A stretch of DNA of 64,000 nt. Origin: an uncultured Dehalococcoidia bacterium. GTDB taxonomy: Bacteria; Chloroflexota; Dehalococcoidia; Lucifugimonadales; UBA1123. The notes beneath the pieces were generated by a model. The model ran no database searches. It was given only the letters and a program-made list of their open reading frames with translations, and was not told the origin of the DNA. Shown in pieces: positions 1 to 64,000 of this stretch (position 1 is its first letter; the number at the start of each line of letters is the position of its first letter). The stretch lies in assembly GCA_958296105.1 (NCBI GenBank), contig OY282441.1:1151800-1215799 (forward strand), written 5' to 3'. A program made the translations under genes and the position numbers.

Positions 1-2
1 TC

Positions 3-446
3 TCGGCGACAGTCATTCTGGCGCTGGCGGGCGTCGGATGCGGCGGCTCGGACAGCGCGCCAGCCACGCCGCCCACGCCAGCCACGTCAGCCGCGCCGCC
101 CACGCCAGCCACGTCAGCCACGAGCTACGTAACTGGAAGCGTCACATACGCGGAAGACGTTACGCTGTCCGCGGACGTGGTTTTGGAAGTCCTGCTGATG
201 GACGTAAGCCTGATGGACGTGGCGGCGACCACAATCGCCGAATATGTCGCAGTCAATCCGGGTCAGGTCCCAATCGAGTTCGAGATCGCCTACGACCGCG
301 CAGACATAGACGAGAGGCTGGACTACGCTATTCAAGCCAGCATCACCGAGGGCGGCAGGCTGCTGTTCACCAACGACACGGTTTACAGTGTCATCACGCG
401 CGAGAACCCCGATCATGTAGAGATGATGCTGGTGCAAGTGAATTAG
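3..446 (+). CDS. YbaY-like lipoprotein, 5' end outside the window
   Basis: The frame is already open at the left edge, so the start codon is missing. The visible N-terminus is the end of a hydrophobic signal followed by Cys (LALAGVGCGG), consistent with a lipoprotein, although the residues before the Cys fit the lipobox poorly. A Pro/Ala/Thr-rich linker of about 25 residues follows. The C-terminal half, of about 105 residues, resembles the YbaY/YscW-type beta-sandwich family (conserved IPFEIAYD-like stretch, here IEFEIAYDRADID). Family members are envelope proteins of poorly known function. The linker is encoded by a direct repeat. The gene ends well before the convergent membrane-protein gene. 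Family assignment is from recalled sequence pattern only. Confidence 0.7.
   Translation, partial: SATVILALAGVGCGGSDSAPATPPTPATSAAPPTPATSATSYVTGSVTYAEDVTLSADVVLEVLLMDVSLMDVAATTIAEYVAVNPGQVPIEFEIAYDRADIDERLDYAIQASITEGGRLLFTNDTVYSVITRENPDHVEMMLVQVN
63..116 (+). repeat. 27-bp direct repeat in the lipoprotein linker
   Basis: Two adjacent 27-bp units (63-89 and 90-116) differ at one base and encode the Pro/Ala/Thr linker of the preceding lipoprotein. This looks like a recent in-frame duplication of linker sequence. Confidence 0.8.
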
Positions 447-593
447 CAGCGCGCTGGCAGCTTACGCCGAACGATCCGTGCGAAGACTATGCGACTATGC
501 GCGACTATGCCCAAGCCCTGCGGCGGCACGGGTTCGCCATGCCGTGACGCTGTCATCGTGCAGCGTCATGCGATGTTCTTGCGCGCCGCCGTC

Positions 594-1031
594 TCAGGCT
601 TCTTCGGCGTCTCGCCACAGGTGGAAGCCGGTTGCGCCCATGACAGGCACGCTCAGCACGGGGTTGATGAACGCCCACATCATCAGGTGAATCTGTCCAA
701 CCGCGGCCGGCTCGTTATCCGGGAACAGCGAGTAGAACCAGTTCCAGTAGAACCAGAGCGCCAACAGCAAGGATGCGTAGAACGCTATGTTCGCTTCCAA
801 GTACTTGCGCGTGACGGGGGCATCGGAGCCGCTGGAAGCCAGATCGCGCTTTCGCGTGAAGTTCACCACAAGCGCAATCACCACGCCCAGCGCCATCGGC
901 CAGTTCAGAATCACCCACACGGGATAGTCGCCGGAGCTGTTGTCGTACAGCGGGGAGGCGATCCAGTGGACTCCCACCACCAGCGCCATCAGCGCGAGGA
1001 ACACGGCAAGCAACCGTTTCAGTATGATCAT
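594..1031 (-). CDS. Small four-helix membrane protein, copy A
   Basis: A 145-residue protein that I do not recognise. It has a hydrophobic segment at the extreme N-terminus (about residues 5-22), a second around 35-55 ending in a basic NFTRKRD stretch, a third around 75-95 (rich in W/Y/F: LWFYWNWFY) and a fourth near the C-terminus, so it should be an inner-membrane protein with four helices. I chose the ATG at 1031 because GGAAAGGAG lies 8 nt upstream; a longer upstream reading frame has no such support. It is closely similar along its whole length to the next gene. No catalytic or metal-binding motif is visible. Confidence 0.75.
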   Translation of the reverse strand: MIILKRLLAVFLALMALVVGVHWIASPLYDNSSGDYPVWVILNWPMALGVVIALVVNFTRKRDLASSGSDAPVTRKYLEANIAFYASLLLALWFYWNWFYSLFPDNEPAAVGQIHLMMWAFINPVLSVPVMGATGFHLWRDAEEA

Positions 1032-1190
1032 CTTTGCATCTCCTTTCCCAGCTTCCGCCCATCCCGTCATATGAACGGGCGCGCGGCTCGGACTGAAACG
1101 ACATAGGATACAGCGTCGTCACGGACGGGAACCCCGATCATGTCAATACGAGGATGGATCCCCACATAGATGTTCTTGCGCGTCGCCGTC

Positions 1191-1625
1191 TCAGGCTTCT
1201 TCGGCGTCTCGCCACAGGTGGAAGCCGGTCGCGCCCATGACAGGCACGCTCAGCACGGGGATGATGAACGCCCACATCATCAGGTGAATCTGTGCAACCG
1301 CGTCAGGCTCGTTATCCGGGAACAGCGAGTAGAACCAGTTCCAATAGAACCAGAGCGTCAGCAGCAGGGATGCGTAGAACGCTATGTTCACTTCCAAGTA
1401 CTTGCGCGTGACAGAGGCGCCGGAGCCGTTGGAATCCAGATCGCGCTTTCGCAAGAAGTTCACCACGAGGACGATCACCACGCCCAGCGCTATCGGCCAG
1501 TCCAGAATCTCCCACACGGGATAGCCGGAGCTGTTGTCGTACAGCGGGGTGGCGATCCAGTTGACTCCCGCCGCCAACGCCGTCAGCGCGAGGAACACGG
1601 CAAGCACTCGTTTCAGTATGCTCAT
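1191..1625 (-). CDS. Small four-helix membrane protein, copy B
   Basis: A 144-residue paralogue of the 594-1031 gene, with the same four hydrophobic segments and the same C-terminal stretch (GATGFHLWRDAEEA). The start at 1625 has the same GGAAAGGAG ribosome-binding site as copy A. Upstream and downstream flanks are also related between the copies, so the duplicated unit is larger than the gene. Differences are mostly conservative (for example ASSGSDA versus DSNGSGA), which suggests both copies are under selection. Function unknown. Confidence 0.75.
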   Translation of the reverse strand: MSILKRVLAVFLALTALAAGVNWIATPLYDNSSGYPVWEILDWPIALGVVIVLVVNFLRKRDLDSNGSGASVTRKYLEVNIAFYASLLLTLWFYWNWFYSLFPDNEPDAVAQIHLMMWAFIIPVLSVPVMGATGFHLWRDAEEA

Positions 1626-1810
1626 CTTTGCATCTCCTTTCCCAGCCTCCACCCGCCCCGTCAGCGGATGTCGGACATATCCTCGGACACACCATCCAAG
1701 CCGATTTACGGGCGGGCGCGGCTCGGACTGCGTCATGTTAATCTCGGCGCGCGGGGTTTGCTAGGCTGAAGATGCCGCGAATATGCGGCGTTCCGTCTCT
1801 ATCTCTATAC

Positions 1811-1849
1811 ATACGGCTGTGGCATACGGCTGTGGCATACGGCTGTGGC
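1811..1849 (+). repeat. 13-bp tandem repeat, three perfect copies
   Basis: Three exact copies of a 13-bp unit (ATACGGCTGTGGC) occupy 1811-1849 in the gap between copy B and the YcaQ-like gene (1626-1980). Apart from this repeat and a -10-like element at 1943, I see nothing else in that gap. Confidence 0.85.
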
Positions 1850-1942
1850 GCTGGCTTCCGAATGGGTGGCGCGGTGAAGGTGAAACGGGGAGGGCGCAGG
1901 CAGCTCGTCTGCTGGAACTGAATGGAGTCAATGTGATAGAGA

Positions 1943-1948
1943 TATACT
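1943..1948 (+). promoter_or_regulatory. Candidate -10 element (TATACT) for the YcaQ-like gene
   Basis: TATACT lies 32 bp before the chosen ATG at 1981. No good -35 hexamer is seen at 16-18 bp, so this is tentative. Confidence 0.35.
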
Positions 1949-1980
1949 AAAGGCTCACCCTACCTGTGGATGGAAGGTCT

Positions 1981-3249
1981 ATGCAAGCGCCAGCAGCATA
2001 TCCGCTGAAAGCCGCGCGCGCCCTCGCGCTGCACGCTCAGGGGCTGGCCGAGCCGCTGCGGAGGGGGTTTCGGGCAGACGTGGAAGACATCCACTCCGCA
2101 GTAGAGCGCGTGGGCTGGGTGCAGATCGACACTCTTCAGGTGGTGAATCGCGCTCAGTACGTCACGCTGTGGAGCAGGCTGGGCGCATACGATACCGACC
2201 TGCTCGACCGGCTGATCTTCGATGGCGGCAGCGCGTCTGCGGACAACGGACGCCGCCTGTTCGAGTACTGGGCGCACGCGGCTTGCATCATCCCGCTGAC
2301 CGAGTATCGAAACGTGATGCCGCTGATGCGAAGGCGAGGGCAAGGGCGCGGCGGGTGGCACAGGAGATGGGCGGCAGACCCGAACAACAGGAAGCTGGTT
2401 GGCGCGACCCTGTCTCGCATCGAGGCGGAGGGGGCTGGGCGGCCGGCGGACTTCCGCACGGAGAAGAAAGCGCCCGGCTCCTGGTGGAACTGGGACTGCG
2501 CCAAGATGTCTCTGGAGTACCTGTACGACATTGGCGAGCTGGCGATCTCCAACCGCGTCAACTTCCAGCGCATCTACGACATCCGCGACAGGGTGCTGCC
2601 TGACTGGGTGGACAGGAACGAGCCGACGGAGGAGGACGCGCTGAAGCGGCTGCTGGAGATCTCGCTAAGGGCGCTCGGCGCGTGCGAACCCGCGCAGGTG
2701 GGGGACTACTTTCACATGAAGCGCACGGAGGCGAAGCCGCTGGTGAATTCGCTCATCTCGGAGGGCGCTTTCGTGCGCATCGAGGCGACTCTCGCCGACC
2801 GCCAAGCTCACGAGCTGCTCATCCACAGGGACAACCTGCCGCTGCTCCAAAAAGCGGCCGACGGCGGCATGGAGGCTCGTCGCACGACCTTTCTAAACCC
2901 GTTCGACAGCCTCTTCTGGGCGCGCGGCAGGGACATGGCGTTTTGGAAGTTCCATCAGATGCTGGAGTGCTACAAGCGCGCGCCCGACCGCATCTGGGGG
3001 TACTTCTGCCTGCCGATCCTCGACCGCGACAGGCTGGTCGGCAGATTCGATCCGAAGGTGGAGCGGCGCGCTGGCGTCATGCGTCTGAAGCGTCTGTATC
3101 TGGAAGACGGCGTCATGCCCAGCGCGCGGCTTGCGGCTTCGACCGCGCGCGCCATGAAGGACTTCATGCGATTCCACAGCGCCAGCGATCTGGTGATCGA
3201 ACACAGCGACCCGCCGGAGTTCGGGGACAAGCTGGCGGCGGCGATGTAG
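1981..3249 (+). CDS. YcaQ/AlkX-family winged-helix DNA glycosylase
   Basis: About 422 residues, matching the HTH_42 (formerly DUF1006) family, whose members E. coli YcaQ (AlkX) and Streptomyces AlkZ excise bulky or cross-linked alkylated bases. The family's catalytic Q-x-Q/D motif is visible as WVQID (Gln48, Asp50 from the ATG at 1981). The conserved segments LWSRLGAYD and RRLFEYWAHAA follow, then winged-helix repeats and a C-terminal basic region. ATG 1981 is preferred because GGAAGG sits just upstream; an in-frame GTG at 1966 is an alternative. The next gene starts 2 nt downstream, suggesting co-transcription. The QxD form suggests the YcaQ rather than the AlkZ branch. Confidence 0.85.
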   Translation: MQAPAAYPLKAARALALHAQGLAEPLRRGFRADVEDIHSAVERVGWVQIDTLQVVNRAQYVTLWSRLGAYDTDLLDRLIFDGGSASADNGRRLFEYWAHAACIIPLTEYRNVMPLMRRRGQGRGGWHRRWAADPNNRKLVGATLSRIEAEGAGRPADFRTEKKAPGSWWNWDCAKMSLEYLYDIGELAISNRVNFQRIYDIRDRVLPDWVDRNEPTEEDALKRLLEISLRALGACEPAQVGDYFHMKRTEAKPLVNSLISEGAFVRIEATLADRQAHELLIHRDNLPLLQKAADGGMEARRTTFLNPFDSLFWARGRDMAFWKFHQMLECYKRAPDRIWGYFCLPILDRDRLVGRFDPKVERRAGVMRLKRLYLEDGVMPSARLAASTARAMKDFMRFHSASDLVIEHSDPPEFGDKLAAAM

Positions 3250-3251
3250 GG

Positions 3252-3812
3252 ATGTCTGCGATGAGCGCGAGCCTGCCGCCAAAGCAGCTCAGCATGGCCA
3301 TGAGCGCCGAGCGCTCCAGGCGTATGCCGCGCGCTAAGCTCGCGCCCGGATTCGAGCTGCGGGCGTATCGCCCCGGCGACGAAGACGGCTGGATAGCTCT
3401 AATAGGCGCGGGGGAGTTCGGCTCGGCTTGGGACAGGCGGCGCTTCGAAGAGTACATCGCAGCGCCCGAGCGCAGGGAAGGCTCGCGCGTGGCGGCTATG
3501 GGCGGACGGATAGCGGCCGCCACCTTCGCGTCGGTCGAGGACGCTGCCGAGAGCGTGGGGCGCGTAGACTTCGTGGTCAGCCACCCGGACGTTCGGGGGC
3601 TTGGTCTTGGGCGCGCCGTATGCTCGGAGGTGACGCGCTATCTGGTCGGCAGAGGCTATGGCAGCGTCATGCTGTACACGGACGACTGGCGGCTGCCGGC
3701 AATCGGCCTGTATCTGTCCATGGGATTCGAGCCGCAGATGAGCCGCGAGGACATGCCAGCGCGCTGGCGGGCGATCATGGAGGCGCTGGAAGGGGCGCGC
3801 GCCTCACGCTAA
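3252..3812 (+). CDS. GNAT-family N-acetyltransferase
   Basis: About 186 residues. The acetyl-CoA-binding motif A of GNAT enzymes is seen as DVRGLGLGRAVCSEVTRYL (R/Q-x-x-G-x-G/A type), followed by the beta-strand and helix ending in AIGLYLSMGFEP, a typical motif B ending. An N-terminal stretch of about 35 residues is not part of the fold, so translation may start at one of the internal Met codons (3270, 3297, 3300). The gene follows the YcaQ-like gene by 2 nt. Its last four bases overlap the convergent hydratase gene. Substrate unknown. Confidence 0.85.
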   Translation: MSAMSASLPPKQLSMAMSAERSRRMPRAKLAPGFELRAYRPGDEDGWIALIGAGEFGSAWDRRRFEEYIAAPERREGSRVAAMGGRIAAATFASVEDAAESVGRVDFVVSHPDVRGLGLGRAVCSEVTRYLVGRGYGSVMLYTDDWRLPAIGLYLSMGFEPQMSREDMPARWRAIMEALEGARASR

Positions 3813-4612
3813 TCGCCGACAGTCAGAGTCGCCTCGCCAAGCCCCTCTATCCACACGGCGGCGGAGTCGCCGCGCTTCAGCATGGCGGGCGGGGCGAAGC
3901 TGCCGGTGAGGACTATCTCCCCCGCCGCCAGTCTTCTGCCGCGCCTCGCCAGACTGTTCGCCAGCCACGCGAGCGGCTCTACGGGATGTCCCATGATGTC
4001 TCTGCCGAATCCCTCGCCGACCGTCTCGCCGTTGATGGACATTCCGCCGTGAGACGATGCCAAGTCTATGTCTCGCCAGTGGCTGACGGGCGCGCCAAGC
4101 ACTGCTCCGCCGCTGCTTATGTTGGTCACGATCGCCTTGAGTGAGGGATCGGGCGCATCGCCGTCAGCGGCGTCTCGACGGTCGACAAGCTCGAAGGACG
4201 GCGCAAGCCACTCGACGGCATCGGAGACGGTCTCTCGCGTGTACGGCGCGCCGGACGCAGGCAGGTCGGCTGCCATCTTCACCGCCACCTCGCACTCTAT
4301 GCCAAGCCCTGCGTAGTCTCCGACGGACAGGGGCGCGGGCGACTGGTGAACGCGGGACGCCAAGATCAGCCCGGAGCAGGGGGCGGCGATTCCCGTCCGC
4401 TCGCGCATGACGGCGTTGGTGTAGGCTATCTTGTAGCCGGCGAACGGCCCGTGAATCTCTGCCAGCCGCGTCAAGAACGCCTCCTGAATGGCGTATGCCT
4501 CGTCCTCATGGCGCGGCGCTAACTCGCGCGCCATAACGTCCAGTGGGCGCATTGCCAGATACTCGGCTGCCAGATACTCCCCCGCGCGGCTGATTCTGTC
4601 TTGGCTGGGCAT
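3809..4612 (-). CDS. 2-keto-4-pentenoate hydratase/decarboxylase family (MhpD-like)
   Basis: A 267-residue protein of the fumarylacetoacetase-like hydratase family. These enzymes add water to, or decarboxylate, 2-oxo-dienoates in meta-cleavage pathways for aromatic compounds. Visible family features are the GYKIAYTN segment, GIECEVAVKMAADLP (metal-ligand Glu residues), FELVDRR and the C-terminal GEIVLTGSFAPP. The ATG at 4612 is preceded by AGGAGG. It lies 17 nt downstream of the oxidoreductase gene and probably forms an operon with it and possibly with the acyl-CoA dehydrogenase, pointing to catabolism of aromatic or dicarboxylic compounds. Substrate cannot be assigned. Confidence 0.85.
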   Translation of the reverse strand: MPSQDRISRAGEYLAAEYLAMRPLDVMARELAPRHEDEAYAIQEAFLTRLAEIHGPFAGYKIAYTNAVMRERTGIAAPCSGLILASRVHQSPAPLSVGDYAGLGIECEVAVKMAADLPASGAPYTRETVSDAVEWLAPSFELVDRRDAADGDAPDPSLKAIVTNISSGGAVLGAPVSHWRDIDLASSHGGMSINGETVGEGFGRDIMGHPVEPLAWLANSLARRGRRLAAGEIVLTGSFAPPAMLKRGDSAAVWIEGLGEATLTVGD

Positions 4613-4629
4613 CGCGCTTGCCTCCTGCT

Positions 4630-5640
4630 CTAAAACTCGTTTCGCACTTGCGCCGTCGCTCCGGAGCGCAGAGAGTCCCAGCACGACAGGCACGTGGACA
4701 CCACACGCGCGCCCTCGCGCGCGCCGACCCAAGGTTTCGCGCCGCGCTGCACACAGTCCGCCATGTGTCGGAGCATGACCATCATCTCGCCGCTGTGTCC
4801 GGTGTGAGGCGGGAATTCGGTTACGCGCGTGCGCTGAGGCAGCCACTCGTCGGCGTCCAGGCGCATCGTGTTGTCGGAGATGGTGCCTTTGGGGCCGTAG
4901 ACGGTCAGCGAGTTCATCGGGACGCCCGCAGGATGCACCACGCCCAAGAAGTTGGCGACTCTGCCTATCATGCCGCTGGCAAACTTGACGTTGATCACGA
5001 AGGTGTCTTCCTGTGGATAGTCTGCGGAGACGCCGCTTCTGAGGCCGTAGCAGTGTACCTCTGCGATGTCTCCCATGAACCAGCGCAGAAGGTCGATGGG
5101 GTGGCACGCGCCGCCCAGAATGAGGTCCTGCGGCATCTCCACGCGCCACGTCGTGCGCTCGTAGACCGGTCTGAGATCGTGGACGTAGTGCGCCTCCGCC
5201 ATGAACGGCTCGCCAATCATGCCCGCGTCGCACGCGCGCTTGGCGTCCATGAAGTCGTGCCTTCCTCGCATGGTCTGGGTGACGAGCAAGACCATGCCCG
5301 ATCTGTCCACCGCCTCCACCACTCGCTCGGCTTCCTGCAAGCTGTACACCATGGACTTGGTGACCATGACGTGCTTGCCGGCGTCCAGCGCGGCGAGTAT
5401 CTGGCGCTCGTGCAGAGGGCCGGGGGTGTAGATTCCAACGATGTCGATATCCGGAAGCGCGATTAGCTCCTCGAAGTCGGTGGTGGCGGAGCTTATGCCG
5501 TAATCGGACGCCGCCGATTGCAGCAGCTCTTCGTTCGTATCGCAGAGCGCGGTCACTTCTATGGGGACGTCCGAGCCGTTCGCGCCGAGCAGAGTGGCGC
5601 CGTGTCCAAGTCCGGCAAGTCCCAGTCTGAGCTCTTCCAT
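4630..5640 (-). CDS. Gfo/Idh/MocA-family NAD(P)-dependent oxidoreductase
   Basis: 336 residues. The N-terminal Rossmann fold has the glycine-rich motif GLAGLGHGATL (about residues 7-17). The usual HVMVTKSM segment follows; its Lys corresponds to the catalytic EKP/K region, which here reads TKS rather than EKP. The C-terminal alpha/beta domain carries GGACHPIDLLRWFMG, typical of the family (H in the active-site GxHxxD-like region). Substrates in the family include sugars, inositols and biliverdin; the one here is unknown. It sits upstream of and close to the MhpD-like gene. Confidence 0.88.
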   Translation of the reverse strand: MEELRLGLAGLGHGATLLGANGSDVPIEVTALCDTNEELLQSAASDYGISSATTDFEELIALPDIDIVGIYTPGPLHERQILAALDAGKHVMVTKSMVYSLQEAERVVEAVDRSGMVLLVTQTMRGRHDFMDAKRACDAGMIGEPFMAEAHYVHDLRPVYERTTWRVEMPQDLILGGACHPIDLLRWFMGDIAEVHCYGLRSGVSADYPQEDTFVINVKFASGMIGRVANFLGVVHPAGVPMNSLTVYGPKGTISDNTMRLDADEWLPQRTRVTEFPPHTGHSGEMMVMLRHMADCVQRGAKPWVGAREGARVVSTCLSCWDSLRSGATAQVRNEF

Positions 5641-5684
5641 GTAATCCCTATCCAGTGTGGGGGTTGGCGGATTCGCCGCCGCGC

Positions 5685-6842
5685 TCAGTCAAGCGCGTTG
5701 TAGCCTGTGAGATCGCGCCCCAGTATCAGGGTGTGAATGTCGTGTGTGCCTTCGTAGGTATCGACGGTCTCGAGGTTGAGCATGTGCCTGATGGATGGGT
5801 GATCCAAGACGATGCCGGAGCCGCCGAGTATCTCGCGCGCGCTGCGCGCGGCGTTCAGCGCCGCCCTTACGTTCTCGCGCTTGGCTAGGGACACCTGCGC
5901 GAAGTTCATCTTGCCCCTGTCCTTCAGCGCGGCAAGCCGCCAGCACAGCAGCAGTCCTCGCGTGTGGTCTGCCACCATGTCGACGAGCTTGTCCTGAACC
6001 AGCTGGCGCGAGGCGATGGGCTTGCCGAACGTATGGCGCGACTGGGCGAAGTCGAGCGCGTCCTGATAGACCGCCTCCGCAGCTCCGAGCGCGCCCCAGG
6101 TGATGCCGTACCTCGCCTGTGTGAGACAGGAGAGGGGGCCGCGAAGCCCGCGAACGCTGGGGAGAAGCGCAGAGCCGGGAACGCGGCACTCGTTCATAAC
6201 CAGCTCGCTCGTGACCGATGCCCTCATGCTCATCTTGCGCTCGATCTTGTTAGCCGTGAAGCCCGGCGTGTCGGTCGGCACGAGGAATCCCCTTGTCACG
6301 CCGTCATCGTCCAATGCCCATATCAGGGCGACGTCGGCTATGCTGCCGTTGGTAATCCACATCTTGGAGCCGTCGAGAACGTAGCTCTCCCCATCCTTGC
6401 GAGCGGTCGTTCGCATCGCTCCCGGATCGGAGCCGCCCTCGTGTTCGGTAAGCCCGAAGCAGCCGACCATCTCTCCGGACGCCAGTCTGGGCAGATACTG
6501 ACGCCGCTGCTCCTCCGAGCCGTAGGAGTAGATGGGATACATCACCAGCGCGCTCTGCACGCCGGCGAAGCTGCGAAGCCCGGAATCTATGCGCTCCAGC
6601 TCGTACATGATGAGTCCGTAGGACGCGCTGCTGACTCCGGCGGCGCCGTATTCGGCGGGCAGGTTCGCGCCCAAGTAACCCATGTCGCCTAGCTTGGGGA
6701 TCAGATGCTTGGGAAACTCGCCCCTCTCCCAGAAGTCCGCGATGGTCGGCGCGGCTTCGGCTTCGAGAAAGGCGCGCGCCGAGGATTGCGCCTGCTTCTC
6801 CTCGTCTCCGAGCATGTCCAGCACGTTGTAGTAGTCGAGCAT
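5685..6842 (-). CDS. Acyl-CoA dehydrogenase, glutaryl-CoA dehydrogenase-like
   Basis: 385 residues with the full acyl-CoA dehydrogenase layout: N-terminal helical domain, FAD-contacting CFGLTEHEGGSDPG, the middle beta-domain (KMWITNGSIADVALIWA) and the C-terminal helical domain. The C-terminal TYEGTHDIHTLILG segment places the catalytic Glu at about residue 364, the arrangement found in glutaryl-CoA dehydrogenases. Those enzymes oxidise and decarboxylate glutaryl-CoA to crotonyl-CoA in Lys/Trp and benzoate catabolism. A 44-bp gap separates it from the oxidoreductase gene downstream. It is divergent from the 7023 gene. Confidence 0.88.
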   Translation of the reverse strand: MLDYYNVLDMLGDEEKQAQSSARAFLEAEAAPTIADFWERGEFPKHLIPKLGDMGYLGANLPAEYGAAGVSSASYGLIMYELERIDSGLRSFAGVQSALVMYPIYSYGSEEQRRQYLPRLASGEMVGCFGLTEHEGGSDPGAMRTTARKDGESYVLDGSKMWITNGSIADVALIWALDDDGVTRGFLVPTDTPGFTANKIERKMSMRASVTSELVMNECRVPGSALLPSVRGLRGPLSCLTQARYGITWGALGAAEAVYQDALDFAQSRHTFGKPIASRQLVQDKLVDMVADHTRGLLLCWRLAALKDRGKMNFAQVSLAKRENVRAALNAARSAREILGGSGIVLDHPSIRHMLNLETVDTYEGTHDIHTLILGRDLTGYNALD

Positions 6843-7022
6843 AGAACCTCGTCCTGCCTGATGTGTTCCAGCGCAGATTCTACCCGTTCGGCTCGTGATT
6901 GTGGAAGAGGGGCGGGCATTCTTCTCGGCTGCGCCGCCGTTCCGCTGCGTTGACCCTCCGCTTGGAGCGTTGCTAAACTCCGCATCGAGAGGACATACAT
7001 CAGCGGAGGTGCGCAGGACAGC

Positions 7023-8204
7023 GTGGCGATGAAACTTGCGGCTCTGGGCGCGGCCCTAATTGCACTCATCATTGGACTCATCTCGATTCCTGCCGGCGTG
7101 GGTCACGCGCAGGGGGCGGCGCGCGCGGTCGAGGGGGTCATCGTGAACGGGACGGCGGGCGGAGGGGACGTGTCGGGGCAGACGGTGACGCTTCATCAGG
7201 TGAGCGCGGACGGCTTCCGAGACGTGACCACCACTTCGGAATCGGACGGCAGCTTCAGGTTCGAAGGGATCGAGTACGACCCGACTCTAGCCTACGGCGT
7301 ATCGGCGCGCTATCAGGACGCGATCTACGGGACTGACCTCGACCTGTCCGCAGGCTCGCCCGAAATGGTGACGCTGACGGTCTACGAGGCGACCCACGAT
7401 GACACGGTGGTATCGGCGGAATCGGCGTCGCTGCTGCTGGCATCCGCCGACCAGTCGGCGCAGACGCTCGCCGCGCTGGAGATCGTAAGGCTGGTCAACC
7501 GCTCGGACACGGCTTACGTTCCCGGTTCGGGCGTGATGGAGCTGCTCAGGTTCGGGCTGCCGCCGGGGGCGACGGAGCTGACGCTGGACACGCAGCTGAT
7601 AGGCGCGGACTTCGTGCAGGTGGATCGCGGATTCGCGCTACTGGCGAGTGTTCCGCCGGGGGAGTACGAGGTGATGTTCTCGTACAAGTTCCCCTACGAA
7701 GCAGAGCGGTTCACGCTGGCGAAGACCTACCGCTACGGCGCGGACTCTCTGCGGGTGCTGGCGCCGGAGGAGGTGGTCACGATAGCGAGCGCGGAGCTGG
7801 GAGCGCCCAGCGCGGTGACTATCGGCGAGCGGCAGTACCAGACGCTGGAGGGAGAGGGACTAGCGAGGGGCGCTACGGTCTCCCTGCATCTTGCCGATCT
7901 GCCGACGGCGACGGCGGGGCAGCGCATCGGCGGGCGGCTCTCGAACGTCAGGTTCGAGTACGCGGCCCCCGTGGGGCTGGGGGTTCTCATGGCGGGGCTT
8001 CTGGCATATGGCGCGATCTGGAAGAGCGGACGGAGGGGGCCGGCTCACCCGCCGGACGAGGACGAGAAAGCGATCATCCGCCAGATGATCGAAGATCTGG
8101 CTGCGAGTTACGAATCCGGCGCGCTGAGCGAGTCCGATTACAGGCGCAGGCTGAGGGTTCTAAACTCGCGTCTGACGGCGCTGGCGCATCCAGACTCTGC
8201 CTGA
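7023..8204 (+). CDS. Secreted or membrane-anchored beta-sandwich protein, unknown function
   Basis: About 393 residues. A signal peptide (hydrophobic residues 5-27, then HAQG) is followed by a carboxypeptidase-regulatory-like beta-sandwich (VEGVIVNGTAGGGDVSGQTV, about residues 38-115). A second all-beta region follows, then a transmembrane helix near residues 320-338 (VGLGVLMAGLLAYGAIW). The cytoplasmic tail contains a short helical EKAIIRQMIEDLAASYESG-type module like those found in SHOCT or CcmH-like proteins. The start is a GTG at 7023 or ATG at 7029. The TrkA-type channel begins 9 nt after the stop, so the two are probably co-transcribed. I cannot assign a role. Confidence 0.75.
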   Translation: MAMKLAALGAALIALIIGLISIPAGVGHAQGAARAVEGVIVNGTAGGGDVSGQTVTLHQVSADGFRDVTTTSESDGSFRFEGIEYDPTLAYGVSARYQDAIYGTDLDLSAGSPEMVTLTVYEATHDDTVVSAESASLLLASADQSAQTLAALEIVRLVNRSDTAYVPGSGVMELLRFGLPPGATELTLDTQLIGADFVQVDRGFALLASVPPGEYEVMFSYKFPYEAERFTLAKTYRYGADSLRVLAPEEVVTIASAELGAPSAVTIGERQYQTLEGEGLARGATVSLHLADLPTATAGQRIGGRLSNVRFEYAAPVGLGVLMAGLLAYGAIWKSGRRGPAHPPDEDEKAIIRQMIEDLAASYESGALSESDYRRRLRVLNSRLTALAHPDSA

Positions 8205-8213
8205 ACGCGGGAA

Positions 8214-9206
8214 ATGGGGAATTTCGTCAGGTTCCGTTACGCGGCGCTGGCTCTGGCGGTCTTAGTGATCACGGGGGTGTCTGGATACATGGGAATCGAG
8301 GGCTGGTCGTTCCTCGATTCCGTATACATGACCATCCTTACCTTCACGACAGTGGGGTACAGTGAGGTCAGGCCGCTTTCCAGCGGCGGGCGCGTGTTTA
8401 CCACGCTGCTGATGCTGGGCGGCGTCTCCACGATGCTGTACACGCTCACGACCGCTGTTCAAGCGGTGGTGGAAGAGGAGCTTCTACGCGGCTTCCTGCG
8501 GAGGCGCACGATGGAATCCAAACTCTCACGAATGAGGGATCACTTCATAATCTGCGGCTTTGGGCGCGTGGGCAGGTCTGCGGCCGCGGCGTTCGCGCGC
8601 GAATCGCTCTCGGTGGTGGTCATAGACAGAGACGCCGACGCTATATTGGAAGCGGACAAGATGCGCTTGGCGTATATCCAGAGCGACGCGACCGAGGACG
8701 AGTCTTTGCGCGGCGCTCACGTGGACAGGGCGCGTGGACTCGTCGCGGCGCTTGGGAGCGACTCCGACAACGTGTTCGTGACCCTGTCGGCGCGCGGGAT
8801 GAATCCCGACGTGCATATCGTGGCGAGGGCGCAGAGCGAAGAGAGCCACTCGAACCTGCTGCGCGCGGGCGCCAACAGAGTCGTCTCACCGCACGAGATC
8901 GGGGGCGTCAGAATGGCTATGGCGTCCACTAGGCCGCTGGCGATCGACTTCTTGGACTCCGTCCTGCGCCCATCGGAAGAGAACGCGCAGCGTCTGACGG
9001 AGGTCATGGTCACGCCCGAATCTGCGCTCGCCAATGCGCCGATCAGCGAATCGTGCGCGGGCAAGGGCGTTCACGTTCTCGCCATACAGCGAGACGGCGC
9101 TATCATCGTCAACCCAAGCTCGGAGACGAAGTGCCTTCCGGGGGATTCGGTGGTCTTGGTGGGACACAGCCGCGTTCTGGATATCCTAGAGGGCAAGGGA
9201 ATCTGA
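8214..9206 (+). CDS. Two-helix potassium channel with RCK (TrkA-N/TrkA-C) domains
   Basis: 330 residues. The N-terminus has two transmembrane helices (about 8-25 and 60-85) flanking a pore loop with the filter-like TFTTVGYSEV (Thr45-Val52). The canonical filter is TVGYGD; here Ser-Glu replaces Gly-Asp. A TrkA-N/RCK Rossmann domain follows with GFGRVG (Gly115-Gly120) and the acidic VIDRDAD, then TrkA-C at the C-terminus. This is the MthK-like architecture. It is probably co-transcribed with the secreted protein gene upstream. Confidence 0.9.
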   Translation: MGNFVRFRYAALALAVLVITGVSGYMGIEGWSFLDSVYMTILTFTTVGYSEVRPLSSGGRVFTTLLMLGGVSTMLYTLTTAVQAVVEEELLRGFLRRRTMESKLSRMRDHFIICGFGRVGRSAAAAFARESLSVVVIDRDADAILEADKMRLAYIQSDATEDESLRGAHVDRARGLVAALGSDSDNVFVTLSARGMNPDVHIVARAQSEESHSNLLRAGANRVVSPHEIGGVRMAMASTRPLAIDFLDSVLRPSEENAQRLTEVMVTPESALANAPISESCAGKGVHVLAIQRDGAIIVNPSSETKCLPGDSVVLVGHSRVLDILEGKGI

Positions 9207-9256
9207 AAGAGCGAGGGGGCGCGTCCAAACCGGGACGGCAGCGCGGAGACGCAAAC

Positions 9257-9289
9257 CGGGAGCGCGAACGAAGAGGGTTCGCGCTCCCG
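9257..9289. terminator. 13-bp stem hairpin between convergent genes
   Basis: CGGGAGCGCGAAC at 9257-9269 pairs perfectly with 9277-9289 across a 7-nt loop. It lies between the convergent channel and OLD-like genes and could terminate both. There is no T-run on either side, so a Rho-independent role is not certain. Confidence 0.5.
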
Positions 9290-9330
9290 ATCATGGCTCG
9301 GAGACCGAAAGCTCGGCTTGCCGCTGCTTG

Positions 9331-11331
9331 CTAACGCAAGCCGGAGGCGATGGTCGCGGATCTCCCCATCTGGAGGCGGCGAGGCGCCGTTCCCGCGCCG
9401 TTGGTGGGCAGCAGCGAGTTTATCCGGTCGAACATGGAGGAGACGTTCTCCACCGTGGAGTCGTTCATCTCCGAGCGCAGGGTGCCGTGGTTCTGGAGGA
9501 AGTACGCCGCCGGCTTGTACGTGTCGAACTCGCCGTTGGCAATGTCGTTGGCTTCGAAGTAGTTCTTGATGCGCTCGGCGATGCGCGGGTTTCTGTCGGA
9601 GATCAGGCGCTGGGTGATCGGCTCCGTCAGCTCCGCCCTGTACGACTCGTTCACCAGTCTCAGGTAGAAGGCGGGATCGAGCAGGTCCTCGATATCCGCG
9701 TCTCTCACCCGGGTCACTTCGACCCACTTGACGGGAGTGCGCTGATCGGACGCCAATGCCTCGTTGATATGCTCGATGCGCTCTCTGTTGGTGGGGGTCA
9801 CGTCCATAAGTACGGCTAGGCTGGTGTAGCTTTCGCCAAGCAGCGAGACGAACGCGGGCAGGTTCTCCGCTCTGCCGACGGGGATTATCACCCATCTGGG
9901 ATCGAGCTTGGAGAGTCCCTCGGACGCGCAGATTTCCCCCAGCACCTGAAGATAGATGAGGTCGGACGCGGAGTTGACGAGCAGGCAGTGAGGCGCAAGG
10001 AAGAGCGTCTGGGCGAGCCGGTATCCCAGCGCGGTTTGCAGGGGGAAAACCGTCTCTTGGCTGTTCATCAGAACGTCTTCGCTGACCACCGTACCCTGCC
10101 CGTCCATGTCCTCGACGGTGCGCACGCTGGGCAGGCTGTCGAGGTTTATCATAAATGGGGAGTGGGTGGTGTATATGACCTGATGCTTGGGGGCGAGCCG
10201 CTCATCTATGAAGCGCAGGAAGTCGTGCTGCGCGAGGGCGTGCAGGTTCAGGCCAGGCTCGTCGAGCAGAATGACCATGTCGCGGCGCTGCTCGTCTTCT
10301 TCGAGGTTCGAGAAGTAGACCAAGAAGCTGAAGAACCAGACGAATCCCTTGGAACGCTCGTCGAAGGGGACGGACACCCGATGCCTGTCGTTCCAGATTC
10401 GGACGTGGAGGATCGTCCCGGAGTCGAGCGGGGGCGGATCGTTCGGGTTCGCCACGGACAGGTCGAACTCGACTCTGAGCTGCGTGTTCTGCTTCCAGAA
10501 CTCGAATATCTCGTCGCTGATGCCGATGGACGCGGATTCCAGCTCCGCCTTGAGGTACTCGTAGCTCATCTGCTGTTCGAGGTCGTCCATGTCGGCGCCC
10601 ACCATGGACAGCAGCGCCAAGAAGGTGCGGTCTGCGTCATCCATGACCTCCATGTTCATGCGTCGCTGCTTGATGTCCTGTATGGAGATGCGGCCGCGCA
10701 TGGCGCTGTAGTTGTCGAAGTACACGAAGTCCGGCAGGCGGCGTTCGAGATGCTCCAGTATGATCTGCTGCTCCACGTCCATGCTGAAGCGCTCGGGCAG
10801 CTCTGCCAGCAGCGCCCTAGCCTGCTGCGGCTGGAAGTCGAGTGACTCGAGGCGGCTTTTCAGCTCCTCCCAGTTGGCGACGCCCTCCACGTAGGACAGC
10901 GTCTCGTGTGGAAGGTCTGCCGAATCTATGACGTGGCGCACCACCGCCGCATGATCGACGTCTACCTCCCAGCAGCGCTGGTTCTTGAAGTTCTTGGATG
11001 CCATGACCCGTCTCGACCTGAGAACGCCCTGCCCGAATCGAGATTCCAGCTCTTCGATCTCCTCGTCGGTCAGCTCGAACTCCGCCCGGATTACGGTTGC
11101 CGGCTCTCGCTCGTGCCGCCTCCGGTAGCGGACGTATCCCTTTCTGGGGTAGTCGCGCAGGTCGAAGTTGCTGTTGGCGCCGTCTACCGGATTCAGGCGG
11201 CGCAGCGCCTGCAAGAACGCGGTCTTGCCCGACTCGTTCTTGCCCACCATGCAGGTCACGTTGTCAAGCGAGACCCATCCGGAATCGTCGACGCTCCGAT
11301 AGTTCGTGACCCTTGCTCGCGTTATCTTCAT
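9331..11331 (-). CDS. OLD-family ATPase with degenerate TOPRIM domain
   Basis: 666 residues of the OLD type (overcoming lysogenization defect) with an SMC/RecF-like ATPase. Walker A is GKNESGKT (Gly30-Thr37). Walker B is ILLDEPGLNLH near residue 355, followed by the H-loop YTTHSPFMI. A TOPRIM-like domain starts near residue 448. The TOPRIM positions usually occupied by Glu (VEGxSD) and Asp-x-Asp read VNSASD and LMDVTP, although the later EDLLDP segment is kept, so nuclease chemistry may be lost. Family members include phage-exclusion OLD and Gabija GajA, but no UvrD-like GajB is adjacent. ATG 11331 follows GAGGAGA. The 280-bp gap upstream (11332-11611) is lower in GC and holds nothing I recognise. 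Confidence 0.85.
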   Translation of the reverse strand: MKITRARVTNYRSVDDSGWVSLDNVTCMVGKNESGKTAFLQALRRLNPVDGANSNFDLRDYPRKGYVRYRRRHEREPATVIRAEFELTDEEIEELESRFGQGVLRSRRVMASKNFKNQRCWEVDVDHAAVVRHVIDSADLPHETLSYVEGVANWEELKSRLESLDFQPQQARALLAELPERFSMDVEQQIILEHLERRLPDFVYFDNYSAMRGRISIQDIKQRRMNMEVMDDADRTFLALLSMVGADMDDLEQQMSYEYLKAELESASIGISDEIFEFWKQNTQLRVEFDLSVANPNDPPPLDSGTILHVRIWNDRHRVSVPFDERSKGFVWFFSFLVYFSNLEEDEQRRDMVILLDEPGLNLHALAQHDFLRFIDERLAPKHQVIYTTHSPFMINLDSLPSVRTVEDMDGQGTVVSEDVLMNSQETVFPLQTALGYRLAQTLFLAPHCLLVNSASDLIYLQVLGEICASEGLSKLDPRWVIIPVGRAENLPAFVSLLGESYTSLAVLMDVTPTNRERIEHINEALASDQRTPVKWVEVTRVRDADIEDLLDPAFYLRLVNESYRAELTEPITQRLISDRNPRIAERIKNYFEANDIANGEFDTYKPAAYFLQNHGTLRSEMNDSTVENVSSMFDRINSLLPTNGAGTAPRRLQMGRSATIASGLR

Positions 11332-11611
11332 ACTGTCTCCTCACCTCAGCGCCAAATTGCTCGGGCGCGTCCCGAATCGTGGGAACGCCGCCTCGCCCAT
11401 CCCCACACGCGCGGCGTCGCGTGTGCCGCCCCGCCTATGAAATCGTCCTTGCTGAGAAGGCTAGCCCCCAGCCAGCAATCATTTCAAGGCGTTTACTGTA
11501 CTGTGTTTAGACTTAGCGCAAGTCTGTATATCGAAATTCGCCTATCCAAAGTCCGAGCGTCGAGACGCGGGCATCGAGACCGTTCACGCCAGACCGTTTA
11601 CACCAGACCGT

Positions 11612-12457
11612 TTACACTAGGCTGTAGCCCGATCCCTGCCGGTCGACGCCGGTTCCCTGCGCCTTCTCTATCCAGCCGAACTCCTTCAGTATCTGCTGGC
11701 TGTACGTCACCCTGCCCGTGACTGTGTCGAGCGGCTCCGTGGCCAGAAGCAGCGCCGATCTCGCCATGAGGTCGGGGTGTTCGCCTCTCGGGTCGTCTAT
11801 GCCGCTGACGAGGTTGTGGAACACGGTGCCCGGAGTCGGCACGACCTGTGATGGCGATACGCAGGTGACGGATATTCCGTACCGATAGACCTCCTGCGCC
11901 AGTCCTTGGCTGAATCGTTCGAGCGCGGCCTTCTCGGCTCCGTAGCACGTGCCGCCCGAGCCGGCGGGGGCGTCCGGGTATGGACCGCGCCCTGGCCCTA
12001 TGGCGGCTCCGGAGGATATGTTTACGATGCTGCCGCCGTTCTCCTTCATGTCCGCAATCGCAAGCTGGCTCAGGATGAACGGGGCGTGGAAGTTGACTGC
12101 CCACGAGCGCATCCAGCGGCGCAGGGGATAGTCTTCGAGGGGAATGAAGTAGGTCAGCGCCGCGTTGTTGACCAGCACGTCTACGCTGCCGTAGGCGGCG
12201 TGAGCCTCATCGAACAGCCGCTCGCAGTCCTCGGGGAGTGAGATGTTGACCGAGGACGCCGTGGCCTCGCCGCCCGCCTCGCGTATGTCCGCCACCGTCT
12301 TTTCCAGCGAGCCTTCGAGGGGGTGATCGCCTTCTCTCAGCGTGCGCGCCGCCGCCACTACGCTGCCGCCCTCGGCGGCGAACAGCCTGGCTATCTCAGC
12401 GCCGATGCCTCTGCTGGAGCCGGTAATCACGCACACTTTGCCATCTAGCTTGCCCAT
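11612..12457 (-). CDS. Short-chain dehydrogenase/reductase (SDR)
   Basis: 281 residues of classical SDR type. The NAD(P)-binding motif TGSSRGIG is at about residues 13-20, NNAAL follows near 95, the catalytic Ser is in NISSGAA, and the active-site Tyr-Lys pair is in YGAEK near residue 170. The C-terminal tail of about 30 residues is longer than in minimal SDRs. The substrate is unknown. It is divergently transcribed from the cyclase-family gene. Confidence 0.9.
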   Translation of the reverse strand: MGKLDGKVCVITGSSRGIGAEIARLFAAEGGSVVAAARTLREGDHPLEGSLEKTVADIREAGGEATASSVNISLPEDCERLFDEAHAAYGSVDVLVNNAALTYFIPLEDYPLRRWMRSWAVNFHAPFILSQLAIADMKENGGSIVNISSGAAIGPGRGPYPDAPAGSGGTCYGAEKAALERFSQGLAQEVYRYGISVTCVSPSQVVPTPGTVFHNLVSGIDDPRGEHPDLMARSALLLATEPLDTVTGRVTYSQQILKEFGWIEKAQGTGVDRQGSGYSLV

Positions 12458-12619
12458 TGAATGGCCTCCGTCTTATCCGTATTTGGTTCTTCGACAAGAC
12501 TGATTATACATATTTCCATGAGACGGGGGCGCGGAGGCTGCAAAGTCCGAGCGCCGCTCTTGCCCGCGCTCGGTGTATGGGGTACATTTGCCCAGAACTG
12601 GAATCGGGAGGGTCGGAAC

Positions 12620-13537
12620 GTGGCTGAAAGACAGACTCCAACCAAAGACGAGGTGATGTCTTACCTCAGAGACCGGCGCAACTGGGGGCGCTGGGGCGAC
12701 AACGGATCGGCGGGCGCGATCAACCTGATCACCGCCGAGAAGCGGCTGGAGGCGGTGGGACTGGCGCAGAACGGGCGAACGGTGTCGCTCAGCCGCCCCT
12801 GGGCAGTGGAGCCCAGGGCCGAGAACCCGAGGCCGGCGCAGCATTTCATGTCCGTCATGGACAGGGGAAGCGGAGGCGGCGCGGCGATGGACTTCTACGG
12901 CGTGTTCTACCACGGCACCGCCACCACGCACATAGACGCGCTCTGCCACGTCTGGGACGACGGCGGCATGTGGGACGGCAAATCGCCGGACGAGACGCTG
13001 ACCTTCAGCGGCGGCACATACGGCACGGTCGACGCTTGGAGCGGCGGCATCCTCACGCGCGGCGTTCTGCTCGACGTTCCAAGCCACAGGGGGGTTCCAT
13101 ACGTCACGCTCGAATCGCCAGTACACGGCTGGGAGCTGGAGGACATCGCAGCGGCGCAAGGGGTGGAGATAAGGCCGGGCGACGCCGTCATGGTGTACAG
13201 TGGGCGCGAGGCATACGCCGCCGAGCGCGGCGGCAGCTGGGCGGGCGAGGCGTCCAGGCCGGGGCTGCACGCATCCTGCCTGCCCTTCGTGCGAGACAAC
13301 GACATATCCATACTCGGATGGGACATGATGGACGCCTCCCCCAACGAGTACGGCATCCCTTGGTCCGTGCATGGCGTGATATTCGCCTACGGCGTGGCGC
13401 TGCTCGACAACTCGCTGCTCGAACCGCTTGCCAATGCCTGCGCCGAGGAGGGCCGCCACGAGTTCATGCTGACGATCAACCCGCTCAACGTGGTCGGAGG
13501 CACGGGTTCGCCGGTTAACCCGATAGCGGTGTTCTGA
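12620..13537 (+). CDS. Cyclase-family (kynurenine formamidase-like) metal hydrolase
   Basis: 305 residues from the GTG at 12620, which has GGGAGGG about 7 nt upstream; an earlier in-frame start at 12461 would add an unsupported N-terminus. The metal-binding motif of the cyclase/KynB family is visible as HGTATTHIDALCH (His98, His104, Asp106, His110). Family members hydrolyse aryl formamides, isatin or related cyclic amides. The neighbouring divergent SDR may act in the same pathway. The gap 13538-13726 holds nothing I recognise. Confidence 0.85.
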   Translation: MAERQTPTKDEVMSYLRDRRNWGRWGDNGSAGAINLITAEKRLEAVGLAQNGRTVSLSRPWAVEPRAENPRPAQHFMSVMDRGSGGGAAMDFYGVFYHGTATTHIDALCHVWDDGGMWDGKSPDETLTFSGGTYGTVDAWSGGILTRGVLLDVPSHRGVPYVTLESPVHGWELEDIAAAQGVEIRPGDAVMVYSGREAYAAERGGSWAGEASRPGLHASCLPFVRDNDISILGWDMMDASPNEYGIPWSVHGVIFAYGVALLDNSLLEPLANACAEEGRHEFMLTINPLNVVGGTGSPVNPIAVF

Positions 13538-13726
13538 GGCTGGCGGTCGTCTGGCGCGAGACTCCGCGCAGCCGTTCGCGCCGGACTTCACATCGCATAC
13601 TCACGCAAGCGCGCTCGGCGACTGTCGGCGAGCGTCCCGACAGTCAGGCGTCCATGCCAGCCGCTATTGAAAATTCTGCCCGCTGTTGGCTAACCTTCTC
13701 TTTTGGGAAAGGCGGGCTGGTGAGCT

Positions 13727-14656
13727 ATGGAGCGGAAGACTGTCATTCGGGCGGAGCGGATCGTAAAGCGCTATGACGGCTTCACCGCCGTGGACGGCGT
13801 GGATTTCGAGATACTACAGGGGGAGTGCTTCGGCTTTCTGGGGCCGAACGGCGCGGGCAAGACTTCTACCATGAAGATGATAGCGTGCGTCTCGCCGCTG
13901 ACGAGCGGCGGGATCACGGTGTCGGGCATGGACGTTCGGCGCAGGGCGAGGGACATCAAGCGCATTCTCGGCGTGGTGTCGCAAGCCGACAGCCTCGACC
14001 CGGACCTCGACGTTCTTCACAACCTGCTGGCATTCGCGCGCTACTTCGACATTCCCAAAGAAGCCGCAAGGCGGAGGGCGCGCGAGGGGCTGGACCTGTT
14101 TCAGCTTCTGGACAAGCGCGGCAGCCGAGTAGAGGAGCTTTCGGGCGGCATGAGGCGGCGGCTGCTCATCGCGCGCTCGCTGATCAACGACCCCGACATT
14201 CTCGTTCTGGACGAACCCACTACTGGGCTGGATCCGCAGGCGCGGCTGATGGTCTGGGACAAGCTCAGCCTGCTCAAGTCGCAGGGCATAACCATGCTGC
14301 TGACCACGCACTACATGGACGAGGCGGCGTATCTGTGCGATCGGCTGGTGGTGATGGATCACGGCAAGATTCTGGCTCAGGGGACGCCGAGACAGCTGAT
14401 ACGCAGTCTGGTGGGGGATCTGGTGGTGGAGATAAAGGTTCGACACGCGGAGAAGCCCGCGCTGATCGCGCGCATAGAGTCGGCGCGCTCTGGGGCGCGT
14501 GTGGAAGACCGCGCCGATACCCTGCTCATGTACCCGGAGAATGGCTCGATCTCGCTGGACGGGATGGGTCTGGATGGCTTCGACGTAGTCCACAGGCCCG
14601 CGAACCTCGAGGACGTGTTCCTGCGGCTCACCGGGCGCGGTCTGCGGGAGGAGTAG
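13727..14656 (+). CDS. ABC transporter ATP-binding protein (NodI/DrrA-like)
   Basis: 309 residues. Walker A is GPNGAGKT near residue 41, the Q-loop is VSQAD, the signature is LSGGMRRR, Walker B is ILVLDEPTTGLD and the switch His is in LLTTHYMDEA. The C-terminal region of about 80 residues is typical of DrrA/NodI-type exporters with ABC-2 permeases. The permease gene begins 6 nt after its stop. Likely substrates are lipids, polysaccharides or small hydrophobic molecules; which one cannot be told. Confidence 0.92.
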   Translation: MERKTVIRAERIVKRYDGFTAVDGVDFEILQGECFGFLGPNGAGKTSTMKMIACVSPLTSGGITVSGMDVRRRARDIKRILGVVSQADSLDPDLDVLHNLLAFARYFDIPKEAARRRAREGLDLFQLLDKRGSRVEELSGGMRRRLLIARSLINDPDILVLDEPTTGLDPQARLMVWDKLSLLKSQGITMLLTTHYMDEAAYLCDRLVVMDHGKILAQGTPRQLIRSLVGDLVVEIKVRHAEKPALIARIESARSGARVEDRADTLLMYPENGSISLDGMGLDGFDVVHRPANLEDVFLRLTGRGLREE

Positions 14657-14662
14657 CTGGCG

Positions 14663-15442
14663 ATGCTTTCAGTTGTCAGGAGGACCCCGGTATGGGGCGG
14701 CGCGAAACTGTGGCAGCGCAACCGCGACGCCGTCATCCGCGCCTGGAAGGTGGAGATAGGCGGCCTGTTCATGGAGCCGTTCATCCTGCTGGTGGCGATG
14801 GGCTTCGGACTGGGATCCTACGTTGGGAACATCGGCGACCTGACCTACGCGCAGTTCCTCGCGCCGGGCATCATCGCAAGCTACGCGATGTTCCACGCCA
14901 CGTTCGACGCCACATACGGCGCGTACATGCGCATGGAGAGCCACCACATATTCGATGCCATGCTGTTCACGCCGATGGAGCCGCAGGACATAGTCATGGG
15001 CGAGGTGATGTGGGGCGCGACGAGAGCGGTCATCTCCGCCGCCGCCGTGCTGTTCGCGGCGACTCTGTTCGGGCTTATCACCTCGCCGCTGGCGCTGCTG
15101 ACGCTGCCCGTCGCCTACCTGATCGGAGCGGTGTTCGCCGCGATGGCGATGATTCTCACTGCCACCGCAACCACCATAGGGGCGATGAACAACTTCTTCA
15201 CGCTGTTTCTGCTGCCGATGTTCTACGTTAGCGGAACGTTCTTTCCGCTGGACAGGCTGCCCGATCTGGCGCAGAAGATCGCGTGGGCGCTTCCGCTGAC
15301 TCCGGCGGCCAGCCTCGTGCGCGGCCTCGCAACCGGAGAGCTCACCCCCTGGATGCTCGCATGGACAGCCGAGCTGATCGCGTTCGCGGCAGTCTCTCTA
15401 TTCGTGGCCTCCCACTTCATGCGCAAGCGCCTGATCAAGTAG
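14663..15442 (+). CDS. ABC-2 type permease (NodJ-like)
   Basis: 259 residues with six predicted transmembrane helices in the ABC-2 pattern. It has the family segment MFYVSGTFFPLDRLPDLAQ and the following LPLTPAASLVRGL, characteristic of NodJ/DrrB-type exporter permeases. It forms a two-gene exporter with the ATPase immediately upstream. Confidence 0.9.
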   Translation: MLSVVRRTPVWGGAKLWQRNRDAVIRAWKVEIGGLFMEPFILLVAMGFGLGSYVGNIGDLTYAQFLAPGIIASYAMFHATFDATYGAYMRMESHHIFDAMLFTPMEPQDIVMGEVMWGATRAVISAAAVLFAATLFGLITSPLALLTLPVAYLIGAVFAAMAMILTATATTIGAMNNFFTLFLLPMFYVSGTFFPLDRLPDLAQKIAWALPLTPAASLVRGLATGELTPWMLAWTAELIAFAAVSLFVASHFMRKRLIK

Positions 15443-15460
15443 AACCGCCCGATTCGGTGG

Positions 15461-15466
15461 TATAAT
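15461..15466 (+). promoter_or_regulatory. Extended -10 promoter (TGG-TATAAT)
   Basis: A perfect TATAAT preceded by TGG (extended -10 TGn) lies 48 bp before the ATG at 15514. No clear -35 is present, as expected for extended -10 promoters. Confidence 0.6.
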
Positions 15467-15513
15467 CCGCATACTCGCGACTCGCTGTCGCCACCATAGT
15501 ATGGGAGGTCAAC

Positions 15514-16647
15514 ATGATCTTTGCAGACGGAGCGGATATCTATCGCAGTCTCGGAGTCTCAGCCGCGATCACCGCGTCCGGATCCACCACCGCCTACGGG
15601 GGAAGCAAGCTGCGCCCGGAGGTGACGGACGCCATGAACAAGGCGTCCCGGACGATGGTCAACCTAGACCATCTCAACGCGGCGGCTGGCCGAGCCATAG
15701 CCGAGATCACGGGCGCCGAGGCGGGCCTGGTGACGTCCGGGGCAGCCGGAGGGCTGGTGCTTCAGGCTGCGGCGGTCATGGCAGGGAGCGACCCGGCGCG
15801 AATGGCGCGGCTTCCCAACTCGGACGGTCTCAAGAACGAGATCGTCATGCACACGGCCCACCGCTTCCCATACGACCAGTGCTACACCGCCACCGGAGCG
15901 ACGATAGTCAATATCGGCGACGGGCGCAGGTGCCAGCCGTGGGAGCTGGAGGCCGCCATCAACGAAAACACCGCCGCCGTCGCCTACCTGTTCTCGTCGT
16001 TCCTGAGCCGCCGCGCCATTCCCTTCGAGCAGGTGGTCGAGATCGCCCACGCGCGCGATGTTCCGGTCATAGTGGACGCCGCCTCGTACCTGCCGCCGAG
16101 AGCCAATCTCACGCGGTTCGTCGAGGCAGGGGCGGACATGGTGCAGTTCTCGGGCGGCAAGGGTGTTCGGGGGCCGCAGGGAACGGGTATCTTGGCGGGG
16201 CGCGCCGACCTCATAGAAGCGGCTTACGCCAACGCCAGCCCTCACCAGTTCATCGGCAGGGGAATGAAGGTGGCCAAGGAGGAGATCGTCGGCCTCGTCG
16301 AGGCGCTGCGCATCTTCGTATCGGAAGACGAGGATGCGCAGATGCGGCGGTACAGCGAGATGTGCGATCGGGTGGTGGACGCGCTCATCGAGGCGCCGGG
16401 CCTGGACGTGACGGTGGAGCATGACGACTGGCACTACCTCACGCCCCTTGCGGTGATGAAGTTCACCCGCGACTGGCGCGGCCCATCGAGAGACGAAGTT
16501 CACGCCCAAATGGCCGCCGGCGACCCGCCGATATACCTGCACGACATCAACGACCCGGACGAGCTGGCGGTCGACCCGTTCAACCTGGACGAGCGGGAGC
16601 TGGAAATCGTCATCCACCGCCTGCGCGAGGTTCTGCTCGGTGGGTGA
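15514..16647 (+). CDS. SelA-fold PLP-dependent enzyme (aminotransferase class V-like)
   Basis: 377 residues. The protein follows the SelA/D-glucosaminate-6-phosphate ammonia-lyase type PLP fold. It has an N-terminal GSTTAYGGSKL substrate-loop, TSGAAGGLVLQAAA (cofactor phosphate region), PVIVDAASYLPP (Asp to the pyridine nitrogen) and the Schiff-base Lys216 in FSGGKGVRGPQGTG. ATG 15514 follows GGGAGG. True selenocysteine synthases are longer (about 450 residues) with an N-terminal tRNA-binding domain not evident here, so I do not call it selA; an amino-acid or sugar-acid lyase is more likely. Confidence 0.8.
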   Translation: MIFADGADIYRSLGVSAAITASGSTTAYGGSKLRPEVTDAMNKASRTMVNLDHLNAAAGRAIAEITGAEAGLVTSGAAGGLVLQAAAVMAGSDPARMARLPNSDGLKNEIVMHTAHRFPYDQCYTATGATIVNIGDGRRCQPWELEAAINENTAAVAYLFSSFLSRRAIPFEQVVEIAHARDVPVIVDAASYLPPRANLTRFVEAGADMVQFSGGKGVRGPQGTGILAGRADLIEAAYANASPHQFIGRGMKVAKEEIVGLVEALRIFVSEDEDAQMRRYSEMCDRVVDALIEAPGLDVTVEHDDWHYLTPLAVMKFTRDWRGPSRDEVHAQMAAGDPPIYLHDINDPDELAVDPFNLDERELEIVIHRLREVLLGG

Positions 16648-16692
16648 CGGAGGTCGCCCGTCCACGGAACGGCCGTGTTTTGGACACAGAAA

Positions 16693-16698
16693 TACAAT
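16693..16698 (+). promoter_or_regulatory. Candidate -10 element (TACAAT) for the Uma2 array
   Basis: TACAAT lies 28 bp before the first Uma2 ATG at 16726. No equivalent occurs in the 42-bp spacers between the later copies, so this may drive the whole array. Confidence 0.4.
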
Positions 16699-16725
16699 AC
16701 CCTCCCGACAGCCCGGAGGACAGAA

Positions 16726-17613
16726 ATGGCCACTGTACTAACCGTGAAGGCGCGACAGCCGACCGGAGACTATACGTTCCCCAAGCCTCTGCCCAAGCCT
16801 CTGCCAAGGCCCCACTCCATGCAGCAAGAACCGACAGTAACCGAAATACGGGCAACCATCCGCCACCACTTTTCGGGCCGCCCCGACGTGTTCGTGAGCG
16901 GCGAAGGCTACCTCTGCTTCGACACGCGGGACAGAGTAGGCTGGCTGATACCAGACTGCGTCGTGGCGTTCGGGGTGGATCCGCGCGCCATATTCAGGCG
17001 CAACGGATACGTGATCAGCGAAGTGGGCAAGCCGCCTGACTTCATCATCGAAGTCGCCTCATCGAGTACGGGGGCCGCCGACTACACCACCAAGCGCGAC
17101 AGGTACTCCGAGTACGGTGCCGTCGAGTACTGGCGGTTCGACCCCACGGGGGGAGCGTTCCACGACCGGCCTCTGGCAGGGGACACGCTGGTGGACGGCG
17201 AGTACCAGCCCATCCCTCTGCGCTACGAGCCTGACGGAGTTATCCGAGGACACAGCGCCGTCTTGGGGCTGGACCTGTGCTGGGTCAACGGCAGGCTGCG
17301 CTTCTACGACCCCGCATCCGGCGAATACCTGCGCAACATATCGGAGGCCGAGGCGCGCGCCCAAAGAATGGAATCCGAACGAGCCCAAGCCCAAGCCGAA
17401 CGAAACGAGGCCGAAGCCGAACAGGCGGACGCCGAAATGCGCGTCCAAAGAATGGAGGCCGAACGAGACGAGGCGCGGGCGGAACAGGCGGACGCCGAGG
17501 CGCGCGCCCACAGAATGGAAGCCGAGCGAGCCGAGTCCGAGGCGCGCGCGCAAAGAACGGAAGCCGAGGTTCGGCGGCTCAGGGAGGAGCTGCGCCGAAT
17601 GCGCTCGGAGTAG
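16726..17613 (+). CDS. Uma2-family (DUF820) protein, array copy 1, long coiled-coil tail
   Basis: 295 residues. The core is the Uma2 PD-(D/E)XK nuclease-like fold with IPDCVV, DFIIEVASSST and TTKRDRY giving the Asp, Glu and Lys of the motif, then EYWRFDP. The N-terminus carries a proline-rich KPLPKPLPRP stretch. The C-terminus is a charged coiled-coil of about 87 residues built from diverged EARAxRMEAE-type repeats, ending in VRRLREELRRMRSE. The ATG at 16726 follows GGAGG. It differs from copies 2-4 at the first residues, so the duplication boundary is probably just inside the gene. Uma2 proteins are abundant in cyanobacteria and Chloroflexota; their activity is largely uncharacterised. Confidence 0.85.
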   Translation: MATVLTVKARQPTGDYTFPKPLPKPLPRPHSMQQEPTVTEIRATIRHHFSGRPDVFVSGEGYLCFDTRDRVGWLIPDCVVAFGVDPRAIFRRNGYVISEVGKPPDFIIEVASSSTGAADYTTKRDRYSEYGAVEYWRFDPTGGAFHDRPLAGDTLVDGEYQPIPLRYEPDGVIRGHSAVLGLDLCWVNGRLRFYDPASGEYLRNISEAEARAQRMESERAQAQAERNEAEAEQADAEMRVQRMEAERDEARAEQADAEARAHRMEAERAESEARAQRTEAEVRRLREELRRMRSE

Positions 17614-17655
17614 CAACCGCCCTATCCAAGATATCCTCGGACGGAGGAACGCGCA

Positions 17656-18351
17656 ATGACCACCAGACTCATCGAGACACCTCGACTGACCGGAGACTAT
17701 ACGTTCCCCAAGCCTCTGCCCAAGCCTCTGCCAAGGCCCCACTCCATGCAGCAAGAACCCACAGTAACCGAAATACGGGCAACCATCCGCCACCACTTTT
17801 CGGACCGTCCAGACGTGTTCGTGAGCGGCGAAGGCTACCTCTGCTTCGACACGCGGGACAGAGCAGGCTGGCTGGTACCAGACTGCGTTGTGGCCTTCGG
17901 GGTTGATCCGCGCGCTATATTCAGGCGCAACGGATACGTGATCAGCGAGGTGGGCAAGCCGCCTGACTTCATCATCGAAGTCGCCTCATCGAGCACAGGG
18001 GCCGCCGACTACACCACCAAACGCGACAGGTACTCCGAGTACGGCGCCATCGAGTACTGGCGGTTCGACCCCACAGGGGGAGCGTTCCACGACCAACCTC
18101 TGGCAGGGGACACGCTGGTGGACGGCGAGTACCAGCCCATCCCCCTGCGCTACGAGCCTGACGGAGTTATCCGAGGCCACAGCGCCGTTCTGGGGCTGGA
18201 TCTGTGCTGGGTCAACGGCAGGCTGCGCTTCTACGACCCCGCATCCGGCGAATACCTGCGCAACATATCGGAGGCCGAGGCGCGCGCCCACAGAATGGAA
18301 GCCGAGGTTCGGCGGCTCAGGGAGGAGCTACGCCGAATGCGCTCGGAGTAG
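17656..18351 (+). CDS. Uma2-family protein, array copy 2, minimal tail
   Basis: 231 residues, the shortest copy. Predicted active-site residues are Asp76 (VPDCVV), Glu108 (DFIIEVA) and Lys122 (TTKRDRY). The tail has only one EARAHRMEAE unit before VRRLREELRRMRSE. It is 42 nt from both neighbours. This copy is the simplest reference form for the array. Confidence 0.85.
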   Translation: MTTRLIETPRLTGDYTFPKPLPKPLPRPHSMQQEPTVTEIRATIRHHFSDRPDVFVSGEGYLCFDTRDRAGWLVPDCVVAFGVDPRAIFRRNGYVISEVGKPPDFIIEVASSSTGAADYTTKRDRYSEYGAIEYWRFDPTGGAFHDQPLAGDTLVDGEYQPIPLRYEPDGVIRGHSAVLGLDLCWVNGRLRFYDPASGEYLRNISEAEARAHRMEAEVRRLREELRRMRSE

Positions 18352-18393
18352 CAACCGCCCCATCCAAAATCTCACCGGACGGAGGAACGCGCA

Positions 18394-19110
18394 ATGACCA
18401 CCAGACTCATCGAGACACCTCGACTGACCGGAGACTATACGTTCCCCAATCCGCTGCCCAAGCCTCCGCCAAGGCCCCACTCCATGCAGCAAGAACCCGC
18501 AGTAACCGAAATACGGGCAACCATCCGCCACCACTTTTCGGACCGTCCAGACGTGTTCGTAAGCGGCAAGGGCTACCTCTGCTTCGACACGCGGGACAGA
18601 GCAGGCTGGCTGGTACCAGACTGCGTTGTGGCGTTCGGGGTTGATCCTCGCGCCATATTCATACGCAACGGATACGTGATCAGCGAAGTGGGCAAGCCGC
18701 CTGACTTCATCATCGAAGTCGACTCATCGAGTACAGGGGCCGCCGACTACACCACCAAGCGCGATAGGTACTCCGAGTACGGCGCCATAGAGTACTGGTG
18801 GTTCGACCCCACAGGGGGAGCGTTCCACAACCGACCTCTGGCAGGGGACACGCTGGTAGATGGCGAGTACCAGCCCATCCCTCTGCGCTACGAGCCTGAC
18901 GGAGTTATCCGAGGCCACAGCGCCGTTCTGGGGCTGGACCTGTGCTGGGTCAACGGCAGGCTGCGCTTCTACGACCCCGCATCCGGCGAATACCTGCGCA
19001 ACATATCGGAGGCCGAAGCCGAACGAGACGAGGCCCAAGCGCGCGCCCAAAGAGCGGAGACCGAGATTCGGCGGCTCAGGGAGGAGCTGCGCCGAATCCG
19101 CACGGAGTAG
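18394..19110 (+). CDS. Uma2-family protein, array copy 3, most diverged core
   Basis: 238 residues. The putative catalytic Asp, Glu and Lys are kept. Several core positions differ from the other three copies: SGKGYL for SGEGYL, IFIRNGY for IFRRNGY, EVDSSST for EVASSST and EYWWFDP for EYWRFDP. The tail has its own sequence (AEAERDEAQARAQRAETE) and ends RRIRTE. These changes fall near the predicted active site and could alter activity or specificity. Confidence 0.85.
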   Translation: MTTRLIETPRLTGDYTFPNPLPKPPPRPHSMQQEPAVTEIRATIRHHFSDRPDVFVSGKGYLCFDTRDRAGWLVPDCVVAFGVDPRAIFIRNGYVISEVGKPPDFIIEVDSSSTGAADYTTKRDRYSEYGAIEYWWFDPTGGAFHNRPLAGDTLVDGEYQPIPLRYEPDGVIRGHSAVLGLDLCWVNGRLRFYDPASGEYLRNISEAEAERDEAQARAQRAETEIRRLREELRRIRTE

Positions 19111-19152
19111 CAACCGCCCCATCCAAAATCTCACCGGACGGAGGAACGCGCA

Positions 19153-19974
19153 ATGACCACCAGACTCATCGAGACACCTCGACTGACCGGAGACTATACG
19201 TTCCCCAATCCTCTGCCCAAGCCTCTGCCAAGGCCCCACTCCATGCAGCAAGAACCGACAGCAACCGAAATACGGGCAACCATCCGCCACCACTTTTCGG
19301 ACCGTCCAGACGTGTTCGTGAGCGGCGAAGGCTACCTCTGCTTCGACACGCGGGACAGAGTAGGCTGGCTGATACCAGACTGCGTTGTGGCGTTCGGGGT
19401 GGATCCGCGCGCCATATTCAGGCGCAACGGATACGTGATCAGCGAGGTGGGCAAGCCGCCTGACTTCATCATCGAAGTCGCCTCATCGAGTACAGGGGCC
19501 GCCGACTACACCACCAAGCGCGACAGGTACTCCGAGTACGGCGCCATAGAGTACTGGCGGTTCGACCCCACGGGGGGAGCGTTCCACGACCAGCCTCTGG
19601 CGGGGGATACGCTGGTGGACGGCGAGTACCAGCCCATCCCTCTGCGCTACGAGCCTGACGGAGTTATCCGAGGCCACAGCTCCGTTCTGGGGCTGGATCT
19701 GTGCTGGGTCAACGGCAGGCTGCGCTTCTACGACCCCGCATCCGGCGAATACCTGCGCAACATATCGGAGGCCGAAGCGCGCGCCCACAGAATGGAAGCC
19801 GAGAGAGCCGAGGCCGAGGCGCGCGCCCACAGAATGGAAGCCGAGAGAGCCGAGGCCGAGGCGCGCGCCCACAGAATGGAAGCCGAGAGAGCCGAGGCCG
19901 AGGCGCGCGCCCACAGAATGGAAGCCGAGGTTCGGCGGCTCAGGGAGGAGCTGCGCCGAATGCGCTCGGAGTAA
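19153..19974 (+). CDS. Uma2-family protein, array copy 4, perfect-repeat tail
   Basis: 273 residues. The core is as in copies 1 and 2. The tail consists of three full and one partial copy of a 14-residue unit (EARAHRMEAERAEA), encoded by near-perfect 42-bp repeats, before VRRLREELRRMRSE. It is the last copy: the 42-nt spacer motif is not found after it. Confidence 0.85.
   Translation: MTTRLIETPRLTGDYTFPNPLPKPLPRPHSMQQEPTATEIRATIRHHFSDRPDVFVSGEGYLCFDTRDRVGWLIPDCVVAFGVDPRAIFRRNGYVISEVGKPPDFIIEVASSSTGAADYTTKRDRYSEYGAIEYWRFDPTGGAFHDQPLAGDTLVDGEYQPIPLRYEPDGVIRGHSSVLGLDLCWVNGRLRFYDPASGEYLRNISEAEARAHRMEAERAEAEARAHRMEAERAEAEARAHRMEAERAEAEARAHRMEAEVRRLREELRRMRSE
19774..19929 (+). repeat. 42-bp coding minisatellite in Uma2 copy 4
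   Basis: Units lie at 19774-19815, 19816-19857 and 19858-19899, with a 30-bp partial unit at 19900-19929. They are identical apart from one GAA/GAG change in the first. Each adds 14 residues in frame. Such a tract can change length by slippage or unequal recombination without breaking the gene. Confidence 0.95.
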
Positions 19975-20132
19975 GTCTGCGCGTCCAACGCGCTCCAAGG
20001 CGGTGCGCTTTGGGCAGTCGCAAGCTGGGCATCCCGGTTTAGCGCTGTTCCCTCTTGTGCCGAAAGAGCTGGCGACAGGTATCCGCTTTCTGGGAAATTC
20101 ACGCCCTCGCTCCACACTCCGCCCGATGCGCG

Positions 20133-20138
20133 TATAAT
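20133..20138 (+). promoter_or_regulatory. -10 element (TATAAT) for the first GMC gene
   Basis: A perfect TATAAT lies 42 bp before the ATG at 20181. No obvious -35 hexamer is present. Confidence 0.5.
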
Positions 20139-20180
20139 GTCCCAAGCAATCCCCAAACATCATCAGGCAGGAGCGCTGAA

Positions 20181-21728
20181 ATGAAGTACGACCACATCAT
20201 CATCGGAGCGGGTTCGGCAGGGGCGATTCTCGCCACGCGGCTGACGGAAGACCCTTCCAAGTCCGTTCTGCTGCTGGAGGCGGGGCCTGATTACGCCGAG
20301 ATGGAAGACCTGCCCGACGAGGTGCGCTACGGCTACGCCACCGCCACGGACATTATGACCAGCGACCACAACTGGCAGCTCACCGGGCGCGCCACAGACG
20401 CGGCGGAGCCTATGCTGGTTCCCAGAGGCAAGGTGACGGGCGGGTCGTCCGCCATCAACGGCCAGATATTTCTGCGCGGCGTCCCCGAAGACTATGACAA
20501 CTGGAAGTCGTGGGGCAACGGCGAATGGGGTTTCGAGGACTGTCTACCCTACTTCCGCAAGCTGGAGACCGACACCACCTACTCGGACGACTTCCACGGC
20601 ACGGACGGACCAATCATCTGCCACAGGTTCCCAGAAGAGACGTGGCAGCCCGTCTCCAAGGCGTTCTATCAGTCCTGCTTGGACTACGGCTTCGAAGACT
20701 GCCCGGATCACAACAACCCGGACTCTACGGGCGTGGGACCGCTGCCGCTGAACAACCCCAACGGCATCCGCTGGAGTACCAATCTCGGCTATCTGAGCCT
20801 CTCGCGCCATCGCCTGAATCTGACCATCCGCCCCAACTGCGTGGTCCACCGCGTCGTGTTCGACGGAAACAGGGCCACGGGCGTCACGGTAGAGAGCGGT
20901 GGCGAGGTGTTCACGGTGGAGGGCGACGAGATCATCCTGAGCGCGGGCGCGGTGGGATCGCCCCAGATACTCCTGCTGTCCGGCGTCGGCCCGGCGGCGC
21001 ATCTCGACGAGGTCGGCATTCCAGTCGTCCACGACCTGCCGGGAGTCGGACAGAACCTGCGAGACCATCCGCTGGTGTACGTCACCTGGCGCGCGAAGCC
21101 CGATCACGAGTTCGACCTGTATGGTCCCAGAATGCAGTTCGGGCTGCGTTACACTGCCACCGGCTCCGACCTGCGCAACGACATGATAGTCTATATGAAC
21201 AACTTCGCCACCGAGCGCGTGAACCGCGGCGGCAGCCGCATGGAGCCGATCGGCGTCCGAATGATAGTCGGCCTCGATCTGGAAGTGGGCGCGGGCGAGC
21301 TGAAGCTGCAGTCGTCCGATCCGCGAGCGCAGCCCTCGCTGGACTACAACTACTTCACGGAGGAGTTCGACCGCGAGCGCATGAGGGAGGCGGTGCGGAT
21401 ATGCGTGGGGCTGGGCGAGCATGGGGCTTGGGACGACATCCTCGCCGAGCGAATGGAGCCGCCGGACGAGGCGCTGGAGTCGGACGACGCGCTCGACGAA
21501 TGGATGATGCGCGAGGTCACGACCGGTCATCACATATCCTGCACCAACAAGATGGGGCCGGCGTCCGACCCTATGGCGGTGGTCGATCAGTACGGCAAGG
21601 TCCACGGGCTGGAGGGCGTCCGCGTGGTCGACGCATCCATCATGCCCGACTGCGTGCGCGCCAACATCAACGTGACCACAATGATGATCGGCGAGAAGAT
21701 AGCGGACATGATCGCGGAGGGGCGGTGA
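20181..21728 (+). CDS. GMC-family FAD oxidoreductase, copy 1
   Basis: 515 residues of the glucose-methanol-choline family (choline dehydrogenase-like alcohol oxidation). The FAD dinucleotide motif is GAGSAG (Gly9-Gly14). LLEAG, the RGKVTGGSSAINGQIFLRG signature and the C-terminal GHHISCTNKMG with its active-site His are visible, followed by GVRVVDASIMPD. The ATG at 20181 has GGAGCG upstream and starts directly at the flavin-binding strand, so it is cytoplasmic. It is a paralogue of the 22077 gene. Substrate unknown; SAR202-type bacteria often carry many such paralogues. Confidence 0.92.
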   Translation: MKYDHIIIGAGSAGAILATRLTEDPSKSVLLLEAGPDYAEMEDLPDEVRYGYATATDIMTSDHNWQLTGRATDAAEPMLVPRGKVTGGSSAINGQIFLRGVPEDYDNWKSWGNGEWGFEDCLPYFRKLETDTTYSDDFHGTDGPIICHRFPEETWQPVSKAFYQSCLDYGFEDCPDHNNPDSTGVGPLPLNNPNGIRWSTNLGYLSLSRHRLNLTIRPNCVVHRVVFDGNRATGVTVESGGEVFTVEGDEIILSAGAVGSPQILLLSGVGPAAHLDEVGIPVVHDLPGVGQNLRDHPLVYVTWRAKPDHEFDLYGPRMQFGLRYTATGSDLRNDMIVYMNNFATERVNRGGSRMEPIGVRMIVGLDLEVGAGELKLQSSDPRAQPSLDYNYFTEEFDRERMREAVRICVGLGEHGAWDDILAERMEPPDEALESDDALDEWMMREVTTGHHISCTNKMGPASDPMAVVDQYGKVHGLEGVRVVDASIMPDCVRANINVTTMMIGEKIADMIAEGR

Positions 21729-21778
21729 GCGGTGGGCCAAGACTTCTGCGCGGTCACGCCTCTATTCGGCTGAGAATA

Positions 21779-22057
21779 TCATTCGACATCGGGCGGCATC
21801 GGGGCGGGAACTATGGCTTGGCGTGCAGCGATCTCATGCGCGCAGTCGAGAACGCCGAGAATGTCATCGTGTGGCAGGCGCGGGCAAGCCGTAATCGGTA
21901 CTGGCTCGCCCATGATCCGAGCGCCGCGGATAACGGGCTTGGCGAGCATGACTCTCGGATGGACTTCCTCGCGGTCGGTGAGAAGCGCTGAAATGCTCTC
22001 TCGTTTCAGCATGAGCGCGAATGCGCGGGGTTCCAGAAGAGTGTAAGATTTCGGCAA
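21779..22057 (-). pseudogene. Degraded DUF433-like (antitoxin-type) remnant
   Basis: This 92-codon frame on the minus strand lies in the 348-bp gap between the two GMC genes. It contains KPVIRGARI, the hallmark of DUF433, followed almost directly by PRLPHDDILGVLDCAHEIA, which resembles the C-terminal DUF433 helices. The usual middle segment (about 15-20 residues between RGTRI and the EYP region) is missing, so it looks like an internally deleted copy. It would begin with TTG and lacks a clear ribosome-binding site. DUF433 proteins are thought to be VapB-like antitoxins; no toxin is adjacent. Confidence 0.45.
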
Positions 22058-22076
22058 ACACTTGGAGCGCTGGAGA

Positions 22077-23600
22077 ATGATGATCTACGACCACGTCATA
22101 GTAGGCGCAGGGTCGGGGGGCGGCGCGCTGGCGGCGCGGCTGTCCGAAGACCCCAACCGCTCCGTGCTGCTGCTGGAAGCGGGCGTCGACTACCCCGACT
22201 TCGACACGATTCCCGACGACATCAAGTACGGCTGGGGAACAGGGACGGACTTCGTGGTGGAAGACCGCCATAACTGGGGCTTCACGGGGCGAGCGAGCGC
22301 GCTGAACGAGGCGATGGACGTCCCGCGCGGCAAGGTCACGGGCGGCACGAGCGCAATCAACGGACAGGTCTTTCTCAGGCCCACGATAGACGACTTCGAC
22401 TACTGGACATCTCTGGGCAACGACGAATGGAGCTACGGGGAGACGCTGCCGTTCCTGCGCCGCATGGAGACGGACACGGACTACTCGGACGACTACCACG
22501 GCAGCGACGGCCCGATCATCGTTCGCAGGCACAGCCTAGACTCGCTTCAGCCGGAGCAGGCGGCGTTCTATCAGTCGTGTCTCGCTCTCGGATTCCCAGA
22601 AAACCTCGACCACAACCACCCAGACGCCCACGGCGTGGGGCCGTACCCGCTGAACAACCCGAACGGCGTGCGCTGGAGCACCGCCATCGGCTATCTCGGC
22701 ATGGCGCGCCACCGCCTGAACCTGACCATTCGCCCCAACTGCTTCGTCCGCCGTGTGGCGTTCGAGGGAAACAGGGCTGTGGGCGTGGAGGTGGAGAGTG
22801 GGGGCGAGGTTTTCATCGTTCACGGCGACGAGATCATCCTCAGCGCCGGTCCCATAGCCTCGCCGCAGCTTCTGATGCTGTCCGGCATAGGGCCAGCCGA
22901 TCATCTGGCGGAGTTCGGCATCGGTCTGGTACACGACTCGCCCGGCGTCGGGCAGGGGCTTCGAGACCACCCCACCGTGCCGATGATCTGGAAGGCGCAA
23001 GCCCACGTCCCCGCGCCGCCGCAGGAGGTGGGTCCGCAGAAGGTCGCGCTGCGCTACACCGCGCCCGGCTCCCACCTGAAGAACGACATGATCGCAGTCA
23101 TGCGCTTTCGCAAGGAGGGTCACATGCTGCTGATGAGCGTTGGCCTCTATCTCGCGGTCGGACACGGGGAGCTGAGGCTGCAATCGGCCGATCCGCGCGT
23201 GCAGCCTCTTCTGGACTACAACTTCCTCGCCGACCCGTTCGATCGTCAGCGAATGCGCGACGGGATACAGCTCGCGCAGGACATCGTGGCAGGGACGAAG
23301 TTCGCAGACATCGCAGGCGCGCTCGTCTCGCCGAGCGAGGAGGATATGGAATCGGAAGGCGCGCTGGACGAATGGATGCTCCGCAGCGTCAGCACCATGC
23401 ACCATATATCATGCACCGCCAAGATGGGGCCGGATTCCGACCCCATGTCCGTAGTCGATCAGCACGGTCGCGTAAAAGGCGTCGCGGGCCTGCGCGTGGT
23501 TGACGGATCCATCCTGCCCGACTGCCCCAGATCGAACACCAACGTTCCCATAATGATGCTCGCCGAGCGCATCTCGGACTGGATCAAGGCGGGCGAGTGA
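22077..23600 (+). CDS. GMC-family FAD oxidoreductase, copy 2
   Basis: 507 residues, homologous throughout to the 20181 gene. It has a GAGSGG flavin motif near the N-terminus, RGKVTGGTSAINGQVFLRP, and the C-terminal MHHISCTAKMGPDSDP active-site region. I start it at the ATG at 22077 (GGAG 9 nt upstream). Its TGA overlaps the GTG of the DUF3179 gene by 4 nt, so translation is probably coupled, placing the DUF3179 protein in the same operon. Confidence 0.92.
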   Translation: MMIYDHVIVGAGSGGGALAARLSEDPNRSVLLLEAGVDYPDFDTIPDDIKYGWGTGTDFVVEDRHNWGFTGRASALNEAMDVPRGKVTGGTSAINGQVFLRPTIDDFDYWTSLGNDEWSYGETLPFLRRMETDTDYSDDYHGSDGPIIVRRHSLDSLQPEQAAFYQSCLALGFPENLDHNHPDAHGVGPYPLNNPNGVRWSTAIGYLGMARHRLNLTIRPNCFVRRVAFEGNRAVGVEVESGGEVFIVHGDEIILSAGPIASPQLLMLSGIGPADHLAEFGIGLVHDSPGVGQGLRDHPTVPMIWKAQAHVPAPPQEVGPQKVALRYTAPGSHLKNDMIAVMRFRKEGHMLLMSVGLYLAVGHGELRLQSADPRVQPLLDYNFLADPFDRQRMRDGIQLAQDIVAGTKFADIAGALVSPSEEDMESEGALDEWMLRSVSTMHHISCTAKMGPDSDPMSVVDQHGRVKGVAGLRVVDGSILPDCPRSNTNVPIMMLAERISDWIKAGE

Positions 23601-25276
23601 CGAAGGGATATAAATTGGCGCTTGTGAAGATCGCGCTCGGAATCGCAGTGCTGCTACTCGCCTCGACAGCGGCCGGGTGCGGCGGCGCGTCCGACGCCGT
23701 TCAGTCTGCCGCGCCGTCGGCGAGCGCCACGCCTTTGCCGGAACCCTCGCCTACTGCCAACGCCGCGCCAACGCCAACGACTGCCATGACGAGCGTATTG
23801 GATACGCCAACGCCGGCGCCGCCCGTCGTACCCTCGCCGACTCCGACGCCCGCGCCTGACATGGCGAGCGTATCGGATACGCCAACGCCCGCGCCGCCCG
23901 TCGTACCCTCGCCGACTCCGACGCCCGCGCCCTACGATTCCAACCGCGCCATGCAGGACGTGCTGTCGGGGTTCGGAAGCGCCGCGGCGATGTCCGATGC
24001 GCTGGAAGAGATAGCGGAGCGCAAAGACAGGTCGCTCGCGCCTGTGCTGGTGGAGATGATGCGATTCATGCCATCTGCCAAGTCGAGGGAGAGCATCGCC
24101 CAGACGCTGGCAGTCGTCACGGGGCAGCCGTTCTCCGGCGACGAGTGGGGGCTGTGGATGGAGTGGCTCGGCCAGAATCTGGAAGACTACCAGCCGCCAT
24201 CGGACTATGTGCGCTGGAAAGAGTCGCTGTACTCCATAATAGACAGCAGGTTCGCGCTGTTTCTGCGTCCCGCGCGCGAGTTTTCGCGCATCGACCCGAC
24301 CGAGATCGTCTGGGGAGGGGTTCTTCCAGACGGCATACCCGATCTGCGCAGCCCCAAGTTCCTGGACGCGGGCGAGGAGCGATTCCTGAATCCGGACGAC
24401 CGCGTGTTCGGGCTGGAGATCAACGGCGAGAAGAAGGCATACCCTTTGAGGATCGTCAACGCGCACGAGATGGTCAACGATATGGTGGGGGGCGAGCCGA
24501 TATCGCTCATGTGGTGAACGCTGTGCGGAACCGGAATCGTGTATTCCGCCAAGATAGACGGTCAGACCACCACATTCGGCACGTCCGGGTTCCTGTACCG
24601 CTCCAACAAGCTGATGTACGACCGCATGACGAACACGCTGTGGAGCTCGCTTACGGGAGCGCCGGTCATCGGCGAGCTTGCGCGGCGAGACGACCTGAAG
24701 CTGGACTTCTTCCCAGTTTCGCTGACCACCTGGGAGGAGTGGGCGCGCGAACACCCGGACACGAAGGTTCTATCGAACGAGACGGGCTACTACTCGCCCA
24801 ACAGGTACGAGAAAGAGAGCGACCCGCGCTCGATCTACTACGACTACCGAGAAGACCCGACAACGATGTTCCCCATATGGAACCGCGACCCGCGTCTGGA
24901 AGCCAAGCGCGAGGTCTTGGGCCTGACTCTGGCGGGTGTGGACAAGGCGTACCCCGTGACGATGCTGCGCAAGCTCCGCGTGGTCAACGACACCGTTGGC
25001 GACAGGGATATCGTGATTCTGGCGTCTGGCGCGTCCTCTGACGCGCGCGTGTTCGAGCGGATGGGGCAGACGTTCGCGCTCGCGCCCGGGGACGATCCGG
25101 ACGGCGCTCCCCTCGCCCTCGTGGACGAGGACGGCGCGGAGTGGGAGGTCCGGCAAGACGGTCTTCACAAGACGGGAGGCGGGGGCGAAGCGCTGAGCCG
25201 CATCCCGTCGCTCATCTACTTCTGGTTCGGCTGGTTCGCCTTCCACCCGGACACGCTGCTGTACGAGGCGGAGTGA
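23597..25276 (+). CDS. DUF3179 lipoprotein with in-frame TGA at the CxxC motif (candidate selenoprotein)
   Basis: Read through one TGA (24515-24517), this is a 560-codon gene. The N-terminus is a signal peptide with lipobox AAGC. A Pro/Thr-rich linker of about 75 residues and a helical region follow. The DUF3179 domain runs from about residue 250: VVNDTVGG-like MVNDMVGGEPISLMW, then the TGA at codon 307, then TLCGTGIVYS. In homologues this motif is a CPLC/CTLC pair, so the TGA replaces its first Cys, giving UxxC (Sec307, Cys310). Coding sequence, base composition and domain continue in the same frame to 25276. A hairpin follows the TGA. GTG start overlaps the upstream stop. Alternatives are a nonsense mutation or a sequencing error. 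Confidence 0.65.
23791..23932 (+). repeat. 75-bp direct repeat encoding the Pro/Thr linker
   Basis: Two units with a period of 75 bp (first at 23791, second at 23866) encode near-identical linker segments containing DTPTPAPPVVPSPTPTPAP. They differ by a few bases. Confidence 0.85.
24525..24549 (+). promoter_or_regulatory. Hairpin just after the in-frame TGA (SECIS-like candidate)
   Basis: GCGGAA (24525-24530) pairs with TTCCGC (24544-24549). The stem begins 7 nt after the TGA and can be extended past a bulged U. Two further C-G pairs within the 13-nt loop would leave a GGAATC apical loop starting 15 nt after the TGA. Bacterial SECIS elements are hairpins immediately 3' of UGA with a G-containing apical loop, usually a little further away, so this fit is suggestive rather than ideal. 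Confidence 0.4.
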
Positions 25277-25360
25277 CACTGCGCCAGCGGCGTTCCATCT
25301 GGGATTAGGCGGACGAGACGCCCATGACCGCGCATCGGGGCCATACAGTAGGAGCTGGCA

Positions 25361-25423
25361 ATGAGAAGAGTGTTCATGCCCGCGTTCTTCGTCCTTTGTA
25401 GTGTCGAATCAACGAAGATGTAG
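25361..25423 (+). pseudogene. Truncated duplicate of the next gene's 5' end
   Basis: A 20-codon frame starting ATG AGA AGA encodes MRRVFMPAFFVLC, almost identical to the N-terminus of the following gene (MRRVFMPALFAL), then diverges and stops at TAG. Each copy has its own ribosome-binding site, TAGGAGCTGGCA here and GTAGGAACTTCA before the real gene. It looks like a 71-bp local duplication. Confidence 0.7.
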
Positions 25424-25431
25424 GAACTTCA

Positions 25432-27330
25432 ATGAGAAGAGTATTCATGCCCGCGCTCTTCGCCCTGTCGATCATGGCGCTAATCTCGGCGCTGATGGAG
25501 ATTGGGAACGCGAGCGCGCAGGCGACTTCTCCCGTCGACTACGACGCCGACGATGACGGCCTGATAGAGGTGTTCTATCTCGAACAGCTGAACGCCATGC
25601 GCTACGATCTGGACGGCGACGGCAGGGCGGACAACACGAACTCCGCTGAGGCTTACGCTTCCGCGTTCCCGTCAGCGCAGCCCGGAATGGGCTGTCCAGA
25701 CTCCCACTGCCGCGGCTACGAGCTGACGCGAAACTTGGACTTCGACAGCCGCGCCAGCTACATGTCCGGCTCGATCAGCGACAAGTGGACGGGGGGAGCC
25801 GGCTGGCTGCCCATCGGCCTCCTCGACAACCCTTTCGACGCCACCTTCGCGGGCAACGACTTCACCATCGCCAACCTGTACATCAGCCGCAGGGGTTTCT
25901 ACGATACGGGCGCGGCCGGACTGTTCGGCATCAGTGAGGGGGACATATCGCGGGTGGGAGTGGTCGACGCCGACGTAACTGGGGGGGATCAGGTCGGCGC
26001 GCTGGCTGGGTGGAACATTGGGCGGATCGCCGAGAGCTGGGCCACAGGCTCGGTCTCTGGGAATGACAACGTTGGCGGCTTGGCGGGGTTCTCCGGTTTC
26101 GGTGGATCCAGCGGAAGCGGTATAGTATCGAGCTATGCCGAAGTCGATGTGAATGGGACATACTCCGTCGGCGGACTGGTGGGGCTGAATGAACACGTAA
26201 TCTCCAAGACTTACGCCACTGGCGGCGTATCCGGAGGGCAGTATGCCGCAGGCGGGCTGGTTGGAATTAACTCCGGCGGACGCATCTTCGACAGCTACGC
26301 CACCGGCGACGTACTCGGACACGAAGCTGCTGGCGGCGGGCTGGTTGGAGACAACAGGAACAATGCGACAATAGCAGCGAGTTACGCTACCGGCGACGTG
26401 TCCGGAAGCTATTCCATGGGCGGACTGATCGGGATTGCCAACGGTGGCGCGCTCATAGCGAGCTACGCCAGCGGGGAGGTGTCCAGCGCTGGCGGGGCTG
26501 TTGGCGGGTTGGTCGGCGAGAGCTTAAGCGGTTCAGTGACAATAGCGAGTTACGCCAGCGGCAAGGTATCCGGAGGCGACCTCGTGGGCGGGCTGATTGG
26601 GCGAAACGATGGAACCGCGATAACGGTCGACAGCTATTGGGACACTATAACTTCCCGCGCGCGGGAGGGCGTGGGCGAAGGGCCATCGCAGGGCGCGCAG
26701 GGGAAGACCACCGAGCAGCTGAAGCTGCCCACAGACTACACCGGCATATACGCCGCCTGGCATTCGGATCTGGACAACGAGGACAGAGACTTCGACGAAA
26801 CGACAGGCGTGGACGACTTCTGGGACTTCGGAACGTCTGGCCAGTATCCTGCCCTGAAAGTGGACTTCGATGACAACAGAACGGCGACGTGGCGCGAGTT
26901 CGGCAGCCAGAGGCCGACGCCAACGCCTGTTCCAACGCCCGTTCCGACATCGACTTATACACCTGAACCTACGGCTACGCCTAGGCCAGCGCCCGTTCCG
27001 GCTTCGACATATCCGCCCGAGCCTACGATCACGCTTGGGCAAGCGCCCGCTCCGACACCGACATATCCGCCCGAGCCTACGATCACGCCGACACCGCTTC
27101 GCGCCGATACGCCCACTCCGCCGCCCGCCAGCGCGCCTGTGGCAGAGCTTACCGACAGACCTGCATCGGGTCTCGACGAACCCGAAGAACCGGAATCTGC
27201 TGGGGGATGCTTCTCTCCGGCGAAGGTCTCGGCTGGGACGTCGGCCGCCAACCTGCTGCTCATGGCTGCCCCGCTGGGCATGATCGGAGGGGTCAGATAC
27301 GTCAGAAGGCGGCGGACTGAGGGCATGTAG
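25432..27330 (+). CDS. GLUG-repeat surface protein with Pro/Thr stalk and C-terminal anchor
   Basis: 632 residues. A signal peptide (about residues 1-30, ending ASAQ) is followed by a Ca-binding-like DYDADDDGLIEV and a second DLDGDGRADN. Then come about seven GLUG-type beta repeats (GGLVGxN... and AxSYATGxVSG motifs, about residues 150-400), as in extracellular adhesins. A conserved C-terminal cap (SYWDTITS, then the WDFGTSGQYPALK segment near 465-480) precedes a Pro/Thr-rich stalk (about 500-575) and a transmembrane helix with a basic end (MIGGVRYVRRRR). It is probably displayed on the cell surface. A truncated copy of its 5' end lies just upstream. Confidence 0.85.
   Translation: MRRVFMPALFALSIMALISALMEIGNASAQATSPVDYDADDDGLIEVFYLEQLNAMRYDLDGDGRADNTNSAEAYASAFPSAQPGMGCPDSHCRGYELTRNLDFDSRASYMSGSISDKWTGGAGWLPIGLLDNPFDATFAGNDFTIANLYISRRGFYDTGAAGLFGISEGDISRVGVVDADVTGGDQVGALAGWNIGRIAESWATGSVSGNDNVGGLAGFSGFGGSSGSGIVSSYAEVDVNGTYSVGGLVGLNEHVISKTYATGGVSGGQYAAGGLVGINSGGRIFDSYATGDVLGHEAAGGGLVGDNRNNATIAASYATGDVSGSYSMGGLIGIANGGALIASYASGEVSSAGGAVGGLVGESLSGSVTIASYASGKVSGGDLVGGLIGRNDGTAITVDSYWDTITSRAREGVGEGPSQGAQGKTTEQLKLPTDYTGIYAAWHSDLDNEDRDFDETTGVDDFWDFGTSGQYPALKVDFDDNRTATWREFGSQRPTPTPVPTPVPTSTYTPEPTATPRPAPVPASTYPPEPTITLGQAPAPTPTYPPEPTITPTPLRADTPTPPPASAPVAELTDRPASGLDEPEEPESAGGCFSPAKVSAGTSAANLLLMAAPLGMIGGVRYVRRRRTEGM
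26941..27096 (+). repeat. 54-bp tandem repeat encoding the stalk
   Basis: Units start at 26941, 26995 and 27049 (period exactly 54 bp, the third incomplete) and encode an 18-residue Pro-rich segment containing TYPPEPTIT. The second and third units are more alike than the first. Confidence 0.85.
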
Positions 27331-27395
27331 ACCCAAGAGCCAAGCAACGAATTCTAATCGGCAGTCAACCGGACCCCGGAGATGCTCTTTATAAT

Positions 27396-27794
27396 ATGCT
27401 CCCTGCAAATCTGCTGTTACGGCTATCGGCTGTCTTCGGGACAGCTGCGCCTCCGTTCATAATCCTTGTAGTCATCGCCCTGATCGGAGGGGCGGCGCAG
27501 GGTCAGGATGCGCAGATGCTGGCTGTCGCGGGGCTGGCGCTAACCGCAGGTCTGTGGATGGGCAGCCTGATGATCATTGCAGCTCACAGGGCTGAACCGA
27601 TGACCGCTAGATGGCTTCTCATCGGATCAATCGGTTCACTCGCGGTCCATGCGATAGGGATTCTCGTTAGCATAACAGCAGTGATCGGCTTACTCTCGGT
27701 CTCTGTCATCGGATTCCTCATAGGCTCGGCGATCCTGGCGCTCGTGGCGACGTGGGGCGTTCCGAAGATACGGCGGGATGATACACGAGGGTAA
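27396..27794 (+). CDS. Small four-helix membrane protein, unknown function
   Basis: 132 residues with four hydrophobic segments (about 15-32, 40-58, 70-90 and 95-118) and a short basic C-terminus. I recognise no family. A perfect TATAAT (27390-27395) abuts the ATG, which would put the transcription start inside the first codons; either the hexamer is coincidental or translation starts differently. CCGGAGA 12 nt upstream could be a ribosome-binding site. A strong hairpin follows its stop. Confidence 0.6.
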   Translation: MLPANLLLRLSAVFGTAAPPFIILVVIALIGGAAQGQDAQMLAVAGLALTAGLWMGSLMIIAAHRAEPMTARWLLIGSIGSLAVHAIGILVSITAVIGLLSVSVIGFLIGSAILALVATWGVPKIRRDDTRG

Positions 27795-27804
27795 GCAAAA
27801 CATG

Positions 27805-27830
27805 GAGGCCCCGGATTACTCCGGGGCCTC
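27805..27830. terminator. Bidirectional terminator between convergent genes
   Basis: A perfect 10-bp stem (GAGGCCCCGG / CCGGGGCCTC) with a 6-nt loop lies 10 bp after the small membrane gene and 13 bp after the end of the DAHP synthase gene. On the minus strand it is followed by CATGTTTTGC, on the plus strand by TTGCTCTT, so it probably serves both genes. Confidence 0.75.
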
Positions 27831-27843
27831 TTGCTCTTCATGG

Positions 27844-28917
27844 CTAGTCGGCTGCCAAGACTGCGGAATCCGCTTGGGCGTGCGCCCATCGGAGCAGCTG
27901 TTCGGTCTCGTCCCAGCCGATGCAGGCGTCGGTCACGGATACGCCGTACTCCAAGGTGGAGAGGTCGCCGCCGTTGAGCTTCTGCGCGCCCGGCTTGAGG
28001 TTGGACTCCAGCATACAGCCGATGATGTTTTCGTTGCCGCCCACACGCTGGGCGATCACGTCCTTGAAGGCGATCTGCTGTCGGCTGTGGTCTTTGTTGG
28101 AGTTGCCGTGCGAGCAGTCCACCAGCAGCTCGGAGCGCACGTTGGCATCCTTCAGAAGGCGGAGCGCGTCGGCGATCGACTCTGCGCCGAAGTTGGGGCC
28201 TTCGCGGCCGCCGCGCAGAACGAGGTGTCCATCCGGATTGCCTCTGGTGCTGATTACGGCGGTCTGCCCCTGATGGTCGATGCCAAGGAAGGCGTGGGCT
28301 GACTTGGCGGAGATCATGGCGTCCACTGCGATCTGAGCGCTGCCGTCCGTGCCGTTCTTGAACCCGACGGGCATCGAGAGGCCGCTCGCCATCTGGCGGT
28401 GCGTCTGGCTCTCGGTGGTGCGCGCGCCGATGGTGGACCAGCATACGAGGTCTGCCAGATACTGCGGCACGATGGGGTCGAGGAACTCGGTTCCCGTGAA
28501 GACGCCCATCTCGGCTATGGCGCGCATCAGCCGCCGCGCCTTCCTAAGACCCTCGTCGATGTCGAACGTGTCGTTGAGCTCGGGGTCGTAGATCAGCCCT
28601 TTCCAGCCCACGGTCGTTCGGGGCTTCTCGAAGTATACTCGCATGACGATCAGCAGCCTGTCTTCCAGCTCCTTTCGGAGTTCGAGCAGCCTTCCGGCGT
28701 ACTCGGTGGCGGCCTTCTCGTCGTGAATGGAGCAGGGGCCGACCACCATCAACATGCGCTCGTCCTCGCCGGACAGCACGCGCCTGATCTGCTCTCTGCC
28801 TTCCAGAACGGTGCGCTCGGCGTCTGTGCCTAGCGGCATCTGCGCTATCAGCTCGACTGGGGTTATCAACGGATCTGCGCTCACCACGTTCACATCCCTT
28901 GTAGGTGACTCTTGCAT
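27844..28917 (-). CDS. aroF: 3-deoxy-7-phosphoheptulonate (DAHP) synthase, class I AroF/G/H type
   Basis: 357 residues of the class I-alpha enzyme, which condenses phosphoenolpyruvate and erythrose 4-phosphate in the first step of the shikimate pathway. Visible motifs are VVGPCSIHD, MRVYFEKPRTTVGWKGLI (phosphate-binding Arg/Lys), GARTTESQTHR, GFKNGTDGS and VDCSHGNSNKDH (metal-binding Cys/His region). ATG 28917 has AGGAGG 11 nt upstream. The 339-bp region upstream carries a promoter, a leader peptide rich in aromatic residues and an attenuator, indicating control by charged aromatic tRNA. No feedback domain beyond the usual N-terminal extension is seen. It is monocistronic, ending in a strong terminator. 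Confidence 0.93.
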   Translation of the reverse strand: MQESPTRDVNVVSADPLITPVELIAQMPLGTDAERTVLEGREQIRRVLSGEDERMLMVVGPCSIHDEKAATEYAGRLLELRKELEDRLLIVMRVYFEKPRTTVGWKGLIYDPELNDTFDIDEGLRKARRLMRAIAEMGVFTGTEFLDPIVPQYLADLVCWSTIGARTTESQTHRQMASGLSMPVGFKNGTDGSAQIAVDAMISAKSAHAFLGIDHQGQTAVISTRGNPDGHLVLRGGREGPNFGAESIADALRLLKDANVRSELLVDCSHGNSNKDHSRQQIAFKDVIAQRVGGNENIIGCMLESNLKPGAQKLNGGDLSTLEYGVSVTDACIGWDETEQLLRWAHAQADSAVLAAD

Positions 28918-28965
28918 CGGACGACTTGCCTCCTGTGCTTTCGTATTGCCTCGTGACAGGCAATC

Positions 28966-28994
28966 AAAAACCCCAGCCGCTGCCGGCTGGGGTT
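28966..28994 (-). terminator. Attenuator terminator in the aroF leader
   Basis: On the minus strand, AACCCCAGCC pairs perfectly with GGCTGGGGTT (10 bp) across a GGCAGC loop, followed by a run of five T. It lies between the leader peptide stop and aroF, 49 bp before the aroF ATG. It cannot terminate an upstream gene because no minus-strand gene ends there. Confidence 0.85.
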
Positions 28995-29020
28995 CCAACT
29001 GTCTCTCGTCTTCGCCTTGC

Positions 29021-29113
29021 TCAGACTCTGGACATCACCACTCGGCCGGCAGCTTGGGGCCAGCTAAAATAGGCGTAGGTCGCAAAGTACGTGTTGGCGG
29101 CTGCGAATTTCAT
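29021..29113 (-). CDS. Aromatic-rich leader peptide of aroF
   Basis: A 30-codon frame starts with ATG at 29113 and ends with TGA at 29021-29023, inside the promoter-to-attenuator interval. Residues 3-18 contain Phe, Tyr, Phe, Tyr, Tyr, Phe and Trp (FAAANTYFATYAYFSW), seven aromatic residues out of 16. Codons 21-23 (29045-29053, GCTGCCGGC) are complementary to 28979-28987 in the loop and 5' arm of the terminator. A ribosome stalled at the aromatic codons would leave codons 21-23 free to form this antiterminator. The ribosome-binding site is weak and the transcript leader very short. Confidence 0.7.
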   Translation of the reverse strand: MKFAAANTYFATYAYFSWPQAAGRVVMSRV

Positions 29114-29123
29114 CACGGCTAAG

Positions 29124-29153
29124 ACTCTACCAAGATTGTAAAAGGCGTGTCAA
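29124..29153 (-). promoter_or_regulatory. Promoter of the aroF leader transcript
   Basis: On the minus strand a perfect TTGACA (29148-29153) is followed after 18 bp by TAGAGT (29124-29129). An alternative -10, TACAAT, lies at 29135-29140. Either places the start a few bases before the leader-peptide ATG at 29113. Confidence 0.6.
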
Positions 29154-29255
29154 CAGCTTCCGCGCGCGCTCGGATGCCGCGCCCCGTCTCACACCTTGCG
29201 CCCCGCACCTGCTAAACTGGCATCATCTCCCGCTCAACGGACATAGAACAGTCAT

Positions 29256-30104
29256 ATGCCCAACGTCGGATTCGTCTATAACGCACTCGTGGATGAAGCG
29301 CCAGAGTTGATCGCCTCCCTCGTTTCGAGCTTGAATCTTCGGGGCCGCTCTTGGGTGTCTTCCGCTTACGACCTCGCCTCGCGCGAGGGGGAGTTCGCCG
29401 ATACGTCTCTGATCGTAGTCGCGGGCGGCGACGGAACGATTCTTCGGGCGGTTCACTCCATCGCCGCTCACTCGATCCCCATAGTCGCCGTCAATATGGG
29501 ACGGGTGGGATTTATGAGCGAGCTAAGGGTGGAGGAGGCGGCTGAGCGGCTTCCGTTCTACCTGAACGGGAACGTGAGGATGGAGCGGCGGATGATGCTC
29601 CGCGCCACCGTGACGGACGGGGAGGGCGAGCGCATCCTGAGCGCGGACGCGCTGAACGACGTGGTGGTGGGGCGCGGCGGCGTGGCGCGGCTTCTGGACA
29701 TAGACACCGTGCTGGACGGCGAGTTCCTGACCTCGTACAGGGCGGACGCGGTCATAGTCTCCACGCCCACGGGCAGCACGGGTTACGCGCTGTCGGCGGG
29801 CGCGCCAATCTTCTTCCCGGAAGCGCTCATGATGATGCTTCAGCCCGTAGCGGCGCACACAGGCCTGCGGGATGGCTTGGTGCTGCCGCACGATACGGAG
29901 GTGGCGCTGTCCGCGACGGACGGCAAGCACGCCTCGCTAAGCGTGGACGGCATGGACGACGTGGAGCTGGACCCTGATTCCAGAGTCACTGTACGGCGCA
30001 GCCCTTACGAGGCTGTATTCCTGCGCGCGCAGCCGCGCACATCGTTCTACACCAGTCTCACGCGCCGGCTCGGACTCGTCTACAACCTGACCCCGCCACC
30101 TTGA
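29256..30104 (+). CDS. nadK: NAD kinase
   Basis: 282 residues. The ATP/NAD-kinase signature GGDGT (Gly57-Thr61) is followed by the NMGRVGFMSE motif and the C-terminal all-beta domain with STPTGSTGYALSAGAP. The enzyme phosphorylates NAD to NADP in the cytosol. It is followed 15 nt later by the NUDIX gene, which also handles nucleotide metabolites; the two look co-transcribed. Confidence 0.95.
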   Translation: MPNVGFVYNALVDEAPELIASLVSSLNLRGRSWVSSAYDLASREGEFADTSLIVVAGGDGTILRAVHSIAAHSIPIVAVNMGRVGFMSELRVEEAAERLPFYLNGNVRMERRMMLRATVTDGEGERILSADALNDVVVGRGGVARLLDIDTVLDGEFLTSYRADAVIVSTPTGSTGYALSAGAPIFFPEALMMMLQPVAAHTGLRDGLVLPHDTEVALSATDGKHASLSVDGMDDVELDPDSRVTVRRSPYEAVFLRAQPRTSFYTSLTRRLGLVYNLTPPP

Positions 30105-30119
30105 CTTCACGGAGTGAAC

Positions 30120-30656
30120 ATGGCTGAGAACCCACAGCGGATAGACCAGCAGACCATCTTCAACGGGCGAGTGTTCGACGTGCGCGTGGACACGCTCCTG
30201 ACGGCGGACGGGCGGCGGTACACTAGGGAGATAGTCCAGCATCCGGGCGCGGTGGCGATCGTGCCGATAGACGCTGAGGACAACGTTCTAATGGTCAGGC
30301 AGTACAGGCACGCGGTGGGGCAATCTCTTCTGGAGATACCGGCGGGAGTGGTCGAGAGCGGGGAATCTCCGGACGACACCGCCCAGCGGGAGCTTCAGGA
30401 GGAGATCGGCTTCGCCACGCGCAACCTGCGCGCGCTGGGCGGCGTGTACTCGTCTCCCGGATTCTGCGATGAGCTCCTGTACCTCTACATCGCGCGCGAC
30501 CTGATCGCCAGCCGCCTTCCCGGAGACGAGGACGAGGACATCAGCGTCGAGCGCATCCCAATGTCGAACGTGGACAGGCTGATCAGGCTCGGCGAGATAC
30601 AGGACGCCAAGTCCGTCGCCGGACTGCTGATGGCGCGCTACCTGTTCGCGCAGTAG
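30120..30656 (+). CDS. NUDIX hydrolase, ADP-ribose pyrophosphatase type
   Basis: 178 residues from the ATG at 30120 (GGAG 5 nt upstream; a GTG two codons earlier is possible). The Nudix box is visible as GVVESGESPDDTAQRELQEE followed by IGF, preceded by VLMVRQYRHAVGQSLLEIPA, the pattern of ADP-ribose pyrophosphatases. It probably hydrolyses ADP-ribose to AMP and ribose 5-phosphate, which fits its position after NAD kinase. Confidence 0.9.
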   Translation: MAENPQRIDQQTIFNGRVFDVRVDTLLTADGRRYTREIVQHPGAVAIVPIDAEDNVLMVRQYRHAVGQSLLEIPAGVVESGESPDDTAQRELQEEIGFATRNLRALGGVYSSPGFCDELLYLYIARDLIASRLPGDEDEDISVERIPMSNVDRLIRLGEIQDAKSVAGLLMARYLFAQ

Positions 30657-30711
30657 ATACCGCTTCCAGCGGCTTTCACGCAGATGAGCATAGAATAGAT
30701 AGGGGGAGGAC

Positions 30712-32070
30712 ATGCCGGACTTCAGAGCGATCTTCTCGCAGATCGAGGATATGACTGAGGATATCATCCAGCTGCACCGCGATCTGGTGCGGATTCCTTC
30801 GGTGAACACAGGATTCATGCCCACCGGGGACGAGACGCCCGTTTGCGAGTACGTCCGCGACTGGCTCGCCGAGGACGGCATCGAGTCCGAGATACTGGGG
30901 CGCGTCCCCGAACGCGGCAACATCATAGCGCGAATCGAGGGCCGAAACTCGGCTGCTAGGCTCATGTTCATGTCCCATACGGACGTCGTGCCGGTCGAGG
31001 AGGAGGAGAAGTGGACGTATCCTCCCTTCAGCGCGACGGTACATGACGGGCGAATCTACGGTCGCGGCGCGTCCGACTGCAAGGGGCTGCTCGCGGCTCA
31101 GCTCATGGCGATGCGCCTTCTGAAGCGCAACGGAATAGGCCTGCGCGACAGTCTGATACTGTGCTCGGGGGCGGACGAGGAACACGGGGGACGCTACGGG
31201 TTCGGCTGGCTAGCCGAAAACCACCCGGAGAAGATCACGGCGCCGTTCGCGGTGAACGAGGGCGGCGGCACGCCCATCGAGGCGGCTGGCGGGCTGACGT
31301 ACATACTCGGAGTCGGCGAGAAGGGACGGCTCCAAGTGGAGTTCGAGATCAGAGGCGTGAGCGCGCACGCATCGGTGCCATGGCAGGGGACGAACGCGCT
31401 GTATCGTCTGTCGCAGCTGCTCGGCAGACTTCAGAGCTACGAGCCGGAGCGCGACACGTCCACCAGCCTGTTCGCGCACCTGTCGAACTTCGCAATCGAA
31501 CATGCGCCGTCCCGGGGCAACGTGGACGAGATAATCGCCGAGGTGTCCGAGGACAACCCGCGCTTCGCCTCTATGCTCACGGCGCTGTCTCGAATGACCA
31601 TCACGCCGACCATGATCAGCGGCGGGATCAAGTCCAACAGCGTGCCGGAGCAGATCAGGCTGACCTGCGACGTGCGCACGCTGCCGCACCAAGACGAAGG
31701 CTACCTTCGCTCCGAGCTGAACATGATCACGGCGGGCGTCCCCGGCGTCAGCTACGAGATAGACTACATGGCAGTGCCGAACGCATCGGATTTCGACACA
31801 GAGCTTGCCGAGCATATTCAGGCGGCGACGGCTATGGCGCTAGGGCGCGAGGATATACAGTGGGTGCCTGCGATCAGCACGGGGTTCACTGACTCGCGCT
31901 TCACACGTCCGCTCGACATCATCACCTACGGATTCTCGGGATCCCACCCGGACGATGATCCCATGCTCTCCAACGCGCACGGTACGGATGAATCGGTGGG
32001 CATAGCCAGCTTGGTCAGCGGCACTAAGATCATGCTCGCGCTGGCATGTACGCTGTGCGGCGCGGAGTAA
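30712..32070 (+). CDS. M20-family metallopeptidase (ArgE/DapE/CPG2-like)
   Basis: 452 residues. Metal ligands of M20 peptidases are visible: MSHTDVVP (His, Asp), YGRGASDCKG (bridging Asp), GADEEHGG (catalytic Glu and ligand Glu) and the C-terminal SNAHGTDESV (His). The dimerisation domain lies between GEKGRLQVEFEIRGVSAHAS and about residue 330. The start ATG follows AGGGGGAGG. Specificity (amino-acid deacylase, dipeptidase or carboxypeptidase) cannot be told. Confidence 0.92.
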   Translation: MPDFRAIFSQIEDMTEDIIQLHRDLVRIPSVNTGFMPTGDETPVCEYVRDWLAEDGIESEILGRVPERGNIIARIEGRNSAARLMFMSHTDVVPVEEEEKWTYPPFSATVHDGRIYGRGASDCKGLLAAQLMAMRLLKRNGIGLRDSLILCSGADEEHGGRYGFGWLAENHPEKITAPFAVNEGGGTPIEAAGGLTYILGVGEKGRLQVEFEIRGVSAHASVPWQGTNALYRLSQLLGRLQSYEPERDTSTSLFAHLSNFAIEHAPSRGNVDEIIAEVSEDNPRFASMLTALSRMTITPTMISGGIKSNSVPEQIRLTCDVRTLPHQDEGYLRSELNMITAGVPGVSYEIDYMAVPNASDFDTELAEHIQAATAMALGREDIQWVPAISTGFTDSRFTRPLDIITYGFSGSHPDDDPMLSNAHGTDESVGIASLVSGTKIMLALACTLCGAE

Positions 32071-32075
32071 GCCAC

Positions 32076-32546
32076 GTGAGCTATCGGAAGACAATATACC
32101 TAGCCAACCCATACGGCTTCTCGGAGCAGCAGAAGAGGCTGCTGCTGCCCGAGATCATCGGAGCGCTGGAAGGGCTGGGCATCGAAGTGTGGGAGCCGTT
32201 CGCTCGGAACAACGTGGTGGATTTCTCTCAGCGCGGCTGGGCTTACCGTATCGGCCAGGCGGACTTCAGGGACGTGCGCGATTCTGACGCCATCTTCGCC
32301 GTGGTGAACGGGACGCCGCCGGACGAAGGGGTAATGGTCGAGCTTGGCATGGCAATCGCGCTCGGCAAGCCGACCTTCCTGTTTCGGGACGACTTCCGCC
32401 GCGTTACTGACAGCGAGGAGTATCCGCTCAACCTGATGCTGTTCACCGGCCTACCACAGGACGAATGGCGCGACAGCTACTACACGTCGGTCGAGGAGAT
32501 CCGCGCTCCGGACAAGGCGCTGGCGAGATGGGCGGCGCAAGGCTGA
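32076..32546 (+). CDS. Nucleoside 2-deoxyribosyltransferase
   Basis: 156 residues from the GTG at 32076 (GGAG about 8 nt upstream). The family pattern is present: YLANPYGFS at the N-terminus, the Asp-rich DFRDVRDSDAIFAVVNG, and the catalytic Glu region in DEGVMVELGMAIALGKP. Such enzymes exchange bases between deoxyribonucleosides (nucleotide salvage). It starts 5 nt after the M20 peptidase stop. Its last 19 nt overlap the methyltransferase remnant. Confidence 0.88.
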   Translation: MSYRKTIYLANPYGFSEQQKRLLLPEIIGALEGLGIEVWEPFARNNVVDFSQRGWAYRIGQADFRDVRDSDAIFAVVNGTPPDEGVMVELGMAIALGKPTFLFRDDFRRVTDSEEYPLNLMLFTGLPQDEWRDSYYTSVEEIRAPDKALARWAAQG

Positions 32547-32650
32547 CGCCGGCCTGGGCATCTCCGGACGGGAACATCGCGCTCTATCTGGGCGACGCGC
32601 TGGACCTTCTGAAACGCATCCCGGACGAAAGCGTGGACTGCGTAATGTCG
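32528..32650 (+). pseudogene. 5' remnant of a DNA methyltransferase gene
   Basis: Starting at ATG 32528, the first 41 codons read like the N-terminus of an N4/N6 site-specific DNA methyltransferase: NIALYLGDALDLLKRIPDESVDCVM, which normally continues into the catalytic (D/S)PPY motif. Here the similarity stops exactly at VM (about 32650). The next bases are lower in GC and encode nothing similar, so the catalytic motif and the rest of the gene are gone. The break marks a deletion or insertion boundary. Confidence 0.7.
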
Positions 32651-32730
32651 AAGCTCGTATTTCTACGGTTGCCGACTCTGCGCAACGCTTCGCAACTCAC
32701 CCATATCAATATACCGAACAATGTCCAATC

Positions 32731-32739
32731 TGCTACAAT
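32731..32739 (+). promoter_or_regulatory. Extended -10 promoter (TGC-TACAAT), likely leaderless transcript
   Basis: TGCTACAAT ends 9 bp before the ATG at 32749, so transcription would start at or within 2-3 nt of the start codon. No Shine-Dalgarno sequence is present, consistent with a leaderless mRNA. Confidence 0.55.
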
Positions 32740-32748
32740 GGCTCTCCT

Positions 32749-33495
32749 ATGGCAACGATTGACAGAATTGACACAGTCGAAGACTTGGTCCGCATTCTCG
32801 ACGAGAACCCCGAGTGGCTAGAGGCTATCCGCTCCCGTCTGCTGACCAAAGAGTTGTTGGAGATGCCCAACACCCTCGCCCAGTTCATGGAATCCACGAA
32901 CCAGCGATTCGAGGACGTCGACCGACGATTCAAGCAGATGTCCGACACTCTCGACCGGTTCATAGAATCCACGAACCAACGATTCGAGCAGATTGACCGA
33001 CGCTTTGAGGACATTGACCGGCGATTCGAAAGTCTAGAGCGCGCTATCCAGCAGCTGCGGGACGACATAAGTCCTCTGAAGGCGGCGCACGCCAGAAACG
33101 AAACGAGCCGAGAGTTCGACCTGATAGCCGAGGATATGGGACTCGAACCTGTCAGGATCGTCTCTTTGGACGAGATCAGGGCTTGGGGGCAGTCGCTGCG
33201 CGCGTCTGGAATTTCGAGAGGCCAGTTTCAGAGTTTCCGCAGGGCCGACCTGATCGTGGAAGCCAGAGACTCTCAGGACGAGACCTGTTACATCGCGGTG
33301 GAGATCTCGTTCACCGCCGACACGCGGGATACGACCAAGGCGGCGCGCAACGCTCGCTTCATATCGCAAGTTACGGGCAAGGTCGCCTACGCAGCCTTCG
33401 CCGGTCTGCGCAGGGACAACGAGACTCAGCCAGCTATAGACTCCGGTGAAGTCTACTGGTACGCGCTCGATCCGCATACGCTGGGGGTGGAGTGA
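32749..33495 (+). CDS. Coiled-coil protein with PD-(D/E)XK-like C-terminal domain
   Basis: 248 residues. Residues 45-105 form a coiled coil with a repeated heptad-like unit (FxESTNQRFExxDRRFE, twice, then DIDRRFESLERAI). The C-terminal domain contains FRRADLIVEARD and, 18 residues on, YIAVEISFTADTRDTTKAARN, an Asp...Glu-x-Ser arrangement with a downstream Lys reminiscent of PD-(D/E)XK nucleases. I know similar proteins only as uncharacterised ones. It lies directly after the methyltransferase remnant, separated by about 100 bp of lower-GC DNA, so it may have arrived by insertion. Confidence 0.7.
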   Translation: MATIDRIDTVEDLVRILDENPEWLEAIRSRLLTKELLEMPNTLAQFMESTNQRFEDVDRRFKQMSDTLDRFIESTNQRFEQIDRRFEDIDRRFESLERAIQQLRDDISPLKAAHARNETSREFDLIAEDMGLEPVRIVSLDEIRAWGQSLRASGISRGQFQSFRRADLIVEARDSQDETCYIAVEISFTADTRDTTKAARNARFISQVTGKVAYAAFAGLRRDNETQPAIDSGEVYWYALDPHTLGVE

Positions 33496-33552
33496 CCGGC
33501 GTCGACCGCTCACTCTCCAGCCCGTTGGCGCAAAGCCGCTGCCGCTGCCGAT

Positions 33553-34683
33553 CTATGGCTGCCACACCCTGCCGAAGCGTCTGGCCAGATCCATGTTCAA
33601 CTCGGCTCCCAACCCAATATCGGAAGGCAGCCACAGACGGCCATCTTCGACGCGCTCTGGCGGGAGTACAAGCTCGGCGCGCCAGTCGGCCTCGTAAACT
33701 GCGTGTTCCAAGGGCAGCGCGCCCCTGACTGCCGATGTCGCGTGGCCGCTGGCAAGCAGGGAGATCGGCCCAGATGGGCTGTGCAGCGAGAATCCCCCGC
33801 CCTTAGCCACGGCTGACCGCCCAGCGCGCACCGCTTCGACCGCGCCGCCGCAGTGCTTGATATCGGGCATGATGATCGAGACTGCCTCCGATTCCAAGAG
33901 AGAGTCGAACAGGTCCGCGCCGTAGCCAGACTCGCCTCCGGCAACTGGCATCGGCGCCCAGCGCGCAATCTCCGCAAGGTCGTCAGCGTTCGAGGTTGGC
34001 TGAACAGGCTCCTCGAACCAGCCCACGTCCAGCTTCGCCAGCTCGTCCACGATCATCGGCGCAGTGTCGCGCTCGAAGCGGCTGTGGCAGTCCACAAGTA
34101 CGCGCGCGTCCGAACCGACGGCGTCTCGGACCGCCCTCACTCTCGCAAGGCCGGTTGATGCCTCGCCTAATATACGGTCAGGCGAAGATGGTGGGCTGAC
34201 CTCGTCGAAAGGCGCGCACTTGAACGTCTGAAATCCGGCGCGCGCGGCGCGGGCCGCCACACGACCGAAGGCGGCGGGCGTTCGGTCCGCAGCAAACAGG
34301 CTGCGATTGATGTTGGCGTATAGCTCCACGCTCTCGGTTGGCGACGCCCCAAGGAACTCGCCCAAGCCGACGCCCGAGCGCATTGCGCCAAGCTGGGCGA
34401 CTGCCGTTCTGAGTCCGCTGGCAGCCGTTGCCGCGATTCTGTCTGCCCTCAGCTCTGCGCTGGTCAGTCCGAGAAACGATTCCAAGCGAGACTCGTCGGC
34501 GACGTCCTCAGAGCCGAGCGCCGACATCAGACCGGCGAGCGCGTCCGCAGTCCGCCGAGAATCGCCGCCGTGAGTTATCTCCACGCTGGTGGAGTTCCCC
34601 TCGCCGTCTGACAGTATGGCGAACACCCAGCTGGTGTTGGGCATGACCGTGACGGACGCGAACCGATGAAGGACGAGTCTCAC
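33553..34683 (-). CDS. Enolase-superfamily enzyme (mandelate racemase/muconate lactonizing type)
   Basis: 376 residues. The barrel carries the superfamily metal ligands: LVDCHSRF (Asp), WFEEPVQ (Glu) and VAGGESGYG (Glu). A Lys in TFKCAPFDEV stands where the KxK base lies; its second Lys is Ala. DIKHCGG and LHSPSGPIS supply further active-site residues. It should abstract a proton alpha to a carboxylate (dehydratase or racemase of a sugar acid or similar). It starts with GTG, with GGAGG upstream, 3 nt after the LLM gene, so the two form an operon. Confidence 0.88.
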   Translation of the reverse strand: MRLVLHRFASVTVMPNTSWVFAILSDGEGNSTSVEITHGGDSRRTADALAGLMSALGSEDVADESRLESFLGLTSAELRADRIAATAASGLRTAVAQLGAMRSGVGLGEFLGASPTESVELYANINRSLFAADRTPAAFGRVAARAARAGFQTFKCAPFDEVSPPSSPDRILGEASTGLARVRAVRDAVGSDARVLVDCHSRFERDTAPMIVDELAKLDVGWFEEPVQPTSNADDLAEIARWAPMPVAGGESGYGADLFDSLLESEAVSIIMPDIKHCGGAVEAVRAGRSAVAKGGGFSLHSPSGPISLLASGHATSAVRGALPLEHAVYEADWRAELVLPPERVEDGRLWLPSDIGLGAELNMDLARRFGRVWQP

Positions 34684-34686
34684 CGC

Positions 34687-35640
34687 TCAGCCGCCTCCCC
34701 GTACTTCTGCCAGAAGTCTCAGCGTGCGCTCCTCCGTGACGTCGGGATCGTCACCCGCGGGAATGGGCGTTGCCAGAAGCTCCGAAGCTCCCCACTCGAA
34801 CACCGTCTCGATGCGGCTGGCGACCGCGTCTTCGTCCCCCGCGATAAGCACTTCGTCGAGCATCTCGTTAGTCCAGCCCGACTCCGGCGTATTGGCGTAT
34901 CCGGCCTGCGCGAACATGTTGGCGTAGAACGGGTTGGCTGGGAAGTATCCCAGCCGCGCGCGCACCCCGTCTCTGGCTGCGTCCAAGTCGTCCGTGACGC
35001 ACACCGGCGCGTGGGCTATCAGCGGCGGCGCAGGGCGTCCGGCCCTTTCCGCCCCTCTGCGAAGCGCGGGCGCCCCCTGATCTCTCAGGTAGAAGTGTGG
35101 ACAGACCCAGCTTATCGCGCCGTCCGCCAGCTCGCCGCACGTCTCGAACGCCCCGGTTCGCAGCGCGGACGCCATGATCGGCACGTCCACAGGCGCGGAC
35201 AGGGAGGCGCTGGCGGAGTACCAGCGTCCTTCGTACTCGACCGCCCCAGTGTGCAGCAGCGCCCTGAGTATCTGAAGATACTCGCGCAGATGGCCGATGG
35301 GCGCGCGGAAGTCTGCGCCGTACGTGCTTATCATAGTCGCCCGGTGGCTGGGGCCGACGCCCAGCCTGAAACGACCCGGCGCCAAGCTGTCGATGACCTG
35401 CGCCTGTTGGGCGAGTGTGACCGGATGGCGCGACCAAGTTTGGACTATCGACGTGCCTAGCCTGATTTCGTCCGTGACGGCGGCGGCGGCGGCGAGTACG
35501 GACATCGCTTCGCCCCCGCCTCCTCCGGACGTCAGCCATGCCGCGCCCACGCCGATCTCTTCCAGATGCGCGATTCGCTCCACACCTTCGCGCGCGCTTG
35601 CGGCGGTGACCGATACTCCCACAATGTTATCCTGACTCAT
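34687..35640 (-). CDS. LLM-class flavin-dependent oxidoreductase (F420/FMN, luciferase-like)
   Basis: 317 residues of the bacterial luciferase-like superfamily. Visible patterns are AHLEEIGVGAAWLTSG at the N-terminus, LGTSIVQTWSRHPVTLAQQA, the LGVGPSH loop and the C-terminal AGDEDAVASRIETVFEWG. Members use FMN or F420 for oxidation of alcohols, alkanes or sulfonates. ATG 35640 is the start closest to the first beta-strand. It is co-transcribed with the enolase-type enzyme. Confidence 0.88.
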   Translation of the reverse strand: MSQDNIVGVSVTAASAREGVERIAHLEEIGVGAAWLTSGGGGGEAMSVLAAAAAVTDEIRLGTSIVQTWSRHPVTLAQQAQVIDSLAPGRFRLGVGPSHRATMISTYGADFRAPIGHLREYLQILRALLHTGAVEYEGRWYSASASLSAPVDVPIMASALRTGAFETCGELADGAISWVCPHFYLRDQGAPALRRGAERAGRPAPPLIAHAPVCVTDDLDAARDGVRARLGYFPANPFYANMFAQAGYANTPESGWTNEMLDEVLIAGDEDAVASRIETVFEWGASELLATPIPAGDDPDVTEERTLRLLAEVRGGG

Positions 35641-35784
35641 CGAATGACCCCCTCCATGCCTTCGGGTTGGCGAGGCGAGTATATCACGTGGCAGGCTGTG
35701 GGCGTTCACGATCCTGAGACATGCGCCCCAAACAGGCGCAAACATGATACACTTGAGACAAATCCACTGGTGCAGCGGAACGTT

Positions 35785-36681
35785 ATGGATGGCTTGATAG
35801 AATACGAATCGGATGATCTGAACCTGCCCACGATGATAGTGGCGTTCGGTGGCTGGCCGGACGCGGCGGAAGCCGCAACGAGGGCGATACGCTACCTCGC
35901 CAGAAAACTGCCTGCCAAGAAGTTCGCGGAGATCGACCCTGAAGAGTTCTATGACTTCACCGTCACGCGCCCCCATACGAGGGTGAACCGCCGGGGGCAG
36001 AGGGTCATTCGCTGGCCTCGGAACGACTTCTACCGCTATGTCGACGAGCAGGATTCCAGCAGAAACCTGCTGCTGTTCGTAGGCACGGAGCCGAACCTGC
36101 GCTGGCGCGCGTACTCCAACATCGTCACGAACGTGGCTGTGAGAAACGGGGTCGATCTGGTGATCTCACTCGGGGCGCTGCTCGATGCCGTGCCGCACAC
36201 CCGCGAGCCTCGCGTCACAGGGCGGGCAAGCTCGACCGCGCTCACCGACAAGGTCAAGTGGCTGGGAATCCAGAACTCGGGATATCAGGGTCCAACCGGC
36301 ATCCACACCGCGTTCACGGACGCCTGCAACAGGCGCGGCCTCGAACACGCCAGCATCTGGGGACACAGCCCGCACTACGTCCAAACCTCCCCAAACCCAC
36401 AGGTGAGCCACGCGCTGCTTGCCAAACTCAACAGCTTGGTCGATTTCGACGTTGACCTAGACGAGCTGCGTCTGGCAGGAGAGGCGTTCGAAGAGGACGT
36501 GTCGAAGGCAATAGCCAAGCAGTCCAAGGTGAGTGCCTACGTGGACAAGCTGGAACGGCGCTACGACGCATCCCACCAGCCAGACGACCAAGAGATGCCC
36601 GAACCCGACGAGATGGTCAAGGAGCTGGAGCAGTTCCTGCGGAGTCAGCGCAAACCCGACGACTCTCAGGCCGACGGCTGA
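35785..36681 (+). CDS. PAC2-family protein
   Basis: 298 residues. The N-terminal half matches the PAC2 (proteasome assembly chaperone 2-like) family: NLPTMIVAFGGWPDAAEAATRA, VDLVISLGALLDAVPHTR and NSGYQGPTGIHTAF. The C-terminal part is a helical extension (about residues 225-298) rich in charged residues. Bacterial PAC2 proteins are common in Actinobacteria and Chloroflexota; their role is not settled. The hydrolase gene begins 1 nt after its stop. Confidence 0.85.
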   Translation: MDGLIEYESDDLNLPTMIVAFGGWPDAAEAATRAIRYLARKLPAKKFAEIDPEEFYDFTVTRPHTRVNRRGQRVIRWPRNDFYRYVDEQDSSRNLLLFVGTEPNLRWRAYSNIVTNVAVRNGVDLVISLGALLDAVPHTREPRVTGRASSTALTDKVKWLGIQNSGYQGPTGIHTAFTDACNRRGLEHASIWGHSPHYVQTSPNPQVSHALLAKLNSLVDFDVDLDELRLAGEAFEEDVSKAIAKQSKVSAYVDKLERRYDASHQPDDQEMPEPDEMVKELEQFLRSQRKPDDSQADG

Positions 36682-36682
36682 C

Positions 36683-37555
36683 ATGAGCGAACAGCCCACC
36701 GACGCCTTCGTATCCACCGGCGCATACTCCCTTCACTACCGCGATTGGGGAGGAGATGGACAGCCGGCAGTCTTGGTTCACGGTCTGGCTTCCAACTGTA
36801 GAATCTGGGACCTCGTAGCGCCGATACTGAGCCGCCAGTTTCGCGTCCTTGCTATCGACCAGCGCGGACACGGCGAATCGTTCAAGCCAGACGACGGCTA
36901 CGATTTCGCCAGCGTGGTCGCGGACCTCGACGCCTTCATGGACGAGGTGGGCTTGGTTCGACCGATCATCGTTGGTCACTCCTGGGGCGGGGACGTGGCG
37001 CTGGAATACGCCGTCTCTCATCCGAGCAAGGCGAGGGGACTCGTCTTCGTGGATGGAGGCACCATAGAGATCTCGGCTCGCGCGGACTGGACTCTGGCGG
37101 ACGCCAAGCTAGAGATGGCACCCCCTCTCTGGAAAGGCGTCACACTGGAGGGGTTCAGAGAGCGGCTGAGGAGCCGGTGGCTTGCGAACGGCGATCCTCG
37201 CGTAGAAGACATAGTTCTCGCCAACTTCTTCGTACTGGAAGACGGCACGATTGCATCCAGGCTGAGCCGCGACAACCACCTGAAGATCATCGAGGCGCTT
37301 TGGGAGCATAAGCCATCCGAGCTGTATCCGCGTGTAGAATGCCCGGTCCTGCTCATGCCGGCGCGACAGCGCAGCGCAGATTCACCTCAGTCACGCCGCT
37401 TCAGGCGGGAAGAGTCCATAGCCAGAGCCGAATCGCTGCTGCCCAACAGCAAAACGGTCTGGATGGAGGACAGCATCCACGACGTGCCTCTCCAACGGCC
37501 CGAGCTGGTGGCAGCCACGATCACCGATCACGTCGCCAGCGGCTTCTTCGGATGA
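36683..37555 (+). CDS. Alpha/beta-hydrolase
   Basis: 290 residues. The oxyanion segment LVHGLASN, the IDQRGHGES motif and the nucleophile elbow GHSWGG (Ser) are typical of alpha/beta-hydrolases. Asp/His of the triad would be in LLMPARQ and DSIHDVP (His). It is coupled to the PAC2 gene. Substrate unknown. The 201 bp after it (37556-37756) hold no gene I can support. Confidence 0.9.
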   Translation: MSEQPTDAFVSTGAYSLHYRDWGGDGQPAVLVHGLASNCRIWDLVAPILSRQFRVLAIDQRGHGESFKPDDGYDFASVVADLDAFMDEVGLVRPIIVGHSWGGDVALEYAVSHPSKARGLVFVDGGTIEISARADWTLADAKLEMAPPLWKGVTLEGFRERLRSRWLANGDPRVEDIVLANFFVLEDGTIASRLSRDNHLKIIEALWEHKPSELYPRVECPVLLMPARQRSADSPQSRRFRREESIARAESLLPNSKTVWMEDSIHDVPLQRPELVAATITDHVASGFFG

Positions 37556-37756
37556 CGAACCTGCTGCCACTGTCCAAGCTACTTTGGCTGCGCGCTGTGA
37601 GTCCATTGGATTCCGCCCATCTCGGAAATGCGGTCATCGTCTCGAAGCAGTCGGGGCGGTTTTCGACGAGCGCGAACCTTCGGGCAATCGAAATCGACAT
37701 TTGCCCAATGCGCCTGTCCATATACTCGGGCTTGGCGCTGGAGCAAGGCGGCGATG

Positions 37757-38866
37757 TCAAAACCAAGCGTGTCCATTGACCGCTTTTTGTGGCAGAGCTT
37801 CTAGAGACTCTATCGAGGGCGTGGCGGGGACAGGCCCGATCTCGACCAGACGCTCGACTTCCCCCGTCCTCTGGGCGGGGCGCGAGCGGTCTATCCCGGT
37901 CCCGACCAGCGTAACGCTTACGCTCTTCTTCATACGCCTGTCTTGCACTACTCCGAAGATGATGTTGGCGTCCGGGCTGGCTGAGCTCTCGATCACTTCC
38001 GCCACCTCGCGCACCTGCCCAAGCGTCAGGTCGGGGCCGCCTGTGACGTTGAACAGCACGCCCGACGCGCCCTCCAGAGGGGCGTCGAACAGCGGATTGG
38101 CCAAGGCAGATCTGGCCGCGTCAGCCGCGGCGTCGCGCCCCTCTCCCCTGCCGACCGCCATGAACGCAGGCCCGCCGCCAGCCATAATCGACTTCACATC
38201 CGCGAAATCGACGTTTATCATGCCGTTCACCGTCACGATGTCCGAGACACCCTGAACGCCCTGTCTCAGCACCTCGTCCGCCAGCCTGAACGCGCGCGCA
38301 AGCTCGACCTTTCCGTCGAGCGCGGACAGAAGGCGGTCGTTCTCGACCACTATCAGCGTATCCACCTTTTGGCGCAGCTGTCGGAGGCCAAGCTCGGCGC
38401 TGGAGCGTCTTCCCGGCCCCTCGAATCCGAATGGCAGCGTGACCACTCCCACAGTGAGCGCGCCCTGCTTGCGAGCGATGTCCGCCACCATAGATGCCGC
38501 GCCCGTCCCAGTGCCTCCGCCCAGCCCCGCCGCTACGAACACCATGTCCGCGCCCTCCATCAGTCTGGACACCTGCGGCTGGCTCTCGCGCATCGCCTTG
38601 CGTCCGACCTCTGGCCGTCCGCCAGACCCCATGCCGCCGGTCGTGTCCGGGCCAATGGCGAATGTCCGCGTTCGCCTGAAATCTCTGAGCGCCTGTATGT
38701 CCGTATTCAGTACCAGATACTCGACTCCCGACAGGCAGGATTCGATCATGCGGCGCACTGCGTTGCCGCCGCCGCCTCCGACGCCTACGACACGGATGTC
38801 GACGGCGGGCGACGAGACTGATGGACCGCTTGGGGTGGACGCGCGTTTTCGCCATCGGAAAAACAA
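37757..38866 (-). CDS. ftsZ: Cell division protein FtsZ
   Basis: 369 residues. The tubulin signature GGGTGTG is at 116-122, preceded by GVGGGGGNAVRRM (29-40) and NTDIQAL. The T7 loop GMINVDFADVKSIM retains NxDxxD for GTP hydrolysis. The C-terminal tail is short (about 45 residues) and ends EALPQKAVNGHAWF, without a recognisable DxPAFLR-type FtsA/ZipA-binding peptide. No ftsA, ftsQ or mur genes are nearby, so it is outside a division cluster; this could be a second FtsZ paralogue. A small hypothetical gene lies upstream in the same direction. Confidence 0.9.
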   Translation of the reverse strand: MFFRWRKRASTPSGPSVSSPAVDIRVVGVGGGGGNAVRRMIESCLSGVEYLVLNTDIQALRDFRRTRTFAIGPDTTGGMGSGGRPEVGRKAMRESQPQVSRLMEGADMVFVAAGLGGGTGTGAASMVADIARKQGALTVGVVTLPFGFEGPGRRSSAELGLRQLRQKVDTLIVVENDRLLSALDGKVELARAFRLADEVLRQGVQGVSDIVTVNGMINVDFADVKSIMAGGGPAFMAVGRGEGRDAAADAARSALANPLFDAPLEGASGVLFNVTGGPDLTLGQVREVAEVIESSASPDANIIFGVVQDRRMKKSVSVTLVGTGIDRSRPAQRTGEVERLVEIGPVPATPSIESLEALPQKAVNGHAWF

Positions 38867-38998
38867 CTCGATGCTCCTCTCTGAGCCTGTCTCGCTTCAG
38901 TAGATCGGTGTGCCATGCTCATCCCTGATCGGAGAGAGTATCTACCGGCTGAGCTTCAGCGCTTGCGCGCGCGTCCGCCCAGCCTCGCAGACTCTTAC

Positions 38999-39274
38999 TC
39001 ACGCCGCCGCTGGGAGCATGAGCATGTAGTATGGTATGTGCCACCTTCCCGACTGTCCGAGATCGACGACCGCTTGGCGCAGCCGTATCTCGACCACCGT
39101 ACCCTTGACTCCGAATCTCGGCCCTCCCCTGATGCGGCCGCAGTATTGGACCACCTGGCCGGGAGAGACGTTGAGCGGGCCAAGGCTGACTCTGGAACTC
39201 CCCAGACTGGGCATCCCGGGCATCTGCATCTGCGGATTGCGGATTGCTGCGCTTTGCGTTGTCATTGACTTCAT
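38999..39274 (-). CDS. Small hypothetical protein with KOW/SH3-like core
   Basis: 91 residues. After a Met/Pro-rich N-terminus the core reads [24 protein letters not shown] then [20 protein letters not shown], resembling a KOW-like small beta-barrel with a GxKGxVVE turn. No named family is recognised and the start is uncertain (alternatives at 39265 and further in). It precedes ftsZ by 132 bp in the same direction and may share its promoter. Confidence 0.55.
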
Positions 39275-39297
39275 CCAATGCCAAGTCTAAAACGATT

Positions 39298-39323
39298 GTT
39301 CGTAAGAACATTTTAGAACGAAC
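39298..39323. promoter_or_regulatory. GTTC/GAAC inverted and direct repeats (candidate operator)
   Basis: GTTC-GTAA-GAAC forms an imperfect palindrome at 39298-39309 (TGTTC/GAACA), followed by two more GAAC words at 39316-39323. It lies between the divergent 91-aa gene and metH in a locally AT-richer stretch. The spacing does not match the LexA box forms I know, so the factor is unknown. Confidence 0.4.
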
Positions 39324-39373
39324 GAGCGTGCTAGTCAAGGGGATTCCTAGCCGTATCCGAATCTTCTTGGGAT

Positions 39374-39403
39374 TTGGGATTTGCTGCGCGACTTCATTAC
39401 AAT
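39374..39403 (+). promoter_or_regulatory. Candidate metH promoter
   Basis: TTGGGA (39374-39379) and TACAAT (39398-39403) are separated by 18 bp. The ATG of metH follows 29 bp after the -10. No cobalamin or SAM riboswitch fits the remaining 30 nt of leader. Confidence 0.45.
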
Positions 39404-39432
39404 TGTCCGACCACCGAATTAGGATTCTGCCC

Positions 39433-42400
39433 ATGACAACCGCCGCGCCAGCTCGCTCCACCATCGTTGAAAGAGGCTCCGAGATCGAACGCATCCTCGA
39501 ACGGAGGGTCATGGTCATGGATGGCTCGTGGGGCGTCATGCTCCAGTCTCTCGACCTGTCGGAATCGGACTTCAGGGGCGAGCGCTTCGCCGAGCATGGG
39601 CGCGACCTTCGCGGCTGCATGGATGCGCTGGTACTCTCACAGCCCGATCTCGTCCGTCGGATACAGCGCGAATACCTCGAGGCTGGCGCGGACATCCTCA
39701 CCACCAACACCTTCACTGCCACGCGCTTCGGGCTGTCTGAGTTCGGTCTGGAGTCTCACGTTTACGAGATCAACGCGGAGGCGGCGCGTCTGGCGCGCGC
39801 GGTGGCGGACGAGTACTCGGAGCGCGATCCGCAGAAGCCCCGTTTCGCAGCCGGCAGCATCGGACCCACCAACAGGACGCTTTCCATATCGCCCGACGTC
39901 AACGACCCCGCCTATCGGGACGTGACGTTCGAGGAGATGGCGAAGGCGTACTCCGAGGCGGCGCGCGGGCTTCTGGACGGCGGCGCGCACGTCCTTCTGG
40001 TCGAGACGGTGTTCGACACGCTCAACGCCAAGTCCGCGCTCTACGCCATCGAATCCGTGTTCGAGGAGACGGGGCGACGGGTTCCTGTCATGGTATCGTT
40101 CACCGCCATAGACATGAGCGGGCGCAACCTTTCGGGGCAGACGGCGGAGGCGTTCTACGCATCGGTGACGCATGTTCCGCTGCTGAGCGTGGGCTTGAAC
40201 TGCTCGCTCGGCAGCGAGCAGATGCGCCCGTTCCTAGCGGGGCTGGCGGACGTGTCTTCTCACTTCGTCTCCTGCTACCCGAACGCCGGACTGCCCAACG
40301 AGTTCGGCGGGTACGACGAGAGCGCGCAGAGCATGGCCGCGAATCTGCGCGAGTACGCGGAGAGCGGACTCGTCAACATCGTGGGCAGCTGCTGCGGATC
40401 GAGGCCGGAGCATACGAGGGCGATCGCTGAGGCAGTCGCCGGCCTTCCGCCCCGCCAGCGTCCCGACGCCAGAACGAACACGCTGCTGAGCGGCATAGAC
40501 GCGCTCGAAATCAGGGCAGATTCCAACTTCGTCAACGTGGGCGAGCGCGCGAACGTCACAGGCTCCGCCAGATTCAGACGCCTCATTCGGCGCGGACGCT
40601 ACGAGGACGCAGCGGCAGTGGCGAGGCGGCAGGTGGAGGACGGCGCTCAGATATTGGACGTCAATATGGACGAGGGTATGCTCGATTCCGAAGCGGCGAT
40701 GGAGCGCTACCTGAAGATGCTCGCGTCCGAGCCGGACATCTCCCGCGTCCCTATCATGGTGGACAGCTCCCGATTCAGTGTAATCGAGGCTGGGCTGAGG
40801 TGTCTTCAGGGCAAGGGAGTCGTCAATTCCATCTCTCTGAAAGAGGGTGAGGAGGAGTTCATCAGACAGGCGCGCACAGTGCGGCGATACGGCGCCGCCG
40901 TCATCGTCATGGCGTTCGACGAGGCGGGGCAGGCGGACACCGCCGAGCGGAAGGTCGCCATCTGCGAGCGCTCCCATCGCATCCTGACCGAAGAGGTCGG
41001 CTTCCCTCCGCAGGACATCGTATTCGACCCCAACATCTTCGCCATCGCCACCGGCATAGAGGAGCATGACGGCTACGCCGTCGCCTTCGTAGAGGCGGCG
41101 CGCGAGCTGAAGCGGCGCTTCCCGCTGTCCCACGTCAGCGGCGGCGTGAGCAACGTATCGTTCTCGTTCAGGGGAAACGACGCGGCGCGAGAGGCGATTC
41201 ACTCGGTCTTCCTGTACCACGCCATCAGAGCGGGCATGGACATGGGCATCGTGAACGCAGGTCAGCTTGGGGTCTACGACGAAATCGAACCCGCGCTGCG
41301 CGAGGCGGTGGAGGACGTGGTTCTGAACAGGCGGCCGGGCGCGACCGATAGGCTTCTCGTCCTCGCCGATACGGTGGAATCGGGACGCAGGGAGCGGCGA
41401 GCGGATGAGGAGTGGCGATCCCTGCCCGTGAGCGAACGGCTGAAGCACGCGCTGATCAACGGCATAGACGCGCACGTCGAATCCGACGTGGAGGAGGCGC
41501 GGCTGGCGTCCGAACGCGCGCTGCACGTCATAGAGGGGGCGCTGATGGACGGGATGAACACGGTCGGAGACCTGTTCGGCTCGGGCCAGATGTTCCTGCC
41601 GCAGGTGGTCAAAAGCGCGCGCGTGATGAAGAAGGCGGTGGCGGTCCTCGTGCCGCACATAGAGGCTGAGCGCGCAGAGGGCGAGGGGGCGCGCTCCAAC
41701 GGCAAGGTCGTCATCGCAACCGTAAAGGGAGACGTCCACGACATCGGCAAGAACATCGTGGGCGTGGTCTTGCGATGCAACAACTACGAGGTGATGGACC
41801 TGGGCGTGATGGCTCCGTTCCAGACGATTCTGGACACGGCGCGCGCGGAGAACGCGGACGTGATCGGACTGAGCGGGCTGATTACGCCCTCGCTGGACGA
41901 GATGGTCACAGTGGCGCGCGAGATGAGCAGGCAGGGCTTCGAGGTTCCGCTGCTCATAGGCGGCGCGACAACTTCCGTGGCGCATACGGCGGTCAGGATC
42001 GAGCCGGAGTACGGGCGCGGCGTGATACACGTGCGCGACGCATCCAGAGCGGTCACGGTGATGGGCGGACTGACAGGCGAGGACGGCGGCGAGCGTGTGG
42101 TGAGTGAGACGCGGCGGCGGTACGCGGACGTTCGCGCGCGGCGCGCGGCGCGGCGCGAGAGAACGCGCCTGCTTTCCATAGAGGAGGCGCGTTCGCGCCG
42201 CGAGACGTTCGACTGGGCGACGACCGTCGCGCCCGCGCCGAGCTTCATCGGCGTCCGCGTCTTCGACGACTACCCGATCGACGATCTGATCGAGCGCATA
42301 GACTGGACGCCGCTCTTCCTGACGTGGGAGCTTCGCGGCGCGTTCCCCGCCATTCTGGACAGCCCCACATACGGGCGAGAGGCGCGGACGCTGTTCCGCG

Positions 42401-43182
42401 ACGCCCAGAACCTGCTGCGCAAGATGATCGAGCAGAAGGCGCTGACGGCGCGCGCGGTCATCGGGTTCTGGCGCGCGAACTCCGTGGGCGACGACGTGGA
42501 GGTCTACGCGCCTCATGCCACTGGATCGGGAGACGTGGCGCGCGATCCCCGGCGCAGGATCGCCACTCTCCACTTCCTGCGCCAGCAGCTGGACAAGTCG
42601 AACGCGCGCGCCTCGCTGTCGCGCAATGACTTCTGTCTTGCGGACTTCGTCGCGCCCAGAGACTCGGGAGCGCGAGACCACGTGGGGGCGTTCGCAGTCA
42701 CCGCCGGGCTTGGAGGGGACGAATACGCCGCCGCGCTGGAGGCGGCGCACGACGACTACGGCGCGATCATGTGCAAGGCGCTGGCGGATCGGCTGGCGGA
42801 GGCGTTCGCCGAGCGGATGCACGAGCGCGTGCGCAAAGAGTTCTGGGGATACGCGCCGGACGAGAATCTGGACAACGTAAGTCTCATCAAGGAATCCTAT
42901 CGTGGGATAAGACCCGCGCCCGGCTATCCGGCGTGTCCGGACCACACGGAAAAGGCGACGCTCTGGCGGCTGCTGGACGCCGAGCGCGGCACCGGCGCAC
43001 GCCTCACCGAGAACTACGCCATCTGGCCCGCCGCGTCAGTAGCGGGCTACTACTTCGCGCATCCGTCCGCCCACTACTTCGGCGTGGGGCGAATAGCCCG
43101 CGACCAGCTGGAAGACTACGCGCATCGCAAGGGAATGTCCCTAGAAGAAGCGGAGCGCTGGCTGAGTCCAAATCTGGTGTAG
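39433..43182 (+). CDS. metH: Cobalamin-dependent methionine synthase
   Basis: 1249 residues, the normal length and order of MetH. The homocysteine domain (about 20-330) has its zinc cysteines in GLNCSLG and [13 protein letters not shown]. The pterin (methyltetrahydrofolate) domain runs about 365-620 with [13 protein letters not shown] and [12 protein letters not shown]. The cobalamin cap and Rossmann domains (about 680-900) carry the axial His in GDVHDIGKN and the LIGGATTS loop. The SAM-dependent reactivation domain (about 930-1249) has [15 protein letters not shown]. The enzyme transfers a methyl group from methyltetrahydrofolate to homocysteine. ATG 39433 is chosen as the first Met before the conserved fold. 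Confidence 0.97.
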
Positions 43183-43189
43183 GGATCCC

Positions 43190-43339
43190 ATGACGCCGAA
43201 ACGGGTTGTGGAACTCGAAGGGATGCTGAGCGGATCTACTGCCAAGATAGTGTTCGTCAGCGCGTTTCCTGACTTGGACGAAATCCGAAAGCACATCGAA
43301 TCTCTGGCGTGGGGATCGCCGATGCGCCTGACCACATGA
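43190..43339 (+). CDS. 49-residue hypothetical protein
   Basis: A short frame starting 7 nt after the metH stop encodes a mixed alpha/beta-looking peptide with the segments MLSGSTAKIVFVSAF and FPDLDEIRKHIESLAWG. It has no strong ribosome-binding site and no recognised family. It could be a small gene or the remnant of a longer one. Confidence 0.3.
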   Translation: MTPKRVVELEGMLSGSTAKIVFVSAFPDLDEIRKHIESLAWGSPMRLTT

Positions 43340-43439
43340 TCCACTTCGAGGGGGAGCGGTTCTTGGGGCCGCGAACCCCAAAGCGGGCGGGCGACAAAAC
43401 CATCACGCGAACTCGATTCGCGGCGGGCGGGCCTTCGCC

Positions 43440-44165
43440 CTACCTACCCTGTTGGCTTCTCAGGTAGGCGACCAGATCCCAGCGCTCGGATTCGGTGAGC
43501 AGCTTGCGGAATTCGGGCATGGGGCAGGAGCCGCTGCTGACGCAGCCTTCCATGTCCATCCCCAGATCGGGGTTGGAGAGCGCGGCTAGGCGCGTGCTGT
43601 ATCCTATGCTGCCGCCGAAGCTGATCAGTCCGTACAGCTCGCCGTCCGGGCGTTCCGTCGTGATCTCCGCCAGCAGGTTGGCGGGAACCATGTTGGGGCC
43701 TGTCACCATCACCTTGCCCGTGCCGGCTAGGTCATCACCATGGCACACTACGCAGTTCACCGCGTACAGCTGCGCTCCGCTATTGACGTCTCCGCCGGGG
43801 TTCTCTAGCGCGGCGTACTCCTCTGCGGATGCCAGAACCACCTCAGCGCCCGTGATGGGAACGGCTCCGTCAGGGCTTTGCAGGCGCGGCCCCTCTTGTG
43901 AACGGTACGAGGGCTGATAGTGCATCTCCGTAAAAACCTGAACTTTGTTGCTGCCCGTCTCGGGGAAGGCGGGCAGAACGAAGTAGATGTCGTCGCTGAT
44001 ACGGGTCTCGCCTGTGTTGTTGTTGTAGCAAGCGATGGCAGTCAGCAGGGCGAGCGCGACCACGAGGGCGGCTGTGGCACTCGTCCCTGCCATCTTGCGC
44101 CGCGCCGCGCCTCTGGCATCCGCCGCGCGACGGCGAAGGGGAATCTGTTTGCTGGTTTCAACCAC
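43440..44165 (-). CDS. actE: Alternative complex III, mono-haem cytochrome c subunit (ActE)
   Basis: 241 residues from a GTG at 44165 with GGGAG 8 nt upstream. A hydrophobic N-terminal segment ends in LTAIAC, a lipobox-like site. One haem-c motif CVVCHG is present with a likely distal Met in CPMPEFRKLL, giving a class I cytochrome c domain in the C-terminal half. It is the last gene of the act operon and should face the periplasm, passing electrons from the complex to an oxidase or soluble carrier. Confidence 0.85.
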   Translation of the reverse strand: MVETSKQIPLRRRAADARGAARRKMAGTSATAALVVALALLTAIACYNNNTGETRISDDIYFVLPAFPETGSNKVQVFTEMHYQPSYRSQEGPRLQSPDGAVPITGAEVVLASAEEYAALENPGGDVNSGAQLYAVNCVVCHGDDLAGTGKVMVTGPNMVPANLLAEITTERPDGELYGLISFGGSIGYSTRLAALSNPDLGMDMEGCVSSGSCPMPEFRKLLTESERWDLVAYLRSQQGR

Positions 44166-44167
44166 TG

Positions 44168-44692
44168 TCAGGACTCCCAACCGCGCTTGACCTCTTCGGC
44201 GCCGACCTGCTTGAGGACTTCCTCCGCCTTGCCGACTCGATCCTGATCGGTGGTGACGGCGACGCCGATGTATCCCTCGGTGATCCGTTCGTCGTAGGCG
44301 CCCATGAACAGGCGGGGCAGCCGCGACTCTATGACAATGCCGATTACGGTGAAGATGATCGCGCCCAGCATCGTGCCTTCGTATATGATGATGGACATTG
44401 GGGGGATGGACAGTACGGGCTTGCCGCCGGTGACGAGCGGGTAGGCGAGCTGTGTTCCGCTAGTCAGCACCAAGCCGACTACGAAGCCGCACGCCGCGCC
44501 CATCAGCGGCCAGCGGAAGAGGGTGTGCTTTGGCTCCTCCTCGCCGAACGTACCCTCCGGGTACGGTGTGCCGGTGATGATCTCGTACTCGGAGTGGGTG
44601 TATCCCTCCTCGCGGAGGGCGTCTAGGGCGTCCGCCGCCATGTCCTCCTGTCCCTCTGGGAACAGGCCCAGAACGCTCTTCTTTGCAAGCAT
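44168..44692 (-). CDS. actD: Alternative complex III, DUF3341 subunit (ActD)
   Basis: 174 residues. DUF3341 proteins have an N-terminal soluble region (LGLFPEGQEDMAADALDALREEGY) and two transmembrane helices (about 63-85 and 105-125), both visible. It contains no cofactor motif. It is a membrane subunit of alternative complex III. Confidence 0.9.
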   Translation of the reverse strand: MLAKKSVLGLFPEGQEDMAADALDALREEGYTHSEYEIITGTPYPEGTFGEEEPKHTLFRWPLMGAACGFVVGLVLTSGTQLAYPLVTGGKPVLSIPPMSIIIYEGTMLGAIIFTVIGIVIESRLPRLFMGAYDERITEGYIGVAVTTDQDRVGKAEEVLKQVGAEEVKRGWES

Positions 44693-44703
44693 CTCAGGTT
44701 ACC

Positions 44704-46077
44704 TCACTCTCGAACCGTCGCCGGAATGGTGAGACGGCCGATCTTGAATTCACGTCTGTTGGTCATGCCCTCCTTGATGTCGAAGAGGGGTATGAGCGGA
44801 AACAGTTTGCTGAACAGCAGCATTCCGAGCGCGACGAAGGCGAACGTCTCCGCCACAATCAATATCTCCACGATGGAAGGGTGGTACGTTCCCCAGTCGA
44901 AGGTGAGCGGCTGTCGCCTGAGCAGGCCGGGGATGATGATGATGAAGCGCTCCAGCCACATGCCCACGTTGACCAAGATGGTCGTAATCAGCATCCAGAA
45001 CGCCGAGCGGCGCACGCTCTTGAACATCCACATAGGCACCGGGATGAAGTACGCGGTGACTATGAACACTATGAACAGCGCGGAGTAGGGCCACTGGAAC
45101 ACCTGCAACTCGCGCAGGACTATCTCAGGCCCTTCGAGGGTGTAGAGCGCAAAGACCCATTCGAGGAAGAAGAAGAAGAACCACGTGGTAGCCACGACTA
45201 TCAGAAGGCGCGCGATGGCGTCGAAGTGGTCGGGGCGAATGTACTTGTCGAGCTTCCACATCCACACGCCGAGCGCCATGAGCATTGCCACTGCGGATAC
45301 GCCGGAGTGGATAGCGCCGATGATGAAGTAGGGCGCGAAGATGGTGGAGTGCCAGCCCTCGACGCCGATGACTACGGCGAAGTCCCAAGACACGATGGAG
45401 TGGACGGAGACGAACACGGGCAGCACGAGGGCGGACAGCAGGATGCCTGCGACCGCTTGCAGCTTCCACTGGCGGGGCGTTCCGCGCCAGCCGAGGCAGA
45501 GGCCGGAGTACAGCCGCTTCACCCAGACGTTCTTGGCGCGGTCTCTCACCACCGCCAAATCGGGAATGAGCGCTATGAACACGAACAGCGAGCTGCCGAT
45601 GAGGTAGGTCATAACCGCGCTCGGATCCCACACGAAGGGGGAGCGGACGTTTGGCCACACGCCGCGCGCGAAGTCGTATGGGAACACCCAGAAGTCGCGC
45701 CACGGTCTGCCCACGTGGAACAGCGGCGTGTGCAGGGCTGCCATCAGCGAGAACACGGTCATAACCTCGGCAGCGCGCGTTACGGGCCTGCGCCATTCTG
45801 CCTGTGTGAGGCGCAGAATGGCGGAGATCATTATTCCGGCGTGGCTAATTCCGATCCAGAACACGAAGTTGACGAGGAAGAAGCCCCAGAACACCGGGCG
45901 GTTCAGCCCTGTCACGCCCAAGCCCTTGTTCATCATGTAGCCGAACGCGCCCAGCCCCGTGAAGACCACGAGCGTCAGGAACAGGACGGTGGGCAGCCAC
46001 CACGAAGGGGTGCCTAGCACTCCTCCCAACAGGTCTTTGTTGATGGTCTTCTGATCGAGCTGTACGTGTTCTAGCAT
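44704..46077 (-). CDS. actF: Alternative complex III, second NrfD/PsrC-like membrane subunit (ActF)
   Basis: 457 residues with about ten transmembrane helices in the NrfD/PsrC pattern. ISHAGIMISAILRL is the typical quinone-site helix, followed by WRRPVTRAAEVMTVFS. It is homologous to the 46127 gene. By order I call it actF and the other actC, but the two could be swapped. Together these subunits form the quinol-oxidising membrane core. Confidence 0.85.
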   Translation of the reverse strand: MLEHVQLDQKTINKDLLGGVLGTPSWWLPTVLFLTLVVFTGLGAFGYMMNKGLGVTGLNRPVFWGFFLVNFVFWIGISHAGIMISAILRLTQAEWRRPVTRAAEVMTVFSLMAALHTPLFHVGRPWRDFWVFPYDFARGVWPNVRSPFVWDPSAVMTYLIGSSLFVFIALIPDLAVVRDRAKNVWVKRLYSGLCLGWRGTPRQWKLQAVAGILLSALVLPVFVSVHSIVSWDFAVVIGVEGWHSTIFAPYFIIGAIHSGVSAVAMLMALGVWMWKLDKYIRPDHFDAIARLLIVVATTWFFFFFLEWVFALYTLEGPEIVLRELQVFQWPYSALFIVFIVTAYFIPVPMWMFKSVRRSAFWMLITTILVNVGMWLERFIIIIPGLLRRQPLTFDWGTYHPSIVEILIVAETFAFVALGMLLFSKLFPLIPLFDIKEGMTNRREFKIGRLTIPATVRE

Positions 46078-46126
46078 GTCGCCTCTTCAGGCTGTCGCTT
46101 GCCGCGCGCGGGGCGGCGGCTGCGGT

Positions 46127-47581
46127 CTATTCCGATTTGCCCATTACGCGGACATGGGCGCGATGGTAGGGAGCGTGGCCCCGGTCGTATAGCTGAAGCT
46201 CTCGCTGCTCCCACATGTTCATTATCGGGAACAGTCTGCTGGCCGCCATGTAGACCAGCGCGATCAAGCCGATGGCTCCGAGCATGATGAAGATGTCCCA
46301 TATGTCCGGCATCACCGTCTTGGGCAGATGGTCGAAGTCCAAGACATGCTTATGGACGCTGGGGTTTCCGATTCCCGGCACCGAGTAGGCGGCTACGTAC
46401 AGCCTGATCCTGTCCAAGAAGGTGCCGACCAAGATGCCCACGGCTATCAGAGGCGGTCCCCACAGGCTATGTCGAACCGGGTTCCATACCAGAGTCCAGA
46501 GGGGTATGACGAATACCAGCATGAACACTGCCATGAATACCCAGAGGTACGGGCCTGTTATCAGCAGCTCGATCACCGCCTGCTCGAACGGCATCTTGCC
46601 GTACCAGAGAACGTTGAAGCTGGAGAACCAGAACCAGAACCAGAGCAGGGAGAGGGCGAACATGAGCTTGCCAAGTCCCCATATCTGATCGAGGCCGATG
46701 TATCTTTCGTAGCCGCAGAAGGTTCGCAGGATCCAAGCTGTGAGAACCATCGTGGCAGCCGCCGCCTGAAGCGCGTTCGCGGCGTGGGTCACCGGGTAGA
46801 GCGCGTCTATCCAGCCCGGCACCAGAGTCATGAGGAAGTCCACGCTTATCAGGAAGTGGACGAACACGAGCATCATGAAGTAGAACGCGCCGAGAATTCC
46901 CATGCGCCGCTTTACCATGTGCCACTGGCGCGAGGTTCCCTGCCATCCGCGCGCCATCCAGAGCGACCAGCGGCGCTGGAACGAACCCTCTGGCGCGCGC
47001 CTGGCTATGGATGCGAAGTCGGGCAGGCACGACACCCACACGAGGGCGAGGCCGGTGACGACAAGCCCCAGTATTGCCGCCGATGCCCAGATGTGCGGCG
47101 TGTAAGAAGGCACGAGGTTGGGGTGGTTCATGTCGAAGAACCACAGGGAGCGGCGACCGTCGCTGAGCGGCGGGAGTATCCACAGAATGGGTATGAACCA
47201 CAGAAGGCTGAGCAAGCCGACCACGCTCCATAGCTCGGCTGCCCGGGATATCGGTCTGCGCCAGTGCGAGTTCGCCATCCTGGGCGCGATGGCGACCATC
47301 GGCGCGGCGGACGCGGCGGTTATGATGAAGCTGAACATGGCGACGTAGTATCCCCACGCCGCCGTCTCTCCCATGCCGTCGCCCAGCCTGACGACGAAGC
47401 CGATTACGCCGAGTATGGAGAATATGCCGAACACTGCCACCGCGCGCCAGAAGTTGTCTCCCAGCCGCAGGTGCTTGCCGACCAAGAAGCCGGTCGTCTC
47501 CGACGGCGAGGTGGGCGGCTCTGCCACGCGGGGGTCTGCGTGACGGGGCGCATGTGGCGCGGCGCGCGCGCTGCTAGCCAT
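46127..47581 (-). CDS. actC: Alternative complex III, NrfD/PsrC-like membrane subunit (ActC)
   Basis: 484 residues with about ten transmembrane helices and the conserved ANSHWRRPISRAAELWSVV after the quinone-site region. The ATG at 47581 is preferred (GAGGAAG about 9 nt upstream) over a TTG at 47599; it overlaps the actB2 stop by 8 nt, implying translational coupling. Confidence 0.88.
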   Translation of the reverse strand: MASSARAAPHAPRHADPRVAEPPTSPSETTGFLVGKHLRLGDNFWRAVAVFGIFSILGVIGFVVRLGDGMGETAAWGYYVAMFSFIITAASAAPMVAIAPRMANSHWRRPISRAAELWSVVGLLSLLWFIPILWILPPLSDGRRSLWFFDMNHPNLVPSYTPHIWASAAILGLVVTGLALVWVSCLPDFASIARRAPEGSFQRRWSLWMARGWQGTSRQWHMVKRRMGILGAFYFMMLVFVHFLISVDFLMTLVPGWIDALYPVTHAANALQAAAATMVLTAWILRTFCGYERYIGLDQIWGLGKLMFALSLLWFWFWFSSFNVLWYGKMPFEQAVIELLITGPYLWVFMAVFMLVFVIPLWTLVWNPVRHSLWGPPLIAVGILVGTFLDRIRLYVAAYSVPGIGNPSVHKHVLDFDHLPKTVMPDIWDIFIMLGAIGLIALVYMAASRLFPIMNMWEQRELQLYDRGHAPYHRAHVRVMGKSE

Positions 47582-48383
47582 GGCTGACTGCTTCCTCAAC
47601 TGTTTCCTTATCGACCTTGCTCAGGTAGATCACGGATGGGTTGGTGCCTTTCTCTTCGAGAACGCGGTAGCCCCTTCCGTTTTCGGCGTCTTGAAGCTCG
47701 CGTCTGACGATCTCCTGCGCTCTGTTCTTGGGTTTGGGGAGTCTCTCGCCCGCGCGCCTCGCGGAGAGCATTTCGAACAGGTCTCCGAATACCAGCGTGT
47801 CGGTCGGACATGCGTTGACGCACGCGGGGCTGAGCGCGCGCTCCAGCTCGGGATTGGCGAAAATCGTCTCTGCGGAGGAGTCGCCCTCGCTCTTCGTGGC
47901 TGCGCGTTTGGTCCGCCGAATCCGCTGGATGCAGAAGGTACACTTCTCCATGATGCCGCGGCTGCGGACGGTGACGTCCGGGTTCAGCTGATTGGTGAGG
48001 CTCTCGGGCCACTCCGGCTCCCAGAAGTTGAAGAAGCGCGCGTGGTACGGGCAGCCGTTGGCGCAGAAGCGCGTTCCGATGCAGCGGTTGTACACCTGAA
48101 CGTTCAGCCCTTCGGAGTTGTGATAGGTGGCGTACACGGGACACACGGGTTCGCAAGGCGCATCGGAGCAGTGCTGGCAGAATATGGGGACGAATCTAGC
48201 CCTGACGTTGGGGAACTCGCCCTCCCAGTACCTTTCGACTCGAATCCACTGGATGGCGCGCCTCTGGTTGAAGTGTTCCTCTTCGTTTATGGGAATGTTG
48301 TTCTCGGACTGGCAGGCGACCACGCAGGCTTGGCAGCCTGTGCATCTATCCAGATCTACGATCATTCCCCAGCTTTCAGCCAT
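47574..48383 (-). CDS. actB2: Alternative complex III, iron-sulfur subunit (ActB C-terminal part)
   Basis: 269 residues with ferredoxin-type clusters: CTGCQACVVACQ, CQHCSDAPCEPVCP, CANGCPYHARF and CTFCIQRI, the four-cluster pattern of NrfC/PsrB subunits. In many alternative complexes III this part is fused to the molybdopterin-like subunit as ActB; here it is a separate gene 13 nt downstream of it. Confidence 0.9.
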   Translation of the reverse strand: MAESWGMIVDLDRCTGCQACVVACQSENNIPINEEEHFNQRRAIQWIRVERYWEGEFPNVRARFVPIFCQHCSDAPCEPVCPVYATYHNSEGLNVQVYNRCIGTRFCANGCPYHARFFNFWEPEWPESLTNQLNPDVTVRSRGIMEKCTFCIQRIRRTKRAATKSEGDSSAETIFANPELERALSPACVNACPTDTLVFGDLFEMLSARRAGERLPKPKNRAQEIVRRELQDAENGRGYRVLEEKGTNPSVIYLSKVDKETVEEAVSHG

Positions 48384-48396
48384 TTAGATAGTTCTC

Positions 48397-50658
48397 CTAG
48401 CTGTCGTTCGCGGTGGTCTGGTAAACGCGGTGATGCTCGTCCACTGGCAGATCGGGAACCGTGTTCTCGAACTTCGGAACGCGCACCCAAGCATCGGTCT
48501 TTTCGATGTTGACCTTCGTGGCTGCCCATGCGAACGCGCCCGACTTGGAGTCTTCCAGCGGCGCAAGGATCGCAAAGACGTTCGCGCCGCGATCCCTGGC
48601 GTATCGTCCGTGCATCGAATGCCCCTGCCCCAGCGGAATGGATACGGTGTCAGGCGGCACTCCGGGATGCGGGAAGGCGAGGGCTTCTATGGAGCCTCTG
48701 GGAGACGTGACCTTCACCACGTCGCCCTCTCTTATGTCGAGGTCTTCGGCTACGTGAATGTTGATCTCCAGCCACGTGCGCCAAGTAGCGGTGGTAATCG
48801 GGTCCGGGGTGGCCTGCATCCAAGGGAGATGCGCGCGCTGACCCTCGCCGATTCCAGTCTGGCTGAACGGGGTCAGGTAGTAGTCGAAGCCGTCGCCGCC
48901 GTCGAACTGCGGCTCCTCGAACTCATCGAGCTGCTGAGGGCTTGCCGCTCCCGCGTCGGCGGTGGCTGTCGCATCCCACCATCCGCCGCGCTGCAAGACG
49001 CCGTTCCAGAACGCGCCAAAGGTGGGCGCGCTGACAGAGCCTCGTCTGAGATCGTACAGCTTTCGGGCGTCTGCGCGCAGGACGTCTCTGAAGGTCTCCG
49101 CGCCCAATTCGAGGTCTATTCCCACCCCTTGCGCGACTGCCATCAGCACGTCTGCGAAGCCGCGCGTGCCAAGCTCCGCGCCGCGATTCTCGAAGAACGG
49201 GCGCACCACCGGCTGCTGGAAGCCGACCATCTCGTATCCGGGGCCGAAGTCGGGGGCGTCGCTGCCCCAGTCCTCCAGCGCCGTGTGCTTCGGCAGAACG
49301 AGGTCCGCCATTGCCGCGCTGTCGTCTATGATGTCGCTGAAGCTGACGATCAGCGGCACGTCGTAGGAAGCGGTTCTGATGTCCAGCGAGCCGGGCAGGG
49401 CGTAGAACGGGTCGGCGCCGCTCATCAGCAGCGCGTCTATGCGGCCGGCGCGCATGTCGGAAACTACCGTCTTCCATCTGGAGAGGGCGCCGCTGGATGG
49501 CGGCGCGGCGATGGAGTCCAGCGGCGGGGGCGGGTTGAAGCGCAGTCCGCCCTGCACGCCGACGCTTCCCACGAGGTGGTTCAGCGAGTAGATGGCGGTC
49601 ATGCTCGACTCGCCGTTGGTGTGGGCAGCCGCAGACCCGCCGCCGATGGCGATTGCAGGGCTATGCTCGGCGAATTCGTGGGCGATGTCGTGTATCTTCT
49701 CGGAGGAGATGCCTATTCTGTCTGCCACCGCGTCCGGCGCGTAGGGATCCAGCATGGAGTGATCGCCGCCTGTCAGCGCGTCAGCCGCCGCTGAATCGCC
49801 CATGTCGTCCTTGACGATGACGTGGGCGATGCTCAGCGCGAGCAAGCCCTCTGTGCCGGGCTTGACGGGAATCCACTTGTCGGCGTTGGCTGCGGTCATC
49901 GAGAAGCGCGAATCCACGTGGTAGTGAGTGCCGCGCTCTCGCTCGCCCTGTCTGAAGTTGCCGTATCCGCGCGAGTATCTTACGGGAGACCCCCAAGTGT
50001 TCAGGAAGTCCGCGCCGAAAGAGAGGATGAAGCTCGCATTCTCTATGTCGAAGTCGGGGGGGCGTTCCTGTCCGAACACGGCTTTGACAGCGGTCTTGAG
50101 GTTGGTCTGTTCTATGGATTCGAACGGCAGATAGGTCGCGCCGTACTTGTCGGCGAACTGGCGGACGACCAAGCCGAGGTGTCCGCTGAGCGGCTGGGTG
50201 GCGAGAACCACGCGCCGCTGTCGGCGCTCGCCGCGAAGGTTCTGGAGGCGGAACGACAGTCTGCTGACGGCGTCCGTCCAGCTTATCTCCTCGAACTGTG
50301 CTGTTCCGCGCTCGCCCGCGCGCACCAGCGGCCCGCGAATCCTGTCGGGGTTGTAGAGGGCTTGAAGGGCTGCCTCACAGCGGGCGCTGTGCTTTCCGGC
50401 GTTGACCGGGTAGTCGACGTTGCCCTCTATCTTCTTGGCTCGGCCCTCCATGACGCGGACGACCACACCCTCGCCGGATGCGCACTCTCGGCAGACGGTG
50501 GCGTACCAGTTGTCTCTGCCAGACACCATGTCTTCGGGCATCAGCACCGGGGGCTCGACCAGCAGCTCGTCCTCCGGCACGCCGCAGGCGGCGAACAGGA
50601 CTGCGGCGGCGGCAGAGCCGCCCGTCAGGGTCATAAACTGTCTTCTGGTCAGTGCCAT
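48397..50658 (-). CDS. actB1: Alternative complex III, molybdopterin-oxidoreductase-like subunit (ActB N-terminal part)
   Basis: 753 residues. The N-terminus has a twin-arginine signal (TRRQFMTLTGG) followed by a hydrophobic stretch and a Cys (FAACG). The rest follows the molybdopterin-binding oxidoreductase fold (VCRECASGEGVVVRVMEGRAKKIEGN at the start, a molydopterin-dinucleotide-binding C-terminal domain with VVKVTSPRGSIEA). In characterised alternative complexes III this subunit has lost the molybdenum cofactor. It should sit on the periplasmic face. Confidence 0.9.
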   Translation of the reverse strand: MALTRRQFMTLTGGSAAAAVLFAACGVPEDELLVEPPVLMPEDMVSGRDNWYATVCRECASGEGVVVRVMEGRAKKIEGNVDYPVNAGKHSARCEAALQALYNPDRIRGPLVRAGERGTAQFEEISWTDAVSRLSFRLQNLRGERRQRRVVLATQPLSGHLGLVVRQFADKYGATYLPFESIEQTNLKTAVKAVFGQERPPDFDIENASFILSFGADFLNTWGSPVRYSRGYGNFRQGERERGTHYHVDSRFSMTAANADKWIPVKPGTEGLLALSIAHVIVKDDMGDSAAADALTGGDHSMLDPYAPDAVADRIGISSEKIHDIAHEFAEHSPAIAIGGGSAAAHTNGESSMTAIYSLNHLVGSVGVQGGLRFNPPPPLDSIAAPPSSGALSRWKTVVSDMRAGRIDALLMSGADPFYALPGSLDIRTASYDVPLIVSFSDIIDDSAAMADLVLPKHTALEDWGSDAPDFGPGYEMVGFQQPVVRPFFENRGAELGTRGFADVLMAVAQGVGIDLELGAETFRDVLRADARKLYDLRRGSVSAPTFGAFWNGVLQRGGWWDATATADAGAASPQQLDEFEEPQFDGGDGFDYYLTPFSQTGIGEGQRAHLPWMQATPDPITTATWRTWLEINIHVAEDLDIREGDVVKVTSPRGSIEALAFPHPGVPPDTVSIPLGQGHSMHGRYARDRGANVFAILAPLEDSKSGAFAWAATKVNIEKTDAWVRVPKFENTVPDLPVDEHHRVYQTTANDS

Positions 50659-50674
50659 ATTTCGGTCTGCGCCT

Positions 50675-51292
50675 CTAGTAGTGGCAGGTTGTGCAGTCGG
50701 TTGGCGCGCCGTTGTCTCGGTGGCAGTCCACGCAGTCGCTCATCTTCAGCGTGCGCACCTGTCTGACCTTCTCCATGCTGCCCACGCTGCCGTGACACGT
50801 GGAGCATACGGCGGTCGGCGCCACGCCGTCTCTCTCGGAGAAGAAGCTGATATGCGCATCGTGGACGAAGTGGACGTGATCCGGCACCCTGTGGACGCGC
50901 ACCCAAGCTATCGGGTCTCCGCTGGAGTATGCGTCTCGGATCTTCTCGATCTCCGCCTGCGCGGCCTCGGTGGATCCGTCCACCACCTGATGGCAGGTCA
51001 TGCACATTCCAACGGAGGGGATGGTCGCCTGCGCGGATTTGGTGACCTCGCGGTGGCAGAAGGTACAGTCCATGCCCAGATCCTGGACGTGCGTCGTGTG
51101 GGGGAAGGCTATGGGCTGCTCGGGGCCTTCTTCGGAGGCGAAGATGATCGGCGTTCCCATCCACGCGGAGATGACCCAAGTCAAACCCAGAACGACCACC
51201 ACCGCAGCAGCCAAGCCGCCGATGCCCAGCGTGGAGAGTAGCATCATCTGCTTTCCGCTGGGTTTCTTTATCTGAAAGTCGCCTGGTATCAA
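50675..51292 (-). CDS. actA: Alternative complex III, pentahaem cytochrome c subunit (ActA)
   Basis: 205 residues. One N-terminal transmembrane helix (about 20-45) is followed by five CxxCH haem-binding motifs: CTFCH, CMTCH, CSTCH, CVDCH and CTTCH, the last just before the C-terminus. This matches the pentahaem ActA. Several other His residues (FPHTTHV, VRVHRVPDHVHFVHDAH) can be the distal ligands. It is 16 nt upstream of actB1. Confidence 0.92.
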   Translation of the reverse strand: MIPGDFQIKKPSGKQMMLLSTLGIGGLAAAVVVVLGLTWVISAWMGTPIIFASEEGPEQPIAFPHTTHVQDLGMDCTFCHREVTKSAQATIPSVGMCMTCHQVVDGSTEAAQAEIEKIRDAYSSGDPIAWVRVHRVPDHVHFVHDAHISFFSERDGVAPTAVCSTCHGSVGSMEKVRQVRTLKMSDCVDCHRDNGAPTDCTTCHY

Positions 51293-51328
51293 GTTGCGCT
51301 CTTCCTGACAGCTGGTGTGGTGTGAGGG

Positions 51329-51631
51329 TTATATCCAGTAGTCGGGCCAGAAGTCTCGCAGCACGCCCGCGAAATCCACGGCGCGGCTGAGGAAGAACAT
51401 AGCCACCGCGAAGCACAGGACGGCGAGTACGTACAGCGGCGGTCTTGCCTTGCTGAAAGACTCGGGGACATGGCCGGACATGACGAACGAGGGTATCATG
51501 ATGTGGCCAAGTATCATGTTGGAGGCGAACAGGACTACGAACAGGACAACCAGCCAAAGGCTTCTCAGCAGGCTTCCCAGCTCGCTCCAGCTTTCTATTC
51601 CGATCACGTGCGGGTCGATTGTCGGTTCCAT
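51329..51631 (-). CDS. Small membrane protein at the head of the act operon
   Basis: 100 residues with two long hydrophobic segments (about 20-48 and 66-84). It lies 36 nt upstream of actA in the same direction and is probably the first gene of the operon. I do not recognise the family; it may be an accessory subunit or assembly factor. The 240 bp between it and the divergent aldolase gene hold the two promoters. Confidence 0.65.
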   Translation of the reverse strand: MEPTIDPHVIGIESWSELGSLLRSLWLVVLFVVLFASNMILGHIMIPSFVMSGHVPESFSKARPPLYVLAVLCFAVAMFFLSRAVDFAGVLRDFWPDYWI

Positions 51632-51823
51632 ACGCTTGGCAGAAAGTTACCTGTAACTCACTATCTCGGACACTGCCCCAATCGAGGCCGTTGGCGATTA
51701 TTGCATTGGGCCTGTGAGGTGTCAAGGCCGGGCATCTCGTCCGTCACGCGATACCGTTGTGAAAATTATCACTTTGGCGGCTAGTGTGTCAAGAAGAATC
51801 TTGTAGAAGGCGCGGTTCTCTCT

Positions 51824-51829
51824 TACAAT
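51824..51829 (+). promoter_or_regulatory. Candidate -10 (TACAAT) for the aldolase gene
   Basis: TACAAT lies 42 bp before the ATG at 51872. TTGTAG at 51801-51806 is 17 bp upstream, a weak -35 match (TTG only). Confidence 0.4.
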
Positions 51830-51871
51830 GCCGCCAAAACGCAGTCCAAGGGCAGGAGGGACGATTCGACC

Positions 51872-52591
51872 ATGAACATGAGAGTGAACAACGTAGTTAC
51901 GAAGATGGGGAGGGGCGAGATGGCATACGGGCTGAATCTTTCGTTTCCTTCCACAACGCTCATCGAGCTTGGCGGGCGCGCAGGCTTCGACTTCGTTACG
52001 TTCGACAGCGAACACGGTCCGTTCACGGTGGATATGCTAGATGACCTCTGCCGCGTTGCGGACATGGCGGGCCTGACGCCGATGGCGAGGGTGCCGGACA
52101 TCGAGCATCCCACGATACTCAGGTTCCTCGATCGAGGCATCATGGGAATCACCGGGCCGCACATCGTGGACGCGGAGCGCGCCCAGAAGCTGGCGGACGC
52201 CTGCCGATACGTTCCCAGAGGGCGGCGCAGCTTCGGGTCTGGGCGCGGCGCGTACTTCGGAGACGTCGAATCCCTGCCCGCGTACATGGAACACTTCAAC
52301 GACAACGTCTTGGTCACAGCCCAGCTCGAAGACGTTCAGGTTCTCGATCACATAGACGACATCCTAGCGGTGGAGGGCATAGACCTCTACGCATCCGGCG
52401 CGCAGGACATAGCGCAGTCTCTGGGGCTTCCGGGCCAGCCGAACCATCCGCGCGTGCAGGAGTTCGAGGCGCAGGTGCGCGAGGCGGTCCACGCGGCGGG
52501 CAAGCGAATGGCGGACGACGTAATGGACTCGGCGCGCGCGTCGAACATGTTCATGGACGGCGCAAGGGCGTTCCTAGCAAGCCGGCGCTGA
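51872..52591 (+). CDS. HpcH/HpaI-family aldolase
   Basis: 239 residues of the class II 2-oxo acid aldolase/citrate lyase-like family. Visible family features are GLNLSFPSTTLIELGGRAGFD, FVTFDSEHGPF (active-site Asp/Glu/His), ARVPDIEHPTILRFLDRGI and GITGPHIVDAERA. HpaI members cleave 2,4-dihydroxyhept-2-ene-1,7-dioate into pyruvate and a semialdehyde in aromatic catabolism. The ATG follows GGGCAGGAGGG, with a TACAAT -10 at 51824. It is close to and convergent with the propeller gene. Confidence 0.88.
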   Translation: MNMRVNNVVTKMGRGEMAYGLNLSFPSTTLIELGGRAGFDFVTFDSEHGPFTVDMLDDLCRVADMAGLTPMARVPDIEHPTILRFLDRGIMGITGPHIVDAERAQKLADACRYVPRGRRSFGSGRGAYFGDVESLPAYMEHFNDNVLVTAQLEDVQVLDHIDDILAVEGIDLYASGAQDIAQSLGLPGQPNHPRVQEFEAQVREAVHAAGKRMADDVMDSARASNMFMDGARAFLASRR

Positions 52592-52602
52592 GTCGCCGCA
52601 GG

Positions 52603-55002
52603 TCACGGGCTGATGACGAGCGTTGGCACGTTGAGCGTCAGATCGGCAAACTCTATGCCGCCGAAGTTCACGCGCCTGTTGATGCTGCCAAAGATGAAGT
52701 TCAGGTCGTCCGACAGCACGTCGCCGCTGATGGATTCGATGTACGGCTCGATCTCCGAAGGGGTGAGATTCACGAATCTGTAGTACATGTCCAGCATCGA
52801 GTCGGCTGAGACGTGTCCGCTGCGTTCCAGCTCCTCGCGCAGGTGCGCCAGCTGCGGGTCGCGCAGTACTGCCTGCCACATCATCAGCCGTCCTCGGTCA
52901 TGCTCTTGGGTCAGGTCGTCCACGGACGCGCGCAGTCCCTCGCGCCACTGTGCCAGATAGCCGTCCCAGCGATAGCCGTCAGGCCACTTGAACGTCTCCA
53001 CGCCGGCGTACTCGCCGATCTTCCGTATGAGGGCGACCTCGAAGGTGTAGGCTTGTGCTTCGCCCATCGCGCCGATCAGCGAGTCTCTGCTGTACGATTT
53101 GGACTGGACCGGATTCAGCAGACGCTGGAGCGCGTGACCTGCTTCGTGGGCGGTGGTGGCGGTAGCCGCGTTTTGCGGCTCGTCTCCGCGCATGATCAGC
53201 CGCAAGCCAGAGTCTACGCGTATGCAGCACCAGCCCACGAAGCTCTTCAGCCCGGGGTCCCCTAGCTCGTCCGCGAGCTGGTCGTAGTCCGATCTGGTTA
53301 GATAGACAGCCTCCCAGCCGTCGTCCTGTATGCTCCTGCCCGTCAGCAGATAGTATCCGTTCTCGAACACCTCCACCACCAGATCGGAAGAGTCGCGTTC
53401 ATATACGGTCTTGCCGTCTCCGCTGAACACAGCGGTTTCCCCCAGCACTTCGGCATTCGAGGCGAACACTTCTCTCAGCCGCGCTCTCATCTCGTCAGGG
53501 GACAGGGGTTGAAACTCCATCCGCGCAGGCTGTTCGACGGCCGCCGAGGTGTAGCCGTCAGGGAATCCGGCGGCGAGCGCGTAGAGGCTGCCACCGTCCG
53601 AGCCGACGTAGACGATTCCGTCATGCACGGCTATCGGCGCGTTTACGTCGTCTCCCGTACCGAACGTCCAAACAGGGGAGCCGCTCGCGGCGGCGAGCGC
53701 GTGAACGACGCCGTCGCGCGCGCCCACGTAGACCAGACCTTCGGACACCGCAGGGGTGGACGAGATCGCGTGACCGATCTCGTATCGCCAGCTCAGCGAG
53801 CCGTCTTCGAGGGAAACGGAGTAGACATAGCCATCGTCCGAGCCGAAGATGAGCGCGTCGCCAGCCGCCGCCACGGATCTGGTCGCGCCGCCTGTCCAAA
53901 AGTTCCATTCCAGCCGACCTGTGCGCGCGTCGAGCGCGAACACGCGGTCCCAGGAGCCGACTATCACCAGATCCCCAACTGCCTTCGTGGAGTTGGATCC
54001 CCACAGCAGCTCGGCCTTCCACTGCGCGCTCCCAGTCGCCGCGTCGAGCGAGTACACCCAGCCGTCGTAGGAAGTGAAGAGCGCCGAGCCGCCTTCCAAC
54101 ACCACGCCGCCGTAGACGGCGTTCCCAGCCTGAAAGCTCCACAAAGGGGATCCGTCCGACAGGGAGACTGCCATCACCTTCCCGTCTTCGTTTGCCGCGA
54201 ACACTCTGCTTCCGTCAGTGGACACCCTGCCCCATATCCTGCTCGAAGGGGACGTGCGCCACTTGCGCGCGCCCGTGTCAGCGCTGACGGCGTGTATCCG
54301 CCCACCCAGATCGGCGGCAAGCACCAAGCCATTGGCGAAGGCGGCGTCTGCGGCTATGCTGCTTCCTGCATCGTAACGCCATCGCCGCTCGCCTGTCAGC
54401 GCATCGAGAGCGTACAGATAGCGGTCCTGCGAGCCTATGTAGATCGTTCCATCGTGTATCAGCGGTCGGGCGTCGATCCGTCTGCCAGTCTGGATCCGCC
54501 ACACCTCTTCCCCCGCCCTCGGCTGCGGCGTGACCGTAGGCGTGGCGGTGGGCGGTGGCGTGCTGGTGGGCGATGGCGTGGCGGTGGGCGGTGGTGTGCT
54601 GGTGGGCGATGGAATGGCGGTGGGCGTGGGCGATGGTGTGTTGGTGGACGTGGGTTCGGGCGTAGGCGTGCTGGTGGACGTGGGTTCGGGTGTAGGTGTG
54701 GACGTGGGCGTAGGCGTGCTGGTGGACGTGGGTTCGGGTGTGGGCGTGGACGTGGGCGTAGGTTCGCTAGTCGGCGTAGGCGTGTTGGTGGATGTGGGCG
54801 ATGGCGATGGCGTGTCGGTAGGTGTGGGCGTGGCAGTCGGCTCTGGCGTGGACGTGGGAACAGGGGTCGAGTCGGGCGGGCGCGGCGGGGGAAGGGCGGC
54901 GACGGACTGGGCGGACGGCGTCTCGGGCTGGACGCACGCGGCAAGGGCCGCGAGCGCGGCGCAGGCGATGAGTGTCCACAGTGTCCGATATGCGCGGCGC
55001 AT
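52603..55002 (-). CDS. Lipoprotein: Thr/Pro linker, PQQ-type beta-propeller and HExxH domain
   Basis: 799 residues. The lipobox is LAALAAC. A Thr/Pro/Ser linker spans about residues 40-160. Seven or so PQQ-like propeller repeats (about 165-490) show patterns such as DGTIYIGSQDRYLYALDALTG and VYVGARDGVVHALAAASG. After a short region, a helical C-terminal domain carries HEAGH (His619-His623) and, 25 residues on, Glu648 in MGEAQAYTFE, a possible gluzincin-type zinc site. The propeller is of the outer-membrane BamB or ligand-binding type rather than a PQQ dehydrogenase. A peptidase activity is inferred from the motif only. It overlaps nothing and is 6 nt from the FGE gene. Confidence 0.8.
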   Translation of the reverse strand: MRRAYRTLWTLIACAALAALAACVQPETPSAQSVAALPPPRPPDSTPVPTSTPEPTATPTPTDTPSPSPTSTNTPTPTSEPTPTSTPTPEPTSTSTPTPTSTPTPEPTSTSTPTPEPTSTNTPSPTPTAIPSPTSTPPPTATPSPTSTPPPTATPTVTPQPRAGEEVWRIQTGRRIDARPLIHDGTIYIGSQDRYLYALDALTGERRWRYDAGSSIAADAAFANGLVLAADLGGRIHAVSADTGARKWRTSPSSRIWGRVSTDGSRVFAANEDGKVMAVSLSDGSPLWSFQAGNAVYGGVVLEGGSALFTSYDGWVYSLDAATGSAQWKAELLWGSNSTKAVGDLVIVGSWDRVFALDARTGRLEWNFWTGGATRSVAAAGDALIFGSDDGYVYSVSLEDGSLSWRYEIGHAISSTPAVSEGLVYVGARDGVVHALAAASGSPVWTFGTGDDVNAPIAVHDGIVYVGSDGGSLYALAAGFPDGYTSAAVEQPARMEFQPLSPDEMRARLREVFASNAEVLGETAVFSGDGKTVYERDSSDLVVEVFENGYYLLTGRSIQDDGWEAVYLTRSDYDQLADELGDPGLKSFVGWCCIRVDSGLRLIMRGDEPQNAATATTAHEAGHALQRLLNPVQSKSYSRDSLIGAMGEAQAYTFEVALIRKIGEYAGVETFKWPDGYRWDGYLAQWREGLRASVDDLTQEHDRGRLMMWQAVLRDPQLAHLREELERSGHVSADSMLDMYYRFVNLTPSEIEPYIESISGDVLSDDLNFIFGSINRRVNFGGIEFADLTLNVPTLVISP
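54530..54870 (-). repeat. Degenerate repeats encoding the Thr/Pro linker
   Basis: Short imperfect repeats of GTGGGCGT/GTGGACGTGGGTTCG type (plus-strand view) run through about 340 bp and encode TPTPEPTSTSTPTP-like segments. They are simple-sequence linker DNA. Confidence 0.8.
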
Positions 55003-55008
55003 TTGGGT

Positions 55009-55971
55009 TCAGGAGCGCGCCGCGTCCATCACGCAGCGAAAGCCCATGTTGCCGGTGGAGCTGTCCGGCGTGTTGGAGCTTCGCGCGGCGACGCGGTAGC
55101 GGTTGCAGTAGGAATCGTGGCACAGGTACGAGCCGCCGCGAATGACGCGGCTCGCGCCCGTAGGCGGGCCTGTGGGGTCTCGGAGCGCGCCGCTTCGGTG
55201 GAACGTGGGGCTGAACCAGTCGGATTGCCACTCCCACACGTTGCCCGCTACGTTGTACAGTCCGAATCCGTTGGGGTCGAACGAGCGCGCCGGGGCGCTG
55301 CCAGCGTAGCCGTCCTCAGCGGTGTCGAGGTCGGGAAACTCTCCCTGCCATATGTTGCACATGTGCCTGCCGCCGGGTGTAAGCTCGCTGCCCCAAGAGT
55401 AGCGCTTCTGGGGCAGACCGCCGCGCGCCGCCATCTCCCACTCCGCTTCGGTGGGCAGGCGCTTGCCCGCCCATCGGCAGTAAGCCTGCGCATCGTTCCA
55501 TGAGACGTGAACCGCGGGATGATCCATTCTGCGCCCAATGCCGGAACCCGGGCCGTCCGGCCTGCGCCAGCACGCGCCATCTATCTTCCACCACCACGGC
55601 GCTTCGGCGACCGCCTGCGTGACCGCTCGCGCGACTTTGGGGGATACGAACGAGTGGAACACGAACGACCATCCGAATCGCTCGGCATCGGTGACGTAGC
55701 GCGTCGCCCTTGCGAACCTGCCGAACTCGGCGTTGGTGACGGCGGCGCGGTCTATGAAGAACGGGGAGAGCGCGACCTCTCGCGCAGGGCCTTCGCCGTC
55801 CGCGGGGAAACCTTCGTCGTCATCGGATCCCATTACGAAGCTGCCGCCGGGGACGTATGCCATTCCGCGCGGAAGGCGCGAGGGTACGGCAGTCCTGTTC
55901 AGTGTCTTGGGCGTGACGCGGCGAGGGCGGGGGACAGGCTCTATGGAAGGCGCGCAACATGAGTTCTCCAT
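55009..55971 (-). CDS. Formylglycine-generating enzyme (sulfatase-modifying factor)
   Basis: 320 residues from the ATG at 55971. The FGE-sulfatase fold is seen from PGGSFVMGS through FFIDRAAVTNAEFGRF, HPAVHVSWNDAQAYCRWAGKRLPTEAEWE and GNVWEW to the C-terminal RGGSYLCHDSYCNRYR. The copper-binding catalytic cysteine pair, Cys284 and Cys289, is conserved, so this is likely a genuine FGE that converts the Cys of CxPxR sulfatases to formylglycine. No sulfatase gene is in the window. A TATAAT lies 10 bp upstream of the ATG. Confidence 0.9.
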   Translation of the reverse strand: MENSCCAPSIEPVPRPRRVTPKTLNRTAVPSRLPRGMAYVPGGSFVMGSDDDEGFPADGEGPAREVALSPFFIDRAAVTNAEFGRFARATRYVTDAERFGWSFVFHSFVSPKVARAVTQAVAEAPWWWKIDGACWRRPDGPGSGIGRRMDHPAVHVSWNDAQAYCRWAGKRLPTEAEWEMAARGGLPQKRYSWGSELTPGGRHMCNIWQGEFPDLDTAEDGYAGSAPARSFDPNGFGLYNVAGNVWEWQSDWFSPTFHRSGALRDPTGPPTGASRVIRGGSYLCHDSYCNRYRVAARSSNTPDSSTGNMGFRCVMDAARS

Positions 55972-55980
55972 ATCGTGGCT

Positions 55981-55986
55981 ATTATA
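55981..55986 (-). promoter_or_regulatory. -10 element (TATAAT) for the FGE gene, near-leaderless
   Basis: The plus-strand ATTATA at 55981-55986 is TATAAT on the minus strand and ends 9 bp before the ATG at 55971. A triplicated TACACRGTCA-like sequence lies just upstream (55984-56010). Confidence 0.5.
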
Positions 55987-56074
55987 CACAGTCATACACG
56001 GTCATACACAGTCGCGCGGGGCAGGGTGGGATGACCAGCTGCGCATCTCGAAGCAGCGCGCAAGGGCGGCGGCG

Positions 56075-57586
56075 TCAGACGCCCAGGGCAGTCGCGGCGG
56101 AGCGCGCGAAGTCGATCAGCGGCGCGGGATACACGCCGAACAGCAGCGTGGCGGAGGCGGTGAAGGTGAGCGCGATTCCGGTCGCCGTGTCGGACGCCAC
56201 CGAGGATCCGTCAGACGGCTCGCGCAGATACATCACCTTGATCACCCGCAGGTAGTAGTAGGCGGATATGACGCTGTTGACCATGCCCGCTATCGCCAGC
56301 CATTCGAGATTGGCGTTCACCGCCGCGCCGAACAGATAGACTTTGGACATGAACCCGATGGTGGGCGGTATGCCGGTGAGCGAGATCATGGCGAACGCCA
56401 TAGTAGCCGCCAGCAGAGGCCCGCGCCGCGACATGCCCGCGTAGTCGTCTATCCGGTCGGATCCGATGCGGTTGGACACCGCCACTATCACCGCGAAAGC
56501 CGTCAGGTTGGTGGCGACGTATCCGCCGAGGTAGAACAGCGCGCCGCTGGCGCCGACGTCTGCCTGTCCGGATGATACCCGAGTTGCCACCGCCGCAAGC
56601 CCGACCATCACGTATCCGGCGTGCGCTATCGTGCTGTACGCCAGCATACGCTTGATGTTGTCTTGGCGAATGGCTACCAGATTGCCGAACGTCATGGACA
56701 GTACGCTCAGGATGGCGAATATCGCCGCCCAATGCTGGCTCATGGCTTCGACTGGGAACGATACGTAGAACACGCGCAGGATCACCGCGAATCCCGCGGC
56801 CTTGGACGCGACGGACAGGAAGGCGGTTACAGGAGTCGGCGCGCCCTCGTAGACGTCTGGCGCCCAGAACTGGAAGGGAACGCTGGATATCTTGAATCCG
56901 AACCCCGCTATCACCAGCGCGATGCCGAACAGCAGCGCCTTGCTGTCTCCGAACGCCGCCAGCGGGTCGAGATAGCCGGCATCCAGAAGCGCGCCCGTCA
57001 CGGCGGCGATCTCCGCCAGCGAGGTGGTGCCCGTGTAGCCGTATATGAACACCATGCCGTACAGCAGAACCGCCGAGCTTATCGCGCTGAGGATCAGGAA
57101 CTTCATGCCGGACTCGGCGGAGCGGCTGTCGCGCAGGAACGCCGCGAGCGCTGCCATCGGAAGCGCGGTCAGCTCCAGCGCCACGTATATCGAGATAAGC
57201 TCGGTCGCCGACGCCAGCAGCATCATGCCGGACGTGGCGAGCAGCATCAGACCGTAGAACTCCCCCTGGAAGCGGCGGAAGCGCTCGGTGTAGCTGACGG
57301 ACATCAGCAGAACGAGCGCGGCTGCCACTGCCAGCAGGAACTTGAAGAACAGCCCGAATCTGTCCACTGCGAGCGTGCCGAACACGCCGCTCATCTGTCC
57401 GGACGGCTGAGATTGGAGGTCGCCCCACAGCGACGCGCTGAACAGCACGGAAATGGCAATGCCCGCCATGCCGACAACGGGCAGTACGCCCTTTCTGGAC
57501 ACGAACAGATCCAGAACGATGACCAGCATAGCCACGCCTGCGAGGGCTATCTCCGGTGAAAGCAGGTATAGGTCGTGCAGCGTCAC
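56075..57586 (-). CDS. nuoN: NADH-quinone oxidoreductase subunit N
   Basis: 503 residues with about 14 transmembrane helices of the antiporter-like NuoN family. The proton-pathway Glu is in ISIYVALELTALPMAALAAF, and Lys-bearing helices follow (DSKALLFG, WAPDVYEGAPTPVTAFLSV). It begins with GTG and is the last nuo gene of the operon. Confidence 0.93.
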   Translation of the reverse strand: MTLHDLYLLSPEIALAGVAMLVIVLDLFVSRKGVLPVVGMAGIAISVLFSASLWGDLQSQPSGQMSGVFGTLAVDRFGLFFKFLLAVAAALVLLMSVSYTERFRRFQGEFYGLMLLATSGMMLLASATELISIYVALELTALPMAALAAFLRDSRSAESGMKFLILSAISSAVLLYGMVFIYGYTGTTSLAEIAAVTGALLDAGYLDPLAAFGDSKALLFGIALVIAGFGFKISSVPFQFWAPDVYEGAPTPVTAFLSVASKAAGFAVILRVFYVSFPVEAMSQHWAAIFAILSVLSMTFGNLVAIRQDNIKRMLAYSTIAHAGYVMVGLAAVATRVSSGQADVGASGALFYLGGYVATNLTAFAVIVAVSNRIGSDRIDDYAGMSRRGPLLAATMAFAMISLTGIPPTIGFMSKVYLFGAAVNANLEWLAIAGMVNSVISAYYYLRVIKVMYLREPSDGSSVASDTATGIALTFTASATLLFGVYPAPLIDFARSAATALGV

Positions 57587-57605
57587 TGTGCGTTCATCCC
57601 GCGGC

Positions 57606-59123
57606 TCACTGTCGCCCGAGCGCCAGATCGAGCTGGAGCGCTTCGACTATCGGCTGAATTCCGGTGGAGAATACGTCCGTGATGGTGGCGGGGAATATGC
57701 CCACCACCATGATGGCGATTACCAGCGCCGCCACTGGCACCAGCTCCAAGGGGGTGGCGTCGCGCAGGTCGGCGAATCTCGGGTTGAGCGGGCCGAGCAT
57801 GACGCGCTGGAGCATCCACAGGATATAGCCCGCCGTCAGCACCACGCCGAACGCGCCGAGCGCGGTCAGCCAGCCCCATACTGGGAACGTGCCAAGGAAT
57901 ACGTGTATCTCGGATACGAACCCGGCGGTGGACGGCAAGCCGAGCGAGGCGAGGCCGGCGACGAGCATTGCCGCCGCCAGCAATGGCATACGTCCAGCCA
58001 GCCCGCCCAAGTCGGGGATGTGCCGCGTGTGCGCTCGCTCGTAGACGTAGCCCACCAGCAGGAACAGCAGCCCTGTTATTGCGCCGTGCGTGAACATCTG
58101 GAGCGACGCGCCCGTCAGCCCCACCGGGGAGACCGCGCCCGCGGCTCCCACCGCCGAGGAGAGGCCGAGAACCACGAACCCCATGTGGCTTATGGAGCTG
58201 AACGCTATGAGCCGCTTCATGTCCGTCTGTCTCAAGACCACCGCCGCGCCGTACAGGATGTTGACGACGCCCGCGCAGGCGAGCAGCCAAGAGACGTCTC
58301 TGAGAACATCCGGGAACATCTCGCCTATTCTGAACATTCCGTAAGCGCCCATCTTGAGCAGAACGCCAGCCAGCATTACGCTCGCCGCCGTTGGAGCGTC
58401 CGTGTGCGCGTCCGGAAGCCACGTGTGGAGCGGCCAGATGGGCAGCTTCACCGCGAACGCCGCGAACAGCAGCGCGAACACCGGAAGCGCGGGGATCGCT
58501 CCGCTGAACTGACGAACCAGCGCGGGCATCTGCGTCATGTCGAACGAGCCGACCGTGAAGAACAGAATCAGTATTCCCACCAGCATGAACGCGCTGCCTA
58601 GTATGGTGAAGATGAGGAACTTCATCGCCGAGTATTCGCGGCGTCCGCTTCCCCATATGGAGATGAGGAAGAACATGGGGATTAGCTCCAGCTCCCAGAA
58701 CAGGAAGAACATGAGGAAGTCCAGCGAGGTGAACACCCCCATGACCGCGCCCTGAAGCGCGAGCAGCCAGACGAAGTATTCGCGCGCGCGATGCTCCACG
58801 CTCCACGAGGCGTACACCGCCACCAGTCCGAGCAGGCCGGTGAGCAGAACCAGCGGAGCGCTCAGGCCGTCTACGGCTAGGAAGTACTGCACCTCGAACG
58901 TTTCGACCGGAATCCAGCCGGCGACGCGGTCGATCAGCTGATAGCGCTCCGCGCCCTCCGAGGTGTCGTAGGAGAGGAATATGGCGAGCGCGATCACTAG
59001 CTCTGCGAGCGAGGCGATGGCGGCGAACACCTTGACCCTCGCCGCGCTGCTCCCCAAAAGAGCGATCAGGAGCGCCGCCCCGATGGGCAGGAACACCGCC
59101 AATGTCAGCCAGCCGTTGAACAA
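57606..59123 (-). CDS. nuoM: NADH-quinone oxidoreductase subunit M
   Basis: 505 residues, about 14 helices, with FLMFFLFWELELIPMFFLI (conserved Glu), LPIWPLHTWLPDAHTDAPTAASVMLA and IAFSSISHMGFVVLG. It begins with TTG. It lies 19 nt upstream of nuoN. Confidence 0.94.
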   Translation of the reverse strand: MFNGWLTLAVFLPIGAALLIALLGSSAARVKVFAAIASLAELVIALAIFLSYDTSEGAERYQLIDRVAGWIPVETFEVQYFLAVDGLSAPLVLLTGLLGLVAVYASWSVEHRAREYFVWLLALQGAVMGVFTSLDFLMFFLFWELELIPMFFLISIWGSGRREYSAMKFLIFTILGSAFMLVGILILFFTVGSFDMTQMPALVRQFSGAIPALPVFALLFAAFAVKLPIWPLHTWLPDAHTDAPTAASVMLAGVLLKMGAYGMFRIGEMFPDVLRDVSWLLACAGVVNILYGAAVVLRQTDMKRLIAFSSISHMGFVVLGLSSAVGAAGAVSPVGLTGASLQMFTHGAITGLLFLLVGYVYERAHTRHIPDLGGLAGRMPLLAAAMLVAGLASLGLPSTAGFVSEIHVFLGTFPVWGWLTALGAFGVVLTAGYILWMLQRVMLGPLNPRFADLRDATPLELVPVAALVIAIMVVGIFPATITDVFSTGIQPIVEALQLDLALGRQ

Positions 59124-59155
59124 AATCTCTCTTTCCCCGCTCTTTCCCTAAATGC

Positions 59156-61171
59156 CTAGAGGAACCACAGGTACAGGCCCATGATTATGAGTATGCCGAT
59201 GGATATGGCAGCGCCATACTGCTGGATATGGCCGGTTTGCAGCTGTCTCAGCGCGCCGCCCACGTTGACGCCGAGCCAGCCCACTATGTTGGCGATGCGG
59301 TCGATGACGTTCTTGTCGCCCCAGTCCAGCGCGCGCGCGACTCCGCCGTAGAACAGCCTGCGAACCAGTATGTCTTCGTACAGCTCGTCGAAGTAGTACT
59401 TTGCGCTCAGCACGGTGTACGCGGATCTGAAACGCTCGCCCATCGCCTCCGCCGACCACTCGCGGCGATAGTACATCTTGTACGCAGTGAAGATGCCGGC
59501 GAGGGCGACGGCGGTCGACACGATGGCGAGGATTATATCGAAATCCGGTATCTCCACGGCGACGGGACCTTCGCCCATGAAGTGCGTGAACCAGTGGATC
59601 GGCACCACGCCGAGACTGGTCAGCGGGTTGAACACGAACCCGGCTATCACCGCAAGGACGGCGAGGACTGCCATGGGAGCGACCATGACGCGCGGCGACT
59701 CGCGCAGGTTGACGTGTCCGAGATGCAGGCTGTCGGGGTCTTCGGACTCCTTCGCCTCGGCGTCCGCGCCGCCCCTGAACTCGCCCTCGAAGGTCATAAA
59801 CAGCGCGCGGAACATGTAGAACGCGGTCATAAACGCCGCTGTCAAGCCGAGCGCGTACACCAGATAGCCCACAGCCGAACCGGCGTGGAACGCGCTGGCG
59901 AGTATCTCATCCTTGCTCCAGAACCCTGCCAGCGGGAACACGCCCGCGAGCGCGAGGCTGCCTATGAGGAAGGTGTAGTACGTCCACGGCATGAAGCGCC
60001 GAAGCCCGCCCATGAAGCGCATGTCGAACGTGCCGGATGCGTGGTTGACCGAGCCGGAGCCGAGGAACAGCAGCGCCTTGAAGAAGGCGTGGGTGAACAG
60101 GTGGAAGATGGCGAAGGCGTATGCGCCCACGCCGAGCGCGAGCATCATGTATCCAAGCTGGCTGACGGTGGAGTACGCCAAAACGCGCTTGACGTCGTTC
60201 ATCACCAGCCCCATGGACGCCGCGAATATCGCGGTGAAGCCGCCGACGAGCGCGACCACTGTCATCATTTCGCCAGAGGCTTGGAACAGCGGGAAGAAGC
60301 GCGCCACGAGGAACACGCCGGCAGTCACCATAGTGGCGGCGTGTATCAATGCGCTGACGGGCGTGGGGCCTTCCATCGCGTCCGGCAGCCATGTGTGCAG
60401 CGGGAACTGTCCCGACTTGCCAACCGCGCCGGCGAACACGCCCGCCGCTATCCACGCAGCCACTCCGCCCGCAATCGCGCCCGTTTCCAGCGCGGCGTAC
60501 AGGTCTGGTATGTCCAGACCGTTGAGGCCGAGCGCGGACAGCGCGTCTTGCTGGAAGAACAGGTACAGGATGCCGAGCAGGAATCCAAAATCGCCGATGC
60601 GCGTCACGATGAACGCCTTCTTCGCCGCGTTCGCAGCCGATGGGCGCGTGAACCAGAAGCCTATCAGAAGGTAAGAGCAGAGGCCGACCAGCTCCCAGAA
60701 TACGAACAGCTGGATGATGTTCGATGCCAGAACCAAGCCGATCATCGAAGCGGTGAACAGCGACATGTATGCGAAGTAGCGCGCGAACGGTCTGTTCCCC
60801 TCCTCGCTCATGTAGCCGATGGAGTATATCTGCACCATGAGGCTGACGCCGCTGACGACAACCAGCATGACGGCGGTCAGCGGATCCATGAGGATGCCGA
60901 TGTTCAGCTGGAACGCGCCGACTTCCAGCCAGCTGCGCGCCGGGTATTCGATGTGGCCATGACTGCTTATCGTACTGAACAGCGCGGCGATGGATATGAC
61001 GAAGCTGAGTCCGACGGCGGCGACGGTCAGGTATCCCGCCGAGTCTCCGAGAAGGTCTCGCCCCGTCGTGGACGGGCGCGCGTAAGCCAGCGGCCAGATC
61101 ACGAGTCCGATCAGGACGAACGAGGCGAGCGGCGCGAAGAAGATGAGCCATACCAGCGATTCGGAGATCAT
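59156..61171 (-). CDS. nuoL: NADH-quinone oxidoreductase subunit L
   Basis: 671 residues with about 16 helices. It has IIQLFVFWELVGLCSYLLIGFW, FPLHTWLPDAMEGPTPVSALIHAATMV and LAYSTVSQLGYMMLALG, and the long C-terminal lateral helix ending in a hydrophobic anchor. Its ATG directly abuts the stop of the small upstream gene, implying coupled translation. Confidence 0.95.
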   Translation of the reverse strand: MISESLVWLIFFAPLASFVLIGLVIWPLAYARPSTTGRDLLGDSAGYLTVAAVGLSFVISIAALFSTISSHGHIEYPARSWLEVGAFQLNIGILMDPLTAVMLVVVSGVSLMVQIYSIGYMSEEGNRPFARYFAYMSLFTASMIGLVLASNIIQLFVFWELVGLCSYLLIGFWFTRPSAANAAKKAFIVTRIGDFGFLLGILYLFFQQDALSALGLNGLDIPDLYAALETGAIAGGVAAWIAAGVFAGAVGKSGQFPLHTWLPDAMEGPTPVSALIHAATMVTAGVFLVARFFPLFQASGEMMTVVALVGGFTAIFAASMGLVMNDVKRVLAYSTVSQLGYMMLALGVGAYAFAIFHLFTHAFFKALLFLGSGSVNHASGTFDMRFMGGLRRFMPWTYYTFLIGSLALAGVFPLAGFWSKDEILASAFHAGSAVGYLVYALGLTAAFMTAFYMFRALFMTFEGEFRGGADAEAKESEDPDSLHLGHVNLRESPRVMVAPMAVLAVLAVIAGFVFNPLTSLGVVPIHWFTHFMGEGPVAVEIPDFDIILAIVSTAVALAGIFTAYKMYYRREWSAEAMGERFRSAYTVLSAKYYFDELYEDILVRRLFYGGVARALDWGDKNVIDRIANIVGWLGVNVGGALRQLQTGHIQQYGAAISIGILIIMGLYLWFL

Positions 61172-61366
61172 CTACAGCTTCCTGAGTATCTCGTCTGCCA
61201 CGTGTTCCCTGCCTTTGGGGACGTATATCTTGAACGCCACTCGCTCGCCCCACTCCATGATGTCACCTATGGGGAGTATCTTGGTGGGGAGGCCGTCGCC
61301 TTCCAGGACGTCCTTCCACATCTCCGCCATCATCAGGTTGGGGGCTGTACGGTATTCTACCCACAT
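61172..61366 (-). CDS. Small DUF2007-like protein inside the nuo operon
   Basis: 64 residues, mixed alpha/beta: MWVEYRTAPNLMMAEMWKDVLEGDGLPTKI with a following KIYVPKGREHVADEILRKL. This is the pattern of the DUF2007 (putative signal-transducing) family. It lies between nuoK and nuoL, where a complex I operon normally has nothing, and abuts nuoL. Its role there is unknown. Confidence 0.7.
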   Translation of the reverse strand: MWVEYRTAPNLMMAEMWKDVLEGDGLPTKILPIGDIMEWGERVAFKIYVPKGREHVADEILRKL

Positions 61367-61377
61367 GCGAAAGTCCC

Positions 61378-61731
61378 CTACCTCCTCATCTGGGTCGCAT
61401 CCGTGACGAAGACGGTCGAACGGCTGCGGTAGATTGCGATTACGATGGCAAGCCCAAGCGCGACCTCTGCGGCGGCTATGGTGATTATGAAGATCGAAAA
61501 TATCTGCCCCGTCAGCAGAAGGTGAACCATCTGATCGCCGCCTGCGGAGGGGCGCGAGGCGAGCGCGGCCGGCAGGGTGTAGCGCGAGAACGCCACGGCT
61601 GCCAGATTCACGGCGTTGAACATCAGCTCTATGGACATGAGAACGGCTATGGCGTTGCGCTTGGACAGCGCGCCGTACAGCCCTATGGCGAACAGGACGG
61701 CGGAAACTATGAGGAAGTTTTCGAGGCTCAA
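61378..61731 (-). CDS. nuoK: NADH-quinone oxidoreductase subunit K
   Basis: 117 residues with three transmembrane helices. The conserved LMSIELMFNAVNLA segment contains the essential membrane Glu, and a second Glu in the third helix (ITIAAAEVALGLAIV) is also present. It begins with TTG 4 nt after the nuoJ stop. A loop of about 10 extra residues (ALASRPSAGGDQ) is present before the second hydrophobic segment. Confidence 0.93.
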   Translation of the reverse strand: MSLENFLIVSAVLFAIGLYGALSKRNAIAVLMSIELMFNAVNLAAVAFSRYTLPAALASRPSAGGDQMVHLLLTGQIFSIFIITIAAAEVALGLAIVIAIYRSRSTVFVTDATQMRR

Positions 61732-61735
61732 CCCG

Positions 61736-62293
61736 TCACCTTTCGCGTATCAGCGCGAGCGCGCCAATGATGGCGGCAAGCAGAACGACGGACGCCACTT
61801 CGAAAGCCAAGACGAAATCCTGCACGAGCATTCGGGCTATCCACGGGATGGTGTTCGAGAACACGTCGCGCACCTGGGCGGTCGCGCCCGCGCTGAGCAG
61901 GCCCGCCTCGATGAACTGATCGAGAATCCGCCACTCGGTATCTACGGAGACGAAGATCGCAGTCAGCCCGAACAGCGCCGCGAGGATGCCTACGGGAATC
62001 CGCAGCGAGTGCGCAGGGCTTCCGCTCTCCACCTCGCCCGTCATCAGTATGGCGAAGATTATCAGGACGGATATCGCGCCCACGTAGATCAGCACCTGCA
62101 CGGCGGCGATGAACTCGGCTCTGAGCAGGACGAACATCCCAGCCACAGCCACGAACGAGACGATCAGGAACAGCGCCGCCCTGAACAGGTTGCGCATATG
62201 CACCACCGCGAAGGCGGCTACGATGCTCGACACGGCGAGAACCCAGAATACGACGTCCACCGTCAGAGATGCTTCTGTCCCCTGTCCGGGCAT
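61736..62293 (-). CDS. nuoJ: NADH-quinone oxidoreductase subunit J
   Basis: 185 residues. The ATG at 62293 overlaps the nuoI stop in an ATGA arrangement. Five transmembrane helices are present with the conserved FIAAVQVLIYVGAISVLIIFAIL. A long loop (about 100-150) precedes the last helix. Confidence 0.92.
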   Translation of the reverse strand: MPGQGTEASLTVDVVFWVLAVSSIVAAFAVVHMRNLFRAALFLIVSFVAVAGMFVLLRAEFIAAVQVLIYVGAISVLIIFAILMTGEVESGSPAHSLRIPVGILAALFGLTAIFVSVDTEWRILDQFIEAGLLSAGATAQVRDVFSNTIPWIARMLVQDFVLAFEVASVVLLAAIIGALALIRER

Positions 62294-62967
62294 CAGCGCT
62301 GTCCCCACCTGCTCCGCTGCTGGGACAGCGAGGGCTTCTCGTGCCTGTGGACGTCGTGAGAATCGGCCTCGTCGCCTTCCAGCGGGTTGTATGCGTCGCG
62401 TGCGGCGAGCTGCGGTCTGAACCAGTGGCTCGGACGCTTGGGCGAAGCCACCAGCTTGGCTTTGTCTATGACCAGCTCGGCGCGGCTGTACCTGCCCTCC
62501 TCGAAGCCGCTGCCCATGTGCAGCGCGTCGTAAGGGCATGCCTCCACGCACAGGCCGCAGAACATGCACCTGCCTATGTCTATGTCGAACACTTCGAGGA
62601 AGTACTTGTCTCCCTCTTGAAGATCGGTCTTGGCGGGGTCGGTGACGATCTTGATGATTCCGAGCGGGCAGTACTTGGCGCACGAGGCGCAGCCTGTGCA
62701 GCGGTTCTCGTACCAAGAGAACTCCTCGCCTCTGAAGCGCGGGTGCTGGTACTGGCGATCTCGAACGGACGCGAGGCCCACGAGCGCCTTCATCGCCTCG
62801 GCGGGCTGCCTGAACGTGAACGTCAGCGGGTTCTGGCCGTTCATTCTGGCGAGGCCCATCAGCCCGATCTTGCGGTCTGGGTACTGGTGTACCGTGAACA
62901 TTCTGCCGGGCGAGACGAGGTTCTTCATGGTCACGCCAAGCCCCTTGAACAGTGCGAGGCCATACAT
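62293..62967 (-). CDS. nuoI: NADH-quinone oxidoreductase subunit I
   Basis: 224 residues. Two 4Fe-4S motifs are visible: CTGCASCAKYCPLGI and CMFCGLCVEACPYDA. It carries electrons from the peripheral arm to quinone. The C-terminal tail of about 45 residues is charged and longer than usual (HDVHRHEKPSLSQQRSR). Confidence 0.95.
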   Translation of the reverse strand: MYGLALFKGLGVTMKNLVSPGRMFTVHQYPDRKIGLMGLARMNGQNPLTFTFRQPAEAMKALVGLASVRDRQYQHPRFRGEEFSWYENRCTGCASCAKYCPLGIIKIVTDPAKTDLQEGDKYFLEVFDIDIGRCMFCGLCVEACPYDALHMGSGFEEGRYSRAELVIDKAKLVASPKRPSHWFRPQLAARDAYNPLEGDEADSHDVHRHEKPSLSQQRSRWGQR

Positions 62968-62970
62968 CTT

Positions 62971-64000
62971 CTAATCAGCCTCCGCGTACATATTTGCGAG
63001 TGGCGAAGGCGAAGCCCGCCGACGCTCCAGCTTGCGCTGTCCGAGCGTCCTTGCGGTCACGACCACCGCCGCTATCGTTATTGCCCAGTTTATAGCCGCC
63101 ATTATCCACATCTGCCCCGCCGTAATCGCGCCGGTCTCGTCCTGGAATATCACCACCTCTATGGCTATGGCGAATATGTTCACCAGCGAGAGCGCGAACA
63201 GACCCTTCCACGCGAAGCCCATGATCTGATCGACCCTGAGTCTGGGCCACGTGGCGCGCACCCACAGCAGCGCGAACACCACCGCGAACGTCTTCAGTAT
63301 GAACCATATCTGGCCCGGCACTGGGGAGAAGCCGCGCGTGCCGCCAAGGAAGAGTACCACGATTATCATGGAGTTGATCAGGGGCGCCATGAACTCGGCA
63401 AGGAACAGCAGCGCGAACTTGATGCCGCTGTACTCGGTGTTGTAGCCGGAGCCTAGCTCGGACTCTGCTTCGATCTGGTCGAAGGGGGTTCGGCTCATCT
63501 CGGCGGACGCCGCCGCCACGAAGATGAGGAATCCGAGCGGCTGAACGAGCAGGAAGGGGATCGGCTGCGCCTCTACGATGTCGAACAGCGCGAGCGAGCC
63601 GGACAGGAGAACGACGCCCACCACGCCGAGCGCCATCGGCACCTCGTAGCTCACGAGCATCGCCACGCCGCGCATCGCGCCCAGCATGGCGTACTTGTTG
63701 GCGGACCCCCACCCCGCCATGAATATGGCGATGGTGTTGACGGACGTTACGCCAAGCACGAACAGGATGCCTATGTTCAGCCTGCCCAGAAAGCTGTCCT
63801 GTCCGAACGGGACGACTGCCACCACCAGCAGGGTGGGAACGAGCAGGACCACGGGCGCCAGCGTCATAACCCAGCGGTCGGCATCGTCGGGGGTCGTGTC
63901 CTCTTTGGTGATCAGCTTCACCAGATCCGCGATTGGCTGAAGCACGCCGAAAGGACCCCATCGGTTGGGGCCTAGCCTGTTCTGGAATCTGCCTAGCGTC
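62971..64000 (-). CDS. nuoH: NADH-quinone oxidoreductase subunit H, 5' end outside the window
   Basis: About 343 residues are visible and the frame is still open at the right edge: GRFQNRLGPNRWGPFG precedes VLQPIADLVKLITKED, a known NuoH sequence, so an internal GTG at 63945 is not the start. Conserved Glu/Arg-rich segments of the quinone site (ETSRTPFD-type, here AEMSRTPFDQIEAESELGSGYNTEYSG) are present. It is followed by nuoI 3 nt later. Confidence 0.94.
   Translation of the reverse strand, partial: TLGRFQNRLGPNRWGPFGVLQPIADLVKLITKEDTTPDDADRWVMTLAPVVLLVPTLLVVAVVPFGQDSFLGRLNIGILFVLGVTSVNTIAIFMAGWGSANKYAMLGAMRGVAMLVSYEVPMALGVVGVVLLSGSLALFDIVEAQPIPFLLVQPLGFLIFVAAASAEMSRTPFDQIEAESELGSGYNTEYSGIKFALLFLAEFMAPLINSMIIVVLFLGGTRGFSPVPGQIWFILKTFAVVFALLWVRATWPRLRVDQIMGFAWKGLFALSLVNIFAIAIEVVIFQDETGAITAGQMWIMAAINWAITIAAVVVTARTLGQRKLERRRASPSPLANMYAEAD

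Follow-up and report, generated by a model that had tools for sequence, protein, structure and literature searches.

The gene at 23597-25276 (forward strand) very probably encodes an exported DUF3179 lipoprotein in which the UGA at 24515-24517 is decoded as selenocysteine (Sec), as judged from comparative sequence analysis. It lies within a 64,000-nucleotide stretch of DNA from an uncultured Dehalococcoidia bacterium, here termed the window. A preliminary description had proposed this reading from the nucleotide sequence, and it was borne out by the Sec machinery encoded in the same genome, by a site codon found only as TGA or Cys in homologues and by a covarying hairpin. The parts of this gene and the two GMC oxidoreductase genes described below are on the forward strand.

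A DUF3179 gene with one in-frame TGA

The frame comprises 560 codons including the terminator, and its translation contained a single internal TGA, at 24515-24517; the terminal stop (25274-25276) is TGA too. The product would have 559 residues with Sec as residue 307. The GTG start shares four bases (GTGA, 23597-23600) with the stop of the upstream GMC oxidoreductase gene. A putative signal peptide with lipobox (..LLLASTAAGC, 23597-23680) and a putative lipidated Cys codon (23678-23680) were read from the sequence, and orthologues of the same genus also start with lipoprotein-like signals (..LVLAC, ..TLGC, and ..TLAC).

A Pfam scan of the protein returned DUF3179 (PF11376) alone, and no NCBIfam model matched. 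With the TGA read through, the PF11376 match extended over residues 245-553 (24329-25255) with 264.8 bits (E 1.4e-78; curated cut-off 27). Since it covers profile positions 2-292 of 292, the domain is unbroken across the TGA, in agreement with the earlier view of one TGA in an otherwise intact frame. The domain is one repeat in two copies; the AYP..VVND..VGG pattern occurs twice in the consensus and the secondary structure is likewise repeated. In the alignment with homologues the TGA coincided with the leading Cys of the CxxC motif in DUF3179 (SLMW-U-TLC), where the preliminary description had put it, and the second, putatively resolving Cys of the UxxC (24524-24526) was an invariant column. 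The subfamily of the window gene is characterized by the UTLC motif and an N-terminal helical region.

The site codon in homologues

Among 78 distinct DUF3179 sites from Chloroflexota genomes (82 rows minus four duplicates from overlapping loci) the codon at the site was TGA in 34 and a Cys codon in 44 (TGC in 36, TGT in 8). Neither TAA nor TAG was found at any of the 78, though the search pattern permitted both. The preliminary description had looked to homologues for TGA or Cys at this codon and had named other stop codons as evidence against Sec; only the former were encountered. DUF3179 was present in 18 of 30 relatives, and stop-bearing copies mostly had exactly one TGA. The exceptions were one TAA and two TAG, all from a single draft (G004), and a stretch in G005 in which TGA occurs twice. 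The window contained 72 TGA-split frames of similar rough shape, most with GC out of phase and others resembling neighbouring genes. On the basis of the 78 homologous sites, all TGA, TGC or TGT, the interruption of the DUF3179 gene exceeds chance.

The TGA could in principle be a nonsense mutation or a sequencing error in a Cys gene, the copy then being a pseudogene or a misread one, as TGC, TGT, and TGG are each one base from TGA. This is very improbable for the window gene and already refuted by recurrence for the family as a whole: a random stop mutation of a single codon would not yield TGA at the same codon in 34 distinct sites from many genera, one of which (L032) is another copy in the genome of the window gene. 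The dN/dS 3' of the TGA also remained low against relatives (0.18-0.40, rough values with synonymous sites near saturation), which argues for purifying selection on the frame beyond the TGA, and the hairpin covariation described below is confined to TGA forms.

The source genome (3.18 Mb, single contig) carries three DUF3179 genes: the window gene (UTLC), a Sec form (UPLC) at C1:2771475-2772374, and a Cys form (CPLC) at C1:753144-754085. In a midpoint-rooted tree of 74 DUF3179 domains the Sec and Cys labels need three changes, of which at least two are forced by well-supported branches. In the clade of the window gene, 12 rows were Sec and a single one was Cys (HCVLC, L061). This Cys gene adjoins a Sec copy of the same genome (L073); at L073 3862-6461 (OY282442.1, uncultured Dehalococcoidia) a Cys (CVLC) and a Sec (UTLC) DUF3179 gene are adjacent on one strand and form a natural Sec/Cys pair. 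Three further loci (L062, L063, and L064) represent a divergent Sec subgroup (YUIKCS) on a long branch, with a strong hairpin of its own (about -19 kcal/mol).

A hairpin maintained downstream of the TGA

The preliminary description had proposed a search for a bacterial SECIS element at 24515-24560. A hairpin was found at 24532-24548, with a 6-bp stem (24532-24537 paired to 24543-24548) and the loop CGUGU (24538-24542); the stem begins 15 nt and the loop 20 nt after the UGA. For the stem test, 24 Sec sequences of the UPLC/UTLC type, excluding the UPIC and UIKC subgroups, could be aligned without gaps. RNAalifold, supplied with these sequences and no structure, predicted the same 6-bp hairpin. 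Four of the six pairs had changes on both sides (30 cells in total among the 24 sequences), paired cells amounted to 98.6%, and the covariation score was 0.585, compared to 0.162 for shuffled and at most 0.093 for slid controls. The compensation reaches into the choice of Ser codon: an upstream GGA goes with Ser TCC and an upstream GCT with Ser AGC, so that the pair is kept.

When synonymous codons were redrawn, the Sec forms had 6.48 of 7 pairs against an expected 4.00, a value reached in none of 2000 draws. The same control on the Cys paralogues gave 2.77 observed and 2.77 expected, i.e., no hairpin signal. Because the 7-pair stem of this control was chosen after viewing individual folds, it is the Cys control and RNAalifold that carry the SECIS argument.

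The bacterial SECIS model has a loop of 3-9 nt, a stem of 4-16 bp, a G in loop position 1 or 2, and a distance of 16-37 nt from the UGA (PMC13188914). The window hairpin has a 5-nt loop, a 6-bp stem, a G at loop position 2, and a spacing of 20 nt. Its folding energy alone was -5.1 kcal/mol, and longer stretches gave -9.6 to -13.7 kcal/mol as a shifted fold, relative to a bSECIS energy criterion of -7.5 or lower. Over 54 nt of the window, the fold of minimum energy was a shifted variant of the hairpin, and energies of the region in single sequences were noisy (window z -0.71). The SECIS claim therefore rests on the comparative tests, by which the hairpin is maintained in Sec forms of the UPLC/UTLC type through compensatory changes. 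An Rfam scan of the whole window gave no match at gathering score.

The hairpin also bears on whether the TGA is a true stop, which would leave a truncated lipoprotein of 306 residues, with the remainder made separately from an internal GTG at 24539. The frames are open on both sides of the TGA, as this would require. Termination here would, however, cut the conserved first repeat mid-way, the GTG would fall inside the hairpin, and the Cys paralogues are full-length single proteins, so that separate products are highly unlikely.

Selenocysteine machinery

The genes for Sec incorporation that the preliminary description had listed to be sought in the same genome were all found. They comprise a tRNA-Sec with anticodon TCA (66.2 bits), SelB (329.7 bits), SelA at C1:521216-522556 (524 bits), and SelD (379 bits). 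SelD has its own in-frame TGA (CAG-U-ASK; L048 1531-1533, corresponding to C1:539682-539684) and is itself a selenoprotein. By these matches, the whole Sec pathway is encoded in the source genome. In the window, a SelA-like PLP protein (15598-16341) matched the SelA profile weakly, with 47.9 bits against a cut-off of 267.9, and was rejected as the true SelA, which is the gene at C1:521216-522556.

In G001 and G009, two drafts of related genomes that have TGA copies, no clear tRNA-Sec match was obtained, perhaps owing to incompleteness. As tRNA-Sec was found in 296 of 400 genomes of the phylum, co-occurrence of Sec-DUF3179 and tRNA-Sec within the phylum is weak evidence.

If decoding follows the established bacterial route, Sec-tRNA would be made by SelA and SelD, and SelB would bind the hairpin and bring Sec-tRNA to the UGA. 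Sec would then, as residue 307, take the first CxxC position of the exported lipoprotein. General reassignment of UGA, e.g., to Trp, or leaky read-through is the least probable reading: nothing was found in its favour, homologues have Cys and never Trp at the codon, the gene's own terminator is TGA, and a dedicated tRNA-Sec and SelB are present.

Gene neighbourhood

The DUF3179 gene is preceded by two GMC oxidoreductase genes, at 20181-21728 and, overlapping it, at 22077-23600, which form a cluster with synteny conserved at genus level: in three genomes of the same genus the DUF3179 gene stands 3' of two GMC oxidoreductase genes. In one of these three genomes (L136 3757-6132) the GMC pair is separated from the DUF3179 selenoprotein gene by a gene for a 5'-nucleotidase-like lipoprotein. 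Near two copies outside the genus (G028 and G010) no GMC gene stands out from the frame starts that were read, and the GMC proteins have no obvious signal peptide. As the arrangement was seen within the genus but not at these two copies, and the GMC proteins show no such signal, we regard a functional link to the GMC proteins as a lead only.

Two other arrangements were observed nearby. Four near-identical tandem ORFs at 16675-19974 (..TGDYTFPxPLPKPxPRPHSMQQEP..) with coiled expanding EARAHRMEAERAE tails look like a recent tandem duplication and perhaps encode Uma2-like proteins. At 25362-25465, just upstream of a GLUG-repeat surface protein gene (25432-27330), there is an apparent duplicate of the 5' end of that gene (ATGAGAAGAGTGTTCATGCCCGCG.. 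and ATGAGAAGAGTATTCATGCCCGCG..), the first copy being broken.

Predicted fold and likely function

AlphaFold2 gave confident models, with a mean pLDDT of 85 for 444 residues and 96 for a single repeat, and the second half of the DUF3179 model repeats the first. The first repeat (24422-24733), which bears the UxxC, was modelled as a Rieske-like beta fold (Foldseek probability 1.00, Z 9.9). The first 25 Foldseek matches of the single repeat were all Rieske-type, with a best probability of 1.00 and none with E below 0.001; against Rieske-fold domains the TM was about 0.5-0.6 and the VIA Z reached 9.9 over 97 residues. Foldseek with the whole protein gave no significant match, probably because the two repeats confuse the search. 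A sequence search of the PDB gave no match below E 0.39.

The Rieske cluster ligands C-x-H and C-x2-H were not conserved in the repeat, in which C35 and C38 are the sole invariant Cys. Alignment of the repeat to the Rieske profile (PF00355) with hhalign gave a probability of 1.9%, so that no profile similarity was found. Since this sequence-profile test failed, homology to Rieske proteins is not claimed. The ligand motifs (CxH/CxxH) of a Rieske [2Fe-2S] protein are thus missing, and DUF3179 was the only family in the Pfam scan.

The UxxC, the exported lipoprotein, and the beta scaffold together suggest an extracytoplasmic thiol/selenol oxidoreductase. Sec and the Cys three residues on may form a selenenylsulfide/selenol pair outside the membrane, on a ligand-less Rieske-like fold; from motif and modelled fold we consider this function somewhat more likely than not. 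More tentatively, and with rather less confidence than even, DUF3179 selenoproteins could be duplicated Rieske-fold domains in which the Fe-S ligands were lost or never present and which carry a Sec/Cys pair at another site, constituting paralogous extracytoplasmic selenoenzymes in Dehalococcoidia.

Comparison with known systems

Automatic annotation would probably split the gene in two at the TGA. The correct reading gives this Dehalococcoidia order several extracytoplasmic selenoproteins, from a family listed without known function. Having Sec and Cys paralogues in one genome allows them to be compared readily; the hairpin provides a clean case of RNA structure shaping codon choice.

The preliminary description knew of no selenoprotein form of DUF3179, a statement that is out of date. 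DUF3179 (PF11376) is included with the motif UxxC/T in the prokaryotic selenoprotein list of a 2022 review (PMC9312934) and again, citing Zhang and Gladyshev (2007), in a 2026 review (PMC13188914). The listed selenoprotein has the Pfam family and the UxxC with Sec first in common with the window gene. Plasmid database records also name a product "DUF3179 domain-containing (seleno)protein". Because reviews and records already list DUF3179, the window gene is a member of a known selenoprotein family and not of a new one. In the titles and abstracts searched, mostly outside subscription journals, we found no paper on a DUF3179 selenoprotein in Chloroflexota. The 2007 study by Zhang and Gladyshev, cited as the source for the DUF3179 selenoprotein, reportedly concerned the Olavius algarvensis Delta 1 symbiont. 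The host there would be a deltaproteobacterial symbiont, whereas the window host is an uncultured Dehalococcoidia-type bacterium, a distinction drawn by host.

The Cys-form DUF3179 proteins (CPLC, including the one at C1:753144-754085) share the domain and the CxxC with the window gene, but their site codon is TGC or TGT and they gave no hairpin signal. The predicted fold of one DUF3179 repeat resembles Rieske-fold domains (PF00355), among them NirD, the small subunit of NADH nitrite reductase; the repeat has neither their CxH/CxxH ligands nor profile similarity to them. Relative to the listed family, the Dehalococcoidia members, their SECIS, the history of the paralogues, and the structural lead of a Rieske-like repeat without cluster ligands are new.
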